Positions 1-64,000 of a stretch of DNA of 64,000 bases are shown here, piece by piece (the first letter of the stretch is position 1; each line of letters starts with the position of its first letter). Under the pieces are notes generated by a model. That model searched no databases and was not told where the DNA came from. It saw only the letters and a list, made by a program, of their open reading frames with translations. The stretch covers positions 186,001 to 250,000 of the forward strand of contig SOER01000001.1 of assembly GCA_021646405.1 (NCBI GenBank), in the 5' to 3' direction. Made by a program: the position numbers and the translations under genes. Origin of the DNA: Candidatus Loosdrechtia aerotolerans (GTDB lineage Bacteria; Planctomycetota; Brocadiia; Brocadiales; Brocadiaceae).

Positions 1-63
1 AAATACCATATTTCGCATTTCAGAATATTCCTGCAATACCCCTTAGTTAAAGGAGAGATGAGC

Positions 64-294
64 ATGTTTTGGTGGTACGGACCTTTTACCTGGTTGATTT
101 TTTTTCTCGTAGTTGGTGTAGTCGTTTACTTAGTTATAAAGTATAAATTAAAGTTAACCACCAGGAATGGAAGAAGAGACTTTATAAGGGATACCGGGGA
201 ATCAGCTTTGGAAACCCTGGAAAAACGCCTTGCGAGAGGAGAAATTACCGAGGAAGAATTTGATAGGATTAGAAAAAAATTAGATGAAACCTAA
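64..294 (+). CDS. Small SHOCT-domain membrane protein, copy 1
   Basis: A short protein of about 76 residues. One hydrophobic segment (about residues 3-27, rich in Trp and Phe) is followed by a basic stretch and a C-terminal SHOCT module with the hallmark LEKRLARGEITEEEFDRI. SHOCT domains are common at the ends of small bacterial membrane proteins and probably mediate oligomerisation; no enzymatic role is known. I placed the start at the second ATG because the AAGGAG at about 52-57 is 7-8 bases before it and almost touches the first ATG at 58; the neighbouring paralogue also begins MFWW. A close paralogue follows at 413. Function unknown. Confidence 0.75.
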   Translation: MFWWYGPFTWLIFFLVVGVVVYLVIKYKLKLTTRNGRRDFIRDTGESALETLEKRLARGEITEEEFDRIRKKLDET

Positions 295-412
295 TGTATG
301 TACCAGGTTAAGTTTAAAATTTTCAAGAATGGCATGGATGATGATTTTCAAGATAAGATACCTACATATCTGTTGTTTACCAATATCCTTTAGATAATGG
401 AAGGGGGATAGT

Positions 413-646
413 ATGTTCTGGTGGTTTGACCCGTTTACCTGGTTACTGTTCTTTTTTGTACTTGGAATAGGGGTTTACCTGGTTATAAAATATGAGCTCG
501 TTGTCACTACGAAAAGAGGTACTCAAAATAAATATATTCCGGAGACGAAAGAATCACCTCTGGAAATTCTAGAAAAACGTTTTGCACGGGGAGAAATAAC
601 CCAGGTAGAATTCGACAGAGTCAAAAAAAAGTTAGAGGAGACATAA
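413..646 (+). CDS. Small SHOCT-domain membrane protein, copy 2
   Basis: A 77-residue paralogue of the gene at 64-294, with the same order: MFWW start, one membrane segment (about residues 5-25), a basic linker, then a SHOCT motif ([18 protein letters not shown]). A GGAAGGGGG stretch a few bases upstream is a good ribosome binding site. The two copies are most alike in the membrane segment and the SHOCT helix and differ in the linker, as expected of a tandem duplication that has had time to diverge. It ends 25 bases before the aldolase gene and may be co-transcribed with it. The partner protein is unknown. Confidence 0.75.
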
Positions 647-671
647 GAATACGTGCAAACAGGAGTATAAA

Positions 672-1733
672 ATGGTTGATATGATTGACAAGATTACAAA
701 AATTTTAGATGAAGATGCACAGTATCTCCTGGAACACAAATGTACCACTATTCCTAAAGATAGCCTGCATCTGCCTGGTGCTGATTTTGTTGATCGAACC
801 TTTATTATTTCCAACAGACCAAATACTGTTTTAAGAAATTTACAAATGGTTTTTGACCATGGAAGATTAGCCGGTACAGGATACCTTTCAATACTTCCCG
901 TAGACCAGGGTGTGGAGCATTCAGCAGGTTCTGCTTTTGCACCGAATCCTGCCTATTTTGATCCAGAAAACATTGTAAAACTTGCCATTGAAGGAGGCTG
1001 TAATGCAGTAGCCTCAACGTTGGGGGTTTTAGGTGCCGTTTCACGGAAATACTGCCACAAAATCCCCTTTATTATGAAAATCAATCATAATGAACTCCTC
1101 TCGTATCCGAATTCTCATGATCAGCGGTTATTTGCCGGCATTACACAGGCATTTGATATGGGGGCTACCGGGGTTGGTGCAACGGTATATTTTGGATCAG
1201 AGGGGTCACGAAGACAGATAGAAGAGGTTACGAGGGCATTTCAGCATGCACATGAACTGGGTATGTTTACCGTACTCTGGTGCTATGTGCGCAATGAACA
1301 TTTTACAACAGATGGGGTTAATTATGAAGAATCTGCAGATTTAACCGGCCAGGCAAATCATTTAGGGGTTACACTGGAAGCAGATATTATAAAGCAGAAG
1401 CAACCGGTAACCAATGGAGGATACAAGGTACTCAACTTTGGTAAAACGCATCCTTTTGTCTACGAAAAACTAACAACAGGTCATCCGATAGATCTGACAC
1501 GGTACCAGGTGATAAATTGCTATATGGGGAGGATTGGATTGATCAACTCCGGTGGCCCCTCTGGCAATAATGATTTACAACAGGCGGTAAAGACCGCGGT
1601 AATAAATAAAAGGGCAGGGGGAATGGGGCTGATTACCGGGAGAAAAGCATTCCAAAAATCCATGGATGAAGGAGTTGAAATATTACATGCCGTACAAGAC
1701 GTCTATCTTACACGGGAAATAGATATAGCATAA
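672..1733 (+). CDS. fbaB: Class I fructose-bisphosphate aldolase (DhnA/FbaB type)
   Basis: A 353-residue TIM-barrel aldolase predicted to interconvert fructose 1,6-bisphosphate with dihydroxyacetone phosphate and glyceraldehyde 3-phosphate in cytoplasmic glycolysis/gluconeogenesis. The DhnA/FbaB family is recognised by the [10 protein letters not shown] segment (about residues 76-85), the [12 protein letters not shown] segment (about 132-143), the [12 protein letters not shown] strand and the C-terminal [13 protein letters not shown] phosphate-binding region. Length matches the bacterial class I FbaB proteins, not the class II zinc enzymes. An AGGAG lies 7 bases before the ATG. It converges with the receiver gene at 1753, with only 19 bases between. 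Confidence 0.9.
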
Positions 1734-1752
1734 CATATTTGAATAGTATCGC

Positions 1753-2133
1753 TTATGAGAGGAAAGAGAATTCTATAGCTGAGCGTATTTCGGAGATACT
1801 AAATGGCTTGCCGACAAAACTATCGAAGAGACCTCTGGCGAAACCCTGCCAGATGGCTTCACTATCGCGGTAGTAGTATCCGGAGATAATAGCAATTTTT
1901 ACTTTTGAACAACACTCTTTAATAAGATTTGCCAGCTCAATACCATCCATATCGGGCAGTTTAACGTCGAGGAATATCAACCTAACATTTTGATATAACT
2001 GCTTCATCAAAGCAACCCCTTCTTTTCCACTCGTTGCAGAACATACCCGGTAACCTCTCAAGGTTATGATATTTTCCAATGCCCAACACATATCCACCTC
2101 ATCATCTATGATAAGTATTTGTGGCCCTTCCAA
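1753..2133 (-). CDS. Single-domain response regulator (CheY-like receiver)
   Basis: A 126-residue protein consisting of one receiver domain and no output domain. The acidic pocket (IIDDEVD), the phospho-acceptor Asp in IFLDVKLPDMDG and the conserved Lys in FVGKPFS are present, so it should accept phosphate. It starts at TTG, with a GAGG about 8 bases upstream. It lies 31 bases downstream of the hybrid kinase gene in the same direction, so it is the likely phosphorelay partner of that kinase. With no output domain it probably acts by protein-protein contact or as a phosphate sink; which is not visible. Confidence 0.85.
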   Translation of the reverse strand: MEGPQILIIDDEVDMCWALENIITLRGYRVCSATSGKEGVALMKQLYQNVRLIFLDVKLPDMDGIELANLIKECCSKVKIAIISGYYYRDSEAIWQGFARGLFDSFVGKPFSISEIRSAIEFSFLS

Positions 2134-2164
2134 TAATTGTATCCTCTATTTTTTATTTATGATT

Positions 2165-5100
2165 TCATAAGTTTGCACATCTGGAATCCTGTTTATCTAA
2201 TATCTCTCTCACCTTTTTCAAAAGTTTATCCGGTGAGACAGGTTTTGAAATAAAATGGAGTCCTTCTTTAAGGATCTCTTTTTTATCGACAATCTCTTCA
2301 CTATATCCGCTTATAAAGAGGGATTTAATATCTGGCTTCATATGCCTTATTGTATCGTACACAGACTTACCGTCTTTGGTTGGCATTATTACATCTAGTA
2401 TAAGAAATTGAATTACATCTTTATTCTGAACGAATTTATTTAATGCATCCGCTCCATCCTGTGCCTCTATAATTGTATAACCGGCCTTTTCAAGTATTAC
2501 CCTTGTAAGCGTCCGAACTTCTTCCTCATCTTCCGCTAATAATATAATCTCTTTACCACCCTTTGCAATATGGACTTCTCGTTTTGTCTTTTTAATCTCT
2601 GATTCAGTTAAGGGTATATATACTTTGAATGTCGTACCTCTACCTCGTCTACTTTCAACATTAATATAACCACCATGCTGTTTAACAATACCATATACTA
2701 TTGATAATCCAAGGCCTGTACCTTTGCCAACTTCTTTCGTAGTAAAAAATGGCTCAAAGACCCTTTTCTTGGTTTCCTCATCCATACCTATCCCAGTATC
2801 CGAAACAGAAAGGAGAATATACTTTCCAATCTCACCGTAGCCATACGCTTTTATATATTCCTCATCAAGTTCTACAATTTTTGTACCTATTGTTAATACC
2901 CCCCCATCCGGCATAGCATCCCGTGCATTTGTTACAAGGTTCATCAATACCTGTTCCATCTGACTGCTATCAGCCATGACAATACAGTCTTTAGCAATAA
3001 ACGTGGTCTTCAACTGAATATCCTCACCAATAATCCTTATGAGGAGACTCTCAATCCTTTTTATAATTTCACTGAGATTTACCGGTTTTGGGTTATTTTG
3101 CTGTTTTCTGCTAAATGTAAGCAAACCTCTCGTCAATTTCACAGCCCTTTCTGCAGAAGCAAGTATTTTTTGAGCATACATCATCAGCGGGTTATCTTTT
3201 TCCAGTTCCTTCCGTAACAGATTTCCATATCCTATCATTATAGCAAGGATATTATTAAAATCATGAGCAATACCGCCTGCAAGTGTACCAATAGATTCTA
3301 GTTTTTGAGCATGGTACAGTTGTTCTCTCAGTTTCGTTTCTGCTTCTTCCGCCCGTTTGATATGAGTAACATCTTCCGCTACTCCGATAAAATGGGTAAC
3401 AACACCTTCCCTATTTTTTATTGGCGAGATATTCATAACCACCCAGTATAACTCACCGTTTTTCTTTTCATTCAGAAGCTCTCCACGCCATTTGCCTCCT
3501 GAAGAAACGATATCCCATAACCGTTTATATTCCTCATGTGGTGTTTTACCAGATTTTAAAAAACGCGGGGTTTTCCCAATAACTTCTTCCACACGATAGC
3601 CTGTCAATTCAGTAAATTTTGGATTAGCATACTCAATATTACCATTTGTATCAGTAATAATAACGATATTTGGGCTTTGCTCTATAGCACAGGATAACTT
3701 TAAAAGCTGTTCTTCCATTCGCTTGTATTCAGTAATATCAGAAGATATCCCATCGGTATATACCGTTCCGTCTTTATGATAGGTAATCATTGCTCTATCA
3801 TGTATCCAGACCCACGTTTCATCTTTTTTCCGAATCCTATACTGAACATCAAATACCTTGTTCGATTTGAACAATAACGCATATGCCTCTTTTACTTTTT
3901 TAATGTCATCCGGATGTATTCTTCCAAGCCAGAGGCTATTGCCTGTCCGATAGATCTCTTCTCGTGCGTATCCATAAACCTTCTCTACCTTTGGATCAAT
4001 AAAGGTTATATTCGCCACCTGATCAGCTGTCCACACAACATCTGGTATGTGTTCAACCAACAAACGATACTTCTCCTCGCTTTTCTGTAATGCATCTTCA
4101 ACCCTCTTGCGTTGAATGAGAGCACTTAATTGAGCAGCAATTGATGAGACAAGTCTAATCATTCGCTCGTCTTCATTGCGCTGTTCTTTTACGAAAAAGG
4201 TTAATACAGCTATAATCTCGTCATGAGATACAATAGGAACACCCATTGCAGCCTTGAAACCAAACTGCTTAAGGAACTGTGCATGAGGAAAATTCTTGTT
4301 TACTACGGATTCCAATATCCACTCCGGCTTTTTTGATAACCATACACGTCCGGGAAGACCTGCCCCCTGAAGGAAGGTAAGTACCGTATTTCTTTTCTTC
4401 AGTCTTTCTAGTTCTCCAGGATCTTGATGCCACGCTATACCATACTCAAGGTATTCACCATTGTGAGAGATCAACCAGGCCTCGCCATACGCCCAGTTAG
4501 TATACTTACATACCTTGCGGAGTACAATACTGAGTACAGAGTGGAAATCTTCTGCCTCGGAAATTGCCATTGTCATGGCCTGTAATAAACGAATCTCTTC
4601 TTCCATTCGCTTGTATTCTGTAACGTCCTGAATCGTTCCAATCATTTGGACAGCCCTTCCTGCTTCATCGGGTACAATCTCAGTTATAACATGAATAAGC
4701 CTCTCTCCATTACCATTAAGGGCTAAGCGAAACTCAATATTGCATGATTTCCTTTTATCCAATGCCTCACTTATCGACTTCTTGACACGCTTCATATCAC
4801 CCGGATGTATGTGACTTATAAATGTATCAAACGTAATAGTATCATTTTGTGCAACAAGACCTATAACACGAAAAGCCTCATCGGACAGATATACTTTATC
4901 TTGAATAATATCCCATTCCCAATTACCTAAATGTGCGATTCGTTGAGCTTTTGCGAGGCTCGTCTCACTCTTTTTCAGTGCATCTGTTCTCGCCTTGATA
5001 TCACACGCCATGGTATTAAAAGACTTACAGAGCACCCCGATCTCGTCCCCTGATTGAACTGGAATAGGAACGTCAAATGTACCGTCAGCAATGCATCTTG

Positions 5101-6118
5101 CAGTATCGGAAATTATACGCAGAGGCTTCACTACTTTTTTTAAGAAACCAACAAATAAACAGATAACGATACCAATTACAAGGGCTGCGAGTATTGATGC
5201 ATGGACGAAGATGTACCGGATAGGGGCAAATACCTCATCCTCATCAACTTCAACCACAACTATCCACTTCAATAATGGTATGTATGCCGATGCGCTTACC
5301 ACCCTTGTGCCCCGATGATTTCTGTAGAATCCTCTTACTTCTTTCTGTAAGGTTAGACCTTCATTAATTGGTAATGTATCGATTATCTGCTCCATTACAA
5401 CATCCATATCCTTTTCCTTTAAGAACAGAGACCCTGCAATCATTTTTTTATTGCGGTTGACCAAATAAGTCTCCATAGTCTTCCATTCTGCCCTCTTGCG
5501 GTTAAATCCCCCGGGTTCTGCGGAATACCCTCCGGATACAATGTCATTGAGTTTTGAAATTTGTATAAAGTTAACGATCACACCTATAGGTTTCGATGTA
5601 TCTCTCCTGAAAATAGGGGCTGAAATTGCAAGTTCAGACAATCCGTGATCTCCCGTAATGTGTTCCACAACAGAAACAGCCTCTTTCCCTTTCATAAAGA
5701 AGGCCTCACGGGATAAATCCATCCCGGTTTCACTGGCGTTTGTTGAAGCAACAACACAGCCATCTAATGAAAGGATACGGATAGTTTTTATATCACGATA
5801 GAGTGTTAGTTTATTTTTGATAAGGTACTTACTAAGGATATCATGTGGGGAAGGTTTTCCGCGGATTTTTCTGTAGAGATGGGTTCTCACAAAACTATCA
5901 TTGGCAAAATCCCTGGTACGTATTTTAGCTGTTTCCAGAAACCGATAAACATATTCTTCATAGAACCCTGCAGTACTCGCTACATCATTGGTAATATGTT
6001 TTTCTAAGTGTATTTTACTTTGGTTATAGTTCAGGAGGAATGTAATAAGTATAGGCAGAAGGATACTAATAATTCCTAATAATGCCTTTTTTGAAAGTGA
6101 CTCGCTGATTCTTCCCAT
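2165..6118 (-). CDS. Large membrane-bound hybrid sensor histidine kinase
   Basis: A 1317-residue hybrid kinase. In order: transmembrane helix (about 12-33), periplasmic Cache-like sensor region (about 35-305), second helix (about 307-328), HAMP (about 329-385), PAS (about 395-505), GAF (about 510-665), two more PAS/PAC units (about 670-930), HisKA with the phospho-His in GGIAHDFNNILA, HATPase with N-box (NLVTNARDAM), DTGIGM and GTGLGLSIVYGI, and a C-terminal receiver with Asp in FLILDVIMP. The family is typical of multi-input phosphorelays. It sits between a sigma-54 response regulator (88 bases upstream) and a lone receiver (31 bases downstream), so it probably phosphorylates one or both. 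The signal cannot be read from sequence. Confidence 0.9.
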   Translation of the reverse strand: MGRISESLSKKALLGIISILLPILITFLLNYNQSKIHLEKHITNDVASTAGFYEEYVYRFLETAKIRTRDFANDSFVRTHLYRKIRGKPSPHDILSKYLIKNKLTLYRDIKTIRILSLDGCVVASTNASETGMDLSREAFFMKGKEAVSVVEHITGDHGLSELAISAPIFRRDTSKPIGVIVNFIQISKLNDIVSGGYSAEPGGFNRKRAEWKTMETYLVNRNKKMIAGSLFLKEKDMDVVMEQIIDTLPINEGLTLQKEVRGFYRNHRGTRVVSASAYIPLLKWIVVVEVDEDEVFAPIRYIFVHASILAALVIGIVICLFVGFLKKVVKPLRIISDTARCIADGTFDVPIPVQSGDEIGVLCKSFNTMACDIKARTDALKKSETSLAKAQRIAHLGNWEWDIIQDKVYLSDEAFRVIGLVAQNDTITFDTFISHIHPGDMKRVKKSISEALDKRKSCNIEFRLALNGNGERLIHVITEIVPDEAGRAVQMIGTIQDVTEYKRMEEEIRLLQAMTMAISEAEDFHSVLSIVLRKVCKYTNWAYGEAWLISHNGEYLEYGIAWHQDPGELERLKKRNTVLTFLQGAGLPGRVWLSKKPEWILESVVNKNFPHAQFLKQFGFKAAMGVPIVSHDEIIAVLTFFVKEQRNEDERMIRLVSSIAAQLSALIQRKRVEDALQKSEEKYRLLVEHIPDVVWTADQVANITFIDPKVEKVYGYAREEIYRTGNSLWLGRIHPDDIKKVKEAYALLFKSNKVFDVQYRIRKKDETWVWIHDRAMITYHKDGTVYTDGISSDITEYKRMEEQLLKLSCAIEQSPNIVIITDTNGNIEYANPKFTELTGYRVEEVIGKTPRFLKSGKTPHEEYKRLWDIVSSGGKWRGELLNEKKNGELYWVVMNISPIKNREGVVTHFIGVAEDVTHIKRAEEAETKLREQLYHAQKLESIGTLAGGIAHDFNNILAIMIGYGNLLRKELEKDNPLMMYAQKILASAERAVKLTRGLLTFSRKQQNNPKPVNLSEIIKRIESLLIRIIGEDIQLKTTFIAKDCIVMADSSQMEQVLMNLVTNARDAMPDGGVLTIGTKIVELDEEYIKAYGYGEIGKYILLSVSDTGIGMDEETKKRVFEPFFTTKEVGKGTGLGLSIVYGIVKQHGGYINVESRRGRGTTFKVYIPLTESEIKKTKREVHIAKGGKEIILLAEDEEEVRTLTRVILEKAGYTIIEAQDGADALNKFVQNKDVIQFLILDVIMPTKDGKSVYDTIRHMKPDIKSLFISGYSEEIVDKKEILKEGLHFISKPVSPDKLLKKVREILDKQDSRCANL

Positions 6119-6205
6119 TTAATAATCTATTCTCTGTTTCGCCTCTTCAACTGCTTTATGAAAATCACCTGCTATTTAATGAATTTCTCATCACCTGTTT
6201 GATGT

Positions 6206-7723
6206 TTACGAAGTGATAATTTCCGTCTTCGTCCGTACTTTAATTCCGTACTTCTTTGCTTCATAATGCATAGTTTTATAATCAATCTTGAGGATCTTTG
6301 CAGCCCGGCTTTTATTTCCATTCGTCTGCTTGAGTACTTCCTCTATTATCTTTCTCTCAGTAACCTCAACACACTTATTTACCATGGCATGGAAAGAAAG
6401 TTCCCTCCCGCTATTAATATCTAAATTCAGAGAAATCGTACAGTCTTCATTCTTATGCACCATGTCTGATTGCCATTCCATCATGGAGCTATCCTGTTGT
6501 TTTGTTTCTTGCGTCTTTATCGTAAGATGCTTGGGCTCTATAACTTCTCTTGCTAGCAAAACTGCACGTCGAATAACATTTTTTAATTCCCTCACATTAC
6601 CGGGCCAGTCATGTGATAATAATACTTCTAGCGCCTCTCTGCTCACCCCCCGAACATTTTTATTCAGCTCTTTATTGGTAATATCCAAAAACCTCTTAGA
6701 GAGAAATACAATATCATCCTTTCGTTGCTTTAGTGCAGGTACTTCAACACAAAATTCATTCAGTCGCTGATAAAGATCCATTCGAAAATTTCCAGATTCT
6801 ACTAATAACTCCAGCCGTTCATTTCCTGCTGCAATAATACGCACATCAACCTTTATCTCTTTATTGCCCCCCAGGCGTCTGATGCGCCGTTCTTGAAGCA
6901 CCCGCAGCAACTTCCCCTGCATAGATTTTGGTAAATTTCCAATCTCATCAAGAAATATTGTTCCTCCGGAGGCCACTTCAAATTGCCCTATCTTCTTTTG
7001 CTCCGCACCCGTAAAGGTCCCCTTCTCAAATCCAAAAAGTTCGCTCTCAATTAACGTTTCAGGAATTGATCCGCAATCCACCACAATAAATGGTTTATCC
7101 CTTCTCGGGCTTCGATTATGAATGTTCCGCGCCACGAGTTCCTTACCTGAACCCGTTTCTCCATAAATGAGTACGGTAAAATTAGTTGGGGCAACACGGT
7201 CCACCAATTCATTTATCCGCTCAATCTCGGCACTTGACCCCATCTGTTCAAATAAAGGCATTGCCAGGCTAAATTGTGTCCTGAGGGTATGGATCTCCTG
7301 GCGTATTGACCTTTCTTCGATGGCCCTCTTTACTACCAGCACGATCTGTTCATTATCAAAGGGCTTCGTAAAATAATCATAAGCACCCAACTTAATTGCC
7401 TCGATTGCCGACCGAATCTCACCATAAGCGGTAATAATGATAACAGGAACCTCTTTGTTCGTTTCCTTAACCTTTTTTAAAATCTCAATTCCGCTTACTA
7501 CCGGCATGCATAAGTCTAAAATGACTACATGAGGAAATATCTTGTGGAAGGTTTCTAATCCCGCATTCCCATCGTTGGCTACATACGTTGTATAGCCTTC
7601 CTTGGTAAGGATATACGAAATCATATCACATAAATCTATTTCATCATCGATAATAAGTATCTTACTATCACCGTTTGTTATCATAGTATGTTTTATAATC
7701 GATGAAAAGAATTCCTGTTTCAC
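6206..7723 (-). CDS. NtrC-family sigma-54-dependent response regulator
   Basis: A 505-residue transcription activator: N-terminal receiver (about 20-135, acceptor Asp in VVILDLCMPV), AAA+ domain (about 165-395) with Walker A GETGSGKE, the sigma-54 contact loop GTFTGA and Walker B GGTIFLDEIG, and a C-terminal Fis-type helix-turn-helix (NGNKSRAAKILKIDYKTM). This combination activates RNA polymerase carrying sigma-54 after phosphorylation. The start is uncertain: GTG at 7723 gives a 13-residue leader before ATG at 7684, where the receiver begins; neither has a strong ribosome binding site. It is first in the operon with the hybrid kinase and receiver. Target promoters are unknown. Confidence 0.9.
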   Translation of the reverse strand: MKQEFFSSIIKHTMITNGDSKILIIDDEIDLCDMISYILTKEGYTTYVANDGNAGLETFHKIFPHVVILDLCMPVVSGIEILKKVKETNKEVPVIIITAYGEIRSAIEAIKLGAYDYFTKPFDNEQIVLVVKRAIEERSIRQEIHTLRTQFSLAMPLFEQMGSSAEIERINELVDRVAPTNFTVLIYGETGSGKELVARNIHNRSPRRDKPFIVVDCGSIPETLIESELFGFEKGTFTGAEQKKIGQFEVASGGTIFLDEIGNLPKSMQGKLLRVLQERRIRRLGGNKEIKVDVRIIAAGNERLELLVESGNFRMDLYQRLNEFCVEVPALKQRKDDIVFLSKRFLDITNKELNKNVRGVSREALEVLLSHDWPGNVRELKNVIRRAVLLAREVIEPKHLTIKTQETKQQDSSMMEWQSDMVHKNEDCTISLNLDINSGRELSFHAMVNKCVEVTERKIIEEVLKQTNGNKSRAAKILKIDYKTMHYEAKKYGIKVRTKTEIITS

Positions 7724-7777
7724 CGTCTTTCAGAATTTCATGAATAATTTGGTATGTAAATTAACTGCAGTCACATT

Positions 7778-7915
7778 TTCTATACACTAAAATTCTATAC
7801 GGTTCAGGGGAACTCGCAAGTTCTATTCCTAATCAACTGATGGCACAGTTATATAAATATTATGTTAAATGGAAAACATATTAAGCATTTGCTATACGAT
7901 CAATTCTATACACTA
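7778..7915. repeat. Short direct repeats in front of the sigma-54 regulator operon
   Basis: TTCTATACACTA occurs at 7778-7789 and again at 7904-7915, with a partial copy (TTCTATAC) at 7793-7800. All lie in the spacer between the minus-strand regulator gene and the end of murA, upstream of the regulator. The spacing and position would suit binding sites for a regulator, possibly the operon's own product, but this is only a visual match in AT-rich DNA. Confidence 0.3.
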
Positions 7916-7956
7916 TAGCATATTGTCTATATAAAATATGGAATATCAGCCATAAT

Positions 7957-9225
7957 TTAATAAGGGATGCGTTTTATGATTGCCCCTAAATCTGACAACC
8001 GTTTCTCAAGTTGTTCATAACCCCGGTCTAAGTGATACACACGATGGATATGGGTAGTTCCTTTTGCAATTAAACCTGCAAGAACAAGCCCTGCACCTGC
8101 ACGCAGATCAGAAACCATGACATGGGTACCTGATAATGAGGGTGTTCCTTGTATAAATGCGCATGATCCTTCCACGTGAATATCGGCCCCCATCCTCCGT
8201 AGTTCAGCAGCGTGAATAAATCGGTCTGGAAATATTTTTTCTGTAATAACACTTCTTCCTTCTGCAGTACTGAGCAAGGCCATAAACTGGGCCTGCATAT
8301 CGGTGGGCATACCCGGATATGGTAGTGTTGTCAAGTCAACTGCATGGTATGTATTATTCCCCTGAACCCTGATAGTATCTCCTTTCTTAACCGTTATTTC
8401 TACACCGGTCTCTTTTAATTTATCTATTACTGCACCCAGATGGTCTATTCTAACGTGCTCAAGTGTAACATCACCCTGTGTAATAGCGCTTGCGATCATA
8501 AAAGTTCCTGCCTCAATTCGGTCCGGAATAATTTCATAATCAACCCCGTGCAACTGTTTAACACCCTCAATAGTTAACCGGCTTTCACCAATTCCAGAAA
8601 TTCTGGCACCCGCCCTGTTTAAGAAATTTGCAAGGTCCTGAACTTCTGGTTCACATGCGGCATTTTCAATTATGGTCGTACCCTCTGCTAATACTGCTGC
8701 TGTCATTATATTACAAGTTCCCAGCACTGTTTTCGCAGCAAAGGAAAATTCCCCCCCCTTTAATCCATTCGCTGTAGCATGTATATAACCTTCTGCTGTT
8801 TCAATATGGGCACCCAATGCTTTAAGACCTTTTATATGAAGGTTTACAGGTCGCTGACCAATGACACATCCTCCGGGATAAGAAACCCTCGCCTTACGTC
8901 TTTTACTTAATAAAGGACCCAGGACGCAAATAGAAGCCCTCATCTTATTGACAAGTTCATAGGGAGCTGTAAACTTATCTTCATTCTCTCCATCCCTGAA
9001 CATGATCCCAAGGGCTCCATCCTCAAGCCTTTTTATTTCCCCTCCAAGGTTTCTCAATATTTCTGATTGTGTTTTGATATCAACAATATTTGGTATCCCT
9101 TTTATTCGGGATGGGCCATCCAATAACAGACAAGCTGCCATAATAGGCAGTGCTGCATTTTTCGCGCCGTTAATCCTTACACACCCCTCCAAGCGATGCC
9201 CCCCCTCAATAATAACCCTGTCCAC
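7957..9225 (-). CDS. murA: UDP-N-acetylglucosamine 1-carboxyvinyltransferase
   Basis: A 422-residue EPSP-synthase-fold enzyme that transfers enolpyruvate from PEP to UDP-GlcNAc, the first committed step of peptidoglycan synthesis in the cytoplasm. The N-terminal GCVRINGAKNAALPIMAA with the Lys-Asn pair and the active-site Cys in GGCVIGQRPVNLH (the residue alkylated by fosfomycin) are intact. Length is standard. The start is GTG at 9225, with GGAGG 7 bases upstream. It is followed downstream by the signalling operon after a 233-base gap. With murB at 26179 it shows that the organism keeps a peptidoglycan pathway. Confidence 0.95.
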   Translation of the reverse strand: MDRVIIEGGHRLEGCVRINGAKNAALPIMAACLLLDGPSRIKGIPNIVDIKTQSEILRNLGGEIKRLEDGALGIMFRDGENEDKFTAPYELVNKMRASICVLGPLLSKRRKARVSYPGGCVIGQRPVNLHIKGLKALGAHIETAEGYIHATANGLKGGEFSFAAKTVLGTCNIMTAAVLAEGTTIIENAACEPEVQDLANFLNRAGARISGIGESRLTIEGVKQLHGVDYEIIPDRIEAGTFMIASAITQGDVTLEHVRIDHLGAVIDKLKETGVEITVKKGDTIRVQGNNTYHAVDLTTLPYPGMPTDMQAQFMALLSTAEGRSVITEKIFPDRFIHAAELRRMGADIHVEGSCAFIQGTPSLSGTHVMVSDLRAGAGLVLAGLIAKGTTHIHRVYHLDRGYEQLEKRLSDLGAIIKRIPY

Positions 9226-9298
9226 AGTTCCCTCCGGAATTTTCGAAATTTAACTAAATAATTTTACCCTAAGTGGGTGAGAAGATACGATGTTTTCA

Positions 9299-10222
9299 CT
9301 ACAGCCTTTTTGAAATAACAATGCGATATATATGTTGGTAATCCTTTATGAGTTCCGGTTTTTGAAAACATCCTCTATCCTCTATCAGCTGTGCTACTTT
9401 TTGTGCTTGTTTCTCGCCAACTTCCATAGCAATAAAGCCACCAGGCTTAAGCCACGCATGTGCGTCCTTAAGAATACGACAGAACATTTGCAATCCATTT
9501 CGGCCGCTAACAAGTGCGTTGTATGGTTCAAAACGCCTTACCTCCTCTTGTAATATGTGAAATTCATCAGTTGCAATATAAGGAGGGTTTGATACAATAA
9601 CATCTACTTTTGATTCAAGCTTATAACCCTCAAGTGGTTTATATATATCACCGCACAAAAATATTATCTTATCGAGAACCTGATGTCTTCTGGCATTTAT
9701 ATTCGCCACTTCCAGGGCATCGGGTGATATATCTATGGCAAATATTCTTGCGTTCTCTATTTTTTTTGCCAGGGTTATTGCAATATTGCCACTACCAACT
9801 CCAATATCAACAATGATAATCTCATGATTCCTGGGGGTGGACTGTAACTTTTTTATAACGGCCTCTACAAGCAATTCTGTTTCTTGGCGTGGAATCAATA
9901 CCCGTTCATCTACATAAAAATCCATTGACATAAACTCTTCATGGTTTGTGATATACTGAAGGGGTACACGCCATGCACGTTTTTGAATAGCATTCTTATA
10001 CGTGAGAGCTACCGTATCTTCAACAACCCTGTCAGGATGAACATAGAGATCTATACGTTTGCAATGAAGGATATGTGATAAAATAATTTCCGCATCTAGG
10101 CGTGGAGAGTCGATGTTGCTCTTTTGCAGTATACTCTTCGCCCAAAAAATAAGGTTGGATATGGTATATATATTTGGAAATGCGTTCTCTAATCTTTCAG
10201 AAACATTTCTATTCTGAGACAT
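9299..10222 (-). CDS. prmC: Release factor glutamine methyltransferase
   Basis: A 307-residue SAM-dependent enzyme that methylates the Gln of the GGQ motif in class I release factors. It has the PrmC N-terminal helical domain, the SAM-binding VDIGVGSGNIAITLA, and the catalytic NPPY motif in VSNPPYIATDEF that positions the glutamine amide. It lies downstream of prfA on the same strand, its substrate gene, the classic prfA-prmC arrangement. The ATG at 10222 gives a slightly longer N-terminus than usual. Confidence 0.93.
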   Translation of the reverse strand: MSQNRNVSERLENAFPNIYTISNLIFWAKSILQKSNIDSPRLDAEIILSHILHCKRIDLYVHPDRVVEDTVALTYKNAIQKRAWRVPLQYITNHEEFMSMDFYVDERVLIPRQETELLVEAVIKKLQSTPRNHEIIIVDIGVGSGNIAITLAKKIENARIFAIDISPDALEVANINARRHQVLDKIIFLCGDIYKPLEGYKLESKVDVIVSNPPYIATDEFHILQEEVRRFEPYNALVSGRNGLQMFCRILKDAHAWLKPGGFIAMEVGEKQAQKVAQLIEDRGCFQKPELIKDYQHIYRIVISKRL

Positions 10223-10348
10223 GGAAAAGAGGTAATTGTTATTGCCTGATTCCCCTTGAAATCAGTCTCGTCTACCTGATTGTTTCAGTTTAATTATTCA
10301 TTAAAACACAAAATACATGAGTAAATTATCCTACTATTTTATTACTCA

Positions 10349-11440
10349 TTATACGCTTACCGCCAGTTCTTTTAGCCGTTCTTCCTTATAATGGGTCATT
10401 AAAGCATCTATAATCTCATCCAGGTACCCCTGCATGACCTGATCTAAATTGTATACAGTAAAATTTATTCGATGATCGGTAACCCGATTTTGTGAATAGT
10501 TATATGTGCGAATCTTTTCACTACGATCCCCGGTTCCTATCTGATCACGGCGGATCTGATCCCGCTCATTCCGCTTTTGTCCTTCAAGCAATTCATAGAG
10601 GCGGCTCCTTAAAATACGCATAGCCTTTGTGCGATTCTTATGTTGAGATTTTTCATCGAGACATTTTACAATAAGTCCGGTAGGAATATGGGTAATTCTA
10701 ACGGCAGAACTGGTCTTATTAACCTTTTGTCCACCCGGCCCGGATGCGCGGAATGTATCTACTACTATATCATTGGGATTTATATCAATCTCTACTTCTT
10801 CAATTTCCGGTAAAATTGCTACCGTGGCCGTTGAAGTATGTACCCTACCACTCGCTTCCGTTAGCGGGACCCTTTGAACGCGATGCGTACCACTCTCAAA
10901 ACGTAGTCTCTCGTATACGTTCTTTCCTTCGATAGAAAAGGTTATCTCCTTGAACCCACCTAAACCCGTTTCACTGTTATCAAAGATTTCAACCTTCCAT
11001 CCCCGTCCCTCTGCATACCTCGCATACATACGGAACAGATCTGCGGCAAAAATGGCAGCTTCCTCCCCTCCCGTTCCAGCACGTATTTCTGCAATCACAT
11101 TTTTACAGGAGATCTTCTCATCAGTAACAAACCAGTCCTCAATCTCTCCTATAATAATCTTCTCCTGTTTTTCCAATTCCCTTAATTCATCCCGGGCCAT
11201 TTCGACCAATTCCCTGTCGGCACCCTCCTGAACCAAGAGACTTTCTACCTCCTGTTTTTTGGCACGAACATCAAGGAGTTGGGTATATTTACTTACTATC
11301 TTAGAATAACTACCGTGTTCCTTTATGTATACTGTATAACGGTTGGAGTCTGAAATCACCAGAGGGTCAGACAACATCTTCTCCAGCTCGTTATATCTTT
11401 CATATATTTTTTCTAATTTTTCTAATAAAGCATTACTCAT
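10349..11440 (-). CDS. prfA: Peptide chain release factor 1
   Basis: A 363-residue class I release factor that recognises UAA and UAG and triggers peptidyl-tRNA hydrolysis. The GGQ motif lies in [19 protein letters not shown]. The codon-recognition region reads [18 protein letters not shown], which fits the PxT tripeptide of RF1 and not the SPF of RF2. Length is normal and no programmed frameshift (an RF2 feature) is seen. It begins three bases after the end of rpmE and precedes prmC. Confidence 0.95.
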
Positions 11441-11443
11441 TGT

Positions 11444-11674
11444 TTATTTCTTCTTTGCCGCCTTTTCGGCTACCTGAGCCTTTTGAAACCTCTTATGAAA
11501 TTTTTCTATCTGACCTGCCCTATCTAAAACCTTTTGCTTCCCAGTATAAAACGGATGGCATTGTGAACATACTTCAACAAGGATCTTTGGTTTTGTTGCC
11601 CTTGTCTTAAAAGACTCTCCGCATCCACATGTCACAATAGCCTCCACATATTCCGGATGAATCCCGCTTTTCAT
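11444..11674 (-). CDS. rpmE: 50S ribosomal protein L31
   Basis: A 76-residue L31 beginning [20 protein letters not shown]. The Cys residues (CGCG and CSQCH) make it the zinc-binding form of L31. I chose ATG 11674 because the protein family begins here and an AGGGGGA lies just upstream; a longer reading frame to 11716 exists but has no family support. The Lys-rich tail (AEKAAKKK) is an extension. It heads the rpmE-prfA-prmC operon and is divergent from ffh. Confidence 0.93.
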
Positions 11675-11970
11675 GAATTTTCCCCCTAAAACAAATGATG
11701 CGTTCAATGAACGCATAATAAAATAAGATCATTATTTACCTAAAAAATGCCATAAAGTATTTTAACAGCCCGGGAGACATTCTGCAATAGAAAATTTATT
11801 ATAAAATCCGTTGAATATTTGTGTAAATTCTATATAATTGTTATTTTAGCTTTCCTGCTCATATCTTACAGAACCAAGGATATACAAGAGGGTAAGAGAG
11901 TTTTACATATAAAATTCTTTGTTCATGTGTTTATTATACCTTTCATTCATTTGATGAATTGAGAAGTTTT

Positions 11971-13323
11971 ATGTTTGAAGCAATTTCAAGTAGTCTGGAA
12001 AATATTTTTGCTAAATTTCGGGGAAAGGGACGCCTTACAGAATCCAATATCAAAGACGGATTACATGAGGTGCGCCTGGCACTCCTTGAAGCAGACGTAA
12101 ACTATAAGGTTGTCAAGAAGTTTATTCAACATGTTACTGACCGGGCCGTTGGTGAGGAGGTAATAAGGAGTATTACACCGGGACAACAGATTATAAAGAT
12201 TGTCCATGATGAATTAGTTAATTTGATGGGAGAAGCAGATACAACAATCCCTTTTCAAGATAATGAACCAACTGTGATTATGCTGGTTGGACTGCAGGGT
12301 AGTGGAAAAACTACGACAGCCGGCAAGCTTGCAAAAACAATACTCACAAAGGGGAGAAAACCACTTCTGGTAGCAGCTGATGTTCAACGCCCTGCTGCAA
12401 TTGAACAGTTAAAAGTATTGGGTAAACAACTTGATGTACCAGTATATTACGAATATAACTCTCAACCGGTAAAGATATGCCAATACGCTGTCAAGTACGC
12501 CAAAGAGAATATGAACGACGTCGTTATCTTTGATACAGCAGGAAGACTCCATATTGATGAAGAGCTGATGTCAGAACTCAAGGAAATAAAAGAAAAACTA
12601 CAACCACATCAGACCTTTTTTGTCTGTGATGCAATGACCGGGCAGGACGCTGTTACTAGCGCAAAGGAATTTGATACGCAATTAGGTTTTGATGGAGTGA
12701 TCTTGACGAAACTTGACGGTGACACAAGGGGCGGAGCAGCTTTATCAATACGAGCCGTTACTGGCAGACCAATTAAATTTGTAGGTATTGGTGAAAAGCT
12801 AGACCGTCTGGAAGAGTTTCACCCGGATCGTATGGCATCGAGAATACTGGGGATGGGAGATGTTGTATCTCTTGTAGAGCGGGCCCAACAGGCTATAGAC
12901 ATAGAGGAGGCACAAAAACTTGGCAGGAAAATACAGGACGATACCCTGAATTTAGATGATTTTCTTACACAACTCCAACAAATTAAAAAAATGGGGCCAC
13001 TGAAGGAAGTTCTCGGGATGATCCCCGGTATGGGAAACAGGGCCGATGGTTTAAATGTTGACGAAAAGCAACTACAAAAGGTCGAAGCAATTATTCGATC
13101 CATGACACTTGAAGAACGATCAAACCCGGATATCTTTAATGGAAGCCGCAAACAACGCATAGCGAACGGAAGTGGAACAACCACCCAGGATGTAAATCAA
13201 TTGCTAAAACAGTTCAAATCGATGAGAAAGCTCATGAAACAGTTAAAAGGAAACGAAAAGGGCCTCAAGAAGATGGGACTGCTATCCGGCAATTTACCCT
13301 TTGGTAAGGGTATGATACGTTAA
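11971..13323 (+). CDS. ffh: Signal recognition particle protein Ffh (SRP54)
   Basis: A 450-residue GTPase that binds 4.5S RNA and signal sequences and delivers ribosomes to the FtsY receptor at the membrane. It shows the N domain (residues 1-90), the G domain with GLQGSGKTTTAGKLA, DTAGR and TKLDGD, and the Met-rich M domain ending in the GNLPFGKGM segment. The ATG at 11971 was chosen over the TTG at 11959 because the family begins MFEAISSSLENIF and GAGAAG lies 6 bases upstream. It is the first gene of a conserved ffh-rpsP-trmD-rplS string. Confidence 0.95.
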   Translation: MFEAISSSLENIFAKFRGKGRLTESNIKDGLHEVRLALLEADVNYKVVKKFIQHVTDRAVGEEVIRSITPGQQIIKIVHDELVNLMGEADTTIPFQDNEPTVIMLVGLQGSGKTTTAGKLAKTILTKGRKPLLVAADVQRPAAIEQLKVLGKQLDVPVYYEYNSQPVKICQYAVKYAKENMNDVVIFDTAGRLHIDEELMSELKEIKEKLQPHQTFFVCDAMTGQDAVTSAKEFDTQLGFDGVILTKLDGDTRGGAALSIRAVTGRPIKFVGIGEKLDRLEEFHPDRMASRILGMGDVVSLVERAQQAIDIEEAQKLGRKIQDDTLNLDDFLTQLQQIKKMGPLKEVLGMIPGMGNRADGLNVDEKQLQKVEAIIRSMTLEERSNPDIFNGSRKQRIANGSGTTTQDVNQLLKQFKSMRKLMKQLKGNEKGLKKMGLLSGNLPFGKGMIR

Positions 13324-13370
13324 TATCAGTAGTTCAGTATGGTTACATAATAAACATATAAGGAGAAAAA

Positions 13371-13628
13371 ATGGCTGTAAGACTAAGAATGATGCGGATG
13401 GGTCGCAGGAACAGACCGTATTACAGGATTGGTGCATTCGATGCCCGCGAAGAGAGGGACGGAAGAGCAATCGAAAACCTGGGAACATATGATCCCATAG
13501 AATCGGATAAGGAAAAACAGGTTACCTTAAAAAAAGAACGGGTAGAGTATTGGCTTAAGGTAGGAGCAAAACCTACAGAGTCTGTTGCCAGCATTCTTAA
13601 GAGATTTGGTATTCCATTAAAAAAATAA
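13371..13628 (+). CDS. rpsP: 30S ribosomal protein S16
   Basis: An 85-residue small-subunit protein with the typical start MAVRLRMMRMGRRNRPYYRI and the VYDPI-like strand (LGTYDPIE). Length is standard. AAGGAGA precedes the ATG at a normal distance. It sits between ffh and trmD, two bases before trmD, in an arrangement conserved in many bacteria, so these genes are probably co-transcribed. Confidence 0.95.
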   Translation: MAVRLRMMRMGRRNRPYYRIGAFDAREERDGRAIENLGTYDPIESDKEKQVTLKKERVEYWLKVGAKPTESVASILKRFGIPLKK

Positions 13629-13630
13629 GT

Positions 13631-14314
13631 ATGCGAATTGATATTGTAACATTATTCCCAGAAATGTTTGAAAATATACTGGGAAATAGTATTTTAAAAA
13701 TTGCCAAAGAGAAGGCGCTTGTCCAGTATAACCTTTTTAATATACGGGATTTCGCTGAGAATAGGCGATGTGTCGATGATCGCCCGTACGGCGGGGGACC
13801 CGGTATGGTGATGAAACCCGAGCCTGTCTTCACGCTCGTAGAATGTATTGAACAACAGGCAAATACCCGTCCTAAAAAAGTACTTTTAACGCCTCAGGGC
13901 AAGCGGTTTTCCCAGCCAATTGCCATCGAATTGGCCAGAGAGCCTCATATAATGCTTATCTGTGGTCATTATGAGGGCTTTGACGAAAGGATTCGGACAG
14001 GACTGGATGTATTAGAGATCTCTATTGGTGACTATATCCTCTCCGGTGGTGAAATTCCGGCAATGGCAGTTATCGACGCTATGGTACGCCTGATACCGGG
14101 AGTGCTGGGTGACCTTGATTCCCCCATGAAAGAATCTTTTCATGATGGTTTGCTGGAATACCCGCAATACACGCGTCCAGCAGAGTTCAGGGGTATGAAG
14201 GTACCGGAAATATTATTATCTGGTAATCACCAGAAAATAAGAGAATGGCAAAAAACCCAGGCGATAAAAAGAACCCTGGAAAAGAGGCCGGATCTTTTCA
14301 ATAAAAAAATATAA
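13631..14314 (+). CDS. trmD: tRNA (guanine-37-N1)-methyltransferase
   Basis: A 227-residue SPOUT-fold enzyme that methylates G37 of tRNAs reading CNN codons and so prevents frameshifting. It has the trefoil-knot motifs GGGPGMVMKPEPV, LICGHYEGFDERI and ISIGDYILSGGE, the last carrying the SAM-binding and catalytic Asp region. The family start MRIDIVTLFPEMF is clear. The gene follows rpsP by two bases and precedes rplS by about 50. Confidence 0.95.
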   Translation: MRIDIVTLFPEMFENILGNSILKIAKEKALVQYNLFNIRDFAENRRCVDDRPYGGGPGMVMKPEPVFTLVECIEQQANTRPKKVLLTPQGKRFSQPIAIELAREPHIMLICGHYEGFDERIRTGLDVLEISIGDYILSGGEIPAMAVIDAMVRLIPGVLGDLDSPMKESFHDGLLEYPQYTRPAEFRGMKVPEILLSGNHQKIREWQKTQAIKRTLEKRPDLFNKKI

Positions 14315-14363
14315 ATACCGTATTATTTTTGTTTGTAGCAATTTGATTTAGGAGATGAGGACT

Positions 14364-14729
14364 GTGAATACCATTGATACTATCGAAAAAGAGCAAATGA
14401 AGAAAACCGTTCCCCAATTCTCAGTAGGAGATCAGGTAGACGTGGCAGTAAAGATCATTGAGGGAGACAAGGAACGTATCCAGATTTTTGGCGGATTGGT
14501 AATTGCAAAAAATGGCGGGGGATTTAAAGAAACCTTTACGGTAAGACGCATCGTTCAAGGTGAAGGCGTTGAACGTGTTTTTCCTGTTCACTCTCCGAAA
14601 ATTGCTGATATTAAAGTCGTAAAATCAAACAAGATAAGGCGCGCAAAACTTTATTACATGCGTAACAGAACAGGTAAGGGAACAAGACTAAAGGAAAAGT
14701 TTGAAAAAACCGGCGAGACATCATCTTAG
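14364..14729 (+). CDS. rplS: 50S ribosomal protein L19
   Basis: A 121-residue L19 recognised by FSVGDQVDVAVKIIEGDKERIQIFGG and the C-terminal KSNKIRRAKLYYMRNRTGK. Start choice: an ATG at 14355 touches the AGGAG (14350-14354) and cannot use it, whereas the in-frame GTG at 14364 lies 9 bases after it, so GTG is more likely. The protein ends at 124 codons from the ATG; either start gives normal length. It closes the ffh-rpsP-trmD-rplS string. Confidence 0.92.
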   Translation: MNTIDTIEKEQMKKTVPQFSVGDQVDVAVKIIEGDKERIQIFGGLVIAKNGGGFKETFTVRRIVQGEGVERVFPVHSPKIADIKVVKSNKIRRAKLYYMRNRTGKGTRLKEKFEKTGETSS

Positions 14730-14788
14730 AAATATAAAACGTTTAAGATTAAAGTAGAGAGAAGGTCGGTACAAGAGAAAGCAGTACA

Positions 14789-14837
14789 AAAATCCCCCTT
14801 AATCCTCCTTTGCAAAAGAAGGATTAAGGGGGATTTT
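14789..14837. repeat. Long perfect inverted repeat (GGGGGATT family)
   Basis: AAAATCCCCCTTAATCCT at 14789-14806 is followed after 13 bases by its perfect 18-base reverse complement at 14820-14837. It lies between rplS and yraN. A related but imperfect copy occurs at 21759-21802. Palindromes of the CCCCCTTAATCC type are dispersed through many bacterial genomes and behave like small non-coding repeats. As RNA it would form a very stable hairpin, so it could also end or attenuate rplS transcription, though no long T-run follows. Confidence 0.75.
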
Positions 14838-14918
14838 ACTAAAGGGATTCAGGGAATTCATTGCATAAGCAACCGATCTGTTCTGCATTGAACAAAAAAC
14901 AAAGCAGATATCAGACTC

Positions 14919-15401
14919 ATGAATAACTCTTGTAAGTGCTTAGCCCGGTGGCTTCAGGTTCTGATAAAATCTTTACCGTTGCCTCATACCGTAAAAGTAA
15001 GCTTGTATCCCTACAAGGGTAAGAAATTACCGTATAGGAAAGCTGTAGGGACAAAGGGGGAGCAAATTGCGGTAAGGTTTTTAAGAAAGAACGGATACAA
15101 AATACTTCAGCGGAATTATACGTATAGGGGTGGAGAAATAGATATCATTGGCTATGATCGTGGAGTGGTTGTATTTGTTGAAGTAAAAACACGTCATTCT
15201 GATACCTATGGCCCGCCAGAGCTCTCTATTACCGAGCTGAAAAAGAAACACATGATTAAAGGAGCCTTACGATATATCATGGAAAAGAAGATTCAAGACA
15301 GAGAAATACGCTTTGATGTAATTTCCATTTTCTATTCACAGGCGGAGAACTATCCAAAAATAACACTTTTTAAGAATGCCTTTACGAAAGATCATTTATA
15401 G
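14919..15401 (+). CDS. YraN/UPF0102 family endonuclease-like protein
   Basis: A 160-residue member of the YraN family, which has a restriction-endonuclease-like fold resembling Holliday-junction resolvases. The nuclease-type core is visible: GEQIAVRFLRKNGY, RGGEIDIIGYD and VVVFVEVKTRH, with the acidic residues and EVK needed for metal binding. It has about 40 residues before the usual family start and no clear ribosome binding site for the ATG at 14919, so the true start may differ. Its stop overlaps the GTG of the next gene by one base. The cellular role of YraN proteins is not settled. Confidence 0.85.
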   Translation: MNNSCKCLARWLQVLIKSLPLPHTVKVSLYPYKGKKLPYRKAVGTKGEQIAVRFLRKNGYKILQRNYTYRGGEIDIIGYDRGVVVFVEVKTRHSDTYGPPELSITELKKKHMIKGALRYIMEKKIQDREIRFDVISIFYSQAENYPKITLFKNAFTKDHL

Positions 15402-16786
15402 TGTCAGATAAAAATATGATTATTGATACCCATGCACATCTCGATTTTCCTGAGTACAAAATAGATTTAGATGCTGTTTTATCTCGCGCAAAAGAGGCTC
15501 ATGTAGGATATATTATCAACGTAGGTACAAGCCTTACTTCGAGCAAGAAAAGCGTTGCCTTGGCAAACCAGTTTAAAAACATCTACGCCAGTATCGGAAT
15601 TCACCCCCATGATGCCTCAAAAATTTCAGAACAAGACTGGCAAACATTACAGCTGTTCGCGAAAGAATCAAAGGTTGTCGCAATTGGGGAAACAGGGCTT
15701 GATTATTATCGGAATCGTAGTCCCCGGGAAGAACAACAGCGCATGTTTCATAAACATCTTGACCTTGCTAAAGACCATAATTTACCCGTTATTATCCACT
15801 GTCGGGATGCAAGTGAAGATTGTTTAAACATTTTAAATAGCCACAAGAACGGTACGTTAAAAGGGGTTGTTCACTGTTTTAGCGGGACAAAAGAAACGGC
15901 AGAGAGGTTCTTAGATCTGGGGTTATACATATCTTTTACGGGGACAATTACGTTTCCTAATGCAGACGCCTTGCGAGAAGCCGCTAAAACAGTCCCGGTA
16001 GAAAGAATTCTGTTAGAAACAGACTCTCCTTTTTTAGCACCACAAGGAAAAAGGGGAGAACGAAATGAACCCTCCTACCTGTCTTTTACTATTCCTACAT
16101 TAGCAAATATCTATGGATTATCTATAAAGGATATTGAAAGAATTACAACCTTTAATGCTTATAAATTATTCGGGATCGGTGAATCTGAACAGGGAGGAAA
16201 GGTTGCTTACGCCATACGAAATTCTCTCTACATAAATCTTACCAATCGGTGTTCAAATATGTGCACCTTTTGCATGAGAGAAACCTACCCGATTGTAAAA
16301 GGCCACCATTTGACATTACAAAGAGAACCAACCGCAGAGGAAGTAATACAGACTATCGGTAATCCAGAAGAATATGAGGAGGTAGTCTTCTGTGGTTATG
16401 GTGAACCAACAGAACGTCTTGATGTATTGATAACTGTTGCAAAATTTCTTAAATCAAGGGGAAAACGTGTCCGGTTAGATACCAATGGACTTGGAGATTT
16501 AATTAATGGAAGGCCTATTGCTCAGGAACTGAAAGGTCTCATTGATACAATCTGTATTAGTTTAAATGCTGAAACAGCAGAAAAGTACGAGGAAATTTGT
16601 AAGTCTGTTTTCGGGAAAAGGGCATATCCTGCACTTATTCAATTTATAAAAGATGCAAAACGGGTAGTACCAAACGTGCAGGTTTCCCTTGTCGATATAC
16701 CAGGTATTGATGAAGAAAAGTGTAAACAAATCGCAAGGGAATTGGGGGTTGATTTCAGGATAAGAAGATATAACGTACTCGGTTAA
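15401..16786 (+). CDS. TatD-family hydrolase fused to a radical SAM domain
   Basis: A 461-residue two-domain protein. Residues 6-255 are a TatD metal-dependent deoxyribonuclease-type TIM barrel with IDTHAHLDFP, ETGLDYYR, VIIHCRDA, VVHCFSG and LETDSPFLAP. Residues about 270-461 are a radical SAM domain with the cluster motif CSNMCTFC, then VVFCGYGEPTER and a C-terminal strand set. The pairing of TatD with such a radical SAM module is known both as neighbours and as fusions; its substrate is unknown. The start is GTG at 15401 (one-base overlap with yraN) or ATG at 15416, which fits TatD better. It precedes a GNAT gene by 17 bases. Confidence 0.85.
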   Translation: MSDKNMIIDTHAHLDFPEYKIDLDAVLSRAKEAHVGYIINVGTSLTSSKKSVALANQFKNIYASIGIHPHDASKISEQDWQTLQLFAKESKVVAIGETGLDYYRNRSPREEQQRMFHKHLDLAKDHNLPVIIHCRDASEDCLNILNSHKNGTLKGVVHCFSGTKETAERFLDLGLYISFTGTITFPNADALREAAKTVPVERILLETDSPFLAPQGKRGERNEPSYLSFTIPTLANIYGLSIKDIERITTFNAYKLFGIGESEQGGKVAYAIRNSLYINLTNRCSNMCTFCMRETYPIVKGHHLTLQREPTAEEVIQTIGNPEEYEEVVFCGYGEPTERLDVLITVAKFLKSRGKRVRLDTNGLGDLINGRPIAQELKGLIDTICISLNAETAEKYEEICKSVFGKRAYPALIQFIKDAKRVVPNVQVSLVDIPGIDEEKCKQIARELGVDFRIRRYNVLG

Positions 16787-16803
16787 TTTTATGGATTGCT
16801 AAG

Positions 16804-17265
16804 GTGTTACGAAAAGCGGCAATAGAAGATGTAGAAAAAATTTATAAACTCATTAGTGGCTTTGCATCAAAAAATGTAATGCTGCCACGATCACTGAGTG
16901 AGCTTTATGAAAATATCAGGGATTTTTTTGTCTTTACCCAACATGATACGATTGTTGGTTGTGCGGCCCTGCATATTTTCTGGAAAGACCTTGCAGAGTT
17001 AAAATCAATCGCTGTAGTAGAATCTTATCAACATATGGGGATTGGAAAAAAACTTGTAACGGCATGTAAAAGGGAGGGGCGTAAGTTAGGTATCGCAAAG
17101 ATCTTTGCTCTTACCTATGTCCCTGAATTTTTTGAGAAATGTGGGTTCCACATGGTACCAAAAGAGAGCCTCCCCCATAAAATCTGGTCTGAATGCGTCA
17201 AATGTCATAAATTCCCAGACTGTGGTGAGATTCCAGTTATCTGTGAATTACATAAAAATATATAA
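16804..17265 (+). CDS. GNAT acetyltransferase, short ArgA-like (putative N-acetylglutamate synthase)
   Basis: A 153-residue GNAT domain with the acetyl-CoA-binding segment YQHMGIGKKLVTACKREG (about residues 77-94) and no amino-acid-kinase domain. The C-terminal Cys-rich stretch (IWSECVKCHKFPDCGEIPVI) resembles the short stand-alone ArgA-type enzymes, which acetylate glutamate to begin arginine synthesis. The argJ gene at 49161 can recycle the acetyl group, so an ArgA would be anaplerotic. The start is GTG with a weak TAAG just upstream. Assignment as a generic N-acetyltransferase is firm; the substrate is inferred. Confidence 0.75.
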   Translation: MLRKAAIEDVEKIYKLISGFASKNVMLPRSLSELYENIRDFFVFTQHDTIVGCAALHIFWKDLAELKSIAVVESYQHMGIGKKLVTACKREGRKLGIAKIFALTYVPEFFEKCGFHMVPKESLPHKIWSECVKCHKFPDCGEIPVICELHKNI

Positions 17266-17361
17266 TCGTTAATCATCCTCTGATATCCTTGAATGTTACT
17301 TATTTTTTGATATAATAAAGCCTTTACTTCATGAAATTTTTCCAATTACACGGTTAAAGAC

Positions 17362-18402
17362 ATGTTGAGAAGAAAAGAGAAGATGGGATTTCACGGCGGT
17401 TTCAACCTCCTGGATACTTATCCATTAAAATTCTGCAACATTATCGAGGAAATCCAGTCTGATAGAACACCTGAAAAATTTGAGTTCCATTTTCCAGATC
17501 AAAAAATAAGGCATGTTATCGTGAATCTGTGCCCTACAGAACCATGGGCATTACCAAATTGGGTAGTCCTGGGACACAAAACAACTGCATTCCTTGATAA
17601 ACTATACGAGATGAAAACCCGTTACTTTCCGGAAGCAAGTGTCTCAATCGCCATAAATAAAAGAGAAACAGAATTTGTTGCAAAAGCAATAGGCTACGCA
17701 AATGCCGCAGACTGGATAAAAATTTATACATTAGACCCAAAATATCCCCAGGACGACCCTGTCATGTTCGCTAAAGTTATACTAGGTCTCGACATCAATT
17801 TTGGTCAAAATATAACAACACAAGGTATTTTCATTTTTGATGCACAAACACTACTGGCCATTTATGATACCTGTATCCTTAAAAATACGGTTAACTCACG
17901 TCTTATTACCCTCTCAGGCTCGGGTTTGAAAGAAAATGAAATTGTCCGGGTACGGCTCGGAACGTCTATCGATACATTACTTCAGCACAGAACCCAAGAG
18001 GCAATTAAATACAATATCTTTGTAAACGGCCCTTTACGTGGCAGAGAAATAACAGACATATCGCAGAAGATTGACTGGTCTGTCAATAACATTGTAGTTT
18101 TAAAGGATCAGGATAGTAAAGTCATATTCCCTATGCTTAAATCAGATGAATTAGCATTTACTACAAATATCCTTGGGGAACCGAGGCAGTGCGTTTACTG
18201 TAATTTTTGCGACAATATCTGCCCTGTAGAATTAGAACCGGCACTTTATTATCATAGCTACATAAGAGGAGAGAAACATAAGGCACGCCTCTACCATTTA
18301 GAAAAATGTATTGAGTGCGGATTATGCAGCTTCATCTGCCCCTCTAAATTAGAACTTTTACGAATTAATAAAGAATGTAAAGCTCTGGATAGAAAAACAT
18401 GA
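17362..18402 (+). CDS. Nqr complex subunit A, RnfC-like with two 4Fe-4S motifs
   Basis: A 346-residue protein heading an Nqr operon. The N-terminal GFHGGFNL resembles the HGG motif of NqrA/RnfC. The C-terminus carries two ferredoxin-type motifs, CVYCNFCDNICP and CIECGLCSFICP (about residues 275-286 and 314-325), each CxxCxxCxxxCP. Classical NqrA has no such clusters; RnfC does. The first 270 residues lack an obvious FMN/NADH-binding motif. It is translationally coupled to nqrB (ATGA overlap). The start could be ATG 17362 or 17383. I call it the A/C-type peripheral subunit of an Na+-translocating NADH:quinone oxidoreductase with Rnf character. Confidence 0.75.
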   Translation: MLRRKEKMGFHGGFNLLDTYPLKFCNIIEEIQSDRTPEKFEFHFPDQKIRHVIVNLCPTEPWALPNWVVLGHKTTAFLDKLYEMKTRYFPEASVSIAINKRETEFVAKAIGYANAADWIKIYTLDPKYPQDDPVMFAKVILGLDINFGQNITTQGIFIFDAQTLLAIYDTCILKNTVNSRLITLSGSGLKENEIVRVRLGTSIDTLLQHRTQEAIKYNIFVNGPLRGREITDISQKIDWSVNNIVVLKDQDSKVIFPMLKSDELAFTTNILGEPRQCVYCNFCDNICPVELEPALYYHSYIRGEKHKARLYHLEKCIECGLCSFICPSKLELLRINKECKALDRKT

Positions 18403-19502
18403 AAACACTACCACAATCAATTGAGCTTATGATAAACAAGAACCTTGACCGGATGGAATCTTTTATCCACACCCGCCCGAAGGTTGATTTCCTTTTTGGC
18501 TCTCTTTTCACGGCATTCGATGGTCTTCTCCGGAGTTCGAAGGATACCGCCGGTACACAACCTTTTATCCGAAATAATTACGATGTAAAAAGATATATGG
18601 GAGCTGTACTTGTAGCATTGGTTTTTGGATGGGTTCTTCCGTCTGTATATTTTTATGGCTGGCAAACTGTTTTATCAAGGCTTGCTGTCTCTTTTATTGC
18701 AGGTGTATTTCTTGCCGATGTCATCTGGGCCATTATTGCCCGGGAGAAACATATCAGTGAAGGTGGATTTGTTACGTGTTTATTTATCCCTGCCCTTCTG
18801 CCTCCGCAAGCACCACTCTGGTTAGTTGGTTTAGGTGCAGCACTGGCCATTCTCTTTAGGAATATTATGGGTGGTGTTGGTAACAATTTAGTAAATCCTG
18901 CACTCTTTAGTCGTTTATTTCTTACAATCTGTTTTCCTGCACTTCTTACTGCCGGTTACCAAGCACCTGTAACAGGAATACCAGATCTTCATTCTTTCCG
19001 TTATGGAATTGATGTTATTACCCATGCCACACCGCTGACAGCATTTAAGGTAAATGGGGAGCTTACGCCCTATCTTTCCTTGTTGTTAGGTACTGCAAGT
19101 GGTTCCTTAGGGGAAACGTGTCGAATCGCACTCATACTTGCCGCATTGTGGTTAATAAAAATACGGGTAGCAAACTGGAGGATACCGGTATCGTATTTAG
19201 GGAGTGTATTCATCTTTTCAGTATTCTTCTCATTTCTTTTCGGCCAAACGGTAGCACCTCCTCTATTTCAGCTTTTTAGTGGTGGGTTGATTCTGGGGGC
19301 ATTTTTTATGGCTACTGATCCAATAACAACAACATATAATCAGACGGCAAAATGGACCTTCGGTATAGGGTGCGGGCTTGTTACGCTGTTGTTAAGAAAT
19401 TTTACTACATTGCCTGAGGGGGTAATGTACGCAATTCTCCTTATGAATCTCCTGGCAATACCCATTCAATTTCTGGCAGTAAAGCTGCGATATCACACAT
19501 AA
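18399..19502 (+). CDS. nqrB: Na+-translocating NADH:quinone reductase subunit B
   Basis: A 367-residue polytopic membrane protein of the NqrB/RnfD family, which forms the ion-conducting core and carries covalent FMN and riboflavin. About ten hydrophobic segments are seen. The segment around residue 210 (DVITHATPLTAFK) matches the region where the conserved Thr carries FMN by a phosphoester bond. GGVGNNLVNPALFSRLF and FFMATDPITTTYN are family hallmarks. It overlaps the end of the A-subunit gene by four bases and is followed by nqrC after about 60 bases. Confidence 0.9.
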   Translation: MKTLPQSIELMINKNLDRMESFIHTRPKVDFLFGSLFTAFDGLLRSSKDTAGTQPFIRNNYDVKRYMGAVLVALVFGWVLPSVYFYGWQTVLSRLAVSFIAGVFLADVIWAIIAREKHISEGGFVTCLFIPALLPPQAPLWLVGLGAALAILFRNIMGGVGNNLVNPALFSRLFLTICFPALLTAGYQAPVTGIPDLHSFRYGIDVITHATPLTAFKVNGELTPYLSLLLGTASGSLGETCRIALILAALWLIKIRVANWRIPVSYLGSVFIFSVFFSFLFGQTVAPPLFQLFSGGLILGAFFMATDPITTTYNQTAKWTFGIGCGLVTLLLRNFTTLPEGVMYAILLMNLLAIPIQFLAVKLRYHT

Positions 19503-19565
19503 GAGTATTGCAGATGCTTATTAAACTGAAGTAACGGTAATCGATTATTTTTAGAAAATATTATT

Positions 19566-20294
19566 ATGGAAGAACTAAAAAAGATTGTGTCTCGTATCGT
19601 TGCGATTCTTTTGATTACCTTTTTACCTTGCGCAGGGCTTCTTTTGATATACTTTTATACAGCTCCGAAGATTGCCGAGTATTATGATGTAAAAGAAAAG
19701 CGCGCGGTATTAGACATCTTTCGCATTCCGTATCGTACTCTAGAAAAGAAGTTTATGGGTTTCCAGTTTAAGACCTATGATAAAAAGGATATTCAGGAGG
19801 TATTTCTGAAAAATATAACGATAGAGGAACCACGTGTATCGTGGGAGCTTCACACTTCGGGCAGAGAAGCTGATTTGGAGAAATCAGAGAACAGCCATGG
19901 GAAAAAGGTTTTCAAGTACGTAAAAGGCGGAAATCTTCAGGGTATCGGGTTTGTAGAATCCAAGCGGGGATATGGTTACAATAAATCAAGCACCATGTCA
20001 CTTTTCATCTGCCTGGAACCAGATTTAGAAACTTTAAAAGGTATAGAAGTACTGGACCACAGCGAGACGCCGGGTCTTGGTGGCAGAATAACTGAAGAGC
20101 AATTTAAAAAACAGTTTATAGGTAAAAAAGTACAACCGAAAATAATCATGGTAAAAGGAAGAGATGCAAAAGGGGCAAATGAATTTGATGCAATTACAGG
20201 GGCTACCAATACCAGTAAGGGAATAGCGGCTTTTATTAATGATGCCGTACAAGAATTTTGGGAAGGGCAGAAGGAGATGACATGGCAGGATTAA
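19566..20294 (+). CDS. nqrC: Na+-translocating NADH:quinone reductase subunit C
   Basis: A 242-residue protein with one N-terminal membrane helix (about 9-30) and an FMN-binding domain exposed outside the cytoplasm. The FMN attachment signature appears as ITGATNTSKG near residue 215, where the second Thr of the SGATxT-type motif carries FMN. The segment LDHSETPGLGGRI is another family hallmark. Its last 13 bases overlap the start of the fused nqrDE gene, which implies coupled translation. Confidence 0.9.
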   Translation: MEELKKIVSRIVAILLITFLPCAGLLLIYFYTAPKIAEYYDVKEKRAVLDIFRIPYRTLEKKFMGFQFKTYDKKDIQEVFLKNITIEEPRVSWELHTSGREADLEKSENSHGKKVFKYVKGGNLQGIGFVESKRGYGYNKSSTMSLFICLEPDLETLKGIEVLDHSETPGLGGRITEEQFKKQFIGKKVQPKIIMVKGRDAKGANEFDAITGATNTSKGIAAFINDAVQEFWEGQKEMTWQD

Positions 20295-21697
20295 AGAGAA
20301 TCATACGAAAAACTTCTAAATTTCTTATGAGAGATAATCTTATCCTGACAGCTGGCGCCGGACTCGGGTTTTGTTCTTCACTGGCAGTAACGAATAAACT
20401 TGCAAATGCCCTCACTATGGGATTTGGTGTAACTTTTGTAACAGCTGGCAGCTTCTGCCTTGTTTATCCTTTTAAAAAGCTTATATCAAACGCAGGCACA
20501 CACCATAAAATCTCCCTGCTTATGATTATTGTATCAATCTTTGTGGCAATTTTTGGATTCTTTGCCCAAACGTTTGTACCTGAAATTGCAGCCAATATAA
20601 AAGCATACATAGACCTTATTACCACCAATTGTATTGTACTTGCAGTTATCTCCGAAGGATTAGCTGTAAGTTTTTGGGAGGCGCAGGGAAAGATATTTAA
20701 GGCATGTTTAGGGTTTTCACTGGCCCTGGCTTTACTAGCGTTTTTACGAGAGCCTTTGGGCTTTGGAACTGTTTTTGGACTCCAAGTACTGCCAGAAACA
20801 TTTCCGCGGGTGGTTCTCATGATTACACCGGTGGGAGGATTCTTCGCATTAGCTGCGCTTCGGCTTTTCTTACGTCCCATTCTTATTAAAACAGGAATTG
20901 TCTACCCGGAAGTAACTCCTGCTGAATCTGTAACAGCTACAGATGGCGGAAAACCTACGCCCGGGACAAAGACGAAGAAGGGTATTTCAAAGACATCGCT
21001 GATTGTTATAGGATTAGGGGTTTGTCTCTTTATCAGCCTTATTATACATACACAAACAATACCTGCAATGCACCAGCACTTTGCTGTCCTTCTCCCTGTT
21101 TTTCTCAGCGCCCTTTTCTTCGATGGAATTGTATTGAGTAAACTTCTGGGAATATGCCCTTTAGTTAATAAATCACGTCAAATCGATGCAGCATGGAAGA
21201 TGGGGGTGGCAATCATTATCGTGGTAACATTATCTACGGCATTAAACTGGTTAGTGTATAATCACGTGCTGATACGGTGCAGTGATTTCATATCCCGGTT
21301 TTCATCGTTTCCGATCCGGCTGGAGGATATCTTTTATTTAACGGTTTTCATTGTCACCATTGCTGTATTTGTTCAGATATTAAGTGTCTTGCTACGAAGG
21401 TTTGCAAGGCAAGCATATGAGCAAATGGGGCAGTTTCTGGAGCTTATTACAGTCAATTGTATCGTTCTTGCAAGTTCTACCTTTACTATTCCTACAGGAG
21501 CAACGTTTTTAGTTTCAACAGTAACGGCACTTGGATACGGACTTCACTGGATAATGGTAGCTGTGTGGTTAGCCTTACTAAGACGTCAGCGTGTGTTCGT
21601 TCCAACAACAACCTGGGATGAAGATACTATCGCAATCCTCTTATTAGGTATTATGGCTGCCATCTTTACCGGGATCGGAATGATTCAAATTTTCTAG
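20282..21697 (+). CDS. Fused Nqr subunits D and E
   Basis: A 471-residue membrane protein in which both small Nqr subunits are joined. Residues 1-205 match NqrD (LAVTNKL, ITTNCIVLA); residues 240-471 match NqrE (LGICPLVNK, ELITVNCIVLA). They are joined by a Pro/Thr/Gly/Lys-rich linker (about 208-238). C31, C117, C292 and C393 correspond to the four Cys, two per subunit, that hold the intramembrane 2Fe-2S cluster, so the fusion should be functional. Start: ATG 20282, with AAGGAG five bases upstream; a longer frame from 20258 has no support. Confidence 0.88.
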   Translation: MAGLKRIIRKTSKFLMRDNLILTAGAGLGFCSSLAVTNKLANALTMGFGVTFVTAGSFCLVYPFKKLISNAGTHHKISLLMIIVSIFVAIFGFFAQTFVPEIAANIKAYIDLITTNCIVLAVISEGLAVSFWEAQGKIFKACLGFSLALALLAFLREPLGFGTVFGLQVLPETFPRVVLMITPVGGFFALAALRLFLRPILIKTGIVYPEVTPAESVTATDGGKPTPGTKTKKGISKTSLIVIGLGVCLFISLIIHTQTIPAMHQHFAVLLPVFLSALFFDGIVLSKLLGICPLVNKSRQIDAAWKMGVAIIIVVTLSTALNWLVYNHVLIRCSDFISRFSSFPIRLEDIFYLTVFIVTIAVFVQILSVLLRRFARQAYEQMGQFLELITVNCIVLASSTFTIPTGATFLVSTVTALGYGLHWIMVAVWLALLRRQRVFVPTTTWDEDTIAILLLGIMAAIFTGIGMIQIF

Positions 21698-21758
21698 TTA
21701 TCAATAGATCTTAATTCGTAAATAAGCATTTTATACTTATAGTGAACAGAAACGGATG

Positions 21759-21802
21759 AATCCCCCTTGATCCCCTTTTCTAAGGGAAGATCAAGGAGGA
21801 TT
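21759..21802. repeat. Inverted repeat related to the 14.8-kb palindrome
   Basis: AATCCCCCTTGATC at 21759-21772 pairs with GATCAAGGAGGATT at 21789-21802 (one mismatch); the centre CCCTTTTCTAAGGG is itself palindromic. It shares the core AATCCCCCTT(A/G)ATC with the repeat at 14789. It lies inside the Nqr operon, ending about 20 bases before the start of nqrF, so in mRNA it forms a hairpin just upstream of that ribosome binding site. Confidence 0.7.
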
Positions 21803-21823
21803 ACAGAATACCCTGGAGTAAAT

Positions 21824-23458
21824 ATGATTACCCCTTTACTATTAGGAGCCGGAATCCTAGCATTTATAGTATTATTATTGAGTTCATTTAGTGAGATCAT
21901 CTACCAGTTTTTCGGCCGTGGTGAAAGGCGAAAACTTACGATCATAAGTGATGATGAATATAAAAGGGAACTCAATATTGAAGGCGGAGAAAAACTCCTC
22001 AGCCTGCTTCAGAATAACGGCTTTAATATCCCTGCCGCCTGCGGTGGTATGGCGAATTGTGGTCAATGCAAGGTAAAACTCCATACCGATGTGGGATCCT
22101 ATACGGCAGTTGAAGCACCTTATTTCGATATGAAAACAAGGGAAGCAGCTCAAAAATTCTTGGAGCAGGGCATTGGAGATGGTTATGAACGATTAGCATG
22201 TCAGGTCCGGGTAGAAAAAGATATCAGCCTGTACCTCCCGAAAGATACTTTACAGGTAAAGAAATATACGGCACGGCTAATCAAGAGAAAAGCACTTACC
22301 AGTGATAAAGTGGAAATCTGGTTAGCACCCTCAAAACCTATTCAATATAAGCCCGGTCAGTATATTCAATTATCTATTCCTGATGATTTCGCAGAAGAAT
22401 ATTATAAAAAATACGGAAACTTTATCAAAGAAACATGTAAGCATCTGGGGAAGGAGTTTACCCCTTACATGCCGGGTACTGGCTTGTACAGAGGTTATTC
22501 ACTCGCCTCTACAGAGCCGGAACTTTTAAAACTTATCATTCGGATGGCGCCGGCAGACCCAAATAGGTCTGTTGAGAGGGGTGGGGCCCCGTGTGCAGGG
22601 CCGAGTTGGGCACACCATTATATTCTTGAGAAAAGCTTATGGAATTTCTTTCGGGGTGAGAAGATACATTTTACCGGGCCGTATGGACATTTTACTCTAA
22701 GGGAACAACCACATACGGCAGTGTTTGTGGCAGGAGGAGCAGGCCTGGCGCCTATTATTGCAGTTACCGAACAATGGTTCAAGGAAGGGCGGAAAGAAAA
22801 GGCAATCTTCTTTTTAGGCGAGCGAAGGCTCCAGGATATCCCTATGGCTTATTTGCCAAGGTGGTTACATTGGTGTCAAAAGAACCCCAACTTTCAATTT
22901 ATACCAGTACTTTCCGGGGCATTTCGGGGAGATAATCCTGCCGAATTGAACGAGGCGGATAAGAAATGTTATCATTGTCTTCCTGCCGAAGGTAAGCATG
23001 TTGCACAGGAACAAGGGCTCGTGGACAGACAGGGAAACCAATGGAAAGGTGAGGTTGGATTTATCGGCCCGTTACTCAGGAAATATCTCTCACCCGCCGA
23101 TCCAGACATTGTATTCTATCTTTGCGGACCAGCCCCCATGACAGTTACCGTAATTGATTCGGCTGCTAATATACTGAATCTCAAAAAAGAGAATGCCTTA
23201 TTTGATGACTTTACCGGTACCCTGACCCCATCGGTAGATCTCCTTTATCAAAAACTTGAAATGAAGGAAAAAATTCACGCATTAAACATGCCAAATGCCG
23301 ACAAACTTATTGAGGATATCAGCCGTATCCTTATTATACGGTTAATATTAAAAGACAAAATCGATGAGGGTTACCATTTCCTTGAACGCGTAAGAGAAGC
23401 AATTGATAAATCAACGCAAGAGCTTGAATCGCTGCTTCTCTCCTATGATAAACAGTAA
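21824..23458 (+). CDS. nqrF: Na+-translocating NADH:quinone reductase subunit F, extended form
   Basis: A 544-residue NADH-oxidising subunit. In order: membrane helix (2-24), 2Fe-2S ferredoxin domain with C73, C79, C82 and C126, FAD domain with RGYSLAS, NAD domain with FVAGGAGLAPI and FYLCGPAPM. Usual NqrF is about 410 residues and ends soon after the DDF motif; here the third-to-fourth Cys spacing is longer, there is a Cys/His-containing insertion (about residues 365-405), and about 84 helical residues follow DDF. The ATG at 21824 has TGGAG five bases upstream; the longer frame from 21767 runs through a hairpin repeat and is unlikely. Confidence 0.9.
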   Translation: MITPLLLGAGILAFIVLLLSSFSEIIYQFFGRGERRKLTIISDDEYKRELNIEGGEKLLSLLQNNGFNIPAACGGMANCGQCKVKLHTDVGSYTAVEAPYFDMKTREAAQKFLEQGIGDGYERLACQVRVEKDISLYLPKDTLQVKKYTARLIKRKALTSDKVEIWLAPSKPIQYKPGQYIQLSIPDDFAEEYYKKYGNFIKETCKHLGKEFTPYMPGTGLYRGYSLASTEPELLKLIIRMAPADPNRSVERGGAPCAGPSWAHHYILEKSLWNFFRGEKIHFTGPYGHFTLREQPHTAVFVAGGAGLAPIIAVTEQWFKEGRKEKAIFFLGERRLQDIPMAYLPRWLHWCQKNPNFQFIPVLSGAFRGDNPAELNEADKKCYHCLPAEGKHVAQEQGLVDRQGNQWKGEVGFIGPLLRKYLSPADPDIVFYLCGPAPMTVTVIDSAANILNLKKENALFDDFTGTLTPSVDLLYQKLEMKEKIHALNMPNADKLIEDISRILIIRLILKDKIDEGYHFLERVREAIDKSTQELESLLLSYDKQ

Positions 23459-23585
23459 TTACTTCAAATGATATTGGATCACATGCGGGTTGTTGGAATA
23501 TTACTATACAGCACCTATTATGGTTCTGTATTTTCGATAATGAAAATAGGGTTAAGAAAATCTACAATTAAAGTCTGGAATAATT

Positions 23586-25145
23586 ATGATCTTAGAAAAC
23601 TTTATTACTGCAACAAAAAGGAATTTTAAGAAAACAGTTATCAAGGACTCTCTCGGTACATCCCTAAATTTCGGACAGGTACTTACAGCCAGTATCCTTT
23701 TATCAAAACATATTTGCAATTTTCAGGGAGAAAATATTGCCCTTTTATTTCCTCCCTCAGCAGGAGGGGCATTAACATATATTGCAACAGCTTTCACTGG
23801 TAAAGTTCCTGTGAGTTTAAACTTCCTTGCAAGCAAAGAAGATCAGAACCACATTTTGAAGCTCTGTGATGTGAAAACGATTTTTACTTCGAGGATATTT
23901 ACACAAAAGCTGGGCATACCCGAAGACCCAAGGATGATTTTTATTGAAGATATACAGAAGAGGATATCAAGCACCCAAAAGTTAAAAACGTATGTGTCGT
24001 GCAAAATGAGATCGGAATACTCTCTCATTCAGGAATTTAAGGAATATGATACACCGGAAAAAACGGCTGTTATTCTTTTCACTTCAGGTTCAGAGTCAAA
24101 TCCAAAAGGTGTTCCTCTCACAAATTATAATATATATTCCAGCATTCAAAATTATCGTACAATCTTCAACCCTACATCAGAAGATGTCATTTTAGGTACA
24201 CTGCCTTTCTTTCATGTTTTTGGTTTTGCCGTTTGTCTATGGTTCCCCTTAATTACGGGTGTAGGGGTTGTTTTCCATCCAAATCCAACAGAATATGAGA
24301 CGCTTGGCAGAATTGTTCAAGACCATCGGGTAACCATGCTTCTGGGAACAAACACGCTTTACCGTGGTTTTATGAAACGATGGAGTCAGGAACAGGTTAA
24401 GAATGTGCGCCTGGCGTTTGCTGGGGCTGAAAAGTTGCATGAGCATGTGAGAAAAAAATTTTACGAGAAATTCAGAGTACACATACTTGAGGGATACGGC
24501 CTTACAGAAAGCTCTTCATGTGTAAGTGTTAACCATCCAACTGATTTTACCCATGGGAGTGTAGGTAAGATCTTTCCCAACATTGAATACAAAATGGTTG
24601 ATCCGGAAACGTACGAAGAAGTTCCACCAGGAAAAGAGGGTCTGATACTCCTCAAAGGCCCAAATATCATGGCGGGATATTATCAATCTCCAGAGTTAAC
24701 GGAGCAGGCTTTTCATGACGGCTATTATATTACCGGAGATATAGGAAAATTAGAGAACGATTTTCTCTTTATAACCGATCGTTTAAAAAGATTCGCTAAA
24801 ATTGGTGGAGAAATGATCCCACTCTCAACGATTGAACACAAATTGTCAGTTATTTTAGATGAACACACAAACCATGAAAAACGGAACTGTGCAGTCGTAA
24901 GTATTCCCCATGCACAAAAGGGGGAACAGCTTGTGGCATTTGTTGTCACGGAAAATCCTGATAAGCTTCTGTTCAATGCCAAACTCAGTAAGCTCTCTGT
25001 CACAAAACTTGCACAACCAGACCATTACATTTCCATAGAAGCCATTCCCATGCTTCCATCTGGAAAAGCGGATTATAAAAAATTGAAACAAATTGCATTG
25101 AAACATTTTACCAGGCCTGAAGATACAGCTATAATCGCTTCATGA
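23586..25145 (+). CDS. AMP-forming acyl-CoA/acyl-ACP synthetase
   Basis: A 519-residue member of the ANL superfamily that adenylates a carboxylic acid, then passes it to CoA or ACP. Motifs: FTSGSESNPKGVPLT (A3, P-loop), GYGLTESS (A5), YITGDIGKLE (A7), and the C-terminal Lys in LPSGKADYKKLK (A10). The sequence style (GPNIMAGYY, AKIGGEMIPL) resembles the acyl-ACP synthetase half of Aas, which suggests a fatty acid substrate. It lies 127 bases after nqrF and need not belong to that operon. Confidence 0.85.
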   Translation: MILENFITATKRNFKKTVIKDSLGTSLNFGQVLTASILLSKHICNFQGENIALLFPPSAGGALTYIATAFTGKVPVSLNFLASKEDQNHILKLCDVKTIFTSRIFTQKLGIPEDPRMIFIEDIQKRISSTQKLKTYVSCKMRSEYSLIQEFKEYDTPEKTAVILFTSGSESNPKGVPLTNYNIYSSIQNYRTIFNPTSEDVILGTLPFFHVFGFAVCLWFPLITGVGVVFHPNPTEYETLGRIVQDHRVTMLLGTNTLYRGFMKRWSQEQVKNVRLAFAGAEKLHEHVRKKFYEKFRVHILEGYGLTESSSCVSVNHPTDFTHGSVGKIFPNIEYKMVDPETYEEVPPGKEGLILLKGPNIMAGYYQSPELTEQAFHDGYYITGDIGKLENDFLFITDRLKRFAKIGGEMIPLSTIEHKLSVILDEHTNHEKRNCAVVSIPHAQKGEQLVAFVVTENPDKLLFNAKLSKLSVTKLAQPDHYISIEAIPMLPSGKADYKKLKQIALKHFTRPEDTAIIAS

Positions 25146-25217
25146 TAATGCATCCGGGTTTACTCTGAAGATCCGGCAGAGAGTATCTTCATAAAAGAAT
25201 GAAAATCCATTTTCCCT

Positions 25218-26111
25218 ATGAATAAAAAATATCAATCCGGCGCTAAACCTCCGATTCTTCTCGTACATGGAGGTGCCGGCTCATATAAAGATAACCGAGA
25301 AGTACTTGAACAGCGAAGACGTATTATTTCCGGGATTATTGCACAGGTTTGGCCAGAGCTTCTTCAAGGAGCATCAGCCTTAAAAACAGTGCATCGTGTA
25401 GTTGAACTTCTTGAGGCCGACCCCCACTTTAATGCAGGACTTGGCGCTGTACTTCAAAACGATGGATTGGTACGCTTATCTGCATCTTTAATGGATGGAA
25501 GTAAACAAAAATTTTCGGGTGTAATGCTCGCAACGCATATTATTCATCCCTCAAGATTGGCATATGCATTACAGGAGAGGGAGCAAACAGTATTAGGACC
25601 TCTGGGGGCACAACTGCTCGCCCGTGAACTGGGAATCCCTCCTGAAAATCCCTCAACGCCCGACCGGGCAGCAAAGTGGATTTCTTACTTAGAAAAACAG
25701 AAACAACCTTCCCAGAGTCATGGTACAGTTGGGGCTGTTGCCCTGGATCAACAAGGACACTTGGCTGCTGCAACCTCCACGGGAGGAAGCACTACCAATG
25801 TTCCTGAAAGGGTATCCGATTCGGCAACGGTTGCCGGAAATTATGCATCAGAGTTTGCGGCTATCAGTTGTACAGGAATAGGAGAACAGATCGTTAATGA
25901 CGGTGTCGCCGTCAGGATAGAAACAAGGGTACGGGACGGACGTTCCGTGATAGAAGCATCTGATATAGTATATGAAGAAGCAAATAGTCGTCAATATCAA
26001 TATGGATGGATTGGAATTGATTATAAGGGGAACTGGGCAATATACCACACAACCAAGGATATGCCCTGTGGAGTAATGAGCCTGACGGCTGAAAATAACG
26101 GTACGGGATAA
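25218..26111 (+). CDS. Isoaspartyl peptidase/L-asparaginase, Ntn-hydrolase
   Basis: A 297-residue plant-type asparaginase (IaaA family). The enzyme is made as a precursor that cleaves itself to expose an N-terminal Thr nucleophile; here the cleavage site is HGTVGAVALD with Thr170, followed by the substrate-binding STGG (about residue 189) and a glycine-rich VAGNYASEFAA. ILLVHGGAGSY is the N-terminal hallmark. It hydrolyses isoaspartyl dipeptides and asparagine. The tail is slightly short. It precedes murB by 67 bases on the same strand. Confidence 0.88.
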   Translation: MNKKYQSGAKPPILLVHGGAGSYKDNREVLEQRRRIISGIIAQVWPELLQGASALKTVHRVVELLEADPHFNAGLGAVLQNDGLVRLSASLMDGSKQKFSGVMLATHIIHPSRLAYALQEREQTVLGPLGAQLLARELGIPPENPSTPDRAAKWISYLEKQKQPSQSHGTVGAVALDQQGHLAAATSTGGSTTNVPERVSDSATVAGNYASEFAAISCTGIGEQIVNDGVAVRIETRVRDGRSVIEASDIVYEEANSRQYQYGWIGIDYKGNWAIYHTTKDMPCGVMSLTAENNGTG

Positions 26112-26178
26112 CATAAAAATTCTGTGACTGATTCAATAGATAAAAATGTATAGGATTGCGATTACCGAGCATTGATCC

Positions 26179-27081
26179 ATGCCCTTAAATATTCCAAACA
26201 TAGAAAAAGACAAACCCTTGGCTCCGTTTACGACATACAAAATCGGCGGACCAGCAGATTACTTTGTTGAGGTTCATACCATCGATGAATTAGTCAATGC
26301 ATTATCCGAGGCGCGACGAAACAACATCCCTTTCTTCCTACTTGGCAGTGGGGCAAATATTTTAGTTACCGATAAAGGATTTCGGGGGCTGGTCATCCGG
26401 AACCTGGCAAATAAAATCACATTCTTAGATAATAATACAGTAGTAGCAGAGAGTGGCACAATGATTGTCGATCTTATAGAACAGTGCCGGAATCGTGGTC
26501 TCTCTGGTTTCGAACATTTTACAGGTATTCCAAGTACTGTTGGAGGCGCCCTGTGGCAAAATTTACATTTTCTATCACCAGACAGGCAGCGTACGATGTT
26601 TATTGAAGAAATAGTCAAATCGAGTTGTATCCTAACAGAAGAAGGTCAGTTTCGTACTGTTACAGCGGATTATTTTCAATTTGGTTACGACAGAAGCATC
26701 CTGCAAATACGAAAGGATTTCGTGCTTGATGTTACTTTTCAGCTCAGTCAAAAATCTCAGGAAGAAATACAGACAGTGCTCCATGAAAATGCAGCCTGGC
26801 GTATGGCGAAACAGCCACAACTATCAAAATATCCGAGTTGTGGTTCTGTATTTAAAAAAATCAAGGATATAGGTGCAGGAAGGTTAATAGAGCAGGCGGG
26901 CCTTAAAGGCATCAGAATTGGTGGTGCTGAAGTATCAAGAAAACACGCAAATTTCATTATCAATACAGGAGATGCTACAGCCGAAGATGTCTTACAATTA
27001 ATAAACTATGTACAAAAAGAAGTAAAACAAAAATTAGGGTATGCATTGAAGACAGAGATTATTATTGTTGGAGAGTTATGA
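26179..27081 (+). CDS. murB: UDP-N-acetylenolpyruvoylglucosamine reductase
   Basis: A 300-residue FAD enzyme that reduces the MurA product with NADPH to UDP-MurNAc. Motifs: APFTTYKIGGPADYFVE, LGSGANILVTDKG (FAD binding), FEHFTGIPSTVGGALWQN and YPSCGSVFKK, where the Ser acts as proton donor. The length and lack of the extra domain put it in the shorter type-II-like class. Unlike in many genomes it lies apart from other mur genes. Followed by a hairpin and convergent Hsp20 genes. Confidence 0.92.
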   Translation: MPLNIPNIEKDKPLAPFTTYKIGGPADYFVEVHTIDELVNALSEARRNNIPFFLLGSGANILVTDKGFRGLVIRNLANKITFLDNNTVVAESGTMIVDLIEQCRNRGLSGFEHFTGIPSTVGGALWQNLHFLSPDRQRTMFIEEIVKSSCILTEEGQFRTVTADYFQFGYDRSILQIRKDFVLDVTFQLSQKSQEEIQTVLHENAAWRMAKQPQLSKYPSCGSVFKKIKDIGAGRLIEQAGLKGIRIGGAEVSRKHANFIINTGDATAEDVLQLINYVQKEVKQKLGYALKTEIIIVGEL

Positions 27082-27146
27082 TTGAGAGTACTATAAATAA
27101 ACCTGGCCGGTATTCTTTTCCATCTTATAAAAAATATCGAAAAAGA

Positions 27147-27200
27147 GAAGCTGAGAAGTTGTGGAATTTATACACTCTAACCACGCATCTCCTCAGCTTC
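27147..27200. terminator. Stem-loop between murB and the Hsp20 genes
   Basis: GAAGCTGAG at 27147-27155 is complementary to CTCAGCTTC at 27192-27200. Inside it GTGG and CCAC can also pair, which extends the structure. It lies between convergent genes (murB on plus, Hsp20 on minus), the usual site of a bidirectional terminator, but there is no T-tract after either arm and the loop is long. I list it as a possible terminator or structured element. Confidence 0.4.
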
Positions 27201-27238
27201 CGAATGTGTCTGTACAATCTGCAACGCCTGTAGCTACA

Positions 27239-27685
27239 TTAATCGGTCTTAATGGAAATCTGTTTTGGCTTCACTTCTTCCTTCTTTTGTAAAGTAATTT
27301 CTAACACACCGTTCTTGTATTCTGCCGTGATCTTATCCATATCAACGGACGCAGGAAGGTCTATAGAACGAGCGAAATTACCGTAACGCCTCTCTACCCT
27401 ATAAAAGGTTTTACCTTTCTCTTCCTTCTCTTCTCTCTTTTCACCTTTGATTAAAAGGGTATTGTCCCGTATTGAGATATCGATCTCCTTTGGATCGATT
27501 CCAGGAATCTCGGCCTTCATAATAATCTTATCAGCCGTTTCTGATAGGTCAATGGGTATCCAGGTACCGGTTTCTATACCAAATTCAGATAAATCCCATC
27601 CCCTAAAAAACCGATCAAACATCCGGTTCATTTCCTCTTGCAGGGAAGAAATTGTTGGCGACCATTTTATTAATTCTCTAGCCAT
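27239..27685 (-). CDS. Small heat shock protein, Hsp20 family (copy 1)
   Basis: A 148-residue alpha-crystallin-type chaperone that holds unfolding proteins in an ATP-independent way. It has the alpha-crystallin domain (about residues 35-135) with IIMKAEIPGIDPKEIDISI and YKNGVLEITLQKKEE, and a short C-terminal IxI-like tail (KQISIKTD). The start is ATG 27685 (MARELIKW), because GGAGG lies 7 bases upstream; a longer frame to 27712 lacks such a site. A second copy lies 104 bases upstream on the same strand. Confidence 0.92.
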   Translation of the reverse strand: MARELIKWSPTISSLQEEMNRMFDRFFRGWDLSEFGIETGTWIPIDLSETADKIIMKAEIPGIDPKEIDISIRDNTLLIKGEKREEKEEKGKTFYRVERRYGNFARSIDLPASVDMDKITAEYKNGVLEITLQKKEEVKPKQISIKTD

Positions 27686-27789
27686 ATTATATCCCTCCAT
27701 AAAATAGTACAATTGGTAAAAAGCCTTTCAAGAATTCATCACTCAGAGCAAATCCTCCACTATCGCTATTATCAGGCTATTCAACATCA

Positions 27790-28242
27790 TTAACCAGCCT
27801 TTATTGTAATCTGTTTAGGTTTTACCTCTTCTTTCTTTTGTATGGAAATTTCTAATATACCGTTTTTACATTCTGCGGTTACTTTATTGATATCCACTGA
27901 GGCAGGCAGATCTATGGAACGAGAGAAACTGCCGTAACGCCTTTCCATACGGTAAAAGTTTTTACCTTTTTCTTCCTTCTCATCCTTCTTTTCACCCTTG
28001 ATTAAAAGGATATTGTCGTGTATCGAAATATCAATCTCCTTTGGTTCAATCCCTGGAACCTCAGCCTTCACAATAATCTTATCTGCCGTTTCTACGAAAT
28101 CGACAGGAAGTAACCATGTACCTGACTCCATTGTTATATCAAGTGGATTTCCATCAAAAAAACCATCCAACATCCTGTTCATCTCATTCTGAAATGATGA
28201 AATGGTTGGCAAAAGTGACCATTTTTTTAATTCTCTGGCCAT
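27790..28242 (-). CDS. Small heat shock protein, Hsp20 family (copy 2)
   Basis: A 150-residue paralogue of the gene at 27239 with the same MAREL start, alpha-crystallin domain (IIVKAEVPGIEPKEIDISI, CKNGILEISIQKKEE) and tail (KQITIKAG). GGAGGG lies just upstream of the ATG. The two proteins differ mainly in the first 40 residues, the part that governs substrate binding and oligomer size. The pair likely makes mixed oligomers. The promoter should lie in the AT-rich gap upstream; no CIRCE-type operator is visible. Confidence 0.92.
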   Translation of the reverse strand: MARELKKWSLLPTISSFQNEMNRMLDGFFDGNPLDITMESGTWLLPVDFVETADKIIVKAEVPGIEPKEIDISIHDNILLIKGEKKDEKEEKGKNFYRMERRYGSFSRSIDLPASVDINKVTAECKNGILEISIQKKEEVKPKQITIKAG

Positions 28243-28723
28243 AAAATAACCCTCCTCTCAAAAAGTTATAAAATTTACCATTTAATTACTACCATACATA
28301 ATATGTTCATTCATACTTCACATGTTGAATGAGATATAATCAATTATTATACCAGAGTAATAATTTTTAAAAACCACCCTCAAAATTTATTATAACTTTT
28401 ACTGTTATATAAAGTTGAAAACGGTACACAATAAAACAAATTGAAATATCAGAATTTTGATGTCAGAAATCTTAGATAAAAAATCTACTTCTTTAGATTT
28501 CCCACACAAAAACCATCAGCAATTATAGTACCAAAAATAAGACCTACTTCATTGTTTAAGTAAACCATTTATATGTATAGACTTATTACATAACACCCTT
28601 ATCAGTATATCCATGGCAAAGCACTGCCATATTGACAGTTCACCTTCGTGGTTCCGACAAGTAATTTTCCAAGTAAAATTTAATTTACTTGAAAGGTTTA
28701 AAAAAATTTGTTTTATTTATTCT
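28243..28723. other. AT-rich gap upstream of the Hsp20 pair and the NnrS-like gene
   Basis: No convincing gene. An open frame on plus from ATG 28613 would add 37 residues to the NnrS-like protein, but there is no ribosome binding site and the residues do not resemble the family. TATAAT-like elements occur on both strands near 28335-28351, the minus-strand one suitable for Hsp20 transcription, but no good -35 goes with them. The region must hold divergent promoters. Confidence 0.4.
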
Positions 28724-30487
28724 ATGGGAATTACGAGAAATACTATAATTAAGGACCTTATCGAAGACCACCCGGAAACACTCGCTGTATTTAAAAAATA
28801 CAATCTTGTTATTGCAGGTGGCGTCCGTGGACCCAATGAGCCAATAGCCTTCTTTGCAAAGGCCCATGAAGTTGATTATGACACCCTTGTTAAAGAATTA
28901 GAAGAGGCTATTGAAAAGGGTGGCGGAGAACACATTGAAATACCAAGACTTGAAGAGGATAAGGTTTATGAAATATTTGCAAAAACGGCCATTATTTTGG
29001 TACTCACAGCAGGTGTTACTTTCGGAACCCTTATTCTTAGTTACATAGCCGTTAAAAGAAGCTTTAATTCAACATACTACGCACTTATTCAAGCACATGG
29101 CCATGCACAGCTTTACGGATGGGTAGGACTTTTTATTATGGGTTTTGCCTTATATATTATACCGAGGGTTAAAAACACAGAACTTAAATATAAAACCTTG
29201 GTAAACCCTTGTTACGGATTAATCGTTTCCAGCATAATGTTGAGAACTGTTATCCAACCCTTTCCTTTTGATTTTATTCGGTTCTTACTTCCACTATCCG
29301 CTATTCTTGAAGTCGCTTCGATTGGGTTATTTACCTTTATTATTTTAAAAACTATTTTTGCAAGTAAAGAAAAGATTGCCATTTTTGATAAATTTTTTAA
29401 AGCAGGTATCGCCTGGTTCCTCGTTGCCGGGTTTATTGACCTGGGAATGGTACTTTATCTCTATAAATATTCCCTCTATGAGATCCCAAAGGCTGTTTTC
29501 AGTCCTTACGTACACATCTATCTCTTCGGTTTTGCATGTATGTTTATTTTTGCTGTAAATGTCAGGACTGTTTATGCCTTTCTCGATATAAAACCTGTTA
29601 GAGAAGAAGCTGTTGATTTAACCTTTTGGGTTTTAAATTTATCGATCCCGGTCTATTTTATCGCACACATATTTGCTGACAAGTCCACCATAGCGCTCTG
29701 GACTTCACAATATATTGTATTTCTCATGGCATTAGCCATCTTTTCCTTTATCTATGGTCTCCGTGTTTTTGAAAAATCAACAAAAGAACTCCATGATGTA
29801 ATCATGGATAGAAGTTACGCAAAAACTATCCGTACCGCATATATCTGGCTTATCGTTAGTACAATCATATTCCTTATAATTCCTTTTTTAGGCCATGGGA
29901 CAGAAACACAAAGGTTGTTTCACGGTTCACTAAACCACGCACTTACCGTTGGGTTTATTAGTATGATGATCATTGGCTATGCATCTAAAATGGTTCCAAC
30001 CTTTAAGGGGGTTGATATGTACAGCTTAAAGTTATCGAACCTAACCTTTATACTCTTAAATATTGGTTGTTTTACCAGGGTATTTTCTCAAATCTTAGTA
30101 GGTACAAGCGGAGGGAAAACAATATTTTATGCTGCTGCCGGCGTTTCAGGCTGGCTTGAGCTAGCAGCACTGAGTATATTCGGATATAATTTATGGAAAA
30201 CAATGAATGCTATTCAGGAGACCAAAACGGCCACACTAAAGAAATTAACAACAGTTACAAAAGATACAAAGGTCTTTGACGTTGTAGATCAATATCCGGA
30301 AACACTTCAAATATTTCTTGATTTTGGATTTACTCAGATGGCAAACCCGGTTATGCGGAATACCATGGGACGGGTTGCGAGTGTAGAAATGGCAACAAAG
30401 ATGCATAACATAGACCTGGATAAGTTCTTAAAAGCCCTCAATGATAAGATTATCACGCACAATCAGCATACAGAATCCCTAAAGTAA
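28724..30487 (+). CDS. NnrS-like multi-helix membrane protein flanked by two DUF1858-like domains
   Basis: A protein of 587 residues from ATG 28724. Residues 1-65 and the last 70 residues each form a small helical domain of the DUF1858/ScdA_N type (ITRNTIIKDLIEDHPETLAVF; TKVFDVVDQYPETLQIF). Neither keeps the Cys usual in that family. Between them are about 12 membrane helices with heme/copper-type His motifs: AHGHAQLYGW near residue 125 and SLNHALTVGFISMMIIGYASKMVP. These match NnrS, a haem-copper protein tied to NO defence. A cytochrome c' gene follows, which supports an NO role. The start is uncertain (ATG 28613 possible); no strong ribosome binding site is seen at either. Confidence 0.7.
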   Translation: MGITRNTIIKDLIEDHPETLAVFKKYNLVIAGGVRGPNEPIAFFAKAHEVDYDTLVKELEEAIEKGGGEHIEIPRLEEDKVYEIFAKTAIILVLTAGVTFGTLILSYIAVKRSFNSTYYALIQAHGHAQLYGWVGLFIMGFALYIIPRVKNTELKYKTLVNPCYGLIVSSIMLRTVIQPFPFDFIRFLLPLSAILEVASIGLFTFIILKTIFASKEKIAIFDKFFKAGIAWFLVAGFIDLGMVLYLYKYSLYEIPKAVFSPYVHIYLFGFACMFIFAVNVRTVYAFLDIKPVREEAVDLTFWVLNLSIPVYFIAHIFADKSTIALWTSQYIVFLMALAIFSFIYGLRVFEKSTKELHDVIMDRSYAKTIRTAYIWLIVSTIIFLIIPFLGHGTETQRLFHGSLNHALTVGFISMMIIGYASKMVPTFKGVDMYSLKLSNLTFILLNIGCFTRVFSQILVGTSGGKTIFYAAAGVSGWLELAALSIFGYNLWKTMNAIQETKTATLKKLTTVTKDTKVFDVVDQYPETLQIFLDFGFTQMANPVMRNTMGRVASVEMATKMHNIDLDKFLKALNDKIITHNQHTESLK

Positions 30488-30648
30488 ATTTTACCGGGTC
30501 AGTATCTATAAAATATCTCACTAAATTAAAATCAAACACTTCATTATTAGAACCAACCTCAGTAACCGGTCCTAGTAACTAACAGATCCTTCTTACCATA
30601 TTAAAAAATAGATCTTATTTTTTAAATTAAAGTATTTCCCTCGTAATA

Positions 30649-30664
30649 TGGCATATTTTTTGAT
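30649..30664 (+). promoter_or_regulatory. Weak sigma-54-type promoter candidate before the cytochrome c' gene
   Basis: TGGCAT, five bases, then TTTGAT at 30649-30664 resembles TGGCAC-N5-TTGCA/T. The -24 GG is intact, but the -12 GC reads GA, which weakens the case. It lies about 80 bases before the cytochrome start, and a sigma-54 activator exists in the window. Speculative. Confidence 0.22.
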
Positions 30665-30743
30665 GATAAATTTCATATGTAAAAAGAGTATGCTTTTGCA
30701 AAACCATCAAAAACCATAGAGACAGAGGAAAGGATGAAGAATA

Positions 30744-31283
30744 ATGAAAAAACGTTTTATGTTACTTTATGCACTTGTTATAGCCACAGGAACAGGCATC
30801 TTTACGTGGAAGCACGATATATACGCAGATAACACAGTTGAATCTTATCATAAAGAAAAACCAACACCCACCCGCGCATTAATGCGAGTAATCAGCAGTG
30901 ACACATCTAAAATGCTGGAGGCGATAATGAATGGTGATTACAGCACAGTTATTAGTATGTCTGGTAAAATTGTAGAGAGCAGTGAGAAAATAATGAAGGA
31001 ATTCTTCCCGGAAGACGGAAAAGTTGGCGAATGGTTTAAAGAAACAGGTAAGGATCCGGGTAACCCGGAGGATATAAATACGGTAAAACAAGATTTTGAA
31101 AACTATTTAAAATCTGTTGTTGATGCCTCGAAAACTGTTGCAGAGACAGCCAAGAAAGAAAACATTATAGAAACCTATGAGGATTTTGATGCAATGCTGA
31201 GAAACGCATGCTTTACATGCCATGAGGAATTTCGTCCGAAGTGGCCGGCATGGCCGGAATGGATGCGGATAACAGGCGGTTAA
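30744..31283 (+). CDS. Exported cytochrome c' family monoheme protein
   Basis: A 179-residue protein with an N-terminal signal sequence (about residues 1-29, MKKRFMLLYALVIATGTGIF) and a single haem-binding CFTCH near residue 154, close to the C-terminus. That position, and the helical four-bundle pattern before it, fit cytochrome c'. This family has a five-coordinate haem that binds NO and buffers it in the periplasm; in an anammox cell the compartment could be the anammoxosome. It lies 256 bases after the NnrS-like gene and 26 bases before the rubredoxin/MBL gene. Family assignment is from the haem position and helical content, so moderate confidence. Confidence 0.75.
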   Translation: MKKRFMLLYALVIATGTGIFTWKHDIYADNTVESYHKEKPTPTRALMRVISSDTSKMLEAIMNGDYSTVISMSGKIVESSEKIMKEFFPEDGKVGEWFKETGKDPGNPEDINTVKQDFENYLKSVVDASKTVAETAKKENIIETYEDFDAMLRNACFTCHEEFRPKWPAWPEWMRITGG

Positions 31284-31309
31284 GTTACTCAGGAAAAAAG
31301 GAGAAGGAG

Positions 31310-32026
31310 ATGGTCGTGAAGGAGAAACAATATGTCTGTACTGTATGCGGCTATAATATGGTAGATTACTATCCGGAGCATTGTCCTTTCTGTGGGGCAT
31401 CGAAGGGAAAATTTATTACATCAGAAGAATGCTCTTCCAGATTTAGAGTTGAGAGCATTTCTGTAAATGAAAAAATTACACGCTTAAACTCTGTTCCTGC
31501 CCTTGGTCTTGAACATGCTGCATATCGTATAGAAACAAATGGAAAGGCATTCTGGATTGATTGTCCTTCATGCTTTGATAAGAATCTGAAAACAATGGAT
31601 GCTATCACATTTACTCACCATCATTTCCTTGGTGCAAGTAATCTATACCGTGATTTTTTCAACTCACAAGTCCGTATCCACCAGTTAGATTCTCATCATA
31701 ACATCTGCAGGGGATTCACCTTCGATGTCACGTTTCAGGAAAACTTTACTGAGCTGGGTATCGAGGCTTACCATATCGGAGGCCATACTCCGGGCTTTAC
31801 ATTCTATTTATTTGAAGATGTACTTCTCATCTGCGATTATGTTTTTTTTAAAGAAACAGGGATGCGGTTTAACCCTTTCGGGCCGCAGGAAGAAACAAGA
31901 AAATGTGCAGATATTATTGACGAGGTGCTGAAAGGAAGAAACATACAGAAGGTTTGCGGGTTCAATTATGTAGCTGATTATACAAAATGGAAAAAAAAGT
32001 TCAACTATTTACTGAATATGGCATAA
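31310..32026 (+). CDS. Rubredoxin-like/metallo-beta-lactamase-fold protein
   Basis: A 238-residue protein: a rubredoxin-like knuckle pair (CTVCGY and CPFCG, residues 9-33) followed by a metallo-beta-lactamase fold (about residues 50-238). The metal loop reads FTHHHFLGAS, so the usual DH of HxHxDH is missing; the later GGHTPGF His and CDYVF Asp are kept, so at most part of the di-metal site remains. Order and partners recall flavodiiron proteins that reduce NO or O2, but there is no flavodoxin domain. Start: ATG 31310, with AGGAG 8 bases upstream; an earlier frame start at 31241 overlaps the cytochrome gene. Confidence 0.75.
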   Translation: MVVKEKQYVCTVCGYNMVDYYPEHCPFCGASKGKFITSEECSSRFRVESISVNEKITRLNSVPALGLEHAAYRIETNGKAFWIDCPSCFDKNLKTMDAITFTHHHFLGASNLYRDFFNSQVRIHQLDSHHNICRGFTFDVTFQENFTELGIEAYHIGGHTPGFTFYLFEDVLLICDYVFFKETGMRFNPFGPQEETRKCADIIDEVLKGRNIQKVCGFNYVADYTKWKKKFNYLLNMA

Positions 32027-32095
32027 ATTGTGTGGTGTAGTATGTTCAATAAATTCGTCTCTTCGTTTCTTAAGAACACCTGTTATTTATTTGAT

Positions 32096-32124
32096 TTGAC
32101 AAGGGAACCGGTAACATATACAAT
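32096..32124 (+). promoter_or_regulatory. Consensus sigma-70 promoter for the acidic repeat protein
   Basis: TTGACA at 32096-32101, a 17-base spacer, then TACAAT at 32119-32124. This is a full -35 with optimal spacing and a -10 one base off TATAAT. Predicted transcription start is about 32131, which leaves a leader of about 165 bases before the ATG at 32295. It is the best promoter I can see in the window and predicts strong expression. Confidence 0.75.
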
Positions 32125-32130
32125 TTTTGA

Positions 32131-32294
32131 TGTATCTATGTCGCAAACTACTATTCTTTGTTGCGAATCTGCCCTTTAAAAATTGAAGACTTTTACAAAT
32201 ATGTTGCCGTAATAATTTGGATACAGGCCCAGTAGCTTGCTGAGAGTGTTCTCAAGAGCTCGAGGGCATTTTTGGTGTAAGAAGGAGGAAAGAA
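32131..32294 (+). promoter_or_regulatory. Structured 5' leader of the acidic protein mRNA
   Basis: About 164 bases. Two hairpins are visible by eye: CGCAA and TTGCG arms around 32143-32166, and a TGAGA-GTGT-TCTCA stem near 32240 with flanking AGCT/AGCT arms. It ends in AAGAAGGAGG, a strong ribosome binding site 8 bases before ATG 32295. It could be a regulatory leader; no known riboswitch class is recognised. Confidence 0.4.
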
Positions 32295-32603
32295 ATGTTA
32301 AAGAAGTTGGGTCTTGGTCTTGCGTTGGTTGGTATGCTAGTTTATGGAGGCGTATTAAGTACTGTGTATGTAAATCCTGTTATAGCAAATGAGGAGGAAG
32401 AGGAGGAGGAAGATGAAGGACTTCTCATCCAATTAACATCCCACGATGATGATGAGGATGAAGAGGATGAGGATGGACATCTCATCCAGTTGGCATCCCA
32501 CGATGACGATGATGATGACGATGATGATGACGATGGACATCTCATCCAATTAACATCTCATGATGATGAGGATGAGGACGAAGATGAAGATCTAGTACAA
32601 TAA
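32295..32603 (+). CDS. Secreted, extremely acidic repeat protein
   Basis: A 102-residue protein. Residues 1-31 are a signal peptide (basic Lys-Lys, hydrophobic core, VIA before the cut). Of the 71 remaining residues about 40 are Asp or Glu; there is no Lys, Arg or Cys. Three tandem units repeat LIQL(T/A)SHDD..., at residues 44-62, 63-82 and 83-102, separated by GH. The Ser-His pairs are conserved. Polyacidic tracts with His suggest divalent metal or Ca2+ binding, or mineral or peptide contact, but no family is recognised. It has its own strong promoter and terminator. Confidence 0.8.
   Translation: MLKKLGLGLALVGMLVYGGVLSTVYVNPVIANEEEEEEEDEGLLIQLTSHDDDEDEEDEDGHLIQLASHDDDDDDDDDDDGHLIQLTSHDDEDEDEDEDLVQ
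32424..32600 (+). repeat. Three in-frame DNA repeats of 57-60 bp
   Basis: Units at 32424-32480, 32481-32540 and 32541-32600 share the opening CTCATCCA(A/G)TT... and a GAT/GAG/GAC-rich body. They encode the LIQLxSH-acidic units. Variation in length lies in the GAY/GAR run, so slippage there would add or remove acidic residues. Confidence 0.85.
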
Positions 32604-32629
32604 GTATAAGATAGTATCAAAAAATTAAA

Positions 32630-32658
32630 AAGGCAACTCATTTGAGTTGCCTTTTTTT
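32630..32658 (+). terminator. Rho-independent terminator after the acidic protein gene
   Basis: GGCAACTC and GAGTTGCC form an 8-base stem with a 4-base loop (ATTT), followed by TTTTTTT. It starts 27 bases after the stop codon. With the promoter at 32096 it makes the gene a single-gene transcription unit. Confidence 0.88.
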
Positions 32659-32701
32659 ATTATTAACATCTATTGCTGCAGACAGAGTACCACCTTCCTT
32701 C

Positions 32702-32727
32702 CGGATTTCAGTAGTAGCTGAAAACCG
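32702..32727 (-). terminator. Hairpin downstream of the polyketide synthase gene
   Basis: CGGATTTCAG (32702-32711) and CTGAAAACCG (32718-32727) pair around a TAGTAG loop with one mismatch. It lies 22 bases beyond the stop of the minus-strand polyketide synthase gene, where a terminator is expected. No U-run follows on that strand, so termination is uncertain. Confidence 0.4.
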
Positions 32728-32749
32728 TTTGACCTTTAAACTCTTATTG

Positions 32750-33838
32750 TTAAGCCCTTAAAAGAAAGGCATGGGCACATAATCCTGCGCCAAAGGACAC
32801 CATCATACACCAATCACCAGGTATAATAATACCATTATTTAGCATTTCCCGTAATACGAACCACACTGTTGGCGATGACATATTTCCATATTGAGCTAAA
32901 ACAGCACGCGTTGCTTGTAAACACGTCTCTGAAAGTCCGATTTCATCTCTGATTGCATTAATTACTTTTGCACCTCCAGGATGGAAAATCCAGTGTTTAA
33001 TATCTTCTATCCGTAATCCTCTGGGCTTTAACAAATCCATCACGACATCTGCAACTATCCTGCTAGCTATCCCTGGGATAATAACTGAGATTTGATTATG
33101 AAGCTGCCCGTTTTTATAAATGTAACGGATATCATCACGGCATTGAGTATTATAACGGCTTGCTGAATCAACCAAAGCAATCCCTTCGGGACGCTGCCAA
33201 AGCAGGGTTGCGGATGCACCATCAGCAAAGACTGCATTTGAAATTATTAAACTTAAATCATCATCCATCTGAAATGTAGCACTACAAATCTCCACTGAAA
33301 CACTTACAACCACACTATTCAAGGCCCTCTGAACCATCCTCTTGCATACCCGTACATTTGGAACTGCCCCTCCACACCCACTACCGACCAGGTCATGCGC
33401 CTCTGTTCGGCAGGACAGTCCTAATCTCTCTATCAGATAGGTTGAAATACCAGGGCAAATGTATCCGGTACAGGTATTCACCACTAATCCTGATATAGCA
33501 TCAACTGTCAAACCAACCTGTGCCAGGGCCTTCAGAACTGCCTCAGAAGAAAGATCCAGTGCCCAGTTCGTAAAACGGGCAATACGATGGTCCGGATGTT
33601 CATCAACAAGACAATCAAGATTATCAACAGCAAGATATCGGCGCACTATACTCTGATGGGAAAAAACTTTGTGCATGATTGCTAAACTCTTGGGATTGAG
33701 TTTGTCTGAATAATGTCTTATGAGAAATTCCTTGGCCTGGGCTTGAGTGATACTGTAAGGTGGTGTAGTAACCGCTGTTGAGGCTACATATACGTCTCCT
33801 TCTGAAAAGTCTGATATTCTCTCACTAGCTGTTCTCAT
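32750..33838 (-). CDS. Type III polyketide synthase (chalcone/stilbene synthase family)
   Basis: A 362-residue thiolase-fold enzyme that extends an acyl-CoA starter with malonyl-CoA on a single active-site Cys. The full triad is present: C155 in GSGCGGAVPN, H286 in WIFHPGGAKV and N319 in QYGNMSSPTV; FabH would differ at these contexts. The ATG overlaps the stop of the radical SAM gene upstream (ATGA), so the two are translated together. Starter and product cannot be read. Similar enzymes make alkylresorcinols or alkylpyrones. Confidence 0.88.
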   Translation of the reverse strand: MRTASERISDFSEGDVYVASTAVTTPPYSITQAQAKEFLIRHYSDKLNPKSLAIMHKVFSHQSIVRRYLAVDNLDCLVDEHPDHRIARFTNWALDLSSEAVLKALAQVGLTVDAISGLVVNTCTGYICPGISTYLIERLGLSCRTEAHDLVGSGCGGAVPNVRVCKRMVQRALNSVVVSVSVEICSATFQMDDDLSLIISNAVFADGASATLLWQRPEGIALVDSASRYNTQCRDDIRYIYKNGQLHNQISVIIPGIASRIVADVVMDLLKPRGLRIEDIKHWIFHPGGAKVINAIRDEIGLSETCLQATRAVLAQYGNMSSPTVWFVLREMLNNGIIIPGDWCMMVSFGAGLCAHAFLLRA

Positions 33839-35262
33839 GTGTCTATTCTTAAAAGTTTAAGTAAGCGCCGAATAGGACGTGTATATCTCCACAACGGAGC
33901 ACGAATACCGAATTTGTATCCAAAACGGTTTATTGTTGGCAAAAATGATAAACCAAGAGAATTTGAATCGAGATAATTCATATGGGTAGCTAAAACATGA
34001 CGCATTTTGTCTATCAGCCAATCCCGGTCGAGTGTTGGAGACACGTAAAATACAGGTTCAAGCATCTCTTCTGAAGAGAGGGATAGGACACCCTCTTTTC
34101 GGGCCGTATTCTCAAGTTCAGTACCGGGATATATACGTATCCCTATATTGAAAAAAGCAACATCTTTTGGGCGTATATACTGTTCTGCAAAGTGTAAAGT
34201 TTCCAGGACTGTTTCCCTTGTCTCATACGGACTGCCAAACATAAATATCCAAATACATGGCAGCTTATGACGTTGTACTACCTGAGCGGTCTGATATACA
34301 TCCTCTTTCGTAAAACCCTTATGAAGCCCTTCAAGAATAACACCGGATGCACTTTCTACTGTAATACCAATACCAACAAAACCAGCCCTCTCCATTACAG
34401 AAAGAAGATTATCATCCAGATAAAGGGGATTCAGTTCCAGGCTTTGAAGACGTGCACCAAGTTGAGCATCAGCAAGACCTTTGCATATAGCGAACGCATG
34501 ATCATAGGGAGAATTAAATACATTATCAACAAACTCAATATCAGAAAACCCTTGAGAAATAAGACATTTGATCGTATGAATCACCATTTGAGGATCACAG
34601 AGGCGATAATCAGATCCTTCGATCTTTCTGTATGTACAATAGATACATTTAAAATGACATCCAAGCTTTGTCTGAATTGGAATAGCAGATAATTGAGATA
34701 AGTAAGCATGCACGTTAATCCATCGATGAAAATGAGGGACCTTGCATCCATCTGTAAAGCGGTCTGTGAATCCCGTATTTTTCTTAAATATGTCGCCCTC
34801 CAGCCATGCTATACCTGGCACCTTGCCAGGTGCAGTACCTCCTGAAAGTGCTGTCAGTAATTGCGGAAAAACGATCTCTCCATCACCCAGTACTATCCAG
34901 TCTGCTTTTGTATAGCGAAGGAATTCTTCTGACATTACGGCAACTGCAGCGCCGCCAAGCATAAGGGCTGCATTTGTTCCATTCCGGACAATTTCTACCA
35001 GTGGCTTCAGATCCTGAACAAATGCCACAGGATTTTGCATGTCATTGTTATCGATATTACGGATAGAAAAACCCACTGCATCCCAATGCATTCTCTTAAC
35101 TTCGGATTCCAGGGCTTGCAAAGGGTCTTCTTCAAACATTAAATCCAATACCGATACTCTATGGCCAGCCTGTTCTGCAGCCTCCGCAACAAGACATGCA
35201 CCAAGAGGGATAACCGGCACTGGACTAGAATAACGATTGGTGATAACAATGAGGACGTTCAT
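33835..35262 (-). CDS. B12-binding-domain radical SAM enzyme (BchE/HpnJ-like)
   Basis: A 475-residue protein: a cobalamin-binding-type Rossmann domain (about 1-140, PLGACLVAEAAEQAGHRVSVLD) that lacks the DxHxxG base-off motif, then a radical SAM core with CHFKCIYC (C202, C206, C209) and a C-terminal region rich in basic residues. The family does difficult carbon-centred chemistry such as methylation, ring closure or oxidation. Its end overlaps the polyketide synthase start by four bases, so it probably acts on the same pathway. Reaction unknown. Confidence 0.85.
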   Translation of the reverse strand: MNVLIVITNRYSSPVPVIPLGACLVAEAAEQAGHRVSVLDLMFEEDPLQALESEVKRMHWDAVGFSIRNIDNNDMQNPVAFVQDLKPLVEIVRNGTNAALMLGGAAVAVMSEEFLRYTKADWIVLGDGEIVFPQLLTALSGGTAPGKVPGIAWLEGDIFKKNTGFTDRFTDGCKVPHFHRWINVHAYLSQLSAIPIQTKLGCHFKCIYCTYRKIEGSDYRLCDPQMVIHTIKCLISQGFSDIEFVDNVFNSPYDHAFAICKGLADAQLGARLQSLELNPLYLDDNLLSVMERAGFVGIGITVESASGVILEGLHKGFTKEDVYQTAQVVQRHKLPCIWIFMFGSPYETRETVLETLHFAEQYIRPKDVAFFNIGIRIYPGTELENTARKEGVLSLSSEEMLEPVFYVSPTLDRDWLIDKMRHVLATHMNYLDSNSLGLSFLPTINRFGYKFGIRAPLWRYTRPIRRLLKLLRIDT

Positions 35263-35348
35263 ACTTATTTTTTCCCATTTATTCTATCTACATAATTTTC
35301 TGCATCGGATACTACTTATGAAAGTAATGTGGATGGAAGAATGGATTG

Positions 35349-35960
35349 TTACTTCCTTTGTAGGAGAAGTCCAATTTCTGCAAGGCGTCGACCGAGGGAA
35401 CGGCAGATCACAGCTTCTTGCTGATCAATCTCTCGCTTGTTGTCCTGCCCGGCAACATGACCAGGTCCATAAGGAGAGCCTCCGCTTTGAGTTGAGAAGA
35501 GTTCTTTAACCGAATAGGGAACACCAACGATGATCATCCCAAGGTGGAGTAAAGGTGCTGCCAGGGTGAGAATAGTCGTCTCTTGCCCCCCATGAAGACT
35601 TGCAGTAGAGGTAAAAACACCTGCCGGCTTACTCTCTAATTCTCCGGCAAGCCACAATGAAGACAGCTGATCGATCTGGTTTTTTAGCTGCGATGATACA
35701 TTCCCAAACCGTGTTGGCGTACCAAAAGCAATAGCACCCGCTTCTTTAAAATCATCTAAGGTAACAAGAGGTATATCTTTCTGCATATCCCTGCCTGCTT
35801 TCATATCTTCACGAGATTCAATAACAGATTGAGGAATCAGTTCAGGGACTGTGCGGATTACCGGCTCTGCTTCTTTAACCTCACGAACCCCTTCAGCCAC
35901 AAGTTTTGCCATTTTATAGGTGTTACCATATGTGCTATAATAAATAACCAGTACCTTCAT
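35349..35960 (-). CDS. wrbA: NAD(P)H:quinone oxidoreductase, WrbA family flavoprotein
   Basis: A 203-residue flavodoxin-fold enzyme with the FMN phosphate loop (IYYSTYGNTYKMA) and the family-specific TASLHGGQETT segment (about residues 113-124) and FGTPTRFG. It reduces quinones by two electrons and limits radical formation. The ATG has a GGATG-like site upstream. It lies 86 bases before the radical SAM gene and 15 bases after the TPR gene on the same strand, so it may belong to one transcription unit with the polyketide genes. Confidence 0.9.
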   Translation of the reverse strand: MKVLVIYYSTYGNTYKMAKLVAEGVREVKEAEPVIRTVPELIPQSVIESREDMKAGRDMQKDIPLVTLDDFKEAGAIAFGTPTRFGNVSSQLKNQIDQLSSLWLAGELESKPAGVFTSTASLHGGQETTILTLAAPLLHLGMIIVGVPYSVKELFSTQSGGSPYGPGHVAGQDNKREIDQQEAVICRSLGRRLAEIGLLLQRK

Positions 35961-35975
35961 AGGGCCACATCCTTT

Positions 35976-37652
35976 CTATAAATTATCCCTTAAATCTTTT
36001 ATTATATCCTTTATTTTTTCTGCTTCAGAAGCATTTGGATTCAGTTTCAAATACAGCAAATAATCCTTCACGGCATCTTTATTTCTACCCAGGGTTCTCA
36101 TGGTATTCCCCCGGTGAAGATATGCTAAAGGATTATAAGGAAAGAGTTCGATAGCAGTAGTAAAATCTGCAAGGGCCTCATCTGGTTTTCCTAATTGATT
36201 TTTCATCTGTCCTCGCTCGAAATACACACCGGACATACGAGGATTCAACTCAATCACCATATCATAATCCTTCATAGCTCTTTCGATATCCCCTTTTCCC
36301 CGATATGCTTTAGCCCGGATATAGTAGCCAAATGCATTCTTTGGCACAAAATTTAAAAAGGTTGTTATATCTTCAATAGCATTATCAAACTGTTGTAAAT
36401 CAGCATGAAGGATACTCCTTTTTATATAAGTATCCGCATTATTTGGATCAAGTTTCAGGGCCTTATTAAAATCTTCCATGGCTTTTTCCGGTTCCCCTAA
36501 CTCAGCATACGCTAAACCACGGTGTGTATAAGCAGCTGCAAATTGAGGATTTAAAGAGATGACTTTACTGAGATCATCAATACATAAGCCTATTTCATCA
36601 ACCATGTTAAAAGCAATACCCCGGTTATAATACGATAGGATTGAATTGGGATCTAAAGATAATGCACTATTATAATCCATAATGGCCTTATCAAACTTTT
36701 CTGTTAATGCATAGACAGACCCACGGTTATAGTAGGCGGGCGCATAATCAGGATTGAGGGCAATAGACTTGTTGTAATCGCCAATAGCCTTTTCAATCTC
36801 ACCCACCTTCTCATAGATTACACCACGGTTACAATACGCAACAGCTTCATTCTCCCGCAATTCGATGGCATGATTTACATCTCTTAAAGCGTCTTCTATA
36901 TTACCTCTTTCTTTTTGTATTATTGAACGATTCAGATAAATATTAGCAATAACCTCATCCATGGTTAGATTTTTTAAATAGCTTCCATTTTTGATGCTTA
37001 CGTATGATATACGTTTGCCAGGAATATTTATATAGTAGCTATCAGGGGTAGCCATACCCTCATAACCGGTTTCAATATTTCTCCGAAAGTCTCCATCGTC
37101 ATACCTTACAAATATGTGTTCAGGCACACTTACGCCGTACAGCGGTAAATGTAATCCTTCTGCTATGCACAGATACAGAATGGATAAACCTTCGCAGTTA
37201 CCGGTCTTTGTATCTAACACCCTATTTAATGATATATATTCCAGATTACCAGTTTGAACGTATTTAAATTGGAGTTTTTCAAAGAGAATAGTATTAATCG
37301 TCTTAATAATCTGTTCCGGTTCTTTTTCACTACCAAGGCTCGTTTTAATATCTTTGATTATGCCATTTAACTTTTTAAGATATTGGTTAATATCTATTTC
37401 CGGGTATGATTCCTTTGCAATGGCAAGAACAGCCCTTGCAAGGTATGCATCCTGAACATCAATTTCCCAAACCGGCTCAGGTCTCACATCATTTGCGAAT
37501 ACAGGTAATAAGGTAAATTTTAGATCCGTAAAAGAAAATGGAAGACTATATATTTCAAAAATTACCCAAACAAAAGATATACCTACTCTATATATCTTTT
37601 TTAAAAAAGTATGGAAATATATTGGATTATTCTGAAAGTAAAAAAGATTCAT
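35976..37652 (-). CDS. Transglutaminase-like/TPR repeat protein
   Basis: A 558-residue protein. The N-terminus has a hydrophobic segment (about residues 20-52, possible signal or anchor). Residues about 65-215 form a SirB1/transglutaminase-like domain with NCEGLSILYLCIAEGL (Cys) and VPEHIFVRYDD (His), the Cys-His part of a catalytic triad. From about 235 to the end are about nine TPR units, each with the NRG or HRG-Y..G..e.A..D pattern. TPRs build scaffolds. The Cys-His pair is kept, so catalysis is possible. Start: ATG 37652, with CAGGG 7 bases upstream. Confidence 0.82.
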   Translation of the reverse strand: MNLFYFQNNPIYFHTFLKKIYRVGISFVWVIFEIYSLPFSFTDLKFTLLPVFANDVRPEPVWEIDVQDAYLARAVLAIAKESYPEIDINQYLKKLNGIIKDIKTSLGSEKEPEQIIKTINTILFEKLQFKYVQTGNLEYISLNRVLDTKTGNCEGLSILYLCIAEGLHLPLYGVSVPEHIFVRYDDGDFRRNIETGYEGMATPDSYYINIPGKRISYVSIKNGSYLKNLTMDEVIANIYLNRSIIQKERGNIEDALRDVNHAIELRENEAVAYCNRGVIYEKVGEIEKAIGDYNKSIALNPDYAPAYYNRGSVYALTEKFDKAIMDYNSALSLDPNSILSYYNRGIAFNMVDEIGLCIDDLSKVISLNPQFAAAYTHRGLAYAELGEPEKAMEDFNKALKLDPNNADTYIKRSILHADLQQFDNAIEDITTFLNFVPKNAFGYYIRAKAYRGKGDIERAMKDYDMVIELNPRMSGVYFERGQMKNQLGKPDEALADFTTAIELFPYNPLAYLHRGNTMRTLGRNKDAVKDYLLYLKLNPNASEAEKIKDIIKDLRDNL

Positions 37653-38105
37653 AACTATACCCTGGAAAATGTAGTTATCAAATTAAATTGACCAACTTTA
37701 TTATTTCTATATTTTGGTATAACACAATATAACATATAAGTAAAGTTTTTATATGCATTTTTATTTCTAAACCCGTTCACTTTAACATATCTTCCTGTTT
37801 ATATGAAAGTACAAACAATTGCAAAAAGGCTTAAATGACGTTTAGCAGAAAATAAAAATTTAAAAAACATATTGCTTGAAACCAAAATGAAAAATAGCTA
37901 CACTTACTAGTATAGAATGATCCGCAAAGGATTATCGGCCTGAATGGACACATGCGGGTTACTTGCTATCAGAATGCAGACGTCAATTTGTAATAAAAAT
38001 ATTAAGATAAATAGTAATAATGAAACCTTTATTACTGATAATTTGTTTTAAACTTAGATATGATAAACTTGAACTCTTCAAGAAATAAAAGTAAAGGAGT
38101 ACGAA
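37653..38105. other. Non-coding AT-rich gap
   Basis: 453 bases between divergent genes. I see no open frame with a plausible start, no RNA gene and no strong promoter, though both flanking genes must be transcribed from here. A TATGAT near 38061 has no good -35. The last bases, AAAGGAG at 38093-38099, are the ribosome binding site of the zinc-ribbon gene. Confidence 0.4.
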
Positions 38106-38372
38106 ATGTCAGAACATGTTCCGAACAAAAGAGAAGTCGGAGAAAAATATAAAGCCGTAATTTCTTCAACGAAATGCCCAAATTGTACCGGTGAAGCTAT
38201 TTGTGTAGTAGTAAAAGCAATGAAAGGCCCTACGATGATTGGATGTTTTAGATGCGGCTATAGCGATGTAATAATGTGGATTGAAAAACAGGTAATGGAT
38301 GCATTAAAAAATTCAAAAGTATTTAATCAAGTTTGGAAAGAAGGCCAATCGATAGAAATAATCCTGAATTGA
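38106..38372 (+). CDS. Small zinc-ribbon protein of unknown function
   Basis: An 88-residue protein with two Cys pairs, CPNC (about 24-27) and CFRCGY (about 47-52), a plausible four-Cys zinc ribbon. It has a strong ribosome binding site (AAAGGAG). No membrane segment or signal. After the ribbon comes a helix-rich tail. It is flanked by non-coding DNA and the convergent apt gene. Not recognised as a named family; nucleic-acid or protein binding is typical of such ribbons. Confidence 0.7.
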   Translation: MSEHVPNKREVGEKYKAVISSTKCPNCTGEAICVVVKAMKGPTMIGCFRCGYSDVIMWIEKQVMDALKNSKVFNQVWKEGQSIEIILN

Positions 38373-38386
38373 CGTACTTTCCGAAT

Positions 38387-38902
38387 TTAATATTTTATTA
38401 GTGAAAACACGTCATAATTACTTAATGTTTTTTTACCGTTAAGAAAGGTCAGCTCGATCAAGAAAGCGCAGCCAAGAATTTTACCGCCTAAGGATTCAAC
38501 CATTTCGCAACAGGCAGCCATGGTTCCGCCGGTTGCTAATAAATCATCTACCATAAGCACGCGTTGGCCTTTCTTAATACTGTCTTTGTGCATCTCGAGG
38601 GTATCGGTACCGTATTCAAGGGCATAACTCGCGCTAATCTTTTCAGAAGGAAGTTTACCGGATTTTCTGACAGGAACAAACCCTGCGCCGATATGGAAAG
38701 CAACAGTTGATGCCAGGATAAAACCGCGCGCCTCTGCTCCAACGACAATATCAATTTTTTTATCTTTATAACGGCTGGAAAGCTTCTCAATAGCCTCCCT
38801 CAACCCTGCAGGATCTTGAAATAAGGGTGTTATATCCTTAAAAACAATATCTTTTTTGGGAAAATCGGGAACATCACGAATTAATTCTTTTAATCTGCAC
38901 AT
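38387..38902 (-). CDS. apt: Adenine phosphoribosyltransferase
   Basis: A 171-residue purine-salvage enzyme that makes AMP from adenine and PRPP. The PRPP motif VLMVDDLLATGGTMAAC and the KDITPLF and EARGFI segments are typical. Length matches the family. It begins six bases after the stop of the sigma-factor gene, so it is the last gene of the cmk-rpsA-sigma-apt string. Confidence 0.95.
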   Translation of the reverse strand: MCRLKELIRDVPDFPKKDIVFKDITPLFQDPAGLREAIEKLSSRYKDKKIDIVVGAEARGFILASTVAFHIGAGFVPVRKSGKLPSEKISASYALEYGTDTLEMHKDSIKKGQRVLMVDDLLATGGTMAACCEMVESLGGKILGCAFLIELTFLNGKKTLSNYDVFSLIKY

Positions 38903-38908
38903 GTCTCT

Positions 38909-39802
38909 TTACACCCCTTTTGTTTCTTCTGTCTCTTTTTTTCCTTTTGCCTTTTTTGTACCTTTTCCCTTTTTTACTTCTTTTGTTTCTTCAACCTCTT
39001 TTGTTAATATGTAATGTAATTTTTGAATAGCTTCCTTTTCTATTTGTCGAACCCGCTCCCGGCTTATATGTAAGATTTTACCTACGTCTTCCAACGTCTT
39101 GGGCTTTCCATCTTCTAATCCATACCTCATCTTTATTACCAGGGCTTCCCTTTGATCTATGACTTCGAGGAGTTTACTCACCGCCTCTCTCTCATATGCT
39201 TCTTCTAACTCATCTTCGGGCGGGAGTGTTTTTTTGTCAGGAATGATACCACTCAGAGCCCAGATCAGATCAGAGCCTGTAACACCTGCCGTATCGAGCG
39301 AGCCTGTTGAATGTATCGCATGTTCAATTGCCTGCACTTTCTCGGCGGTTATATCCATCTTTTCTGCAATCTCAGCACGGCTTGGTAACCTCTCGAGTTT
39401 ATCAAGCAAATCGGAAGATGCCGTCTTTAAATGGGAAATTCTCTCGACCATATATGAAGGGATACGAACTGTTTTTGCTTTATCAGTTATAGCCCTCCGA
39501 ATTGCCTGTTTAATCCACCAGGTTGCATATGTACTAAATCTGTATCCGGTTGACGGGTCATACCCCTCTACAGCTCGAATTAGCCCTACATTTCCTTCTT
39601 CAATTAAATCTAAAAAGGAAAGCCCCCGGTTGATGTATTCCTTTGCTATACTAACAACCAGCCTTAGGTTTGCCCTGATTAATTTTTCCCGTGCCTTTAC
39701 ATCTCTTCCCCGGGCTTTTTCTGCTACTTCTTTTTCTTCTTCAGGGGATAGTAATGGAATCCTGTTAATCTCTTTTAAATACGTTTGTAAAGCAGTTTCC
39801 GT
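38909..39802 (-). CDS. Sigma-70 family RNA polymerase sigma factor, apparent ACG start
   Basis: A 297-residue factor with region 1.2 ([18 protein letters not shown]), region 2 (the [18 protein letters not shown] segment that melts and reads -10), region 3 and region 4 (helix-turn-helix [17 protein letters not shown]). Region 1.1 is absent and the last 30 residues are Lys/Glu/Thr-rich, beyond the family's usual end. The conserved frame runs up to a TGA, with no ATG, GTG or TTG before Met at 39451. An AAGGAG (39810-39815) is 7 bases from ACG 39802-39800, so I take ACG as start. A start at 39451 would remove regions 1.2 and 2. It is co-oriented with rpsA, 31 bases downstream of it. Confidence 0.8.
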
Positions 39803-39815
39803 AAAAACACTCCTT
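39800..39815 (-). promoter_or_regulatory. Shine-Dalgarno and ACG start of the sigma factor
   Basis: On the minus strand AAGGAG (39815-39810), seven bases, then ACG (39802-39800). The Shine-Dalgarno is near-consensus and its distance is right for this codon alone. The overlapping GTG opens a different frame that stops after 11 codons. Confidence 0.7.
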
Positions 39816-39833
39816 CAATTTAAGATAACAACA

Positions 39834-41588
39834 TTACTGAACATCTGGTATACTCATCTCCTTTTCTGTTGTATCCTGGGTTTTATCAGGCGATTGTTCT
39901 GTATCTGGACTAGAAAGCGACGTTATTTGGGTCTTCTCTTCCGTTGAATTAGATAATTTTTTAAGACTGAGCCCTATCTTTCTCGCTTCAGGTTCAATAC
40001 GGATAATACGAACTTCCAGTTCATCGCCAATATTAACAATATCAGCCGGATTATTAACCTTTTCATTAGAAAGTTCTGAAATATGAAGCAATCCTTCGAT
40101 ACCTTTATCAAGTTCAAGGAATGCACCAAAATTTGTTAATTTGGTAACTTTACCTTTTACAACATCACCGACTTTAAATCTTTCCGGAATCTCTTTTATC
40201 CAAGGATCGTCGGAAAGCTGTTTCAGACCCAAAGCTACCCTTTTTTTCTCACGATCGACAGATAACACTACGGCCTCAATTTTATCCCCCTTCTTTACAA
40301 TCTCTGATGGATGTCCAACCTTTTTTGCCCAGGACATATCGGAAATATGGAGCAGGCCATCCACACCTTCTTCAATCTCAATAAATGCGCCATAATTTGT
40401 TAAATTGCGCACACGGCCCTTGACCCGCGTTCCAGGCGGATATTTTTCTTCAATAACCGTCCAGGGGTTGATCTCTGTTTGTTTTATACTAAGAGATATT
40501 TCTTCTTTTTCTCTGTCTATTTTAAGGACAACAACCTCCACTGTATCTCCAATAGCTACCATTTCTGATGGATGGTTAATTCGTCTCGTCCAGGACATTT
40601 CAGAAATATGCACAAGACCCTCAATACCTGTTTCCAGTTTAACAAAGGCACCGTATGACATGATGTTAACCACCTGGCCTTTTACCCGGGACCCCACCGG
40701 ATATCTTTCTTCTATATATAACCAGGGGTTTTCTGTCTTTTGTTTTAGTCCGAGAGCAACTTTCTCTTTTTCCTTATCAACATCGAGTATCTTTACTTCA
40801 ACCTCATCGTCAATAGCAAGGATTTCGGAAGGATGACTTATCCTGCCCCAACTCATATCGGTGATATGGAGGAGCCCGTCTAATCCACCCAGATCAATAA
40901 ATGCACCAAAGTCTGCTATATTCTTAACAACTCCCTTTCTTACCTGCCCGACTTCGATTTCAGCCAATAATTCTTTCTTTTTCTTCTCACGGTCTTCCTC
41001 TATGAGCTTCCTTCTGGATACAACAATGTTTTGTCGTGCCTCATCAATTTTCAAAATCTTGCATGTTACTTCTTCCCCAATATATCGCGCAATATCACCG
41101 GGTGGTTTTACATCAATTTGAGAAGCGGGTAAGAATATCGGTACTCCCATATCTACAAGCAAACCGCCTTTGATCTTCCTTGTAACTCGTCCTGTTATAA
41201 TATCCCCTTCTTTGTATTTTTCAATAACTCTTTCCCAGCCGCGAATACGATTTGCTTTGCGCTTGGACAATTTAATGAGCCCTGAATCATCTTCAAGGGC
41301 TTCAAGTAAGACCTCTACTTCTTCACCAGTTTTTATCTCGGAAGGGTCGTCAAACTCTGATTTAGGAACCATACCCTCAGATTTATATCCGCAATCTACA
41401 ATCACATTATCCCCAAGGACACTCAGGACACGTCCTTTCAGAATAGCTCCTATTTCAAAATTCTGAATAGAATCATAATATTTGGACTCTACTTCCTTCT
41501 TAGTGTCCTCATCTCCCATGATCTCTTCAACTTCTTTTTCAACATCTTCTATATTTACATTATACTCTTTTAAAATATCACGACCCAT
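39834..41588 (-). CDS. rpsA: 30S ribosomal protein S1
   Basis: A 584-residue protein built of six S1 RNA-binding domains (about 90 residues each, from residue 25 to 540), the later four with the GAFIDL...GLLHISDMSW pattern. It binds mRNA 5' regions and helps initiation of weakly structured messages. The tail is Ser/Thr/Gln/Glu-rich. It follows cmk, the usual partner, by 101 bases, and precedes the sigma factor. GGAG lies about 12 bases before the ATG. Confidence 0.93.
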   Translation of the reverse strand: MGRDILKEYNVNIEDVEKEVEEIMGDEDTKKEVESKYYDSIQNFEIGAILKGRVLSVLGDNVIVDCGYKSEGMVPKSEFDDPSEIKTGEEVEVLLEALEDDSGLIKLSKRKANRIRGWERVIEKYKEGDIITGRVTRKIKGGLLVDMGVPIFLPASQIDVKPPGDIARYIGEEVTCKILKIDEARQNIVVSRRKLIEEDREKKKKELLAEIEVGQVRKGVVKNIADFGAFIDLGGLDGLLHITDMSWGRISHPSEILAIDDEVEVKILDVDKEKEKVALGLKQKTENPWLYIEERYPVGSRVKGQVVNIMSYGAFVKLETGIEGLVHISEMSWTRRINHPSEMVAIGDTVEVVVLKIDREKEEISLSIKQTEINPWTVIEEKYPPGTRVKGRVRNLTNYGAFIEIEEGVDGLLHISDMSWAKKVGHPSEIVKKGDKIEAVVLSVDREKKRVALGLKQLSDDPWIKEIPERFKVGDVVKGKVTKLTNFGAFLELDKGIEGLLHISELSNEKVNNPADIVNIGDELEVRIIRIEPEARKIGLSLKKLSNSTEEKTQITSLSSPDTEQSPDKTQDTTEKEMSIPDVQ

Positions 41589-41689
41589 AATTTAATAAAT
41601 TCTCCGAAATAAAAATCAATAATAAACAAAAATAAAAAAGTTTATTAAAATAAAATACATTTTATTAACATATTAAAAACCTATTTAAC

Positions 41690-42373
41690 CTATTCTTTTA
41701 CAACAGGTTCGATCTCCTTAAGCATTCTATTAAGCACTTCTTCGATAGTCAAATCTGTGGTATCGATATAAATCGCATCTTCCCCTATTTTCAGAGGTGA
41801 GTTGTCTCGTGTTGTATCGCGCCTATCCCGTATCTCAATGTCTCTTATAACATTTTTATACGAAATTTCCTTATCTGAGGATTCAAACTCTCTGTAGCGC
41901 CTTCTGGCACGCTCTTCAACATCTGCATCCAGGAAAAACTTCTTTTCTGCATCCGGGAATACAACCGTTCCTGTGTCTCTTCCTTCTGCAACAACATCTT
42001 CTCTTTCCGCAAGCCCTTGTTGTAGTTTCACCATTCTCTGCCGAATACCCCGTGCATCTGAAATATAATGAACATTATTTGTAATAGATGGTAACCGTAT
42101 CTCCTGGGTGACATCAACCCCATCTACGTATACGCTCAAATTTCCATCCTTATACTGTAACTCAATCTCTGTCTGATCTGCCAGCCGGCATAAACGGTCT
42201 TCATCTTCGAGATTTACCCCCTTCTGCATTGCCTTCCATGTAAGCGCACGATACATTGCACCTGTATCGAGGTATTTAAAACCTAATCGCTTTGATAACA
42301 TCCTGGCAATGGTGCTTTTCCCGGAACCGGCAGGACCATCAATCGCTATTATCAAATGAATTTTTACTCCCAT
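41690..42373 (-). CDS. cmk: Cytidylate kinase
   Basis: A 227-residue P-loop kinase that phosphorylates CMP and dCMP. IDGPAGSGKSTIARML is the Walker A; YLDTGAMYRA, AEGRDTGTVVFPDA and RRDTTRDNSPL are family hallmarks. I used ATG 42373 since the family starts about eight residues before the P-loop; the frame could extend to 42433, but with no ribosome binding site at either. The order cmk-rpsA is conserved in many bacteria. Confidence 0.92.
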   Translation of the reverse strand: MGVKIHLIIAIDGPAGSGKSTIARMLSKRLGFKYLDTGAMYRALTWKAMQKGVNLEDEDRLCRLADQTEIELQYKDGNLSVYVDGVDVTQEIRLPSITNNVHYISDARGIRQRMVKLQQGLAEREDVVAEGRDTGTVVFPDAEKKFFLDADVEERARRRYREFESSDKEISYKNVIRDIEIRDRRDTTRDNSPLKIGEDAIYIDTTDLTIEEVLNRMLKEIEPVVKE

Positions 42374-42458
42374 ATTTTTATAATAGCGGATAATCAAATT
42401 ATTTTGCAAAGTGTAAGTTATACAAAATAACATATTTTATTGCAAGTCTTTTTTGTTC

Positions 42459-44753
42459 TTAACTTAACCCACTTCGTTTTCTTATCCACCATTCTAATGA
42501 AACAATTGCCAGAAGTATTGTGAAAATATATCCATTATCCCATAAAGAAATTTGCCGTTTTCCAACGAGTTTTGTAATTGAAGGGTTCTCGATAAAAAGC
42601 CTTTCTTCTATGTTTTTTGCGGGAAGATAAAAGGATTTTCCGTCAGAAACTTCAGCGAGTTTCGTTAGCACATCTCTCCGAATAGACGGATCTTTAAATT
42701 CCTTATTCTCCAGTGCAATACCAAATATTGAATAGTCTTGTCCAATTTCATTATCTTCCTTCCTTGCTATCACCTTTACAATATAGTACCCTTCTGTAGT
42801 ATGCCTTACAGCAAACCTGTATTGCCCGTCATTACCGGTAGTTCCGCGGGTAACAAATATGCTTTTCCCCGAGAATTCATTCGCAATATCAATATCTAAT
42901 TGCACACCCTCTAATGGCTGATAATTCCTCCCTAATACTTCAACTTTGATCAGTACTTCTTCATCAGGTAAAACAGTTTCTCTGTTCAGTGTTATACGGA
43001 CAGGATTTAGGGTCGGATCCTTAATAAGCCACTTTATAGTATTCTGCCAGAATTTTATATAATGCCTATTGCTTCCACCGTTGCTAATAGGTATAAAACC
43101 CCATCGCCAAAGAGAATCCGTTGTAATTGCCATACACCGACCAAATCCCACATCTTGAACAGAAATGAGTGAGGGTTCTCCCTTTACCGGATAAGTAGCT
43201 AAAGGTATGGCATTTGGTTTTAATTGTGCGGTAACATTACACCCATTTAATTCGGGAAGATCTTTCCAAATAGCACTGTTTCTGTCTGTATTTTCATCGA
43301 GCATGGTTACCGGATGTCTCAACCCATCATTGGTTAACACTACTTTCGATTGTGATGTATCAATGATATCCTTTTCACCATTGAGATATACAGGAAGGAT
43401 TTCCTCAATGGCCGTACCATCATATCCACCCTGGGAAAACGAGATATCACCGCCAATCATCAGAAAACCACCACCCTGTTCGGTTACAAATCTTTGAAGA
43501 TTATTCAGATAGTGTGAAAAACGGAAAAATGACATGTCGTAAGGCCGATAATCAAAATTCTGAAAAATAACCAAATCAAAGCTATTCAATGCCTGTGTAA
43601 ATAACTCATCTACAGGAAAAGGAATAAGACTGAGCTCTTCGTTTCTTGCTTCGGAAATATCGGTTGGCGTTCGCAAAATAAAGAAGGATATAAGATCAAT
43701 ATTAGGATCACTTTTCAATACACGTCTTAAAAAGCGCTCATCCCAGGAAGGACGTCCACAAACATGCATAATTCTAATCTTATCACGGACTACCTTTACC
43801 AGGAGACTAACCTGATTGTTTTCTGTAATTGCCTCATGAGGCTGAACAGGAATGGATAGGGTATAGAGAAACGTTCCTGTTGTGAAGGGTGTAAACGACA
43901 AATTTATATGAAGTTCTCCTTCATCAATATCCATAATTTTAGAGGAAATAATATCATTACCCTGTTTTAAGGTAACAGGAAGTCTCAAATCCTTATATCC
44001 GGAAACCTTTAGAGCAACATCAGCCTTCCACGGGCTTCTCACAAAAGTGAAACTATCGTAGGAAACATTACTAATAGCAATATCCCTGGCTTCCATATTG
44101 CCAGCCGGTAAGAATGTAAAAAATGGAGTGGAAAGGTCCCTGGCAAGATTTGAAATAATCTCTAATTTATTTACATTAGGAGGAAGTTCAACGGTATCCG
44201 CACCGTCAGAAAAGACCAGATATCCTTTTACCGATTTGCCAGCATACCGTTTTTTCAGGAGTTTCAATACCTGAGTAAAATCAGTACTCGTACCATCAAG
44301 GGTAAAACCTCCTTTCATATCATTATAAGAAACCTCTTTGATAATATCAGAAAAAGCTAAATAATCGACATCAAAATTAGTTTGCAATTTCTCAACAAAG
44401 GCTTCATTATCTCTAAAAAAATCCTGAACAAGCTTAAATCTGGTAACACCGGTGTCACCGCCTTTTAGTGTCATGCTTTTTGAGTTGTCTAATAAACATA
44501 CAACTTTGTTTTTTAACCTTACAACCTCTTGTTGCTCCATTTCCGGCTGGAGAAGAAGGATAACTATCATGAGAATGGCAACAGTCCGGAGTGCAAGGAG
44601 TAACAGCTGCTTCCTTAAGGTACCAATACCCCTAATACCAAGCCATGAAAAATAGAGCGCAGCAATAGTGCCCAATACTACCAGTAAACGAAAGCCAAAG
44701 TTCTCAACACCAACAAAAGTAAGGTTCCACTGTGTTAAATTTTCCATATCCAT
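42459..44753 (-). CDS. Membrane protein with VWA domain and amidotransferase-like region
   Basis: A 764-residue protein with two N-terminal membrane helices (about 20-75), a von Willebrand A-type domain starting LLDNSKSMTL (DxSxS, metal site, about residue 88), an Ig-like stretch, a class I glutamine amidotransferase-like domain (about 330-580, MHVCGRPSWDERFL), another beta domain, and a C-terminal helix (about 740-760). The class accompanies MoxR/DUF58/DUF4159 gene sets in planctomycetes. Here a DUF4159 gene lies 83 bases upstream, but no MoxR. Role unknown, likely envelope protein assembly. Confidence 0.75.
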   Translation of the reverse strand: MDMENLTQWNLTFVGVENFGFRLLVVLGTIAALYFSWLGIRGIGTLRKQLLLLALRTVAILMIVILLLQPEMEQQEVVRLKNKVVCLLDNSKSMTLKGGDTGVTRFKLVQDFFRDNEAFVEKLQTNFDVDYLAFSDIIKEVSYNDMKGGFTLDGTSTDFTQVLKLLKKRYAGKSVKGYLVFSDGADTVELPPNVNKLEIISNLARDLSTPFFTFLPAGNMEARDIAISNVSYDSFTFVRSPWKADVALKVSGYKDLRLPVTLKQGNDIISSKIMDIDEGELHINLSFTPFTTGTFLYTLSIPVQPHEAITENNQVSLLVKVVRDKIRIMHVCGRPSWDERFLRRVLKSDPNIDLISFFILRTPTDISEARNEELSLIPFPVDELFTQALNSFDLVIFQNFDYRPYDMSFFRFSHYLNNLQRFVTEQGGGFLMIGGDISFSQGGYDGTAIEEILPVYLNGEKDIIDTSQSKVVLTNDGLRHPVTMLDENTDRNSAIWKDLPELNGCNVTAQLKPNAIPLATYPVKGEPSLISVQDVGFGRCMAITTDSLWRWGFIPISNGGSNRHYIKFWQNTIKWLIKDPTLNPVRITLNRETVLPDEEVLIKVEVLGRNYQPLEGVQLDIDIANEFSGKSIFVTRGTTGNDGQYRFAVRHTTEGYYIVKVIARKEDNEIGQDYSIFGIALENKEFKDPSIRRDVLTKLAEVSDGKSFYLPAKNIEERLFIENPSITKLVGKRQISLWDNGYIFTILLAIVSLEWWIRKRSGLS

Positions 44754-44836
44754 CTTTTCTTGCTTGAAACAAAGTGAACAGGGTCTGTAAAATTTTTATC
44801 ATCCTGCCTATCTTGTCTCTTTCTCTTTCCGTAAAA

Positions 44837-45667
44837 CTACATCTGCCTTCTCAATATAAATGGAAGATGCACCTGGTCTTGTTTGTAATTGCCTGTAAGG
44901 GCATACATAACAATATTTATTCCCAGGCGAAATGCCATGGCCCTCTGTTTCTCACCACCAGGAATGACTTCATATTCCCATTTCCCGAATGAATCTTTTG
45001 CCCAGGCACCACCCAAATCATTCTGCGAATAGATAATTACAGCCCGATTACCTATTGTTATACCTTCCAAAAAAGATTTTTCCGTAACCCTGCCATATGC
45101 TTGATTCAATAAATAGAAAGATTTGAATACGGTGTGGTCTGCAGGCAACCTCTCCAGGAATTTATGAGGAAACAATCTTTTCATCTCACGCCGAACAGAT
45201 TTATCAAACCCAAAATCGGTTTTTCCAAGGCTGTCATCAATCAAGAGTGTACCGCCAAACTCTAAATACAATTTCAGGTTATTAATCTCCTTATCGCTAA
45301 AAGGCGGAAATTCCTGATCCCCCGACATACAAACAAACGGATACTCAAAAAGGGTACTATCGCCAGCACGAACAATGACAGTCTCTATGCGTGCCTCAAC
45401 ACTGGTACGTTTAATAAGTTCCCACATAAGGCACTTTCCTCCGCGAGGACGAGGATTCCAATTCCCACCATTATATTCCAACTGGGCAAAGGTAAATTTC
45501 GAGACCTCTCCCATTGCAAAAACACGATAAGATGCGAAGCAAAGACTACAGACCATACAAATTACACAGATAAAAATTGTAGATAGTCTGCCAAATTTTT
45601 TAGTAAAAAGCCTATTGATAATATTACCCATAATGGTCCAGAAATTCATACTGTTGCCCAGATACAT
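44837..45667 (-). CDS. DUF4159 domain protein, exported
   Basis: A 276-residue protein with an N-terminal signal or anchor helix (about 25-50). The rest matches DUF4159: FTFAQLEYNGGNWNPRPRG, YPFVCMSGDQEFPPFSDKEI and GGTLLIDDSLG, an amidotransferase-like fold without catalytic residues. Proteins of this family usually sit with VWA and MoxR genes; a VWA gene follows here. The start is uncertain between ATG 45667 and ATG 45649. Function not established. Confidence 0.78.
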   Translation of the reverse strand: MYLGNSMNFWTIMGNIINRLFTKKFGRLSTIFICVICMVCSLCFASYRVFAMGEVSKFTFAQLEYNGGNWNPRPRGGKCLMWELIKRTSVEARIETVIVRAGDSTLFEYPFVCMSGDQEFPPFSDKEINNLKLYLEFGGTLLIDDSLGKTDFGFDKSVRREMKRLFPHKFLERLPADHTVFKSFYLLNQAYGRVTEKSFLEGITIGNRAVIIYSQNDLGGAWAKDSFGKWEYEVIPGGEKQRAMAFRLGINIVMYALTGNYKQDQVHLPFILRRQM

Positions 45668-45729
45668 TCCTCAATACCATAACAAATACTAATCAAAGGA
45701 AATTATATCATATATCTCCATTACCTTGG

Positions 45730-46305
45730 CTAATATTTTGGAATCATTCTCAGTTTTTCTAAAAATACCTCTGCTACAGCATGTGATTTTATCAGAACAG
45801 ATGCTTCGTGATTCTTCTTCAATGCACTGTACGTCCAATTTGCACTGCCTAAAATGGTAATATATTCATCTATAATCAGTATTTTACTGTGAGTAATTTG
45901 ATCAATACTATCATAATATACAGGAACACCACTTCTTTTGAGCAACTCATATGCCCTTTGGCTTTTCCTTTCTATTTTCTTTCCCTTTTTACCTTTCTCC
46001 CAAAACATACTATTTTGATCAAAGATAACGGTTACTGCTATGCCACGCCGATGGGCATGAATAAGGTCATTCACTAATATATATTCCCAACCATGATGGT
46101 AATTATGATTAATATCGGCAATAAACATGACACAGAAGATAGATTTCTTTGCAGCAGCTAATGATTGGTGGGTATACGGATAGTACTCATCATTCACAAG
46201 TGGTATAATATCATCGGCAGGCAAACCAAAGGCATAAAATGGATGAAATATGCATACAATAAAAAGAATAAGGATTTTATCCGTAATCCACCTGAAATAT
46301 CTCAT
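45730..46305 (-). CDS. Exported phospholipase D-like protein, single HKD motif
   Basis: A 191-residue protein with a signal peptide (about 1-27, IVCIFHPFYAFG) and one HKD motif: HSKILIIDEYITILGSAN (H, K, D, GS in order, about residue 138-156). One motif per chain means that a dimer forms the active site, as in the small nuclease Nuc. Members cleave phosphodiesters in DNA or lipids. Its ATG overlaps the mtaB stop by four bases (ATGA), so it is expressed from the mtaB mRNA. Substrate unknown. Confidence 0.82.
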   Translation of the reverse strand: MRYFRWITDKILILFIVCIFHPFYAFGLPADDIIPLVNDEYYPYTHQSLAAAKKSIFCVMFIADINHNYHHGWEYILVNDLIHAHRRGIAVTVIFDQNSMFWEKGKKGKKIERKSQRAYELLKRSGVPVYYDSIDQITHSKILIIDEYITILGSANWTYSALKKNHEASVLIKSHAVAEVFLEKLRMIPKY

Positions 46306-47729
46306 ACAATATCTCCCGCTGCGAACGAAGGGGTAACCTCTTTTATGAGTACCGGAGTAATAGTATTTTTTATCGTATCCGGCCCGTCAAATGTAACCTT
46401 AATATATCGTTCCGAGTACCCACATAAAGCATCTGTTTTTGGCTCCCTTTCCGTCTCTACAAGTACCTCTACCTGCCTGTTTAAAAATTGCTTTTTGTAG
46501 GTAAGTGACAGGGTATTTGCTATATCCTCGAGTTGAGTCTTTCTTTCTTTAATTATTTGAGGATGACAGTAGTTTGGCATTTTTGCAGCCGGGGTACCTT
46601 TTCTCACGCTAAAGGGGAATATATGTATACGATGAAACCCGGCTTCTTTACATAAACGGATAGTATTCTCAAAATGTGCATCCTTCTCCCCGGGAAAACC
46701 TATCATAACATCGGTAGTAAATGATGGTAAATCAATCCTTGAGCGGATAGTATCGATGACCTCTAAATATCGTGATGCGGTATATCTTCTGTTCATCCTC
46801 TTCAAAATAAAGTCATCGCCGCTCTGCAACGGAATATGAAAATGTGGACATACCTTTTTTGAGCACGAGATAAAATCAATTAAATCATCAGTTATCTCAT
46901 TGACCTCAATTGAACTCAGCCGAACCCTTTCCAGACCTGGTAAGGAGGTAAGCATAGAAACAACATCCAGCAAGCGGCAGTCTCCGTTTGTATCCTTACC
47001 GTAAGCTCCCAGGTGAATGCCTGTCACGATGATCTCTCTGTAACCGTTCTGAACCAGGCGCTCCGCTTCTTCTTTAATACCCTGAAGCCTCCGGCTTTTG
47101 ATATTCCCCCTCACGTAGGGAATGATGCAGTATGAGCAATACATGTCACACCCATCTTCAATTTTCAAAAAGGCCTTTGTGTGACCTGCAAAATGGCTTA
47201 TCTTAAGGTCATAAATAGAATCCTCTTGCAGTCCGGTAATAGATCCCTCATCCCAAAATCCTTCTCTTCGCCCATTTCCAAAAGGAAGTTCATAAGGTTC
47301 TCCTTTCTTAAAGAAGGCTTGGGGAAGATTACCATTATTCTCAGTAAATAATGGGTTTGTATTTCCTTCCTGAGTAGGGATACGATACACTGTATCCCCA
47401 CTTATGATATCCGCGAGGCGTGCCTCTTCAGCCTTGGTGATTACATAATCCACTCCATCCATACCTTTAATCGTTTCCGCATCCGCCTCGGCATAACAAC
47501 CAGTAACAACGATTGTTGCATCAGGATTTTTTTTTCTAACCCTCTTAATATATTGACGGGATTTCTCATCACTCGCCGATGTAACTGTACAGGTATTAAT
47601 CACATAAATATCGGCAGCCTGTTCCGGGCTTGCTTCTACGAATCCTTTCGCAGCAAGTGATTCCCGGATGGCCTGGGTCTCATACTGGTTCACCTTACAC
47701 CCAAGGGTTATAAAGGCACATGTCTTCAT
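46302..47729 (-). CDS. mtaB: tRNA threonylcarbamoyladenosine methylthiotransferase
   Basis: A 475-residue radical SAM methylthiotransferase that converts t6A37 to ms2t6A37 in tRNA. It has the N-terminal MTTase domain with three Cys (LGCKVNQYE, NTCTVTSASDEK, VVTGCYAEAD), the radical SAM motif CDMYCSYC and a C-terminal TRAM domain. This Cys pattern fits MtaB rather than MiaB or RimO. ATG 47729 is preferred over the TTG at 47750. Its stop overlaps the phospholipase D gene. Confidence 0.9.
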   Translation of the reverse strand: MKTCAFITLGCKVNQYETQAIRESLAAKGFVEASPEQAADIYVINTCTVTSASDEKSRQYIKRVRKKNPDATIVVTGCYAEADAETIKGMDGVDYVITKAEEARLADIISGDTVYRIPTQEGNTNPLFTENNGNLPQAFFKKGEPYELPFGNGRREGFWDEGSITGLQEDSIYDLKISHFAGHTKAFLKIEDGCDMYCSYCIIPYVRGNIKSRRLQGIKEEAERLVQNGYREIIVTGIHLGAYGKDTNGDCRLLDVVSMLTSLPGLERVRLSSIEVNEITDDLIDFISCSKKVCPHFHIPLQSGDDFILKRMNRRYTASRYLEVIDTIRSRIDLPSFTTDVMIGFPGEKDAHFENTIRLCKEAGFHRIHIFPFSVRKGTPAAKMPNYCHPQIIKERKTQLEDIANTLSLTYKKQFLNRQVEVLVETEREPKTDALCGYSERYIKVTFDGPDTIKNTITPVLIKEVTPSFAAGDIV

Positions 47730-47743
47730 GAGATTAATTTGAC

Positions 47744-47771
47744 TTGACAAAAACCAAGGTCTTTGTACACT
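47744..47771 (+). promoter_or_regulatory. Sigma-70 promoter candidate for ald
   Basis: TTGACA at 47744-47749, 16 bases, then TACACT at 47766-47771. It points towards ald and lies just upstream of the mtaB start, within the divergent gap. A leader of about 140 bases would follow. The -10 is weak. Confidence 0.35.
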
Positions 47772-47916
47772 ACGAAATGAAATAAATTAACTACAGGGCA
47801 TACTTATAATTCCAACAATCTGTAACATCTATGGAATCTGTAGTCTCCATCTGTACGATGTAAAATCTATTTTTGATTCTAGCAGACTCTATAACCTTTT
47901 TGAAGAGAAAATTCAG

Positions 47917-49026
47917 ATGATTATTGGCGTACCAAAAGAAATTAAACCAGATGAGTACCGGGTATCTCTTATTCCCGTTGGTGTAGAAGAAATGGTAAAA
48001 TATGGACACACGGTGCTTGTGGAAAAGGGTGCCGGTTTAGGAAGCGGCGTCTCTGATCAGGAGTATGAAGAGGCTGGTGCTAAATTAGTTGAAACTTGTA
48101 AGGAAATCTACGAACGGGCACAGTATATCATGAAAGTTAAAGAACCTTTACCAGAAGAATACCCTTATTTGAGAGAAGGTCAGATCATTTTCACCTTCTT
48201 CCATTTCGCCGCCTCAAAAAAATTAACAGATGCAGTTCTCAATGCAAAAGTAATAGCGATCTCGTATGAAACGATTCGTGACAAGCATGGTCACCACCCA
48301 ATCCTGACACCTATGAGTGAAGTGGCAGGACGAATGTCTATTCAGGAAGGAGCAAAATATCTGGAAAAGCCTATGCACGGGCGTGGAATACTTTTAGGTG
48401 GAGTGCCAGGAGTTGCCCCTGCAGAGGTGGTTATTATTGGTGGAGGTATTGTAGGTACCAACGCAGCAAAAGTAGCAGCAGGGCTTGGGGCAAGGGTTAC
48501 TATTCTCGATGTCAATATGGACCGGCTGAGATACCTGGACGATATTATGCCAAAAAATGTAGTAACGTTAATGTCAAATCCCCAAAATATCCGGGAGAAG
48601 ATTGCAGATGCAGATCTGTTAATCGGCGCTGTGCTCATTGAAGGTGCACGGGCACCTCGCATAGTAACAAGAAACATGGTTCAAACCATGAAGGCAGGTG
48701 CAGTAATTATCGATGTAGCTATTGATCAGGGCGGGTGTATAGAGACAAGCAAACCCACTACCCATAGCAATCCAATTTATACAGAGTATGATGTTATTCA
48801 CTATTGTGTTACAAATATACCAGGTGCTGTGGGACGTACATCAACCAAAGCATTAACCAATGTAACATTAGCATATGCTCTAGAAATTGCCAATAAGGGA
48901 TACGAGCGTGCAGCCAGAGAAAACCCCGCTATTATGCGAGGCATTAATATGGTAAAAGGACATCTCACGAACAGGGCAGTAGCAAACGCCTTTGGTATGA
49001 ATATGAAGAGCAGTGTCCTTGAGTAG
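47917..49026 (+). CDS. ald: Alanine dehydrogenase
   Basis: A 369-residue NAD-dependent enzyme converting alanine and pyruvate. The start MIIGVPKEIKPDEYRVSL is family-typical; catalytic Lys and His lie in IMKVKEPLPEEY and FHFAAS; the NAD fold is VVIIGGGIVGTNAAKVA. It can assimilate ammonium via pyruvate, of interest in an ammonium-oxidising organism. Upstream is the divergent mtaB gene. Confidence 0.93.
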   Translation: MIIGVPKEIKPDEYRVSLIPVGVEEMVKYGHTVLVEKGAGLGSGVSDQEYEEAGAKLVETCKEIYERAQYIMKVKEPLPEEYPYLREGQIIFTFFHFAASKKLTDAVLNAKVIAISYETIRDKHGHHPILTPMSEVAGRMSIQEGAKYLEKPMHGRGILLGGVPGVAPAEVVIIGGGIVGTNAAKVAAGLGARVTILDVNMDRLRYLDDIMPKNVVTLMSNPQNIREKIADADLLIGAVLIEGARAPRIVTRNMVQTMKAGAVIIDVAIDQGGCIETSKPTTHSNPIYTEYDVIHYCVTNIPGAVGRTSTKALTNVTLAYALEIANKGYERAARENPAIMRGINMVKGHLTNRAVANAFGMNMKSSVLE

Positions 49027-49160
49027 TTGTTTCCTGTACTCTCCCGGCAGAGAATGTTACTCAAACACCTGTGCAGTTCAGGGGACTTAAAGAAAAATAC
49101 TCCCGTGAACATACTAATAATCATAGGTAAGTTCTTAAAAATATCAGGAAAAAGGGGAGA

Positions 49161-50384
49161 TCATGTATGATATTCAGCATTGATTGTAACATACTCATGT
49201 GATAAGTCGCATGTCCATACGGTATCTGTATACTCCCCCAGCCCAAGTTCCAGACGTACTGTAATATCTTTATTTTTCATCGATGCACTCAAGGTATTGA
49301 GGTCATACGGCGCAGGCATTCCTTTCGTAAATATTAAAATATCATTTATATAAAGGTTAATCTTCAGTTCATCCAATTCTACACCAGCATAACCAGCAGC
49401 AGAAACAATACGCCCCCAATTAGGGTCCTCTCCATTCATTGCTGTCTTTACCAGTGGTGAATCCGCAATCGACCTTGCAATTCTTGTCGCATCATTTCGT
49501 GATTGCGCACCTACCACATCGATCTGGATAAATTTTGTCGCGCCTTCACCATCCTTTACAATGGCTTTTGCCAAATAACCTGTCACATAATCCAGTCCTC
49601 GTTGAAAAATTTGTAACGGTAATCCGTTATCGTTTTCCTTATAAGAAGAGATGTTCACCCCGGAAGCCCCATTTGCAATAATGGCAAGGGTATCGTTTGT
49701 ACTTGTGTGACCATCGATGGTAATGCGGTTAAAAGAGGATTCCACAGATTTTCTCAAACACTCATTAAGAAGAGGAGCGGGCAGAGAGGCGTCTGTTGTA
49801 ATAAAACACAACGTCGTTGCAAAATCAGGGGCGATCATTCCTGCACCTTTCGTAATACCACCAAGTACCACATCGGTATTGTTTATCTTCAACCGAACGG
49901 CAATATCTTTTTGTTTTGTATCTGTAGTCATAATAGCTCGGGCAATAGCATTACCGTGAGCCGGGGTATTACCCATGGATGCTGCAGCAGTTTTAATACC
50001 AAGGACAACTTTATCCATGGAAAGTGGCCTTCCGATGATTCCAGTAGAGGCAACCAACACCTCATCTTCAGAAACCTTTAAACATTGTGCTGTAAATCGG
50101 ACCATTTCTTCAGCATCCCTGTAGCCCTGTTCTCCCGTACAAGCATTTGCATTACCACTATTAATAACAAAGGCCCTCACACGCCCTTTTTGAACAATTC
50201 TTCTACCAAGCTTTACCGGTGCTGCGCAAATATGATTGGTTGTAAACAACGCAGCACCGGTTGCAGGGTATTCAGAAAAGATAATTCCTATATCAAAACT
50301 ATCTTTTACGGTCTTTATCCCGCAGTAAGTAGCTCCCGCAAGAAATCCTTTGGGCGCGACAACGCTTCCTGTAACCATTTCCAT
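49161..50384 (-). CDS. argJ: Bifunctional glutamate N-acetyltransferase/amino-acid acetyltransferase
   Basis: A 407-residue self-cleaving ArgJ. It moves acetyl from N-acetylornithine to glutamate, which recycles the acetyl group of arginine synthesis. The chain is cut at a conserved Ala-Thr; here the segment GAGMIAPDFATTLCFITTDA (the Thr in FATTL is the nucleophile) is intact. TGIIGRPL and EDPNWGR are further hallmarks. It is adjacent to arginine decarboxylase genes; argA-like at 16804 lies far away. Confidence 0.93.
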   Translation of the reverse strand: MEMVTGSVVAPKGFLAGATYCGIKTVKDSFDIGIIFSEYPATGAALFTTNHICAAPVKLGRRIVQKGRVRAFVINSGNANACTGEQGYRDAEEMVRFTAQCLKVSEDEVLVASTGIIGRPLSMDKVVLGIKTAAASMGNTPAHGNAIARAIMTTDTKQKDIAVRLKINNTDVVLGGITKGAGMIAPDFATTLCFITTDASLPAPLLNECLRKSVESSFNRITIDGHTSTNDTLAIIANGASGVNISSYKENDNGLPLQIFQRGLDYVTGYLAKAIVKDGEGATKFIQIDVVGAQSRNDATRIARSIADSPLVKTAMNGEDPNWGRIVSAAGYAGVELDELKINLYINDILIFTKGMPAPYDLNTLSASMKNKDITVRLELGLGEYTDTVWTCDLSHEYVTINAEYHT

Positions 50385-50514
50385 GACATGAATTACCTTT
50401 CCTAGTTATTGATATATTAAATACGATATACTCTCAGAATCATAAAGAAACTTGATATAGCCGGTTGAAGATATTATGGGAAAGGGAATACTTCGGAGAT
50501 TGTACAAAGCGGGA

Positions 50515-51060
50515 TTACATGATAAATACCGCGGCAGCAACTACTGTAGTCCATAATCCAGTTTTATCGCCGCGTGCAGCTTGTGTAATATTTCTTGTTT
50601 TTACAATTTTACCACTCATCCGGTATATTTCTTTACGCTCATCGTAGTTTTTTTCAGGGTCAAACTCAATACCTAAAGTACTGGCGAGCATGGTAGCAGC
50701 AAGATCTTCCGCATAATCACCGGATCTTTCATCGGTCTCGCCAAATGCATGGTGCTCGCTGAGGTACCCGTAATGTTCATGTTCGGATGGAACGGCAAGG
50801 CCAACAGATGCAGAAATCATACGGTTCGGCTCAGAAGTGGAGTTTTCACTCATCACACAAAAAACCACCTGCCCCGCCTTCAGCATTACAACACCCTGCT
50901 CCTTTGTAATAATCTTACATTTTGGCGGAAAGATGCTTGACACCCTTACAATATTACACTTCTCAATTCCCGCCTTTCGCAGGGAGAGCTCGAATGATTG
51001 CAGTTTGTCTTTGTGCTTTCCCACACCTTTGGTAAAGAATACCAACCTCGGTATCATCAT
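50515..51060 (-). CDS. pdaD: Pyruvoyl-dependent arginine decarboxylase
   Basis: A 181-residue proenzyme of the PvlArgDC family, which makes agmatine from arginine without PLP. The precursor cleaves itself and turns a Ser into the pyruvoyl group; the likely site is in [18 protein letters not shown] (residues 70-87), between Thr75 and Ser76. The [13 protein letters not shown] segment is a family hallmark. It is next to argJ on the same strand and is divergent from a PLP arginine decarboxylase. Confidence 0.88.
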
Positions 51061-51416
51061 AATTGATTGGCTCCTTTAAACGAGTTAAGTAGTTTAAAAT
51101 ATGCCCCATTTTAATAAAATGAATCTGAATAAGTGAAACAAATTTCTCTATCAAATTCAATAGAATTTTTCAAGAGTCACATATTTATAAATAAGATTTT
51201 TTAACACAAAAAATTTTCAAAAATATATTGTATTTATCAAAATTTTTTGTTATTTAATCTTTTTGCTTTTTTTTACAATATTCATAATAGGGAGGGGGGA
51301 TTTCTGAGCCAAAAGATATCAAGATAAACACTGAACCAATAATCGAAATTTTGTATGTTACCCATGATTTAAATAAATCTTATTCTCTTAATCCACGCTC
51401 CCTCTCTTAATTATTA
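51061..51416. other. Divergent gap between the two arginine decarboxylase genes
   Basis: 356 bases with no plausible gene. CAAAAAATTTT at 51207-51217 and its complement AAAATTTTTTG at 51239-51249 form an 11-base AT-only dyad that could be an operator or a hairpin. A G-rich AGGGAGGGGGG run lies at about 51290-51300. No clear promoter elements; the PLP gene has no visible ribosome binding site. Promoters of both genes must lie here. Confidence 0.45.
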
Positions 51417-52811
51417 ATGGCTAAAAGTAAAGCAAAAACCAAGAAATATAACCTGCGGAACAAATGGAAACTCGGGGTTGAAGAATTTGCTACAAAGCAT
51501 TTTGATGTATCTTCAAGCGCAGAACTTATTGTACGTGAAGGTAACTATCAATATAACATATACGACCTCGTAAAACGTTTCGGTACTCCACTCGAAATAG
51601 TGTTTCCCTTTGTCATTGAGAAGCGCCTTAATGAACTCATCGATACCTTCAAATACTATATCCGGCACAACAAATACCGTGGGAAATTCTACTTCCATTA
51701 TCCGATGAAGGTAAATCAAAATAAGGAGTTTGTCCTGCCCATTATCTCTGAAGGTGCGCATATTGAGGTTGGTTCAGTAAATGAGCTCTGGATCGTTAAG
51801 CGTATGTGGGAACAAGAGCAGTTCTCTCGGCATATCAAGGTCATTTGTAATGGTCCAAAGACAAACAAATACCTCAGTTTAATTTACGAACTCAGGCAAA
51901 AGGGACTCGACATTGTTCCCATCATTGAAGACCGATATGAATTTAATTTCTTAAAGGAATACAAAGGAGAGCTTGGTATTCGAATAGATCCGGAAATTAA
52001 GGTGCAGTCGCACTGGGATAAACGTATTGATCGTTTTGGATTTACCAGTCAGCAGCTACTCGACCTTGGACGTATCCGCAACCTCAAAATACTTCATTAT
52101 CACATTGGGTCACAGATTACAAAATTAGAGGACATGATTTCTCCCCTTAAGAAGGTAATGGCAGTTTACGTTAAACTAAAAGCCATAAACCCTACGCTCG
52201 ATACAATTAATCTTGGTGGTGGTTTTGCTGTTCCTTATGTAAAACGCAAAATGTATTCGACTGATAGTATTATTAAGCGTGTTCTGAAAACGATAAAGGA
52301 GATAACGGACCGGCGTGAAATTCCACATCCAAACATTATTGTTGAATGGGGAAGGCATCTTGTGGCACCAGCACAAGTCACCATTTATCGGGTTATATCT
52401 CAAAAATCTATACCAAAATCTGCGGCCTCGTGGTGGTATATTATCGATGGTAGCTTTATCAATGACCTTCTTGATACGTGGGCAATCCATCAAAAATGGC
52501 ATGTCGTACCAGTAAACTACCTTGATGTTGAACGTTTATCTCGTGTATGGCTTGCCGGATCATCATGCGATTCAGACGATAAATATACAGGGAATGGTAA
52601 CTATATCTCTTTACCAAAACTCGAGGACTTAGAACAAAACGGTAAATCGCTCTATATAGCATTCTTTGATACCGGAGCTTACCAGGATGCATTAGCCGCA
52701 CACCACTGCCTTCTCTCCTCACCAGCCAAGATTATAGCTCAAAACGGTGTCGTTACTATCGCACGAAAGCGTGAGACGGCAGAAGAAATCGGTAAACAAT
52801 TTGGTTGGTAG
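51417..52811 (+). CDS. PLP-dependent arginine decarboxylase-like protein (SpeA family)
   Basis: A 464-residue fold-III PLP enzyme. FHYPMKVNQNKEF (Lys98 for PLP), LHYHIGSQI, INLGGGFAVPY and the C-terminal SSCDSDDKYT follow the biosynthetic arginine decarboxylases. It is about 170 residues shorter than E. coli SpeA and lacks the long C-terminal part. The neighbouring PvlArgDC makes agmatine by another fold, so this enzyme could use a different amino acid, or the two serve different conditions. No ribosome binding site is evident. Confidence 0.8.
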   Translation: MAKSKAKTKKYNLRNKWKLGVEEFATKHFDVSSSAELIVREGNYQYNIYDLVKRFGTPLEIVFPFVIEKRLNELIDTFKYYIRHNKYRGKFYFHYPMKVNQNKEFVLPIISEGAHIEVGSVNELWIVKRMWEQEQFSRHIKVICNGPKTNKYLSLIYELRQKGLDIVPIIEDRYEFNFLKEYKGELGIRIDPEIKVQSHWDKRIDRFGFTSQQLLDLGRIRNLKILHYHIGSQITKLEDMISPLKKVMAVYVKLKAINPTLDTINLGGGFAVPYVKRKMYSTDSIIKRVLKTIKEITDRREIPHPNIIVEWGRHLVAPAQVTIYRVISQKSIPKSAASWWYIIDGSFINDLLDTWAIHQKWHVVPVNYLDVERLSRVWLAGSSCDSDDKYTGNGNYISLPKLEDLEQNGKSLYIAFFDTGAYQDALAAHHCLLSSPAKIIAQNGVVTIARKRETAEEIGKQFGW

Positions 52812-52999
52812 ATACCAGGAGATAACAATAAGCATGCAAAGAAAATTACCATCTTTTATCTTTATTTTATCGTTATTTAATGTTATGGTATTTTATGATA
52901 TTCAATAAAAGAGGTGTTTTCTAATACAGAAAATATCTTGTAGGCGTTTCCGAATTCTGCATAAAATAAATTAACTATCCATGAGAATGTAAGGACAGC

Positions 53000-53539
53000 A
53001 TGAATATTCATAAAATTCCCATTGGAACTCACCCTCCTTGGGATGTTAATGTCATTATTGAAATCCCACTTGGAAGTGAGCCAGTAAAATATGAACTAGA
53101 TTTAGAATCAGGAGCACTCTTTGTAGACCGCTTTCTCTACACCGCAATGTTCTATCCTTGTAATTATGGTTTTATTCCTCATACCTTAGCAGAAGATGGT
53201 GATCCCATCGATGCTCTTGTAATTTCACCTGTTCGTATAATTCCCGAAGCAGTGATACGATGCCGTCCTATCGGCTTACTTGCTATGCGAGACGAAGAGG
53301 GTAGGGATGAAAAGATACTTGCTGTTCCAATTAATTCATTAGCACCCTTCTACAAAGATGTATCTTCTTACAAGGAGATCCCTGAGATCTTGCTTAACCA
53401 GATCACCCATTTCTTTAGACATTATAAGGAACTTGAACCTGGAAAATGGGTAGAATTAGAAGGCTGGCATGGTACAGATAAAGCAATGAATTATATTAAT
53501 GAGGCAATTGAAAGAGCGGCCTCTAAGAAAACATTATGA
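53000..53539 (+). CDS. ppa: Inorganic pyrophosphatase, soluble family I
   Basis: A 179-residue enzyme that hydrolyses pyrophosphate in the cytoplasm. The signature EDGDPIDALVI holds the catalytic Asp residues, and YPCNYGFIPHT is typical. Length is right for bacterial family I. GTAAGGAC lies upstream of the ATG. A membrane pyrophosphatase gene (59112) is present too, so the cell has both a soluble and an ion-pumping way to use pyrophosphate. Confidence 0.93.
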   Translation: MNIHKIPIGTHPPWDVNVIIEIPLGSEPVKYELDLESGALFVDRFLYTAMFYPCNYGFIPHTLAEDGDPIDALVISPVRIIPEAVIRCRPIGLLAMRDEEGRDEKILAVPINSLAPFYKDVSSYKEIPEILLNQITHFFRHYKELEPGKWVELEGWHGTDKAMNYINEAIERAASKKTL

Positions 53540-53604
53540 TATCTAGTACACCGTCAAAGTAATTTTCAATAACAAATCATACGCAAATACTTGTTGGCAA
53601 TATA

Positions 53605-56600
53605 CTACTTCCACCACCTTCTCACGATCCACTTTCTTCCCTCCTCCATAAGTAGTAAGAATGGAGTAAAAGCAAATAGGAATACCCATTCCTTTAATCC
53701 TAAGGGTGCAAGACCAAATATCTTTTGTAGGAATGGAGTATAGACAAGGGTAAAAATAATTATCAATTCCGATACTATTCCCAATACTACGAGTCTATTA
53801 CTCAAAAAACCAACTTTGAAGATAGATTCCCTGTCGGTCCTGCATGCAAAAATGTTTCCAATCTGGGTCGCTACTATCCCTGCAAGGGTCATTGTCGTGG
53901 CTGTATAATAAATTATCCCAGAATCAGGCATATCACCCCCTGGTCTCCACCCGTATTGATAGTAAACAAAAAAGAACCCTGCCATACAGGCAACTGCCTC
54001 TATAGGACCCAAAAAGCAGTATGCCCTTAAAAGCAAGGGTATATCTAAGAGCCTTCTGTTCTTTCTTCTTGGAGGTTTATCCATACTTCCCGGCTCTGGT
54101 GGCTCTGCTCCCAATGCAAGGGCAGGAATGAGATCAGTTCCTAAATCAACAGCAAGTATCTGCATAACCGTTAAGGGAAGGGGTATTTTCAAGAGGATAA
54201 AGGCTATGAATGGTACGATCTCAGGGATATTACTGGCAAATATATAGGTTACAAACTTCCTGATATTGGAAAAGACTGCCCTCCCTTCTTCTATAGCAGC
54301 AACAATCGAAGCAAAGTTATCATCGGTCAGGATTACAGCAGCTGCTTCTTTAGCTACGTCTGAACCTCTTATCCCCATAGCAACTCCTATATCTGCCTTC
54401 TTGAGAGCCGGGGCATCGTTTACACCATCACCGGTAACTGCGACAATCTCGTCCATATCTTTGAAGGCTGTAACTACTCTCATCTTGTGTTCCGGCGATA
54501 CCCGGGCAAATAGTACCTCTCCCTCCCTTAATAATCTCCTGAGGGCTTCGTCATCCATCTTAGTAAGTTCCAGGCCCGTTATAACCTTTGGGTTTTGGGT
54601 CTTTGTAAGCCCTATCTTTTTTGCTATCGAAAGGGCTGTAAGACCATAGTCCCCGGTAATCATAACTACTCTTATTCCTGCTTTATGACATAACCCTATT
54701 ACCCTCGGTACTTCAGGTCTTGGAGGATCCGCCATTCCAACAAGGCCTAAAAAGATAAGATCGTTTTCCGTATTCTCTATAGTAAACCCTTCTGAAAAAT
54801 GTAAAGGCCTGTAAGCAATGCCTAATACCCGTAAACCTTCTTTTGACATCGAGTCGTTTCTTGATATGATAACCTCTCGTTCCGGATCTGTTAGTGGCTC
54901 TACCTTTCCATTGATACATATCTTTGTACAAAGATTAAGAATCTCCTTGGGTGCTCCTTTCACATAGGCTACAGGTATGTTTTCATCAGATAAATTAACA
55001 GTCGTCATCCTCTTTCGTACAGCCTCGAAAGGAAGGTGACCGATCCGGGTATAAGCCTTTCTCCTTTCCTCAATGTCAACACCTCCCTTGGTAGCCATGA
55101 CAAGTAAAGCTGCCTCGGTAGGATCTCCTCTTATACCCCATCTTTCGCCTTCTCTTTCAGGAGGAAGCAAACCTGCGTTATTACAAAATACACAGGTATC
55201 AAAGAAAAGATACATTCCATTTCTCCTCATCTCTTCCCGAGAAAGACTTATCCCTCTAAAATAAAAATTTCCTACTGGTTCATATTTTGTACCACTCACA
55301 TGGATAAGCTTTCTGTTAACAAATATTCGTACTACGCTCATCTCGCTCGTAGTAAGGGTGCCTGTCTTGTCTGTACAAATTACCGTAGTAGAACCGAGGG
55401 TTTCTACCGACGAAAGTTTTTTTATGAGGGCATTTCTCTTGGCCATTCTCTGAACAGACATGGCAAGCGACAAGGTTACCGTAGGCAGCAGTCCCTCCGG
55501 AACATTAGCTACAATAATACCAATAGCAAACATAAATGAAGCGGCAATACTAAGTTTTCCAATATAAGTACCAAGGAAAAAGAAGGTAATACCCATCGTT
55601 ACTGCAAGAATAGTAACAATCTTTGTAACCTTCCCAAGTTCCCGCTGGAGGGGACTTTTTTCTTCCTTCAATTCCTGGGTAAGGTATGCAATTCGGCCTA
55701 TCTCGGTGTACATCCCGGTGGCAATTACTGCGGCCTTACCTGTCCCAGAAGCCATTGTTGTCCCCGCAAATACCAGGTTTGGAAGTTCAGTCCATAAAAA
55801 TTCCTGTCCTTCCGGTATTGCACTCGATGTTTTATATATTGGCTTCGATTCACCGGTAAGGGCAGAATTATCAACCCTCATATTAAATGTCTCTATTAAC
55901 CTGGCATCGGCCGGTATATTATCGCCCTCTTCCAGGATCATAATATCACCAGGTACAATCTCTTCAACGGGAATCTCTTTTTCCTTACCACCTCTCAGCA
56001 CTCTCGTCTTTCGTGGCAATAGCTTCTTGAGTGCTTCAAGAGCCTTTTCCGCCTTGTATTCTTGCCAGAAACTAAACGTGGCATTAATGATTATTACGAC
56101 AAAGATAGACCATCCTAACTCTGGCATATCGGCATAAAAGGCAAGAAATCCACCAACCCATAGAAGGATTGCAAGGAGGTTATACAGGTTTTCTGCAAAT
56201 CTTAAAAAGAGATTTTTCCTTTTCACCTCTCTCAGTATATTTGGGCCATAACTATCAAATCTCTTTTTTGCTTCCTGTTCAAACAATCCCAACGAACTTG
56301 TGCCAAGCTCTCTATATATTTCATCAAGCGGAAGGGGTGCAAAGCTCTCTTTCCCACCCTTTTCATAATTAAGTACTATACTGAATGCCTCATGTGATGA
56401 CCTGGCCTGTCGAAGGGAACGGCAAAACTCTCCATCCTGAAAGACCGCTAACGCCTTTGAAAGTATCTGAAGATGGAGTGATGTTTCCTCAGTAGGGGTT
56501 ACAAAGAGAAAAAATAGATAGACAGGTTCTCTATCCTTTGCATTAAAATCGACACCATATGGTGATATAGCAACAAGGGTGATTGGTTCTTCAAGCCCAT

Positions 56601-56811
56601 CGATTCTCGCGTGAGGAAAAGCCATTCCTTGACCAATACCTGTAGTATCGGTTGCCTCACGCTTCAGAAGAGCCCTTAAAATACTATCAGGGTCTTTTAT
56701 CCTCCCGGCCTTTTTGAGAATCCATACCATTTCCCTCAATGCACTTCTCTTGTACCTCGATCTGAGGTTCGTAGTAATAACCTTAGTATCCAGATAATCA
56801 GAAAGCCTCAT
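53605..56811 (-). CDS. P-type cation ATPase (Na+/K+-ATPase-like) with N-terminal PTS EIIA-like domain
   Basis: A 1068-residue protein. Residues 1-155 are a PTS EIIA (fructose/Ntr type) domain with the phospho-His kept, H67 in GMAFPHARIDG. The rest is a P2-type ATPase: cation-ATPase N domain (about 160-230), actuator, DKTGTLT phosphorylation site, MITGDYGLTA and GDGVNDAPALKKADIG, and ten membrane helices. Helix 4 ANVPEGLLPTVTLSLAM and helices 5-6 SNIPEIVPFI and VDLGTDLIPALALGAEP resemble animal Na+/K+-ATPases more than SERCA. The EIIA domain may let phosphorylation state control transport; this is inference. Confidence 0.85.
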   Translation of the reverse strand: MRLSDYLDTKVITTNLRSRYKRSALREMVWILKKAGRIKDPDSILRALLKREATDTTGIGQGMAFPHARIDGLEEPITLVAISPYGVDFNAKDREPVYLFFLFVTPTEETSLHLQILSKALAVFQDGEFCRSLRQARSSHEAFSIVLNYEKGGKESFAPLPLDEIYRELGTSSLGLFEQEAKKRFDSYGPNILREVKRKNLFLRFAENLYNLLAILLWVGGFLAFYADMPELGWSIFVVIIINATFSFWQEYKAEKALEALKKLLPRKTRVLRGGKEKEIPVEEIVPGDIMILEEGDNIPADARLIETFNMRVDNSALTGESKPIYKTSSAIPEGQEFLWTELPNLVFAGTTMASGTGKAAVIATGMYTEIGRIAYLTQELKEEKSPLQRELGKVTKIVTILAVTMGITFFFLGTYIGKLSIAASFMFAIGIIVANVPEGLLPTVTLSLAMSVQRMAKRNALIKKLSSVETLGSTTVICTDKTGTLTTSEMSVVRIFVNRKLIHVSGTKYEPVGNFYFRGISLSREEMRRNGMYLFFDTCVFCNNAGLLPPEREGERWGIRGDPTEAALLVMATKGGVDIEERRKAYTRIGHLPFEAVRKRMTTVNLSDENIPVAYVKGAPKEILNLCTKICINGKVEPLTDPEREVIISRNDSMSKEGLRVLGIAYRPLHFSEGFTIENTENDLIFLGLVGMADPPRPEVPRVIGLCHKAGIRVVMITGDYGLTALSIAKKIGLTKTQNPKVITGLELTKMDDEALRRLLREGEVLFARVSPEHKMRVVTAFKDMDEIVAVTGDGVNDAPALKKADIGVAMGIRGSDVAKEAAAVILTDDNFASIVAAIEEGRAVFSNIRKFVTYIFASNIPEIVPFIAFILLKIPLPLTVMQILAVDLGTDLIPALALGAEPPEPGSMDKPPRRKNRRLLDIPLLLRAYCFLGPIEAVACMAGFFFVYYQYGWRPGGDMPDSGIIYYTATTMTLAGIVATQIGNIFACRTDRESIFKVGFLSNRLVVLGIVSELIIIFTLVYTPFLQKIFGLAPLGLKEWVFLFAFTPFLLLMEEGRKWIVRRWWK

Positions 56812-56982
56812 AATTCAGTCCCGTAAGGTATGAAATTTCAGTAAGTTTTGAAGTATGTAAAAAAAGAATCTTAAATATTGAAGAGCAAAAAATATTCCAA
56901 AAGGAATAAGGGGTGGTTATATGAGATGCATCGTTTTTCGTGGAATTGTTCCGCCTGATATACTATTTTGTAGCAAATGCCT

Positions 56983-58002
56983 TTATGGAGATTGCCAACT
57001 AACCTCCTTGAGCTTCATAAGCGTACGTTTAGCATTTCCGGAATCAACCGATTGTGCCGCAATCTTTAATCCTTCTATAAAATCTCTTGCTAATCCTCCA
57101 GCTATAATCGCTGCTGCAGCGTTCAGAAGTACTATATCCCTTTTTGGGCTACGTACACCATTCAATACTTCTTGAATTGCAAGAGAACTCTCATCCGGGG
57201 TATTTACTATTAACTCAGAAAGTTTTGACCTCTCAATACCAAAATCTTCCGGACTTAGATAGTAATTTTTTATAGTACCCTCGGCAAGTTCACACACCTT
57301 AGTCTTATCTGTGATAGTTATTTCATCCATACCATCCAGCCCGTGAACAACAAAAGCATGGTTATCTCCCAGCATTCTTAACGTTTCTGCCATAACGACG
57401 GTCAAATGCTCACTATATACACCGAGGATACGATGCGTTGCACCGGCAGGGTTTGCCAAGGGTCCGAGGATATTAAAAATGGTACGTATTCCGATTTCTT
57501 TTCTGGGACCGACGGCATATTTCATCGCTTGATGCAGCAGAGGAGCAAAGAGAAATCCAATATTTGCCACTGCAATACATTTTTCTACAACCGTAATACT
57601 TGCTTCAATATTCACGCCAAGCCGTTTTAATACGTCCGCACTACCGCATTGACTGGAAGATGCTTTGTTACCATGTTTTGCAACTTTCAGACCGGCACCC
57701 GCAACAACAAAGGCAGCTGCTGTGGATATATTAAAGGTATTTTTTGTATCCCCACCAGTCCCACACGTGTCAATAACAATACCGTCACCTGCATGTATTT
57801 TAAGGGCTTTTTTTCTTATGGCAAGGGTGCACCCTGTAATCTCATTAACCGTTTCCCCTTTCATTCGAAGGGCTGTAACAAAGGAAGCGATCTGTGCATC
57901 AGTTGCTTTTCCTTCCATAATTTGGGTCATTGTAGACATACATTCTTCGAGATTTAAATCCTGGTTATCTACCAGTCTTGATATAATTTCTTTCATAAAC
58001 AT
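56983..58002 (-). CDS. trpD: Anthranilate phosphoribosyltransferase
   Basis: A 339-residue enzyme that joins anthranilate to PRPP in tryptophan synthesis. It has the CGTGGDTKNTFNISTAAAFV PRPP loop (about 80-100), KHGNKASSSQCGSADVL and GPLANPAGATHRILGVY. Length is standard. The ATG at 58002 or 57996 is possible, with no strong ribosome binding site. No other trp gene is next to it. Confidence 0.93.
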   Translation of the reverse strand: MFMKEIISRLVDNQDLNLEECMSTMTQIMEGKATDAQIASFVTALRMKGETVNEITGCTLAIRKKALKIHAGDGIVIDTCGTGGDTKNTFNISTAAAFVVAGAGLKVAKHGNKASSSQCGSADVLKRLGVNIEASITVVEKCIAVANIGFLFAPLLHQAMKYAVGPRKEIGIRTIFNILGPLANPAGATHRILGVYSEHLTVVMAETLRMLGDNHAFVVHGLDGMDEITITDKTKVCELAEGTIKNYYLSPEDFGIERSKLSELIVNTPDESSLAIQEVLNGVRSPKRDIVLLNAAAAIIAGGLARDFIEGLKIAAQSVDSGNAKRTLMKLKEVSWQSP

Positions 58003-58118
58003 ATGTTCAGCCAGAAAGCAAAGTTTTTACTTGACATATATTGTAGTACTACATACAATAAAATACTATTTGAAATTTCATTAAACACTTCTTTTAAGGA
58101 AAGGATCATTAATTATTT

Positions 58119-58355
58119 ATGGCAAAAATACAAATAACAAACGCTGAAAACATACGAGATGCATTACGAAGATTCAAAAAAATGTGCGACAAAGAAGGTA
58201 TCATTAACCAATCAAAACGCATTGCTTATTTTGAAAAACCCTCTGAAAAAAGGCGCCGGGAGGAGAGCCGCAGGATTAAAAATATTAAAAGAGCCCAAAA
58301 ATTAGGTATTTCAGGGCTAGCAAGCTCAACTCGCCCTCAGAAAAGCAATTATTAG
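58119..58355 (+). CDS. rpsU: 30S ribosomal protein S21
   Basis: A 78-residue basic protein (Lys and Arg rich) with the S21 signature FKKMCDKEGIINQSKRIAYFEKPSEKRRRE. It joins the 30S platform near the anti-Shine-Dalgarno. An AAGGA is about 13 bases before the ATG, further than usual. Its TAG overlaps the end of the convergent rsfS gene by four bases (TTAG). Confidence 0.93.
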   Translation: MAKIQITNAENIRDALRRFKKMCDKEGIINQSKRIAYFEKPSEKRRREESRRIKNIKRAQKLGISGLASSTRPQKSNY

Positions 58356-58702
58356 CTTTTTTCCCACGGTAGTTTTGGAGCATCACCCCATAGAAGTTCC
58401 AGGTCATAATAGCGGCGTACATCTTTATCAAATAGATGAACAATAACATCTCCATAGTCCATGAGTATCCAGAGCGCCTCTGCATATCCCTCTCTACCAA
58501 GCATACGAATACCATAACTATGGAGTTTCAATTCTATTTCTGTCGCTATACTTTGTAATTGCCGTTTGTTCGTTCCACTACAAATGACGAAGAAATCTGT
58601 AAAAAAGGTTAATCCCCGCACATCAAAGATTAAAATACCCTCAGCCTTCTTATCATCGGCAATTCGGGCACACATAATTGCAATTTCTTCCGAATCTATC
58701 GT
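58352..58702 (-). CDS. rsfS: Ribosomal silencing factor RsfS, apparent ACG start
   Basis: A 116-residue protein that binds L14 on free 50S subunits and blocks subunit joining in starvation. Hallmarks: DKKAEGILIFDVRGL, TDFFVICSGTNKRQLQSIA, and WILMDYGDVIVHLF...RRYYDLELLWGDAP. The family's first helix extends upstream of the first in-frame Met (58675) as SEEIAIMCARIADD. Reading upstream, ACG 58702-58700 lies 6 bases after AAGGAGG (58715-58709); the only other initiator in frame is the ATG at 58675, which has a poor site. I take ACG as start. Confidence 0.8.
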   Translation of the reverse strand, partial: TIDSEEIAIMCARIADDKKAEGILIFDVRGLTFFTDFFVICSGTNKRQLQSIATEIELKLHSYGIRMLGREGYAEALWILMDYGDVIVHLFDKDVRRYYDLELLWGDAPKLPWEKS

Positions 58703-58715
58703 TTTATTCCTCCTT
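58700..58715 (-). promoter_or_regulatory. Shine-Dalgarno and ACG start of rsfS
   Basis: On the minus strand AAGGAGG (58715-58709), six bases, then ACG (58702-58700). This is a perfect Shine-Dalgarno with ideal spacing. ATG 58675 is 33 bases from it and has only GGAAG 11 bases upstream. Confidence 0.65.
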
Positions 58716-58771
58716 ACTTATGTATCATCTTTCCTTGTCCGTCTCTTTGGCCAAAATTATTCCCTTAGGAC

Positions 58772-58996
58772 TCAAGAATCTGTTTCATACTGAGGAGTAG
58801 ATCTGATTTCAGATACACTACTTCCGCAGTAGTAACAAAATCTTGCATATCTCGGATTCACGTCGGCACAATTCTCGCACCGATGGTAAAGAAGTGTACC
58901 ACAGAGGATACAGAAGTTAGCACCTTTTACATGATTATCGTATTGACAATTTGTATTCGGACATATTCTGTCATCCCTTTCCTTAATCCCCTCCAT
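58772..58996 (-). CDS. Small double zinc-ribbon protein
   Basis: A 74-residue protein with four Cys pairs: C..NC (CPNTNC), CILC, CENC and CYYC, two ribbons in tandem, as in DZR domains. GGAGG lies 5 bases before the ATG. It has no signal or membrane segment. It is 69 bases upstream of rsfS on the same strand. Function is not known; such ribbons bind protein or nucleic acid. Confidence 0.78.
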   Translation of the reverse strand: MEGIKERDDRICPNTNCQYDNHVKGANFCILCGTLLYHRCENCADVNPRYARFCYYCGSSVSEIRSTPQYETDS

Positions 58997-59049
58997 ACTA
59001 CCTCCTATCTTTAAATACTATGAGTATAAATACGCATTCAAAATAGTAG

Positions 59050-59098
59050 TCCCGGAGACTGTCCAGAAAACTCTGAAACTAAGCCGGACAGCCCGGGA
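59050..59098 (-). terminator. Stem-loop after the membrane pyrophosphatase gene
   Basis: TCCCGG (59050-59055) and CTGTCC (59059-59064) pair with GGACAG (59086-59091) and CCGGGA (59093-59098) in a two-part stem. It lies 14 bases past the hppA stop on the minus strand, before the zinc-ribbon gene. No clear U-run follows, so it may be a terminator or a stabilising 3' hairpin. Confidence 0.5.
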
Positions 59099-59111
59099 AA
59101 TATCTACTGTG

Positions 59112-61547
59112 TTATTGCAGATGCAATAGAGCACTTATCTTTGGTGAAAATTTGATAATAACTCCAGCAAACACTACCGATACAACGGACATCAATTTTA
59201 ATAAAATATTCAATGACGGCCCTGATGTATCTTTAAATGGATCACCTACTGTATCACCAACAACCGCTGCCTTATGTGAAGGAGAACCTTTTCCGCCAAA
59301 ACTTCCCCCCTCAATATATTTTTTAGCATTATCCCATGCCCCTCCTGTATTTGCCATAAAAACAGCCATGAGAAAACCCACTGTTAAACTTCCAGCGAGA
59401 AGGCCCACAACACCCGGAATACCGAGTATGAGACCAGATGCGATAGGTACTAACAAAGCCAGGAGTGAAGGAACAAACATCTCCCGTTGTGCCCCCTTGG
59501 TACTTATTGCCACACATGCTGCATAATCAGGTTTTCCTGTTCCATCCATAATACCGGCAATTTCTCTAAACTGTCTTCTCACCTCTTCTACCATACTCCC
59601 GGCGGCACGACCCACAGCCTTCATCGTTAAAGCACTGAACAGAAATACCGATAGTCCACCTATAAATAAACCGATTAATACTTTTGGATTTATTAAGGTA
59701 ATGTCGAGATAATACATCAGATCAGATAATTTTGCGCTTGCCAAGTTTATAGAAGATCCAGCAACCTGAATAACATGTACTCCTGATCTTTCTAATCCTG
59801 TTTCTATCTGGGCAACGAAGGAAGCAATGAGTGCCATCGCCGTCAATGCAGCAGAACCAATCGCAAATCCTTTCCCTGTTGCTGCAGTGGTATTTCCTAA
59901 TGCGTCGAGTGCATCTGTTCTCTCCCTGACATACGGTTCAAGGCCGCTCATCTCTGCATTACCACCAGCATTATCCGCAATAGGGCCATACGCATCTGTC
60001 GCAAGTGTTAATCCTAATGTGGATAGCATACCAACGGCTGCAACAGCAATCCCGTACAGGCCAAGCGAAATGCTTGAAAAACCACCTGCAAATGCATAAC
60101 TTAATAAAATTGCTACAGAAATAGTAACCACCGGGATGAGCGTAGACATCATTCCTGTGGCAATCCCATCAATAATTACGGTAGCAGGACCAGTCTTTGC
60201 ATGACCGGCAATACCTTTTGTTGGTGAATAATTGGATGAGGTATAATACTCCGTACCTTTCCCAATAATAACTCCCGCAATCAGACCAGTAACAATTGAT
60301 CCCCAGATACCGAAATTCCCTGGCAGCAACATTTTAATGATTACAGCAGAAAAAATCAGAATCAGGATAGAGCTGACGTTAACGCCCCTTCCCAGGGCCT
60401 TTAGGAGTTCTTTCTGGGATGCATCCTCTTTGGTTTTTACCGTATAAACACCGATGATAGAAAGGATAATACCAATTCCTGCCAAAACCATGGGCACAAT
60501 CATTCCAGCGATACCTAAACCAGCGGTAATCCCCAGTGCTGCACAGGCCAACATTGAATTGTAATAGGATTCATACAGGTCCGCACCCATACCAGCCACA
60601 TCACCGACATTGTCACCAACGTTATCTGCAATCGTAGCAGGATTTCTCGGATCATCTTCGGGAATACCGGCTTCTACCTTCCCCACTAAATCAGCACCCA
60701 CATCTGCTGCCTTCGTAAATATTCCGCCACCTACCCTTGCAAATAAGGCCTGAGAGCTTGCACCAATACCAAAACAGGGCAACATCATCGCCATATCAAG
60801 AAGTGTTACATTGGTAAATTTGCGGAATACAAAAAACCACAAGGAAATATCCAGGAGTCCCATCCCTACAACCGTTAACCCCATTACAGCACCGCTTCTG
60901 AACGCAACCTGCAGCCCCTGATTAAGGGATTTCCTAGCCGCTTCTGCTGTTCTTGCATTGGCGTTTGTTGCTGTTCTCATTCCGAAGAAACCTGCAAGAC
61001 CAGACAGAAATCCACTCGTCAGGAATGCAAAGGGTACTACCTTCGATTGGGCGTGTAATCCAAACGAAATGAAGAGAAGAACCAAAAAGGCCCCGATAAA
61101 AAATATACCTACTACCTTATATTGTTGTTTCAGGTACGCATAAGCACCTTCTCTGACGTGACTGGCAATGGATATCATCTTCTCATTACCCTCAGGTTCT
61201 TTCATCATACCTTTATAGAATTTTCGGGCAAAAAAGAGAGCGCATAATGCCCCGATCGGGGCAATCCACCATAATTTAGGGATTGTATGCGGTGTTTCCT
61301 CTCCTCTGTGAACGGGCCCCCCCAATTCAAATAACGGTCTTTCTGTTTGAGTGGATTCCCCAATATCAAACCTTGGCATCTCCGCATCCTTCTCTGACGA
61401 TGTTTGTGCTTGAACATCCGGAGAAAACACGGTTGATCGTGTTATTCCGAAAATCAGAATTGTTAACATCAAAAGTGTCATTACAATACGAGCACGGTTA
61501 TTTTGTAAGACAAATTTACGCTTACGCTTTCTTTTAAAACTATTCAT
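59112..61547 (-). CDS. hppA: Membrane-bound ion-translocating pyrophosphatase
   Basis: An 811-residue integral protein with about 16 helices that couples PPi hydrolysis to H+ or Na+ pumping. DVGADLVGKVEAGIPEDDPRNP, DNVGDNVGDVAGMGAD and GDTVGDPFKDTSGPSLN hold the PPi/Mg residues. GNTTAATGKG has Ala where K+-independent enzymes have Lys, so it is of the K+-dependent class. About 100 residues precede the usual first helix, including an extra hydrophobic segment (about 20-40) and a Ser/Thr/Glu-rich linker. Start: ATG 61547, four bases after the preceding gene's stop; the frame extends to 61610 inside that gene. Confidence 0.9.
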   Translation of the reverse strand: MNSFKRKRKRKFVLQNNRARIVMTLLMLTILIFGITRSTVFSPDVQAQTSSEKDAEMPRFDIGESTQTERPLFELGGPVHRGEETPHTIPKLWWIAPIGALCALFFARKFYKGMMKEPEGNEKMISIASHVREGAYAYLKQQYKVVGIFFIGAFLVLLFISFGLHAQSKVVPFAFLTSGFLSGLAGFFGMRTATNANARTAEAARKSLNQGLQVAFRSGAVMGLTVVGMGLLDISLWFFVFRKFTNVTLLDMAMMLPCFGIGASSQALFARVGGGIFTKAADVGADLVGKVEAGIPEDDPRNPATIADNVGDNVGDVAGMGADLYESYYNSMLACAALGITAGLGIAGMIVPMVLAGIGIILSIIGVYTVKTKEDASQKELLKALGRGVNVSSILILIFSAVIIKMLLPGNFGIWGSIVTGLIAGVIIGKGTEYYTSSNYSPTKGIAGHAKTGPATVIIDGIATGMMSTLIPVVTISVAILLSYAFAGGFSSISLGLYGIAVAAVGMLSTLGLTLATDAYGPIADNAGGNAEMSGLEPYVRERTDALDALGNTTAATGKGFAIGSAALTAMALIASFVAQIETGLERSGVHVIQVAGSSINLASAKLSDLMYYLDITLINPKVLIGLFIGGLSVFLFSALTMKAVGRAAGSMVEEVRRQFREIAGIMDGTGKPDYAACVAISTKGAQREMFVPSLLALLVPIASGLILGIPGVVGLLAGSLTVGFLMAVFMANTGGAWDNAKKYIEGGSFGGKGSPSHKAAVVGDTVGDPFKDTSGPSLNILLKLMSVVSVVFAGVIIKFSPKISALLHLQ

Positions 61548-61551
61548 TAAC

Positions 61552-62373
61552 TTAGATTTTTCTCCTTTCCATTTTGATAACATTTTGCAAAAATACCTTC
61601 CTTTCTTCAAGGTTATTTATAAAGTCGTTCACATGAATTAAGGTATCTTCTGGATGATTTGTACGGTATACTTCCCACTCACGTATGGCTAATTCTACAT
61701 AGGCAAGTGCCTTATCGAAGTTACCCTCCTTTTCTGCACACGTTGAAGCACGTGATAACGCATGACAAATCGTTCTTTCTACGGCCAAAGTATTATACAA
61801 TTTTAGATGATTTGAAAGAGACTTTCTTAACCAATAGAGCGATGCCTCATAATTATCCTCTTTATCCTCTTTTTTCAATTGTTCTCTATAATATTCTGCA
61901 AATTTAAAAAATCGCTGATCAAACAGATGTAAATACATATATCCAAGTTCAAAGAAAAGATCACCGCTCCTGGGATTTTTTAAGGCCCCTTTTTTTGCAA
62001 AATTTAATCCGGCACGAATCCATTTCCATTTGTTTTGAGGTGCATCCCAGTCATGAGCAATATTATATGCCATGTTCCATGCCTGAAAAATCCAGACAGC
62101 CGGGAAATTAGGCTGTAATTTTGATATAAGGTTATTAATGGTTAATAATTCATAATATTTTTTCTCTTCATGCCGGGCAATTGCCCTTGCCCAGAGGAAA
62201 TCAACTGCAATTCCCCGGAAACTTCCCAGTAAGAGTAATGGCATATTCTCTGCCGGATCATAGTAAGATACGGTGGTTATCGATAAATCGCGTCGAGAAA
62301 TAATGCAGACATTGATTAAAAAAATAGCACATATCAACCCCAGTATAAAGAAAGTTCTCTTTCGCTGCATCAT
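61552..62373 (-). CDS. Membrane-anchored TPR-like protein of unknown function
   Basis: A 273-residue protein with an N-terminal anchor helix (about 7-26) then helical repeats resembling TPRs (around 60-105, 115-165 and 195-235), with many Trp and Tyr residues (ARHEEKKYYELL, AVWIFQAWNMAYNIAHDWDA). Not recognised as a named family. It lies between an ABC permease (nine bases upstream) and hppA (four bases downstream), so it is probably in one operon with them. It may help assemble a membrane complex. Confidence 0.65.
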   Translation of the reverse strand: MMQRKRTFFILGLICAIFLINVCIISRRDLSITTVSYYDPAENMPLLLLGSFRGIAVDFLWARAIARHEEKKYYELLTINNLISKLQPNFPAVWIFQAWNMAYNIAHDWDAPQNKWKWIRAGLNFAKKGALKNPRSGDLFFELGYMYLHLFDQRFFKFAEYYREQLKKEDKEDNYEASLYWLRKSLSNHLKLYNTLAVERTICHALSRASTCAEKEGNFDKALAYVELAIREWEVYRTNHPEDTLIHVNDFINNLEERKVFLQNVIKMERRKI

Positions 62374-62382
62374 CGGAGACGC

Positions 62383-63666
62383 TTACAAGAATTCTCTTCT
62401 CTTAAATACAAAAAAAGATATAAAGAGGCAAATAACCGCATAGAGGGCTGTATACCCAAAAGAAATCACGATTGTTTTCAAAGGAATATTTATACCTTTT
62501 AACAAAAACTCTAGGCTATCATATCTGTTAAAGTCCGGTAAAACAACAGAAAACCATTCCAATATCTTCTTCATACAAGAGTCTAGATAAACAAAAAAAA
62601 CACCAGGCTTTCTCATTACCGTGGGCAGAGCATGCTCATGCACACCCTGATATTGGATAAGAAAAGAAAAATCTTTTATAAAATCTAATATATGTCCACA
62701 GAGAAAAACAATTAAGGATGATACAATACTGACAGGTGCCGATAGATAGGTAGACCCCATTACGGTAATTATCACTATCAGCAGAAATTTTAAAAAGGTT
62801 ATAATACCGGCCTTTATATAATTGAGCAGAAAACCCTTTTTTACAAAGAAAACCTTTACATCATCAGCAGTTACACCAATATGGTCTGTTGTATTTAAGG
62901 GAAATAGAGAGATATTTATATTACTGCTTTTTTGAATAATTCCCGTATCTAGCTTTAATAAGAAGGGTTCATCCGCCTTTATTGATATAACTTCAGTTCT
63001 ATAATGATCAGAACCAACACCTTCCAACCTTACAACCAAGGGAATTGAATCAGCGAATTTTCCTGTACTTTCTATCTTTGGACTTAATTCTGCTTCAAAG
63101 TAAGATTTACTATCTGGCTTCTCACATACATGAGAAAAATTCCATACTGCGATACCTGTTCTTCCACCTTCAATCCATACAGTTCCCTCTCGGATATGAT
63201 GCAGTTTACCCTGGATATCAAACTTTGATACGGTAAATTCATTCCTTGCCTTTAGTATATCCTTACATCCCTCAGGCAATCTTACTACTGCTTGCTGCAG
63301 GATAATAATATTTAATGCACCGAGAATTGCTAATATCAGAGCAGATAACAATGCAAAACCTATTATTTTTCCTATAATAATACTTAATTTCGAAATGGGT
63401 TTTGATAAAATGCTATAGATTGTTTTATCTTCTATCTCAGAAGGCAATGATAGAGCAGAGATAAGAATTACTCCTATAATGCAGAGGAGTACTACTACTT
63501 GAAAAAACACCACTAATATTATTTTAATGCGGGCATTTGGCTCATCTGTTGTCGGGATAACGAGCGAAATGAACGTGATAAGAATACAGAGCCCAATTAA
63601 TACATAAAATACCCTTTTTCGAATCGCTTCCCGAAGCGTATGATGAGCAATCGTTAGTATTACCAT
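62383..63666 (-). CDS. ABC-2 type transporter permease
   Basis: A 427-residue protein with an ABC-2 layout: N-terminal helix after REAIRKRVFYVLI, helices around 35-150, a large extracytoplasmic beta domain (about 150-295), then helices to the end. The segment LPSEIEDKTIYSILSKPISKLSIIIGKIIGFALL is a hallmark of ABC-2 permeases. It follows its ATPase by 13 bases if ATG 63666 is used; an ATG at 63699 would overlap. Substrate unknown. Confidence 0.82.
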   Translation of the reverse strand: MVILTIAHHTLREAIRKRVFYVLIGLCILITFISLVIPTTDEPNARIKIILVVFFQVVVLLCIIGVILISALSLPSEIEDKTIYSILSKPISKLSIIIGKIIGFALLSALILAILGALNIIILQQAVVRLPEGCKDILKARNEFTVSKFDIQGKLHHIREGTVWIEGGRTGIAVWNFSHVCEKPDSKSYFEAELSPKIESTGKFADSIPLVVRLEGVGSDHYRTEVISIKADEPFLLKLDTGIIQKSSNINISLFPLNTTDHIGVTADDVKVFFVKKGFLLNYIKAGIITFLKFLLIVIITVMGSTYLSAPVSIVSSLIVFLCGHILDFIKDFSFLIQYQGVHEHALPTVMRKPGVFFVYLDSCMKKILEWFSVVLPDFNRYDSLEFLLKGINIPLKTIVISFGYTALYAVICLFISFFVFKRREFL

Positions 63667-63679
63667 GAAAAAGAACAAC

Positions 63680-64000
63680 CTATCGTCGGCCCTGTACAAT
63701 ATTTACGAATAATTCTTCCAGGGTAGAAACAGGATGATTAACAGATACAATATTACCATTTCTGCTCCTGATAAAGGCCTCTACTGCATGAGTGTCATGA
63801 TGTGAAAGGTTTTTTACCAAGAACTCTATAACGTCTTTTTGTGAAAGTAAATCACGAACATTGCCCGTTATTTGCAAAACACCTTTATTTATTATAGCAA
63901 TCCGGTTACAAATACTCTGTACATCAGCCAGCAGATGAGAACAAAGAACAACCGTCTTCCCCTGGTTCTTAAACTCTATAATAAGGTCCTTAATTTCATG
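63680..64000 (-). CDS. ABC transporter ATP-binding protein, partial
   Basis: The C-terminal part of an ATPase whose start lies beyond 64000. Visible: the helix and strand after Walker B (KTVVLCSHLLADVQSICNRIAI, with the H-loop His), and a C-terminal regulatory domain ending STLEELFVNIVQGRR. This C-terminal type is common in the ABC-2 exporters. Walker A, signature and Walker B are off the window, so the family call rests on the H-loop and the adjacent permease. Confidence 0.75.
   Translation of the reverse strand, partial: HEIKDLIIEFKNQGKTVVLCSHLLADVQSICNRIAIINKGVLQITGNVRDLLSQKDVIEFLVKNLSHHDTHAVEAFIRSRNGNIVSVNHPVSTLEELFVNIVQGRR

Follow-up and report, generated by a model that had tools for sequence, protein, structure and literature searches.

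Conserved ACG codons as the probable starts of rsfS and a sigma-70 gene in anammox bacteria

By the usual view, ACG cannot serve as a start codon. The question raised by the rsfS locus of Candidatus Loosdrechtia aerotolerans is whether this codon nevertheless opens a gene there. The window analysed is a stretch of 64,000 nucleotides (contig SOER01000001.1, positions 186,001 to 250,000) from a 3.26 Mb genome whose nearest named relatives are Brocadiales, for example Ca. Jettenia ecosi and Ca. Brocadia sapporoensis. On the minus strand of the window, an in-frame TAA (58718..58720) bars any start further upstream, as judged from the window itself and from the comparison of relatives, and between this stop and an ATG at 58673..58675 no in-frame ATG, GTG or TTG is present. 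Many relatives likewise lack a canonical codon between the stop and the start of the conserved protein. Exactly as the first-pass annotation had described, a Shine-Dalgarno (SD) sequence AAGGAGG (58709..58715, minus strand) lies six nucleotides 5' of an ACG (58700..58702, minus strand), the putative start, after which the codons read TIDSEEIAIMCARIADDKKAEG.

The identity of the protein is well established. Read from the ACG, the coding sequence (58352..58702, minus strand) encodes 116 amino acids and was assigned to RsfS by profile searches, with 106.4 bits for TIGR00090 (cut-off 56.9) and 106.8 bits for PF02410 (cut-off 21.6). The profile match is almost full length and above the curated cut-off, and solved RsfS proteins are also matched over nearly their full length. 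Residues 2-3 of the solved proteins pair in the alignment with residues 3-4 of the query, so their first methionine corresponds to query residue 2. In an AlphaFold2 model of the window protein, an N-terminal helix spans residues 4-17 (mean pLDDT 90.6).

This helix bears on the possibility that RsfS begins at the ATG of codon 10 (58673..58675, minus strand), the similarity upstream of it being untranslated. The codon is the first in-frame canonical one and the only one near the rsfS start in the window genome. Nevertheless, it is not conserved in the order, being missing in most relatives, and no good SD serves it. Since the predicted helix covers residues 4-17, a start at Met10 would truncate it by half, in agreement with the earlier expectation that this start would cut an N-terminal helix of the family, and such a start appears extremely improbable.

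The comparison of the start column was extended to 53 rsfS loci of Brocadiales, the anammox order, in which loci of one genus do not count as independent. The codon aligned with the window ACG is ACG in 44 of them, ACA in four, ACC in two, ACT in one and a codon other than threonine in two, unlike the internal threonine columns of RsfS, where ACA, ACC, ACG and ACT are freely mixed. Some relatives carry upstream in-frame canonical codons, a point against an ACG start. Of the 44 ACG loci, 25 have no canonical codon nearby. Such a codon is found in all nine loci lacking ACG vs 19 of the 44 that have it (Fisher p = 0.002, uncorrected for kinship).

The SD sequences belong to the same picture. At the rsfS ACG sites, a match of at least 5 nt is found in 39 of 44 cases and one of at least 6 nt in 25, with a spacing mainly of 6-8 nt and a peak at 7, although the SD is weak at a few sites. 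For ordinary ORFs of the sampled genome the corresponding values are at most 35% and 15%, both upper bounds with any canonical codon counted. A control on flanking genes found that about one fifth to one quarter of them show an SD with a near-cognate codon by chance, and the case of rsfS therefore relies on the conservation of a properly spaced ACG and not on SD matches alone.

It may also be asked whether initiation takes place one codon later, at the TTA, ATA or GTA of codon 2. Several loci without ACG have TTG at this codon, namely five genomes of one genus (g14), and the ATA, ATT and ATC starts of a lineage outside the order, described below, align with it. Codon 2 varies freely between loci (TTA, ATA, GTA, CTG, GGA, ACT), mostly with two mismatches from AUG, and is for this reason not the conserved element, whereas ACG is nearly fixed. 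As the spacing peak of 7 belongs to ACG and a codon-2 start would leave the sigma gene unexplained, initiation there is highly unlikely.

The sigma gene in question is the other case in the window for which an ACG start had been proposed. It encodes a sigma-70 family protein of 297 amino acids (38909..39802, minus strand) in which the four Pfam domains Sigma70_r1_2, r2, r3 and r4, corresponding to regions 1.2, 2, 3 and 4, all exceed their cut-offs; it falls short of the NCBIfam equivalog cut-offs for RpoD and RpoS and is thus placed to the sigma-70 family only. The frame contains no canonical codon over 121 codons in the window, and in many relatives, too, none precedes the conserved protein. 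Its candidate start, an ACG at 39800..39802, follows an SD AAGGAG (39810..39815) by 7 nt, and an in-frame TGA (39815..39817) overlapping this SD bars any upstream start, all on the minus strand.

In the order, the sigma start column holds ACG in 33 of 37 loci, and ACG is every threonine codon found there. Of the four other loci, three have an ATG upstream, while the fourth (L268) has ATG exactly where the other genes have ACG, which is the most direct comparative sign that this position would be the start. An SD match of at least 6 nt accompanies 22 of the 33 ACG codons. Taken together, the sequence comparisons argue strongly that the window rsfS and sigma-70 genes both start at ACG, as the first-pass annotation had proposed, and the conservation across the order excludes an accident of a single genome.

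The neighborhood of the sigma gene suggests a further explanation for its start. The gene for ribosomal protein S1, rpsA (39834..41588, minus strand), lies directly upstream, its stop 31 nt before the ACG, and the order rpsA, sigma-70, apt is kept wherever the flanks are readable (38387-41588 in the window; L241-L270). The ACG stands 18-59 nt after the S1 stop in 31 of 33 cases, a short gap that hints at a coupling of the sigma gene to S1, and the non-ACG sigma starts, only four in number, lie at 55, 142, 183 and 318 nt. The sigma ACG might on this ground work mainly by termination and reinitiation after the S1 gene. ACG is retained, however, at 145-190 nt in two loci (L263, L285), and the distances for rsfS are spread from 18 to about 290 nt, so widely that coupling cannot account for that gene. 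Reinitiation as the main route of the sigma ACG is therefore regarded as rather doubtful.

Two genes with the same pattern had also led the first-pass annotation to propose a class of ACG-start genes in this lineage. A genome-wide pattern search found 62 sites for AGGAGG-N5-8-ACG vs 104 for the reversed pattern, and 60 for AAGGAG-N6-8-ACG vs 121 reversed, hence no excess. Every SD and ACG site was checked by script and the candidates were read for an open frame without a usable canonical start ahead of a conserved protein; only rsfS and the sigma gene survived. The other scans covered sampled stretches. One for coding prefixes lacking canonical starts, over 1.38 Mb from the same genome and another one (G001), returned the same two genes as convincing, that is with a near-cognate codon and an SD at the gene head, SD matches shorter than 6 nt being censused within these 1.38 Mb only. 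A codon-enrichment test over all ORFs gave no ACG excess and was very noisy because SD-like runs lie within genes. Since SD-served ACG codons are rarer than the control and two genes are left after inspection, a broad class is not supported, and the ACG starts would be restricted to two strongly conserved genes.

Among the candidates that were set aside, guaB (at C61, AGGAGG-N7-ACG) has an SD-like run that lies within the gene, where it codes for EGGG, and 19 codons upstream there is an ATG preceded by an SD-like site of its own. Three further loci (L404, L452, L467) have an ATG next to the ACG. A frame of 109 codons without an assigned family (L507) is probably spurious.

How an ACG could be read was considered from the tRNA genes. 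Among 46 tRNA matches in the genome, two correspond to initiator tRNAs, both with a CAU anticodon, and none to an initiator with CGU; the CGU tRNA that is present is an ordinary threonine elongator and was rejected as a special initiator. The two initiator genes differ slightly from each other (L202, L210).

In plant plastids, ACG start codons are edited to AUG. The plastid genes share with the present ones an ACG at the start position, with the difference that there it is repaired by RNA editing. Editing of the mRNA from C to U would suit ACG, which is precisely the codon that it would repair, and the sigma gene of one relative does have ATG. Yet C-to-U editing at start codons is unreported in bacteria (PMC9845219). 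The rsfS and sigma sites share no context besides ACG, the ATA and ATT starts of other lineages could not be repaired in this way, and the probability left to editing is very small.

Our preferred reading, held with reasonable though not full confidence, is that a weak, conserved ACG is offset by a strong SD and gives a low, regulated output exposed to IF3. The comparison supports the position of the codon, the degree to which it is conserved, a strong SD and the lack of a CGU initiator tRNA. From there we infer that the ordinary CAU initiator would read ACG as formyl-methionine through one mismatch, a step that the strong and well-spaced SD would make possible. Initiation at so poor a codon would be low and exposed to the fidelity factor IF3. 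The levels of RsfS and of the sigma factor would accordingly be low and would rise once start-codon discrimination relaxes, in the manner of infC (AUU) and sigR (GUC). Control by start-codon discrimination as such is favoured by a narrow balance. In E. coli, assays of IF3 used ACG among the alternative initiation triplets, and with a non-initiation codon the progress to 70S complexes was negligible (PMC8266586); use of ACG by the E. coli machinery may thus be very poor.

An IF3-type control is made plausible by infC itself, which starts in the order at the near-cognate ATT in nearly all of 30 loci and at ATC in a few (L374-L403). RsfS is a uL14-binding protein that blocks the joining of subunits (PMC7125091), and it would make sense, as a hypothesis, for its level to be set by IF3 and the subunit balance.

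The ACG could also be a start without any regulatory meaning, a low output being tolerated and the codon kept by history. ACG has been lost, and canonical codons are used, in genus g14 and in a small number of genomes besides, so it is dispensable in them. However, a single transition would give ATG, and yet ACG stays in most genera and in two unlinked genes. The SD is moreover stronger at these ACG codons than at ordinary genes, and weak rsfS starts arise independently in other lineages. A purely historical ACG appears unlikely. Under the IF3-exposed reading, ACG is probably kept across the order to hold RsfS and the sigma factor low and regulated; any deliberate control, in the sense of the deliberate class suggested by the first-pass annotation, remains an inference.

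The weak starts outside the order are of other kinds. Among 31 rsfS genes from relatives of L053, a genome with the label Nitrospirales bacterium, 22 have ATA, ATT or ATC with an SD and without an SD-served canonical codon, and the recurrence of ATA in one lineage is hard to ascribe to chance. These starts (L313, L344-L373) align with codon 2 of the anammox rsfS. Of 30 rsfS genes from relatives of L071, a genome with the label Deltaproteobacteria, eight are of the ATA/ATT/ATC type, 15 have TTG, four GTG and one ATG. As the SD thresholds applied outside the order are loose, individual genes may be misread in these counts. The more general pattern would then be a preference of rsfS for weak starts, differing in kind and found in more than one lineage, rather than a class of ACG genes.

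Single loci add to this survey. Six deltaproteobacterial rsfS genes (L308, L318, L322, L338, L342, L343) apparently start at ATT while near relatives have TTG, and two from other planctomycetes (L292, L299) look like ATC and ATA starts behind an SD. In two rsfS frames (L358, L361) TTA comes after the SD and a near-cognate codon is absent. Apart from rsfS, an ORF that looks like a DUF2344-type radical-SAM-linked protein (L131, from 1692 onward, plus strand) lacks a canonical start ahead of the part that is conserved; a possible start is ATT.

Several known systems resemble these genes in part. infC, with its AUU, AUC or AUA start, is under autocontrol by IF3. Like it, rsfS has a conserved near-cognate start, a strong SD and a product that controls ribosome subunits; unlike it, rsfS has as its codon ACG, a second-position mismatch, and an autocontrol would be conjectural. 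The sigR gene of Streptomyces starts at a conserved GUC under IF3 repression, and the response loses its regulation once this codon is made canonical (PMC5472188). Here too a conserved non-canonical start behind a strong SD limits a sigma factor and would escape annotation, but its codon is GUC, it has an anti-sigma partner and its conservation was reported in one genus, whereas the anammox sigma gene keeps ACG across an order. In the same way, cvfC1 (AUU) and ccpN (AUA) of S. aureus are regulators with conserved non-canonical starts, an extended SD and a reduced yield (PMC13009471); these are other genes with other codons, mapped by experiment, while the anammox starts are proposed from sequence. 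The E. coli rsfS belongs to the same family and has a weak start, UUG (PMC10917681), which is however an accepted start codon. In the papers that were searched, we came across no gene of a bacterium whose start is a conserved ACG served by an SD.

Once confirmed, these starts would add one more codon to the bacterial set for starting proteins, and gene finders would be missing or truncating two control genes throughout anammox genomes. They would also point to a frequent regulation of RsfS by the weakness of its start codon, as with IF3. More tentatively, and as a view to which we give well under even chances, rsfS and infC may be ancient ribosome-state genes whose near-cognate starts, set by lineage (ACG, AUA, AUU, AUC or UUG), report the balance of IF3 and subunits, the anammox ACG being a true functional start that also sets the sigma factor. 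Were this so, ribosome silencing, initiation fidelity and transcription would be linked in anammox bacteria.
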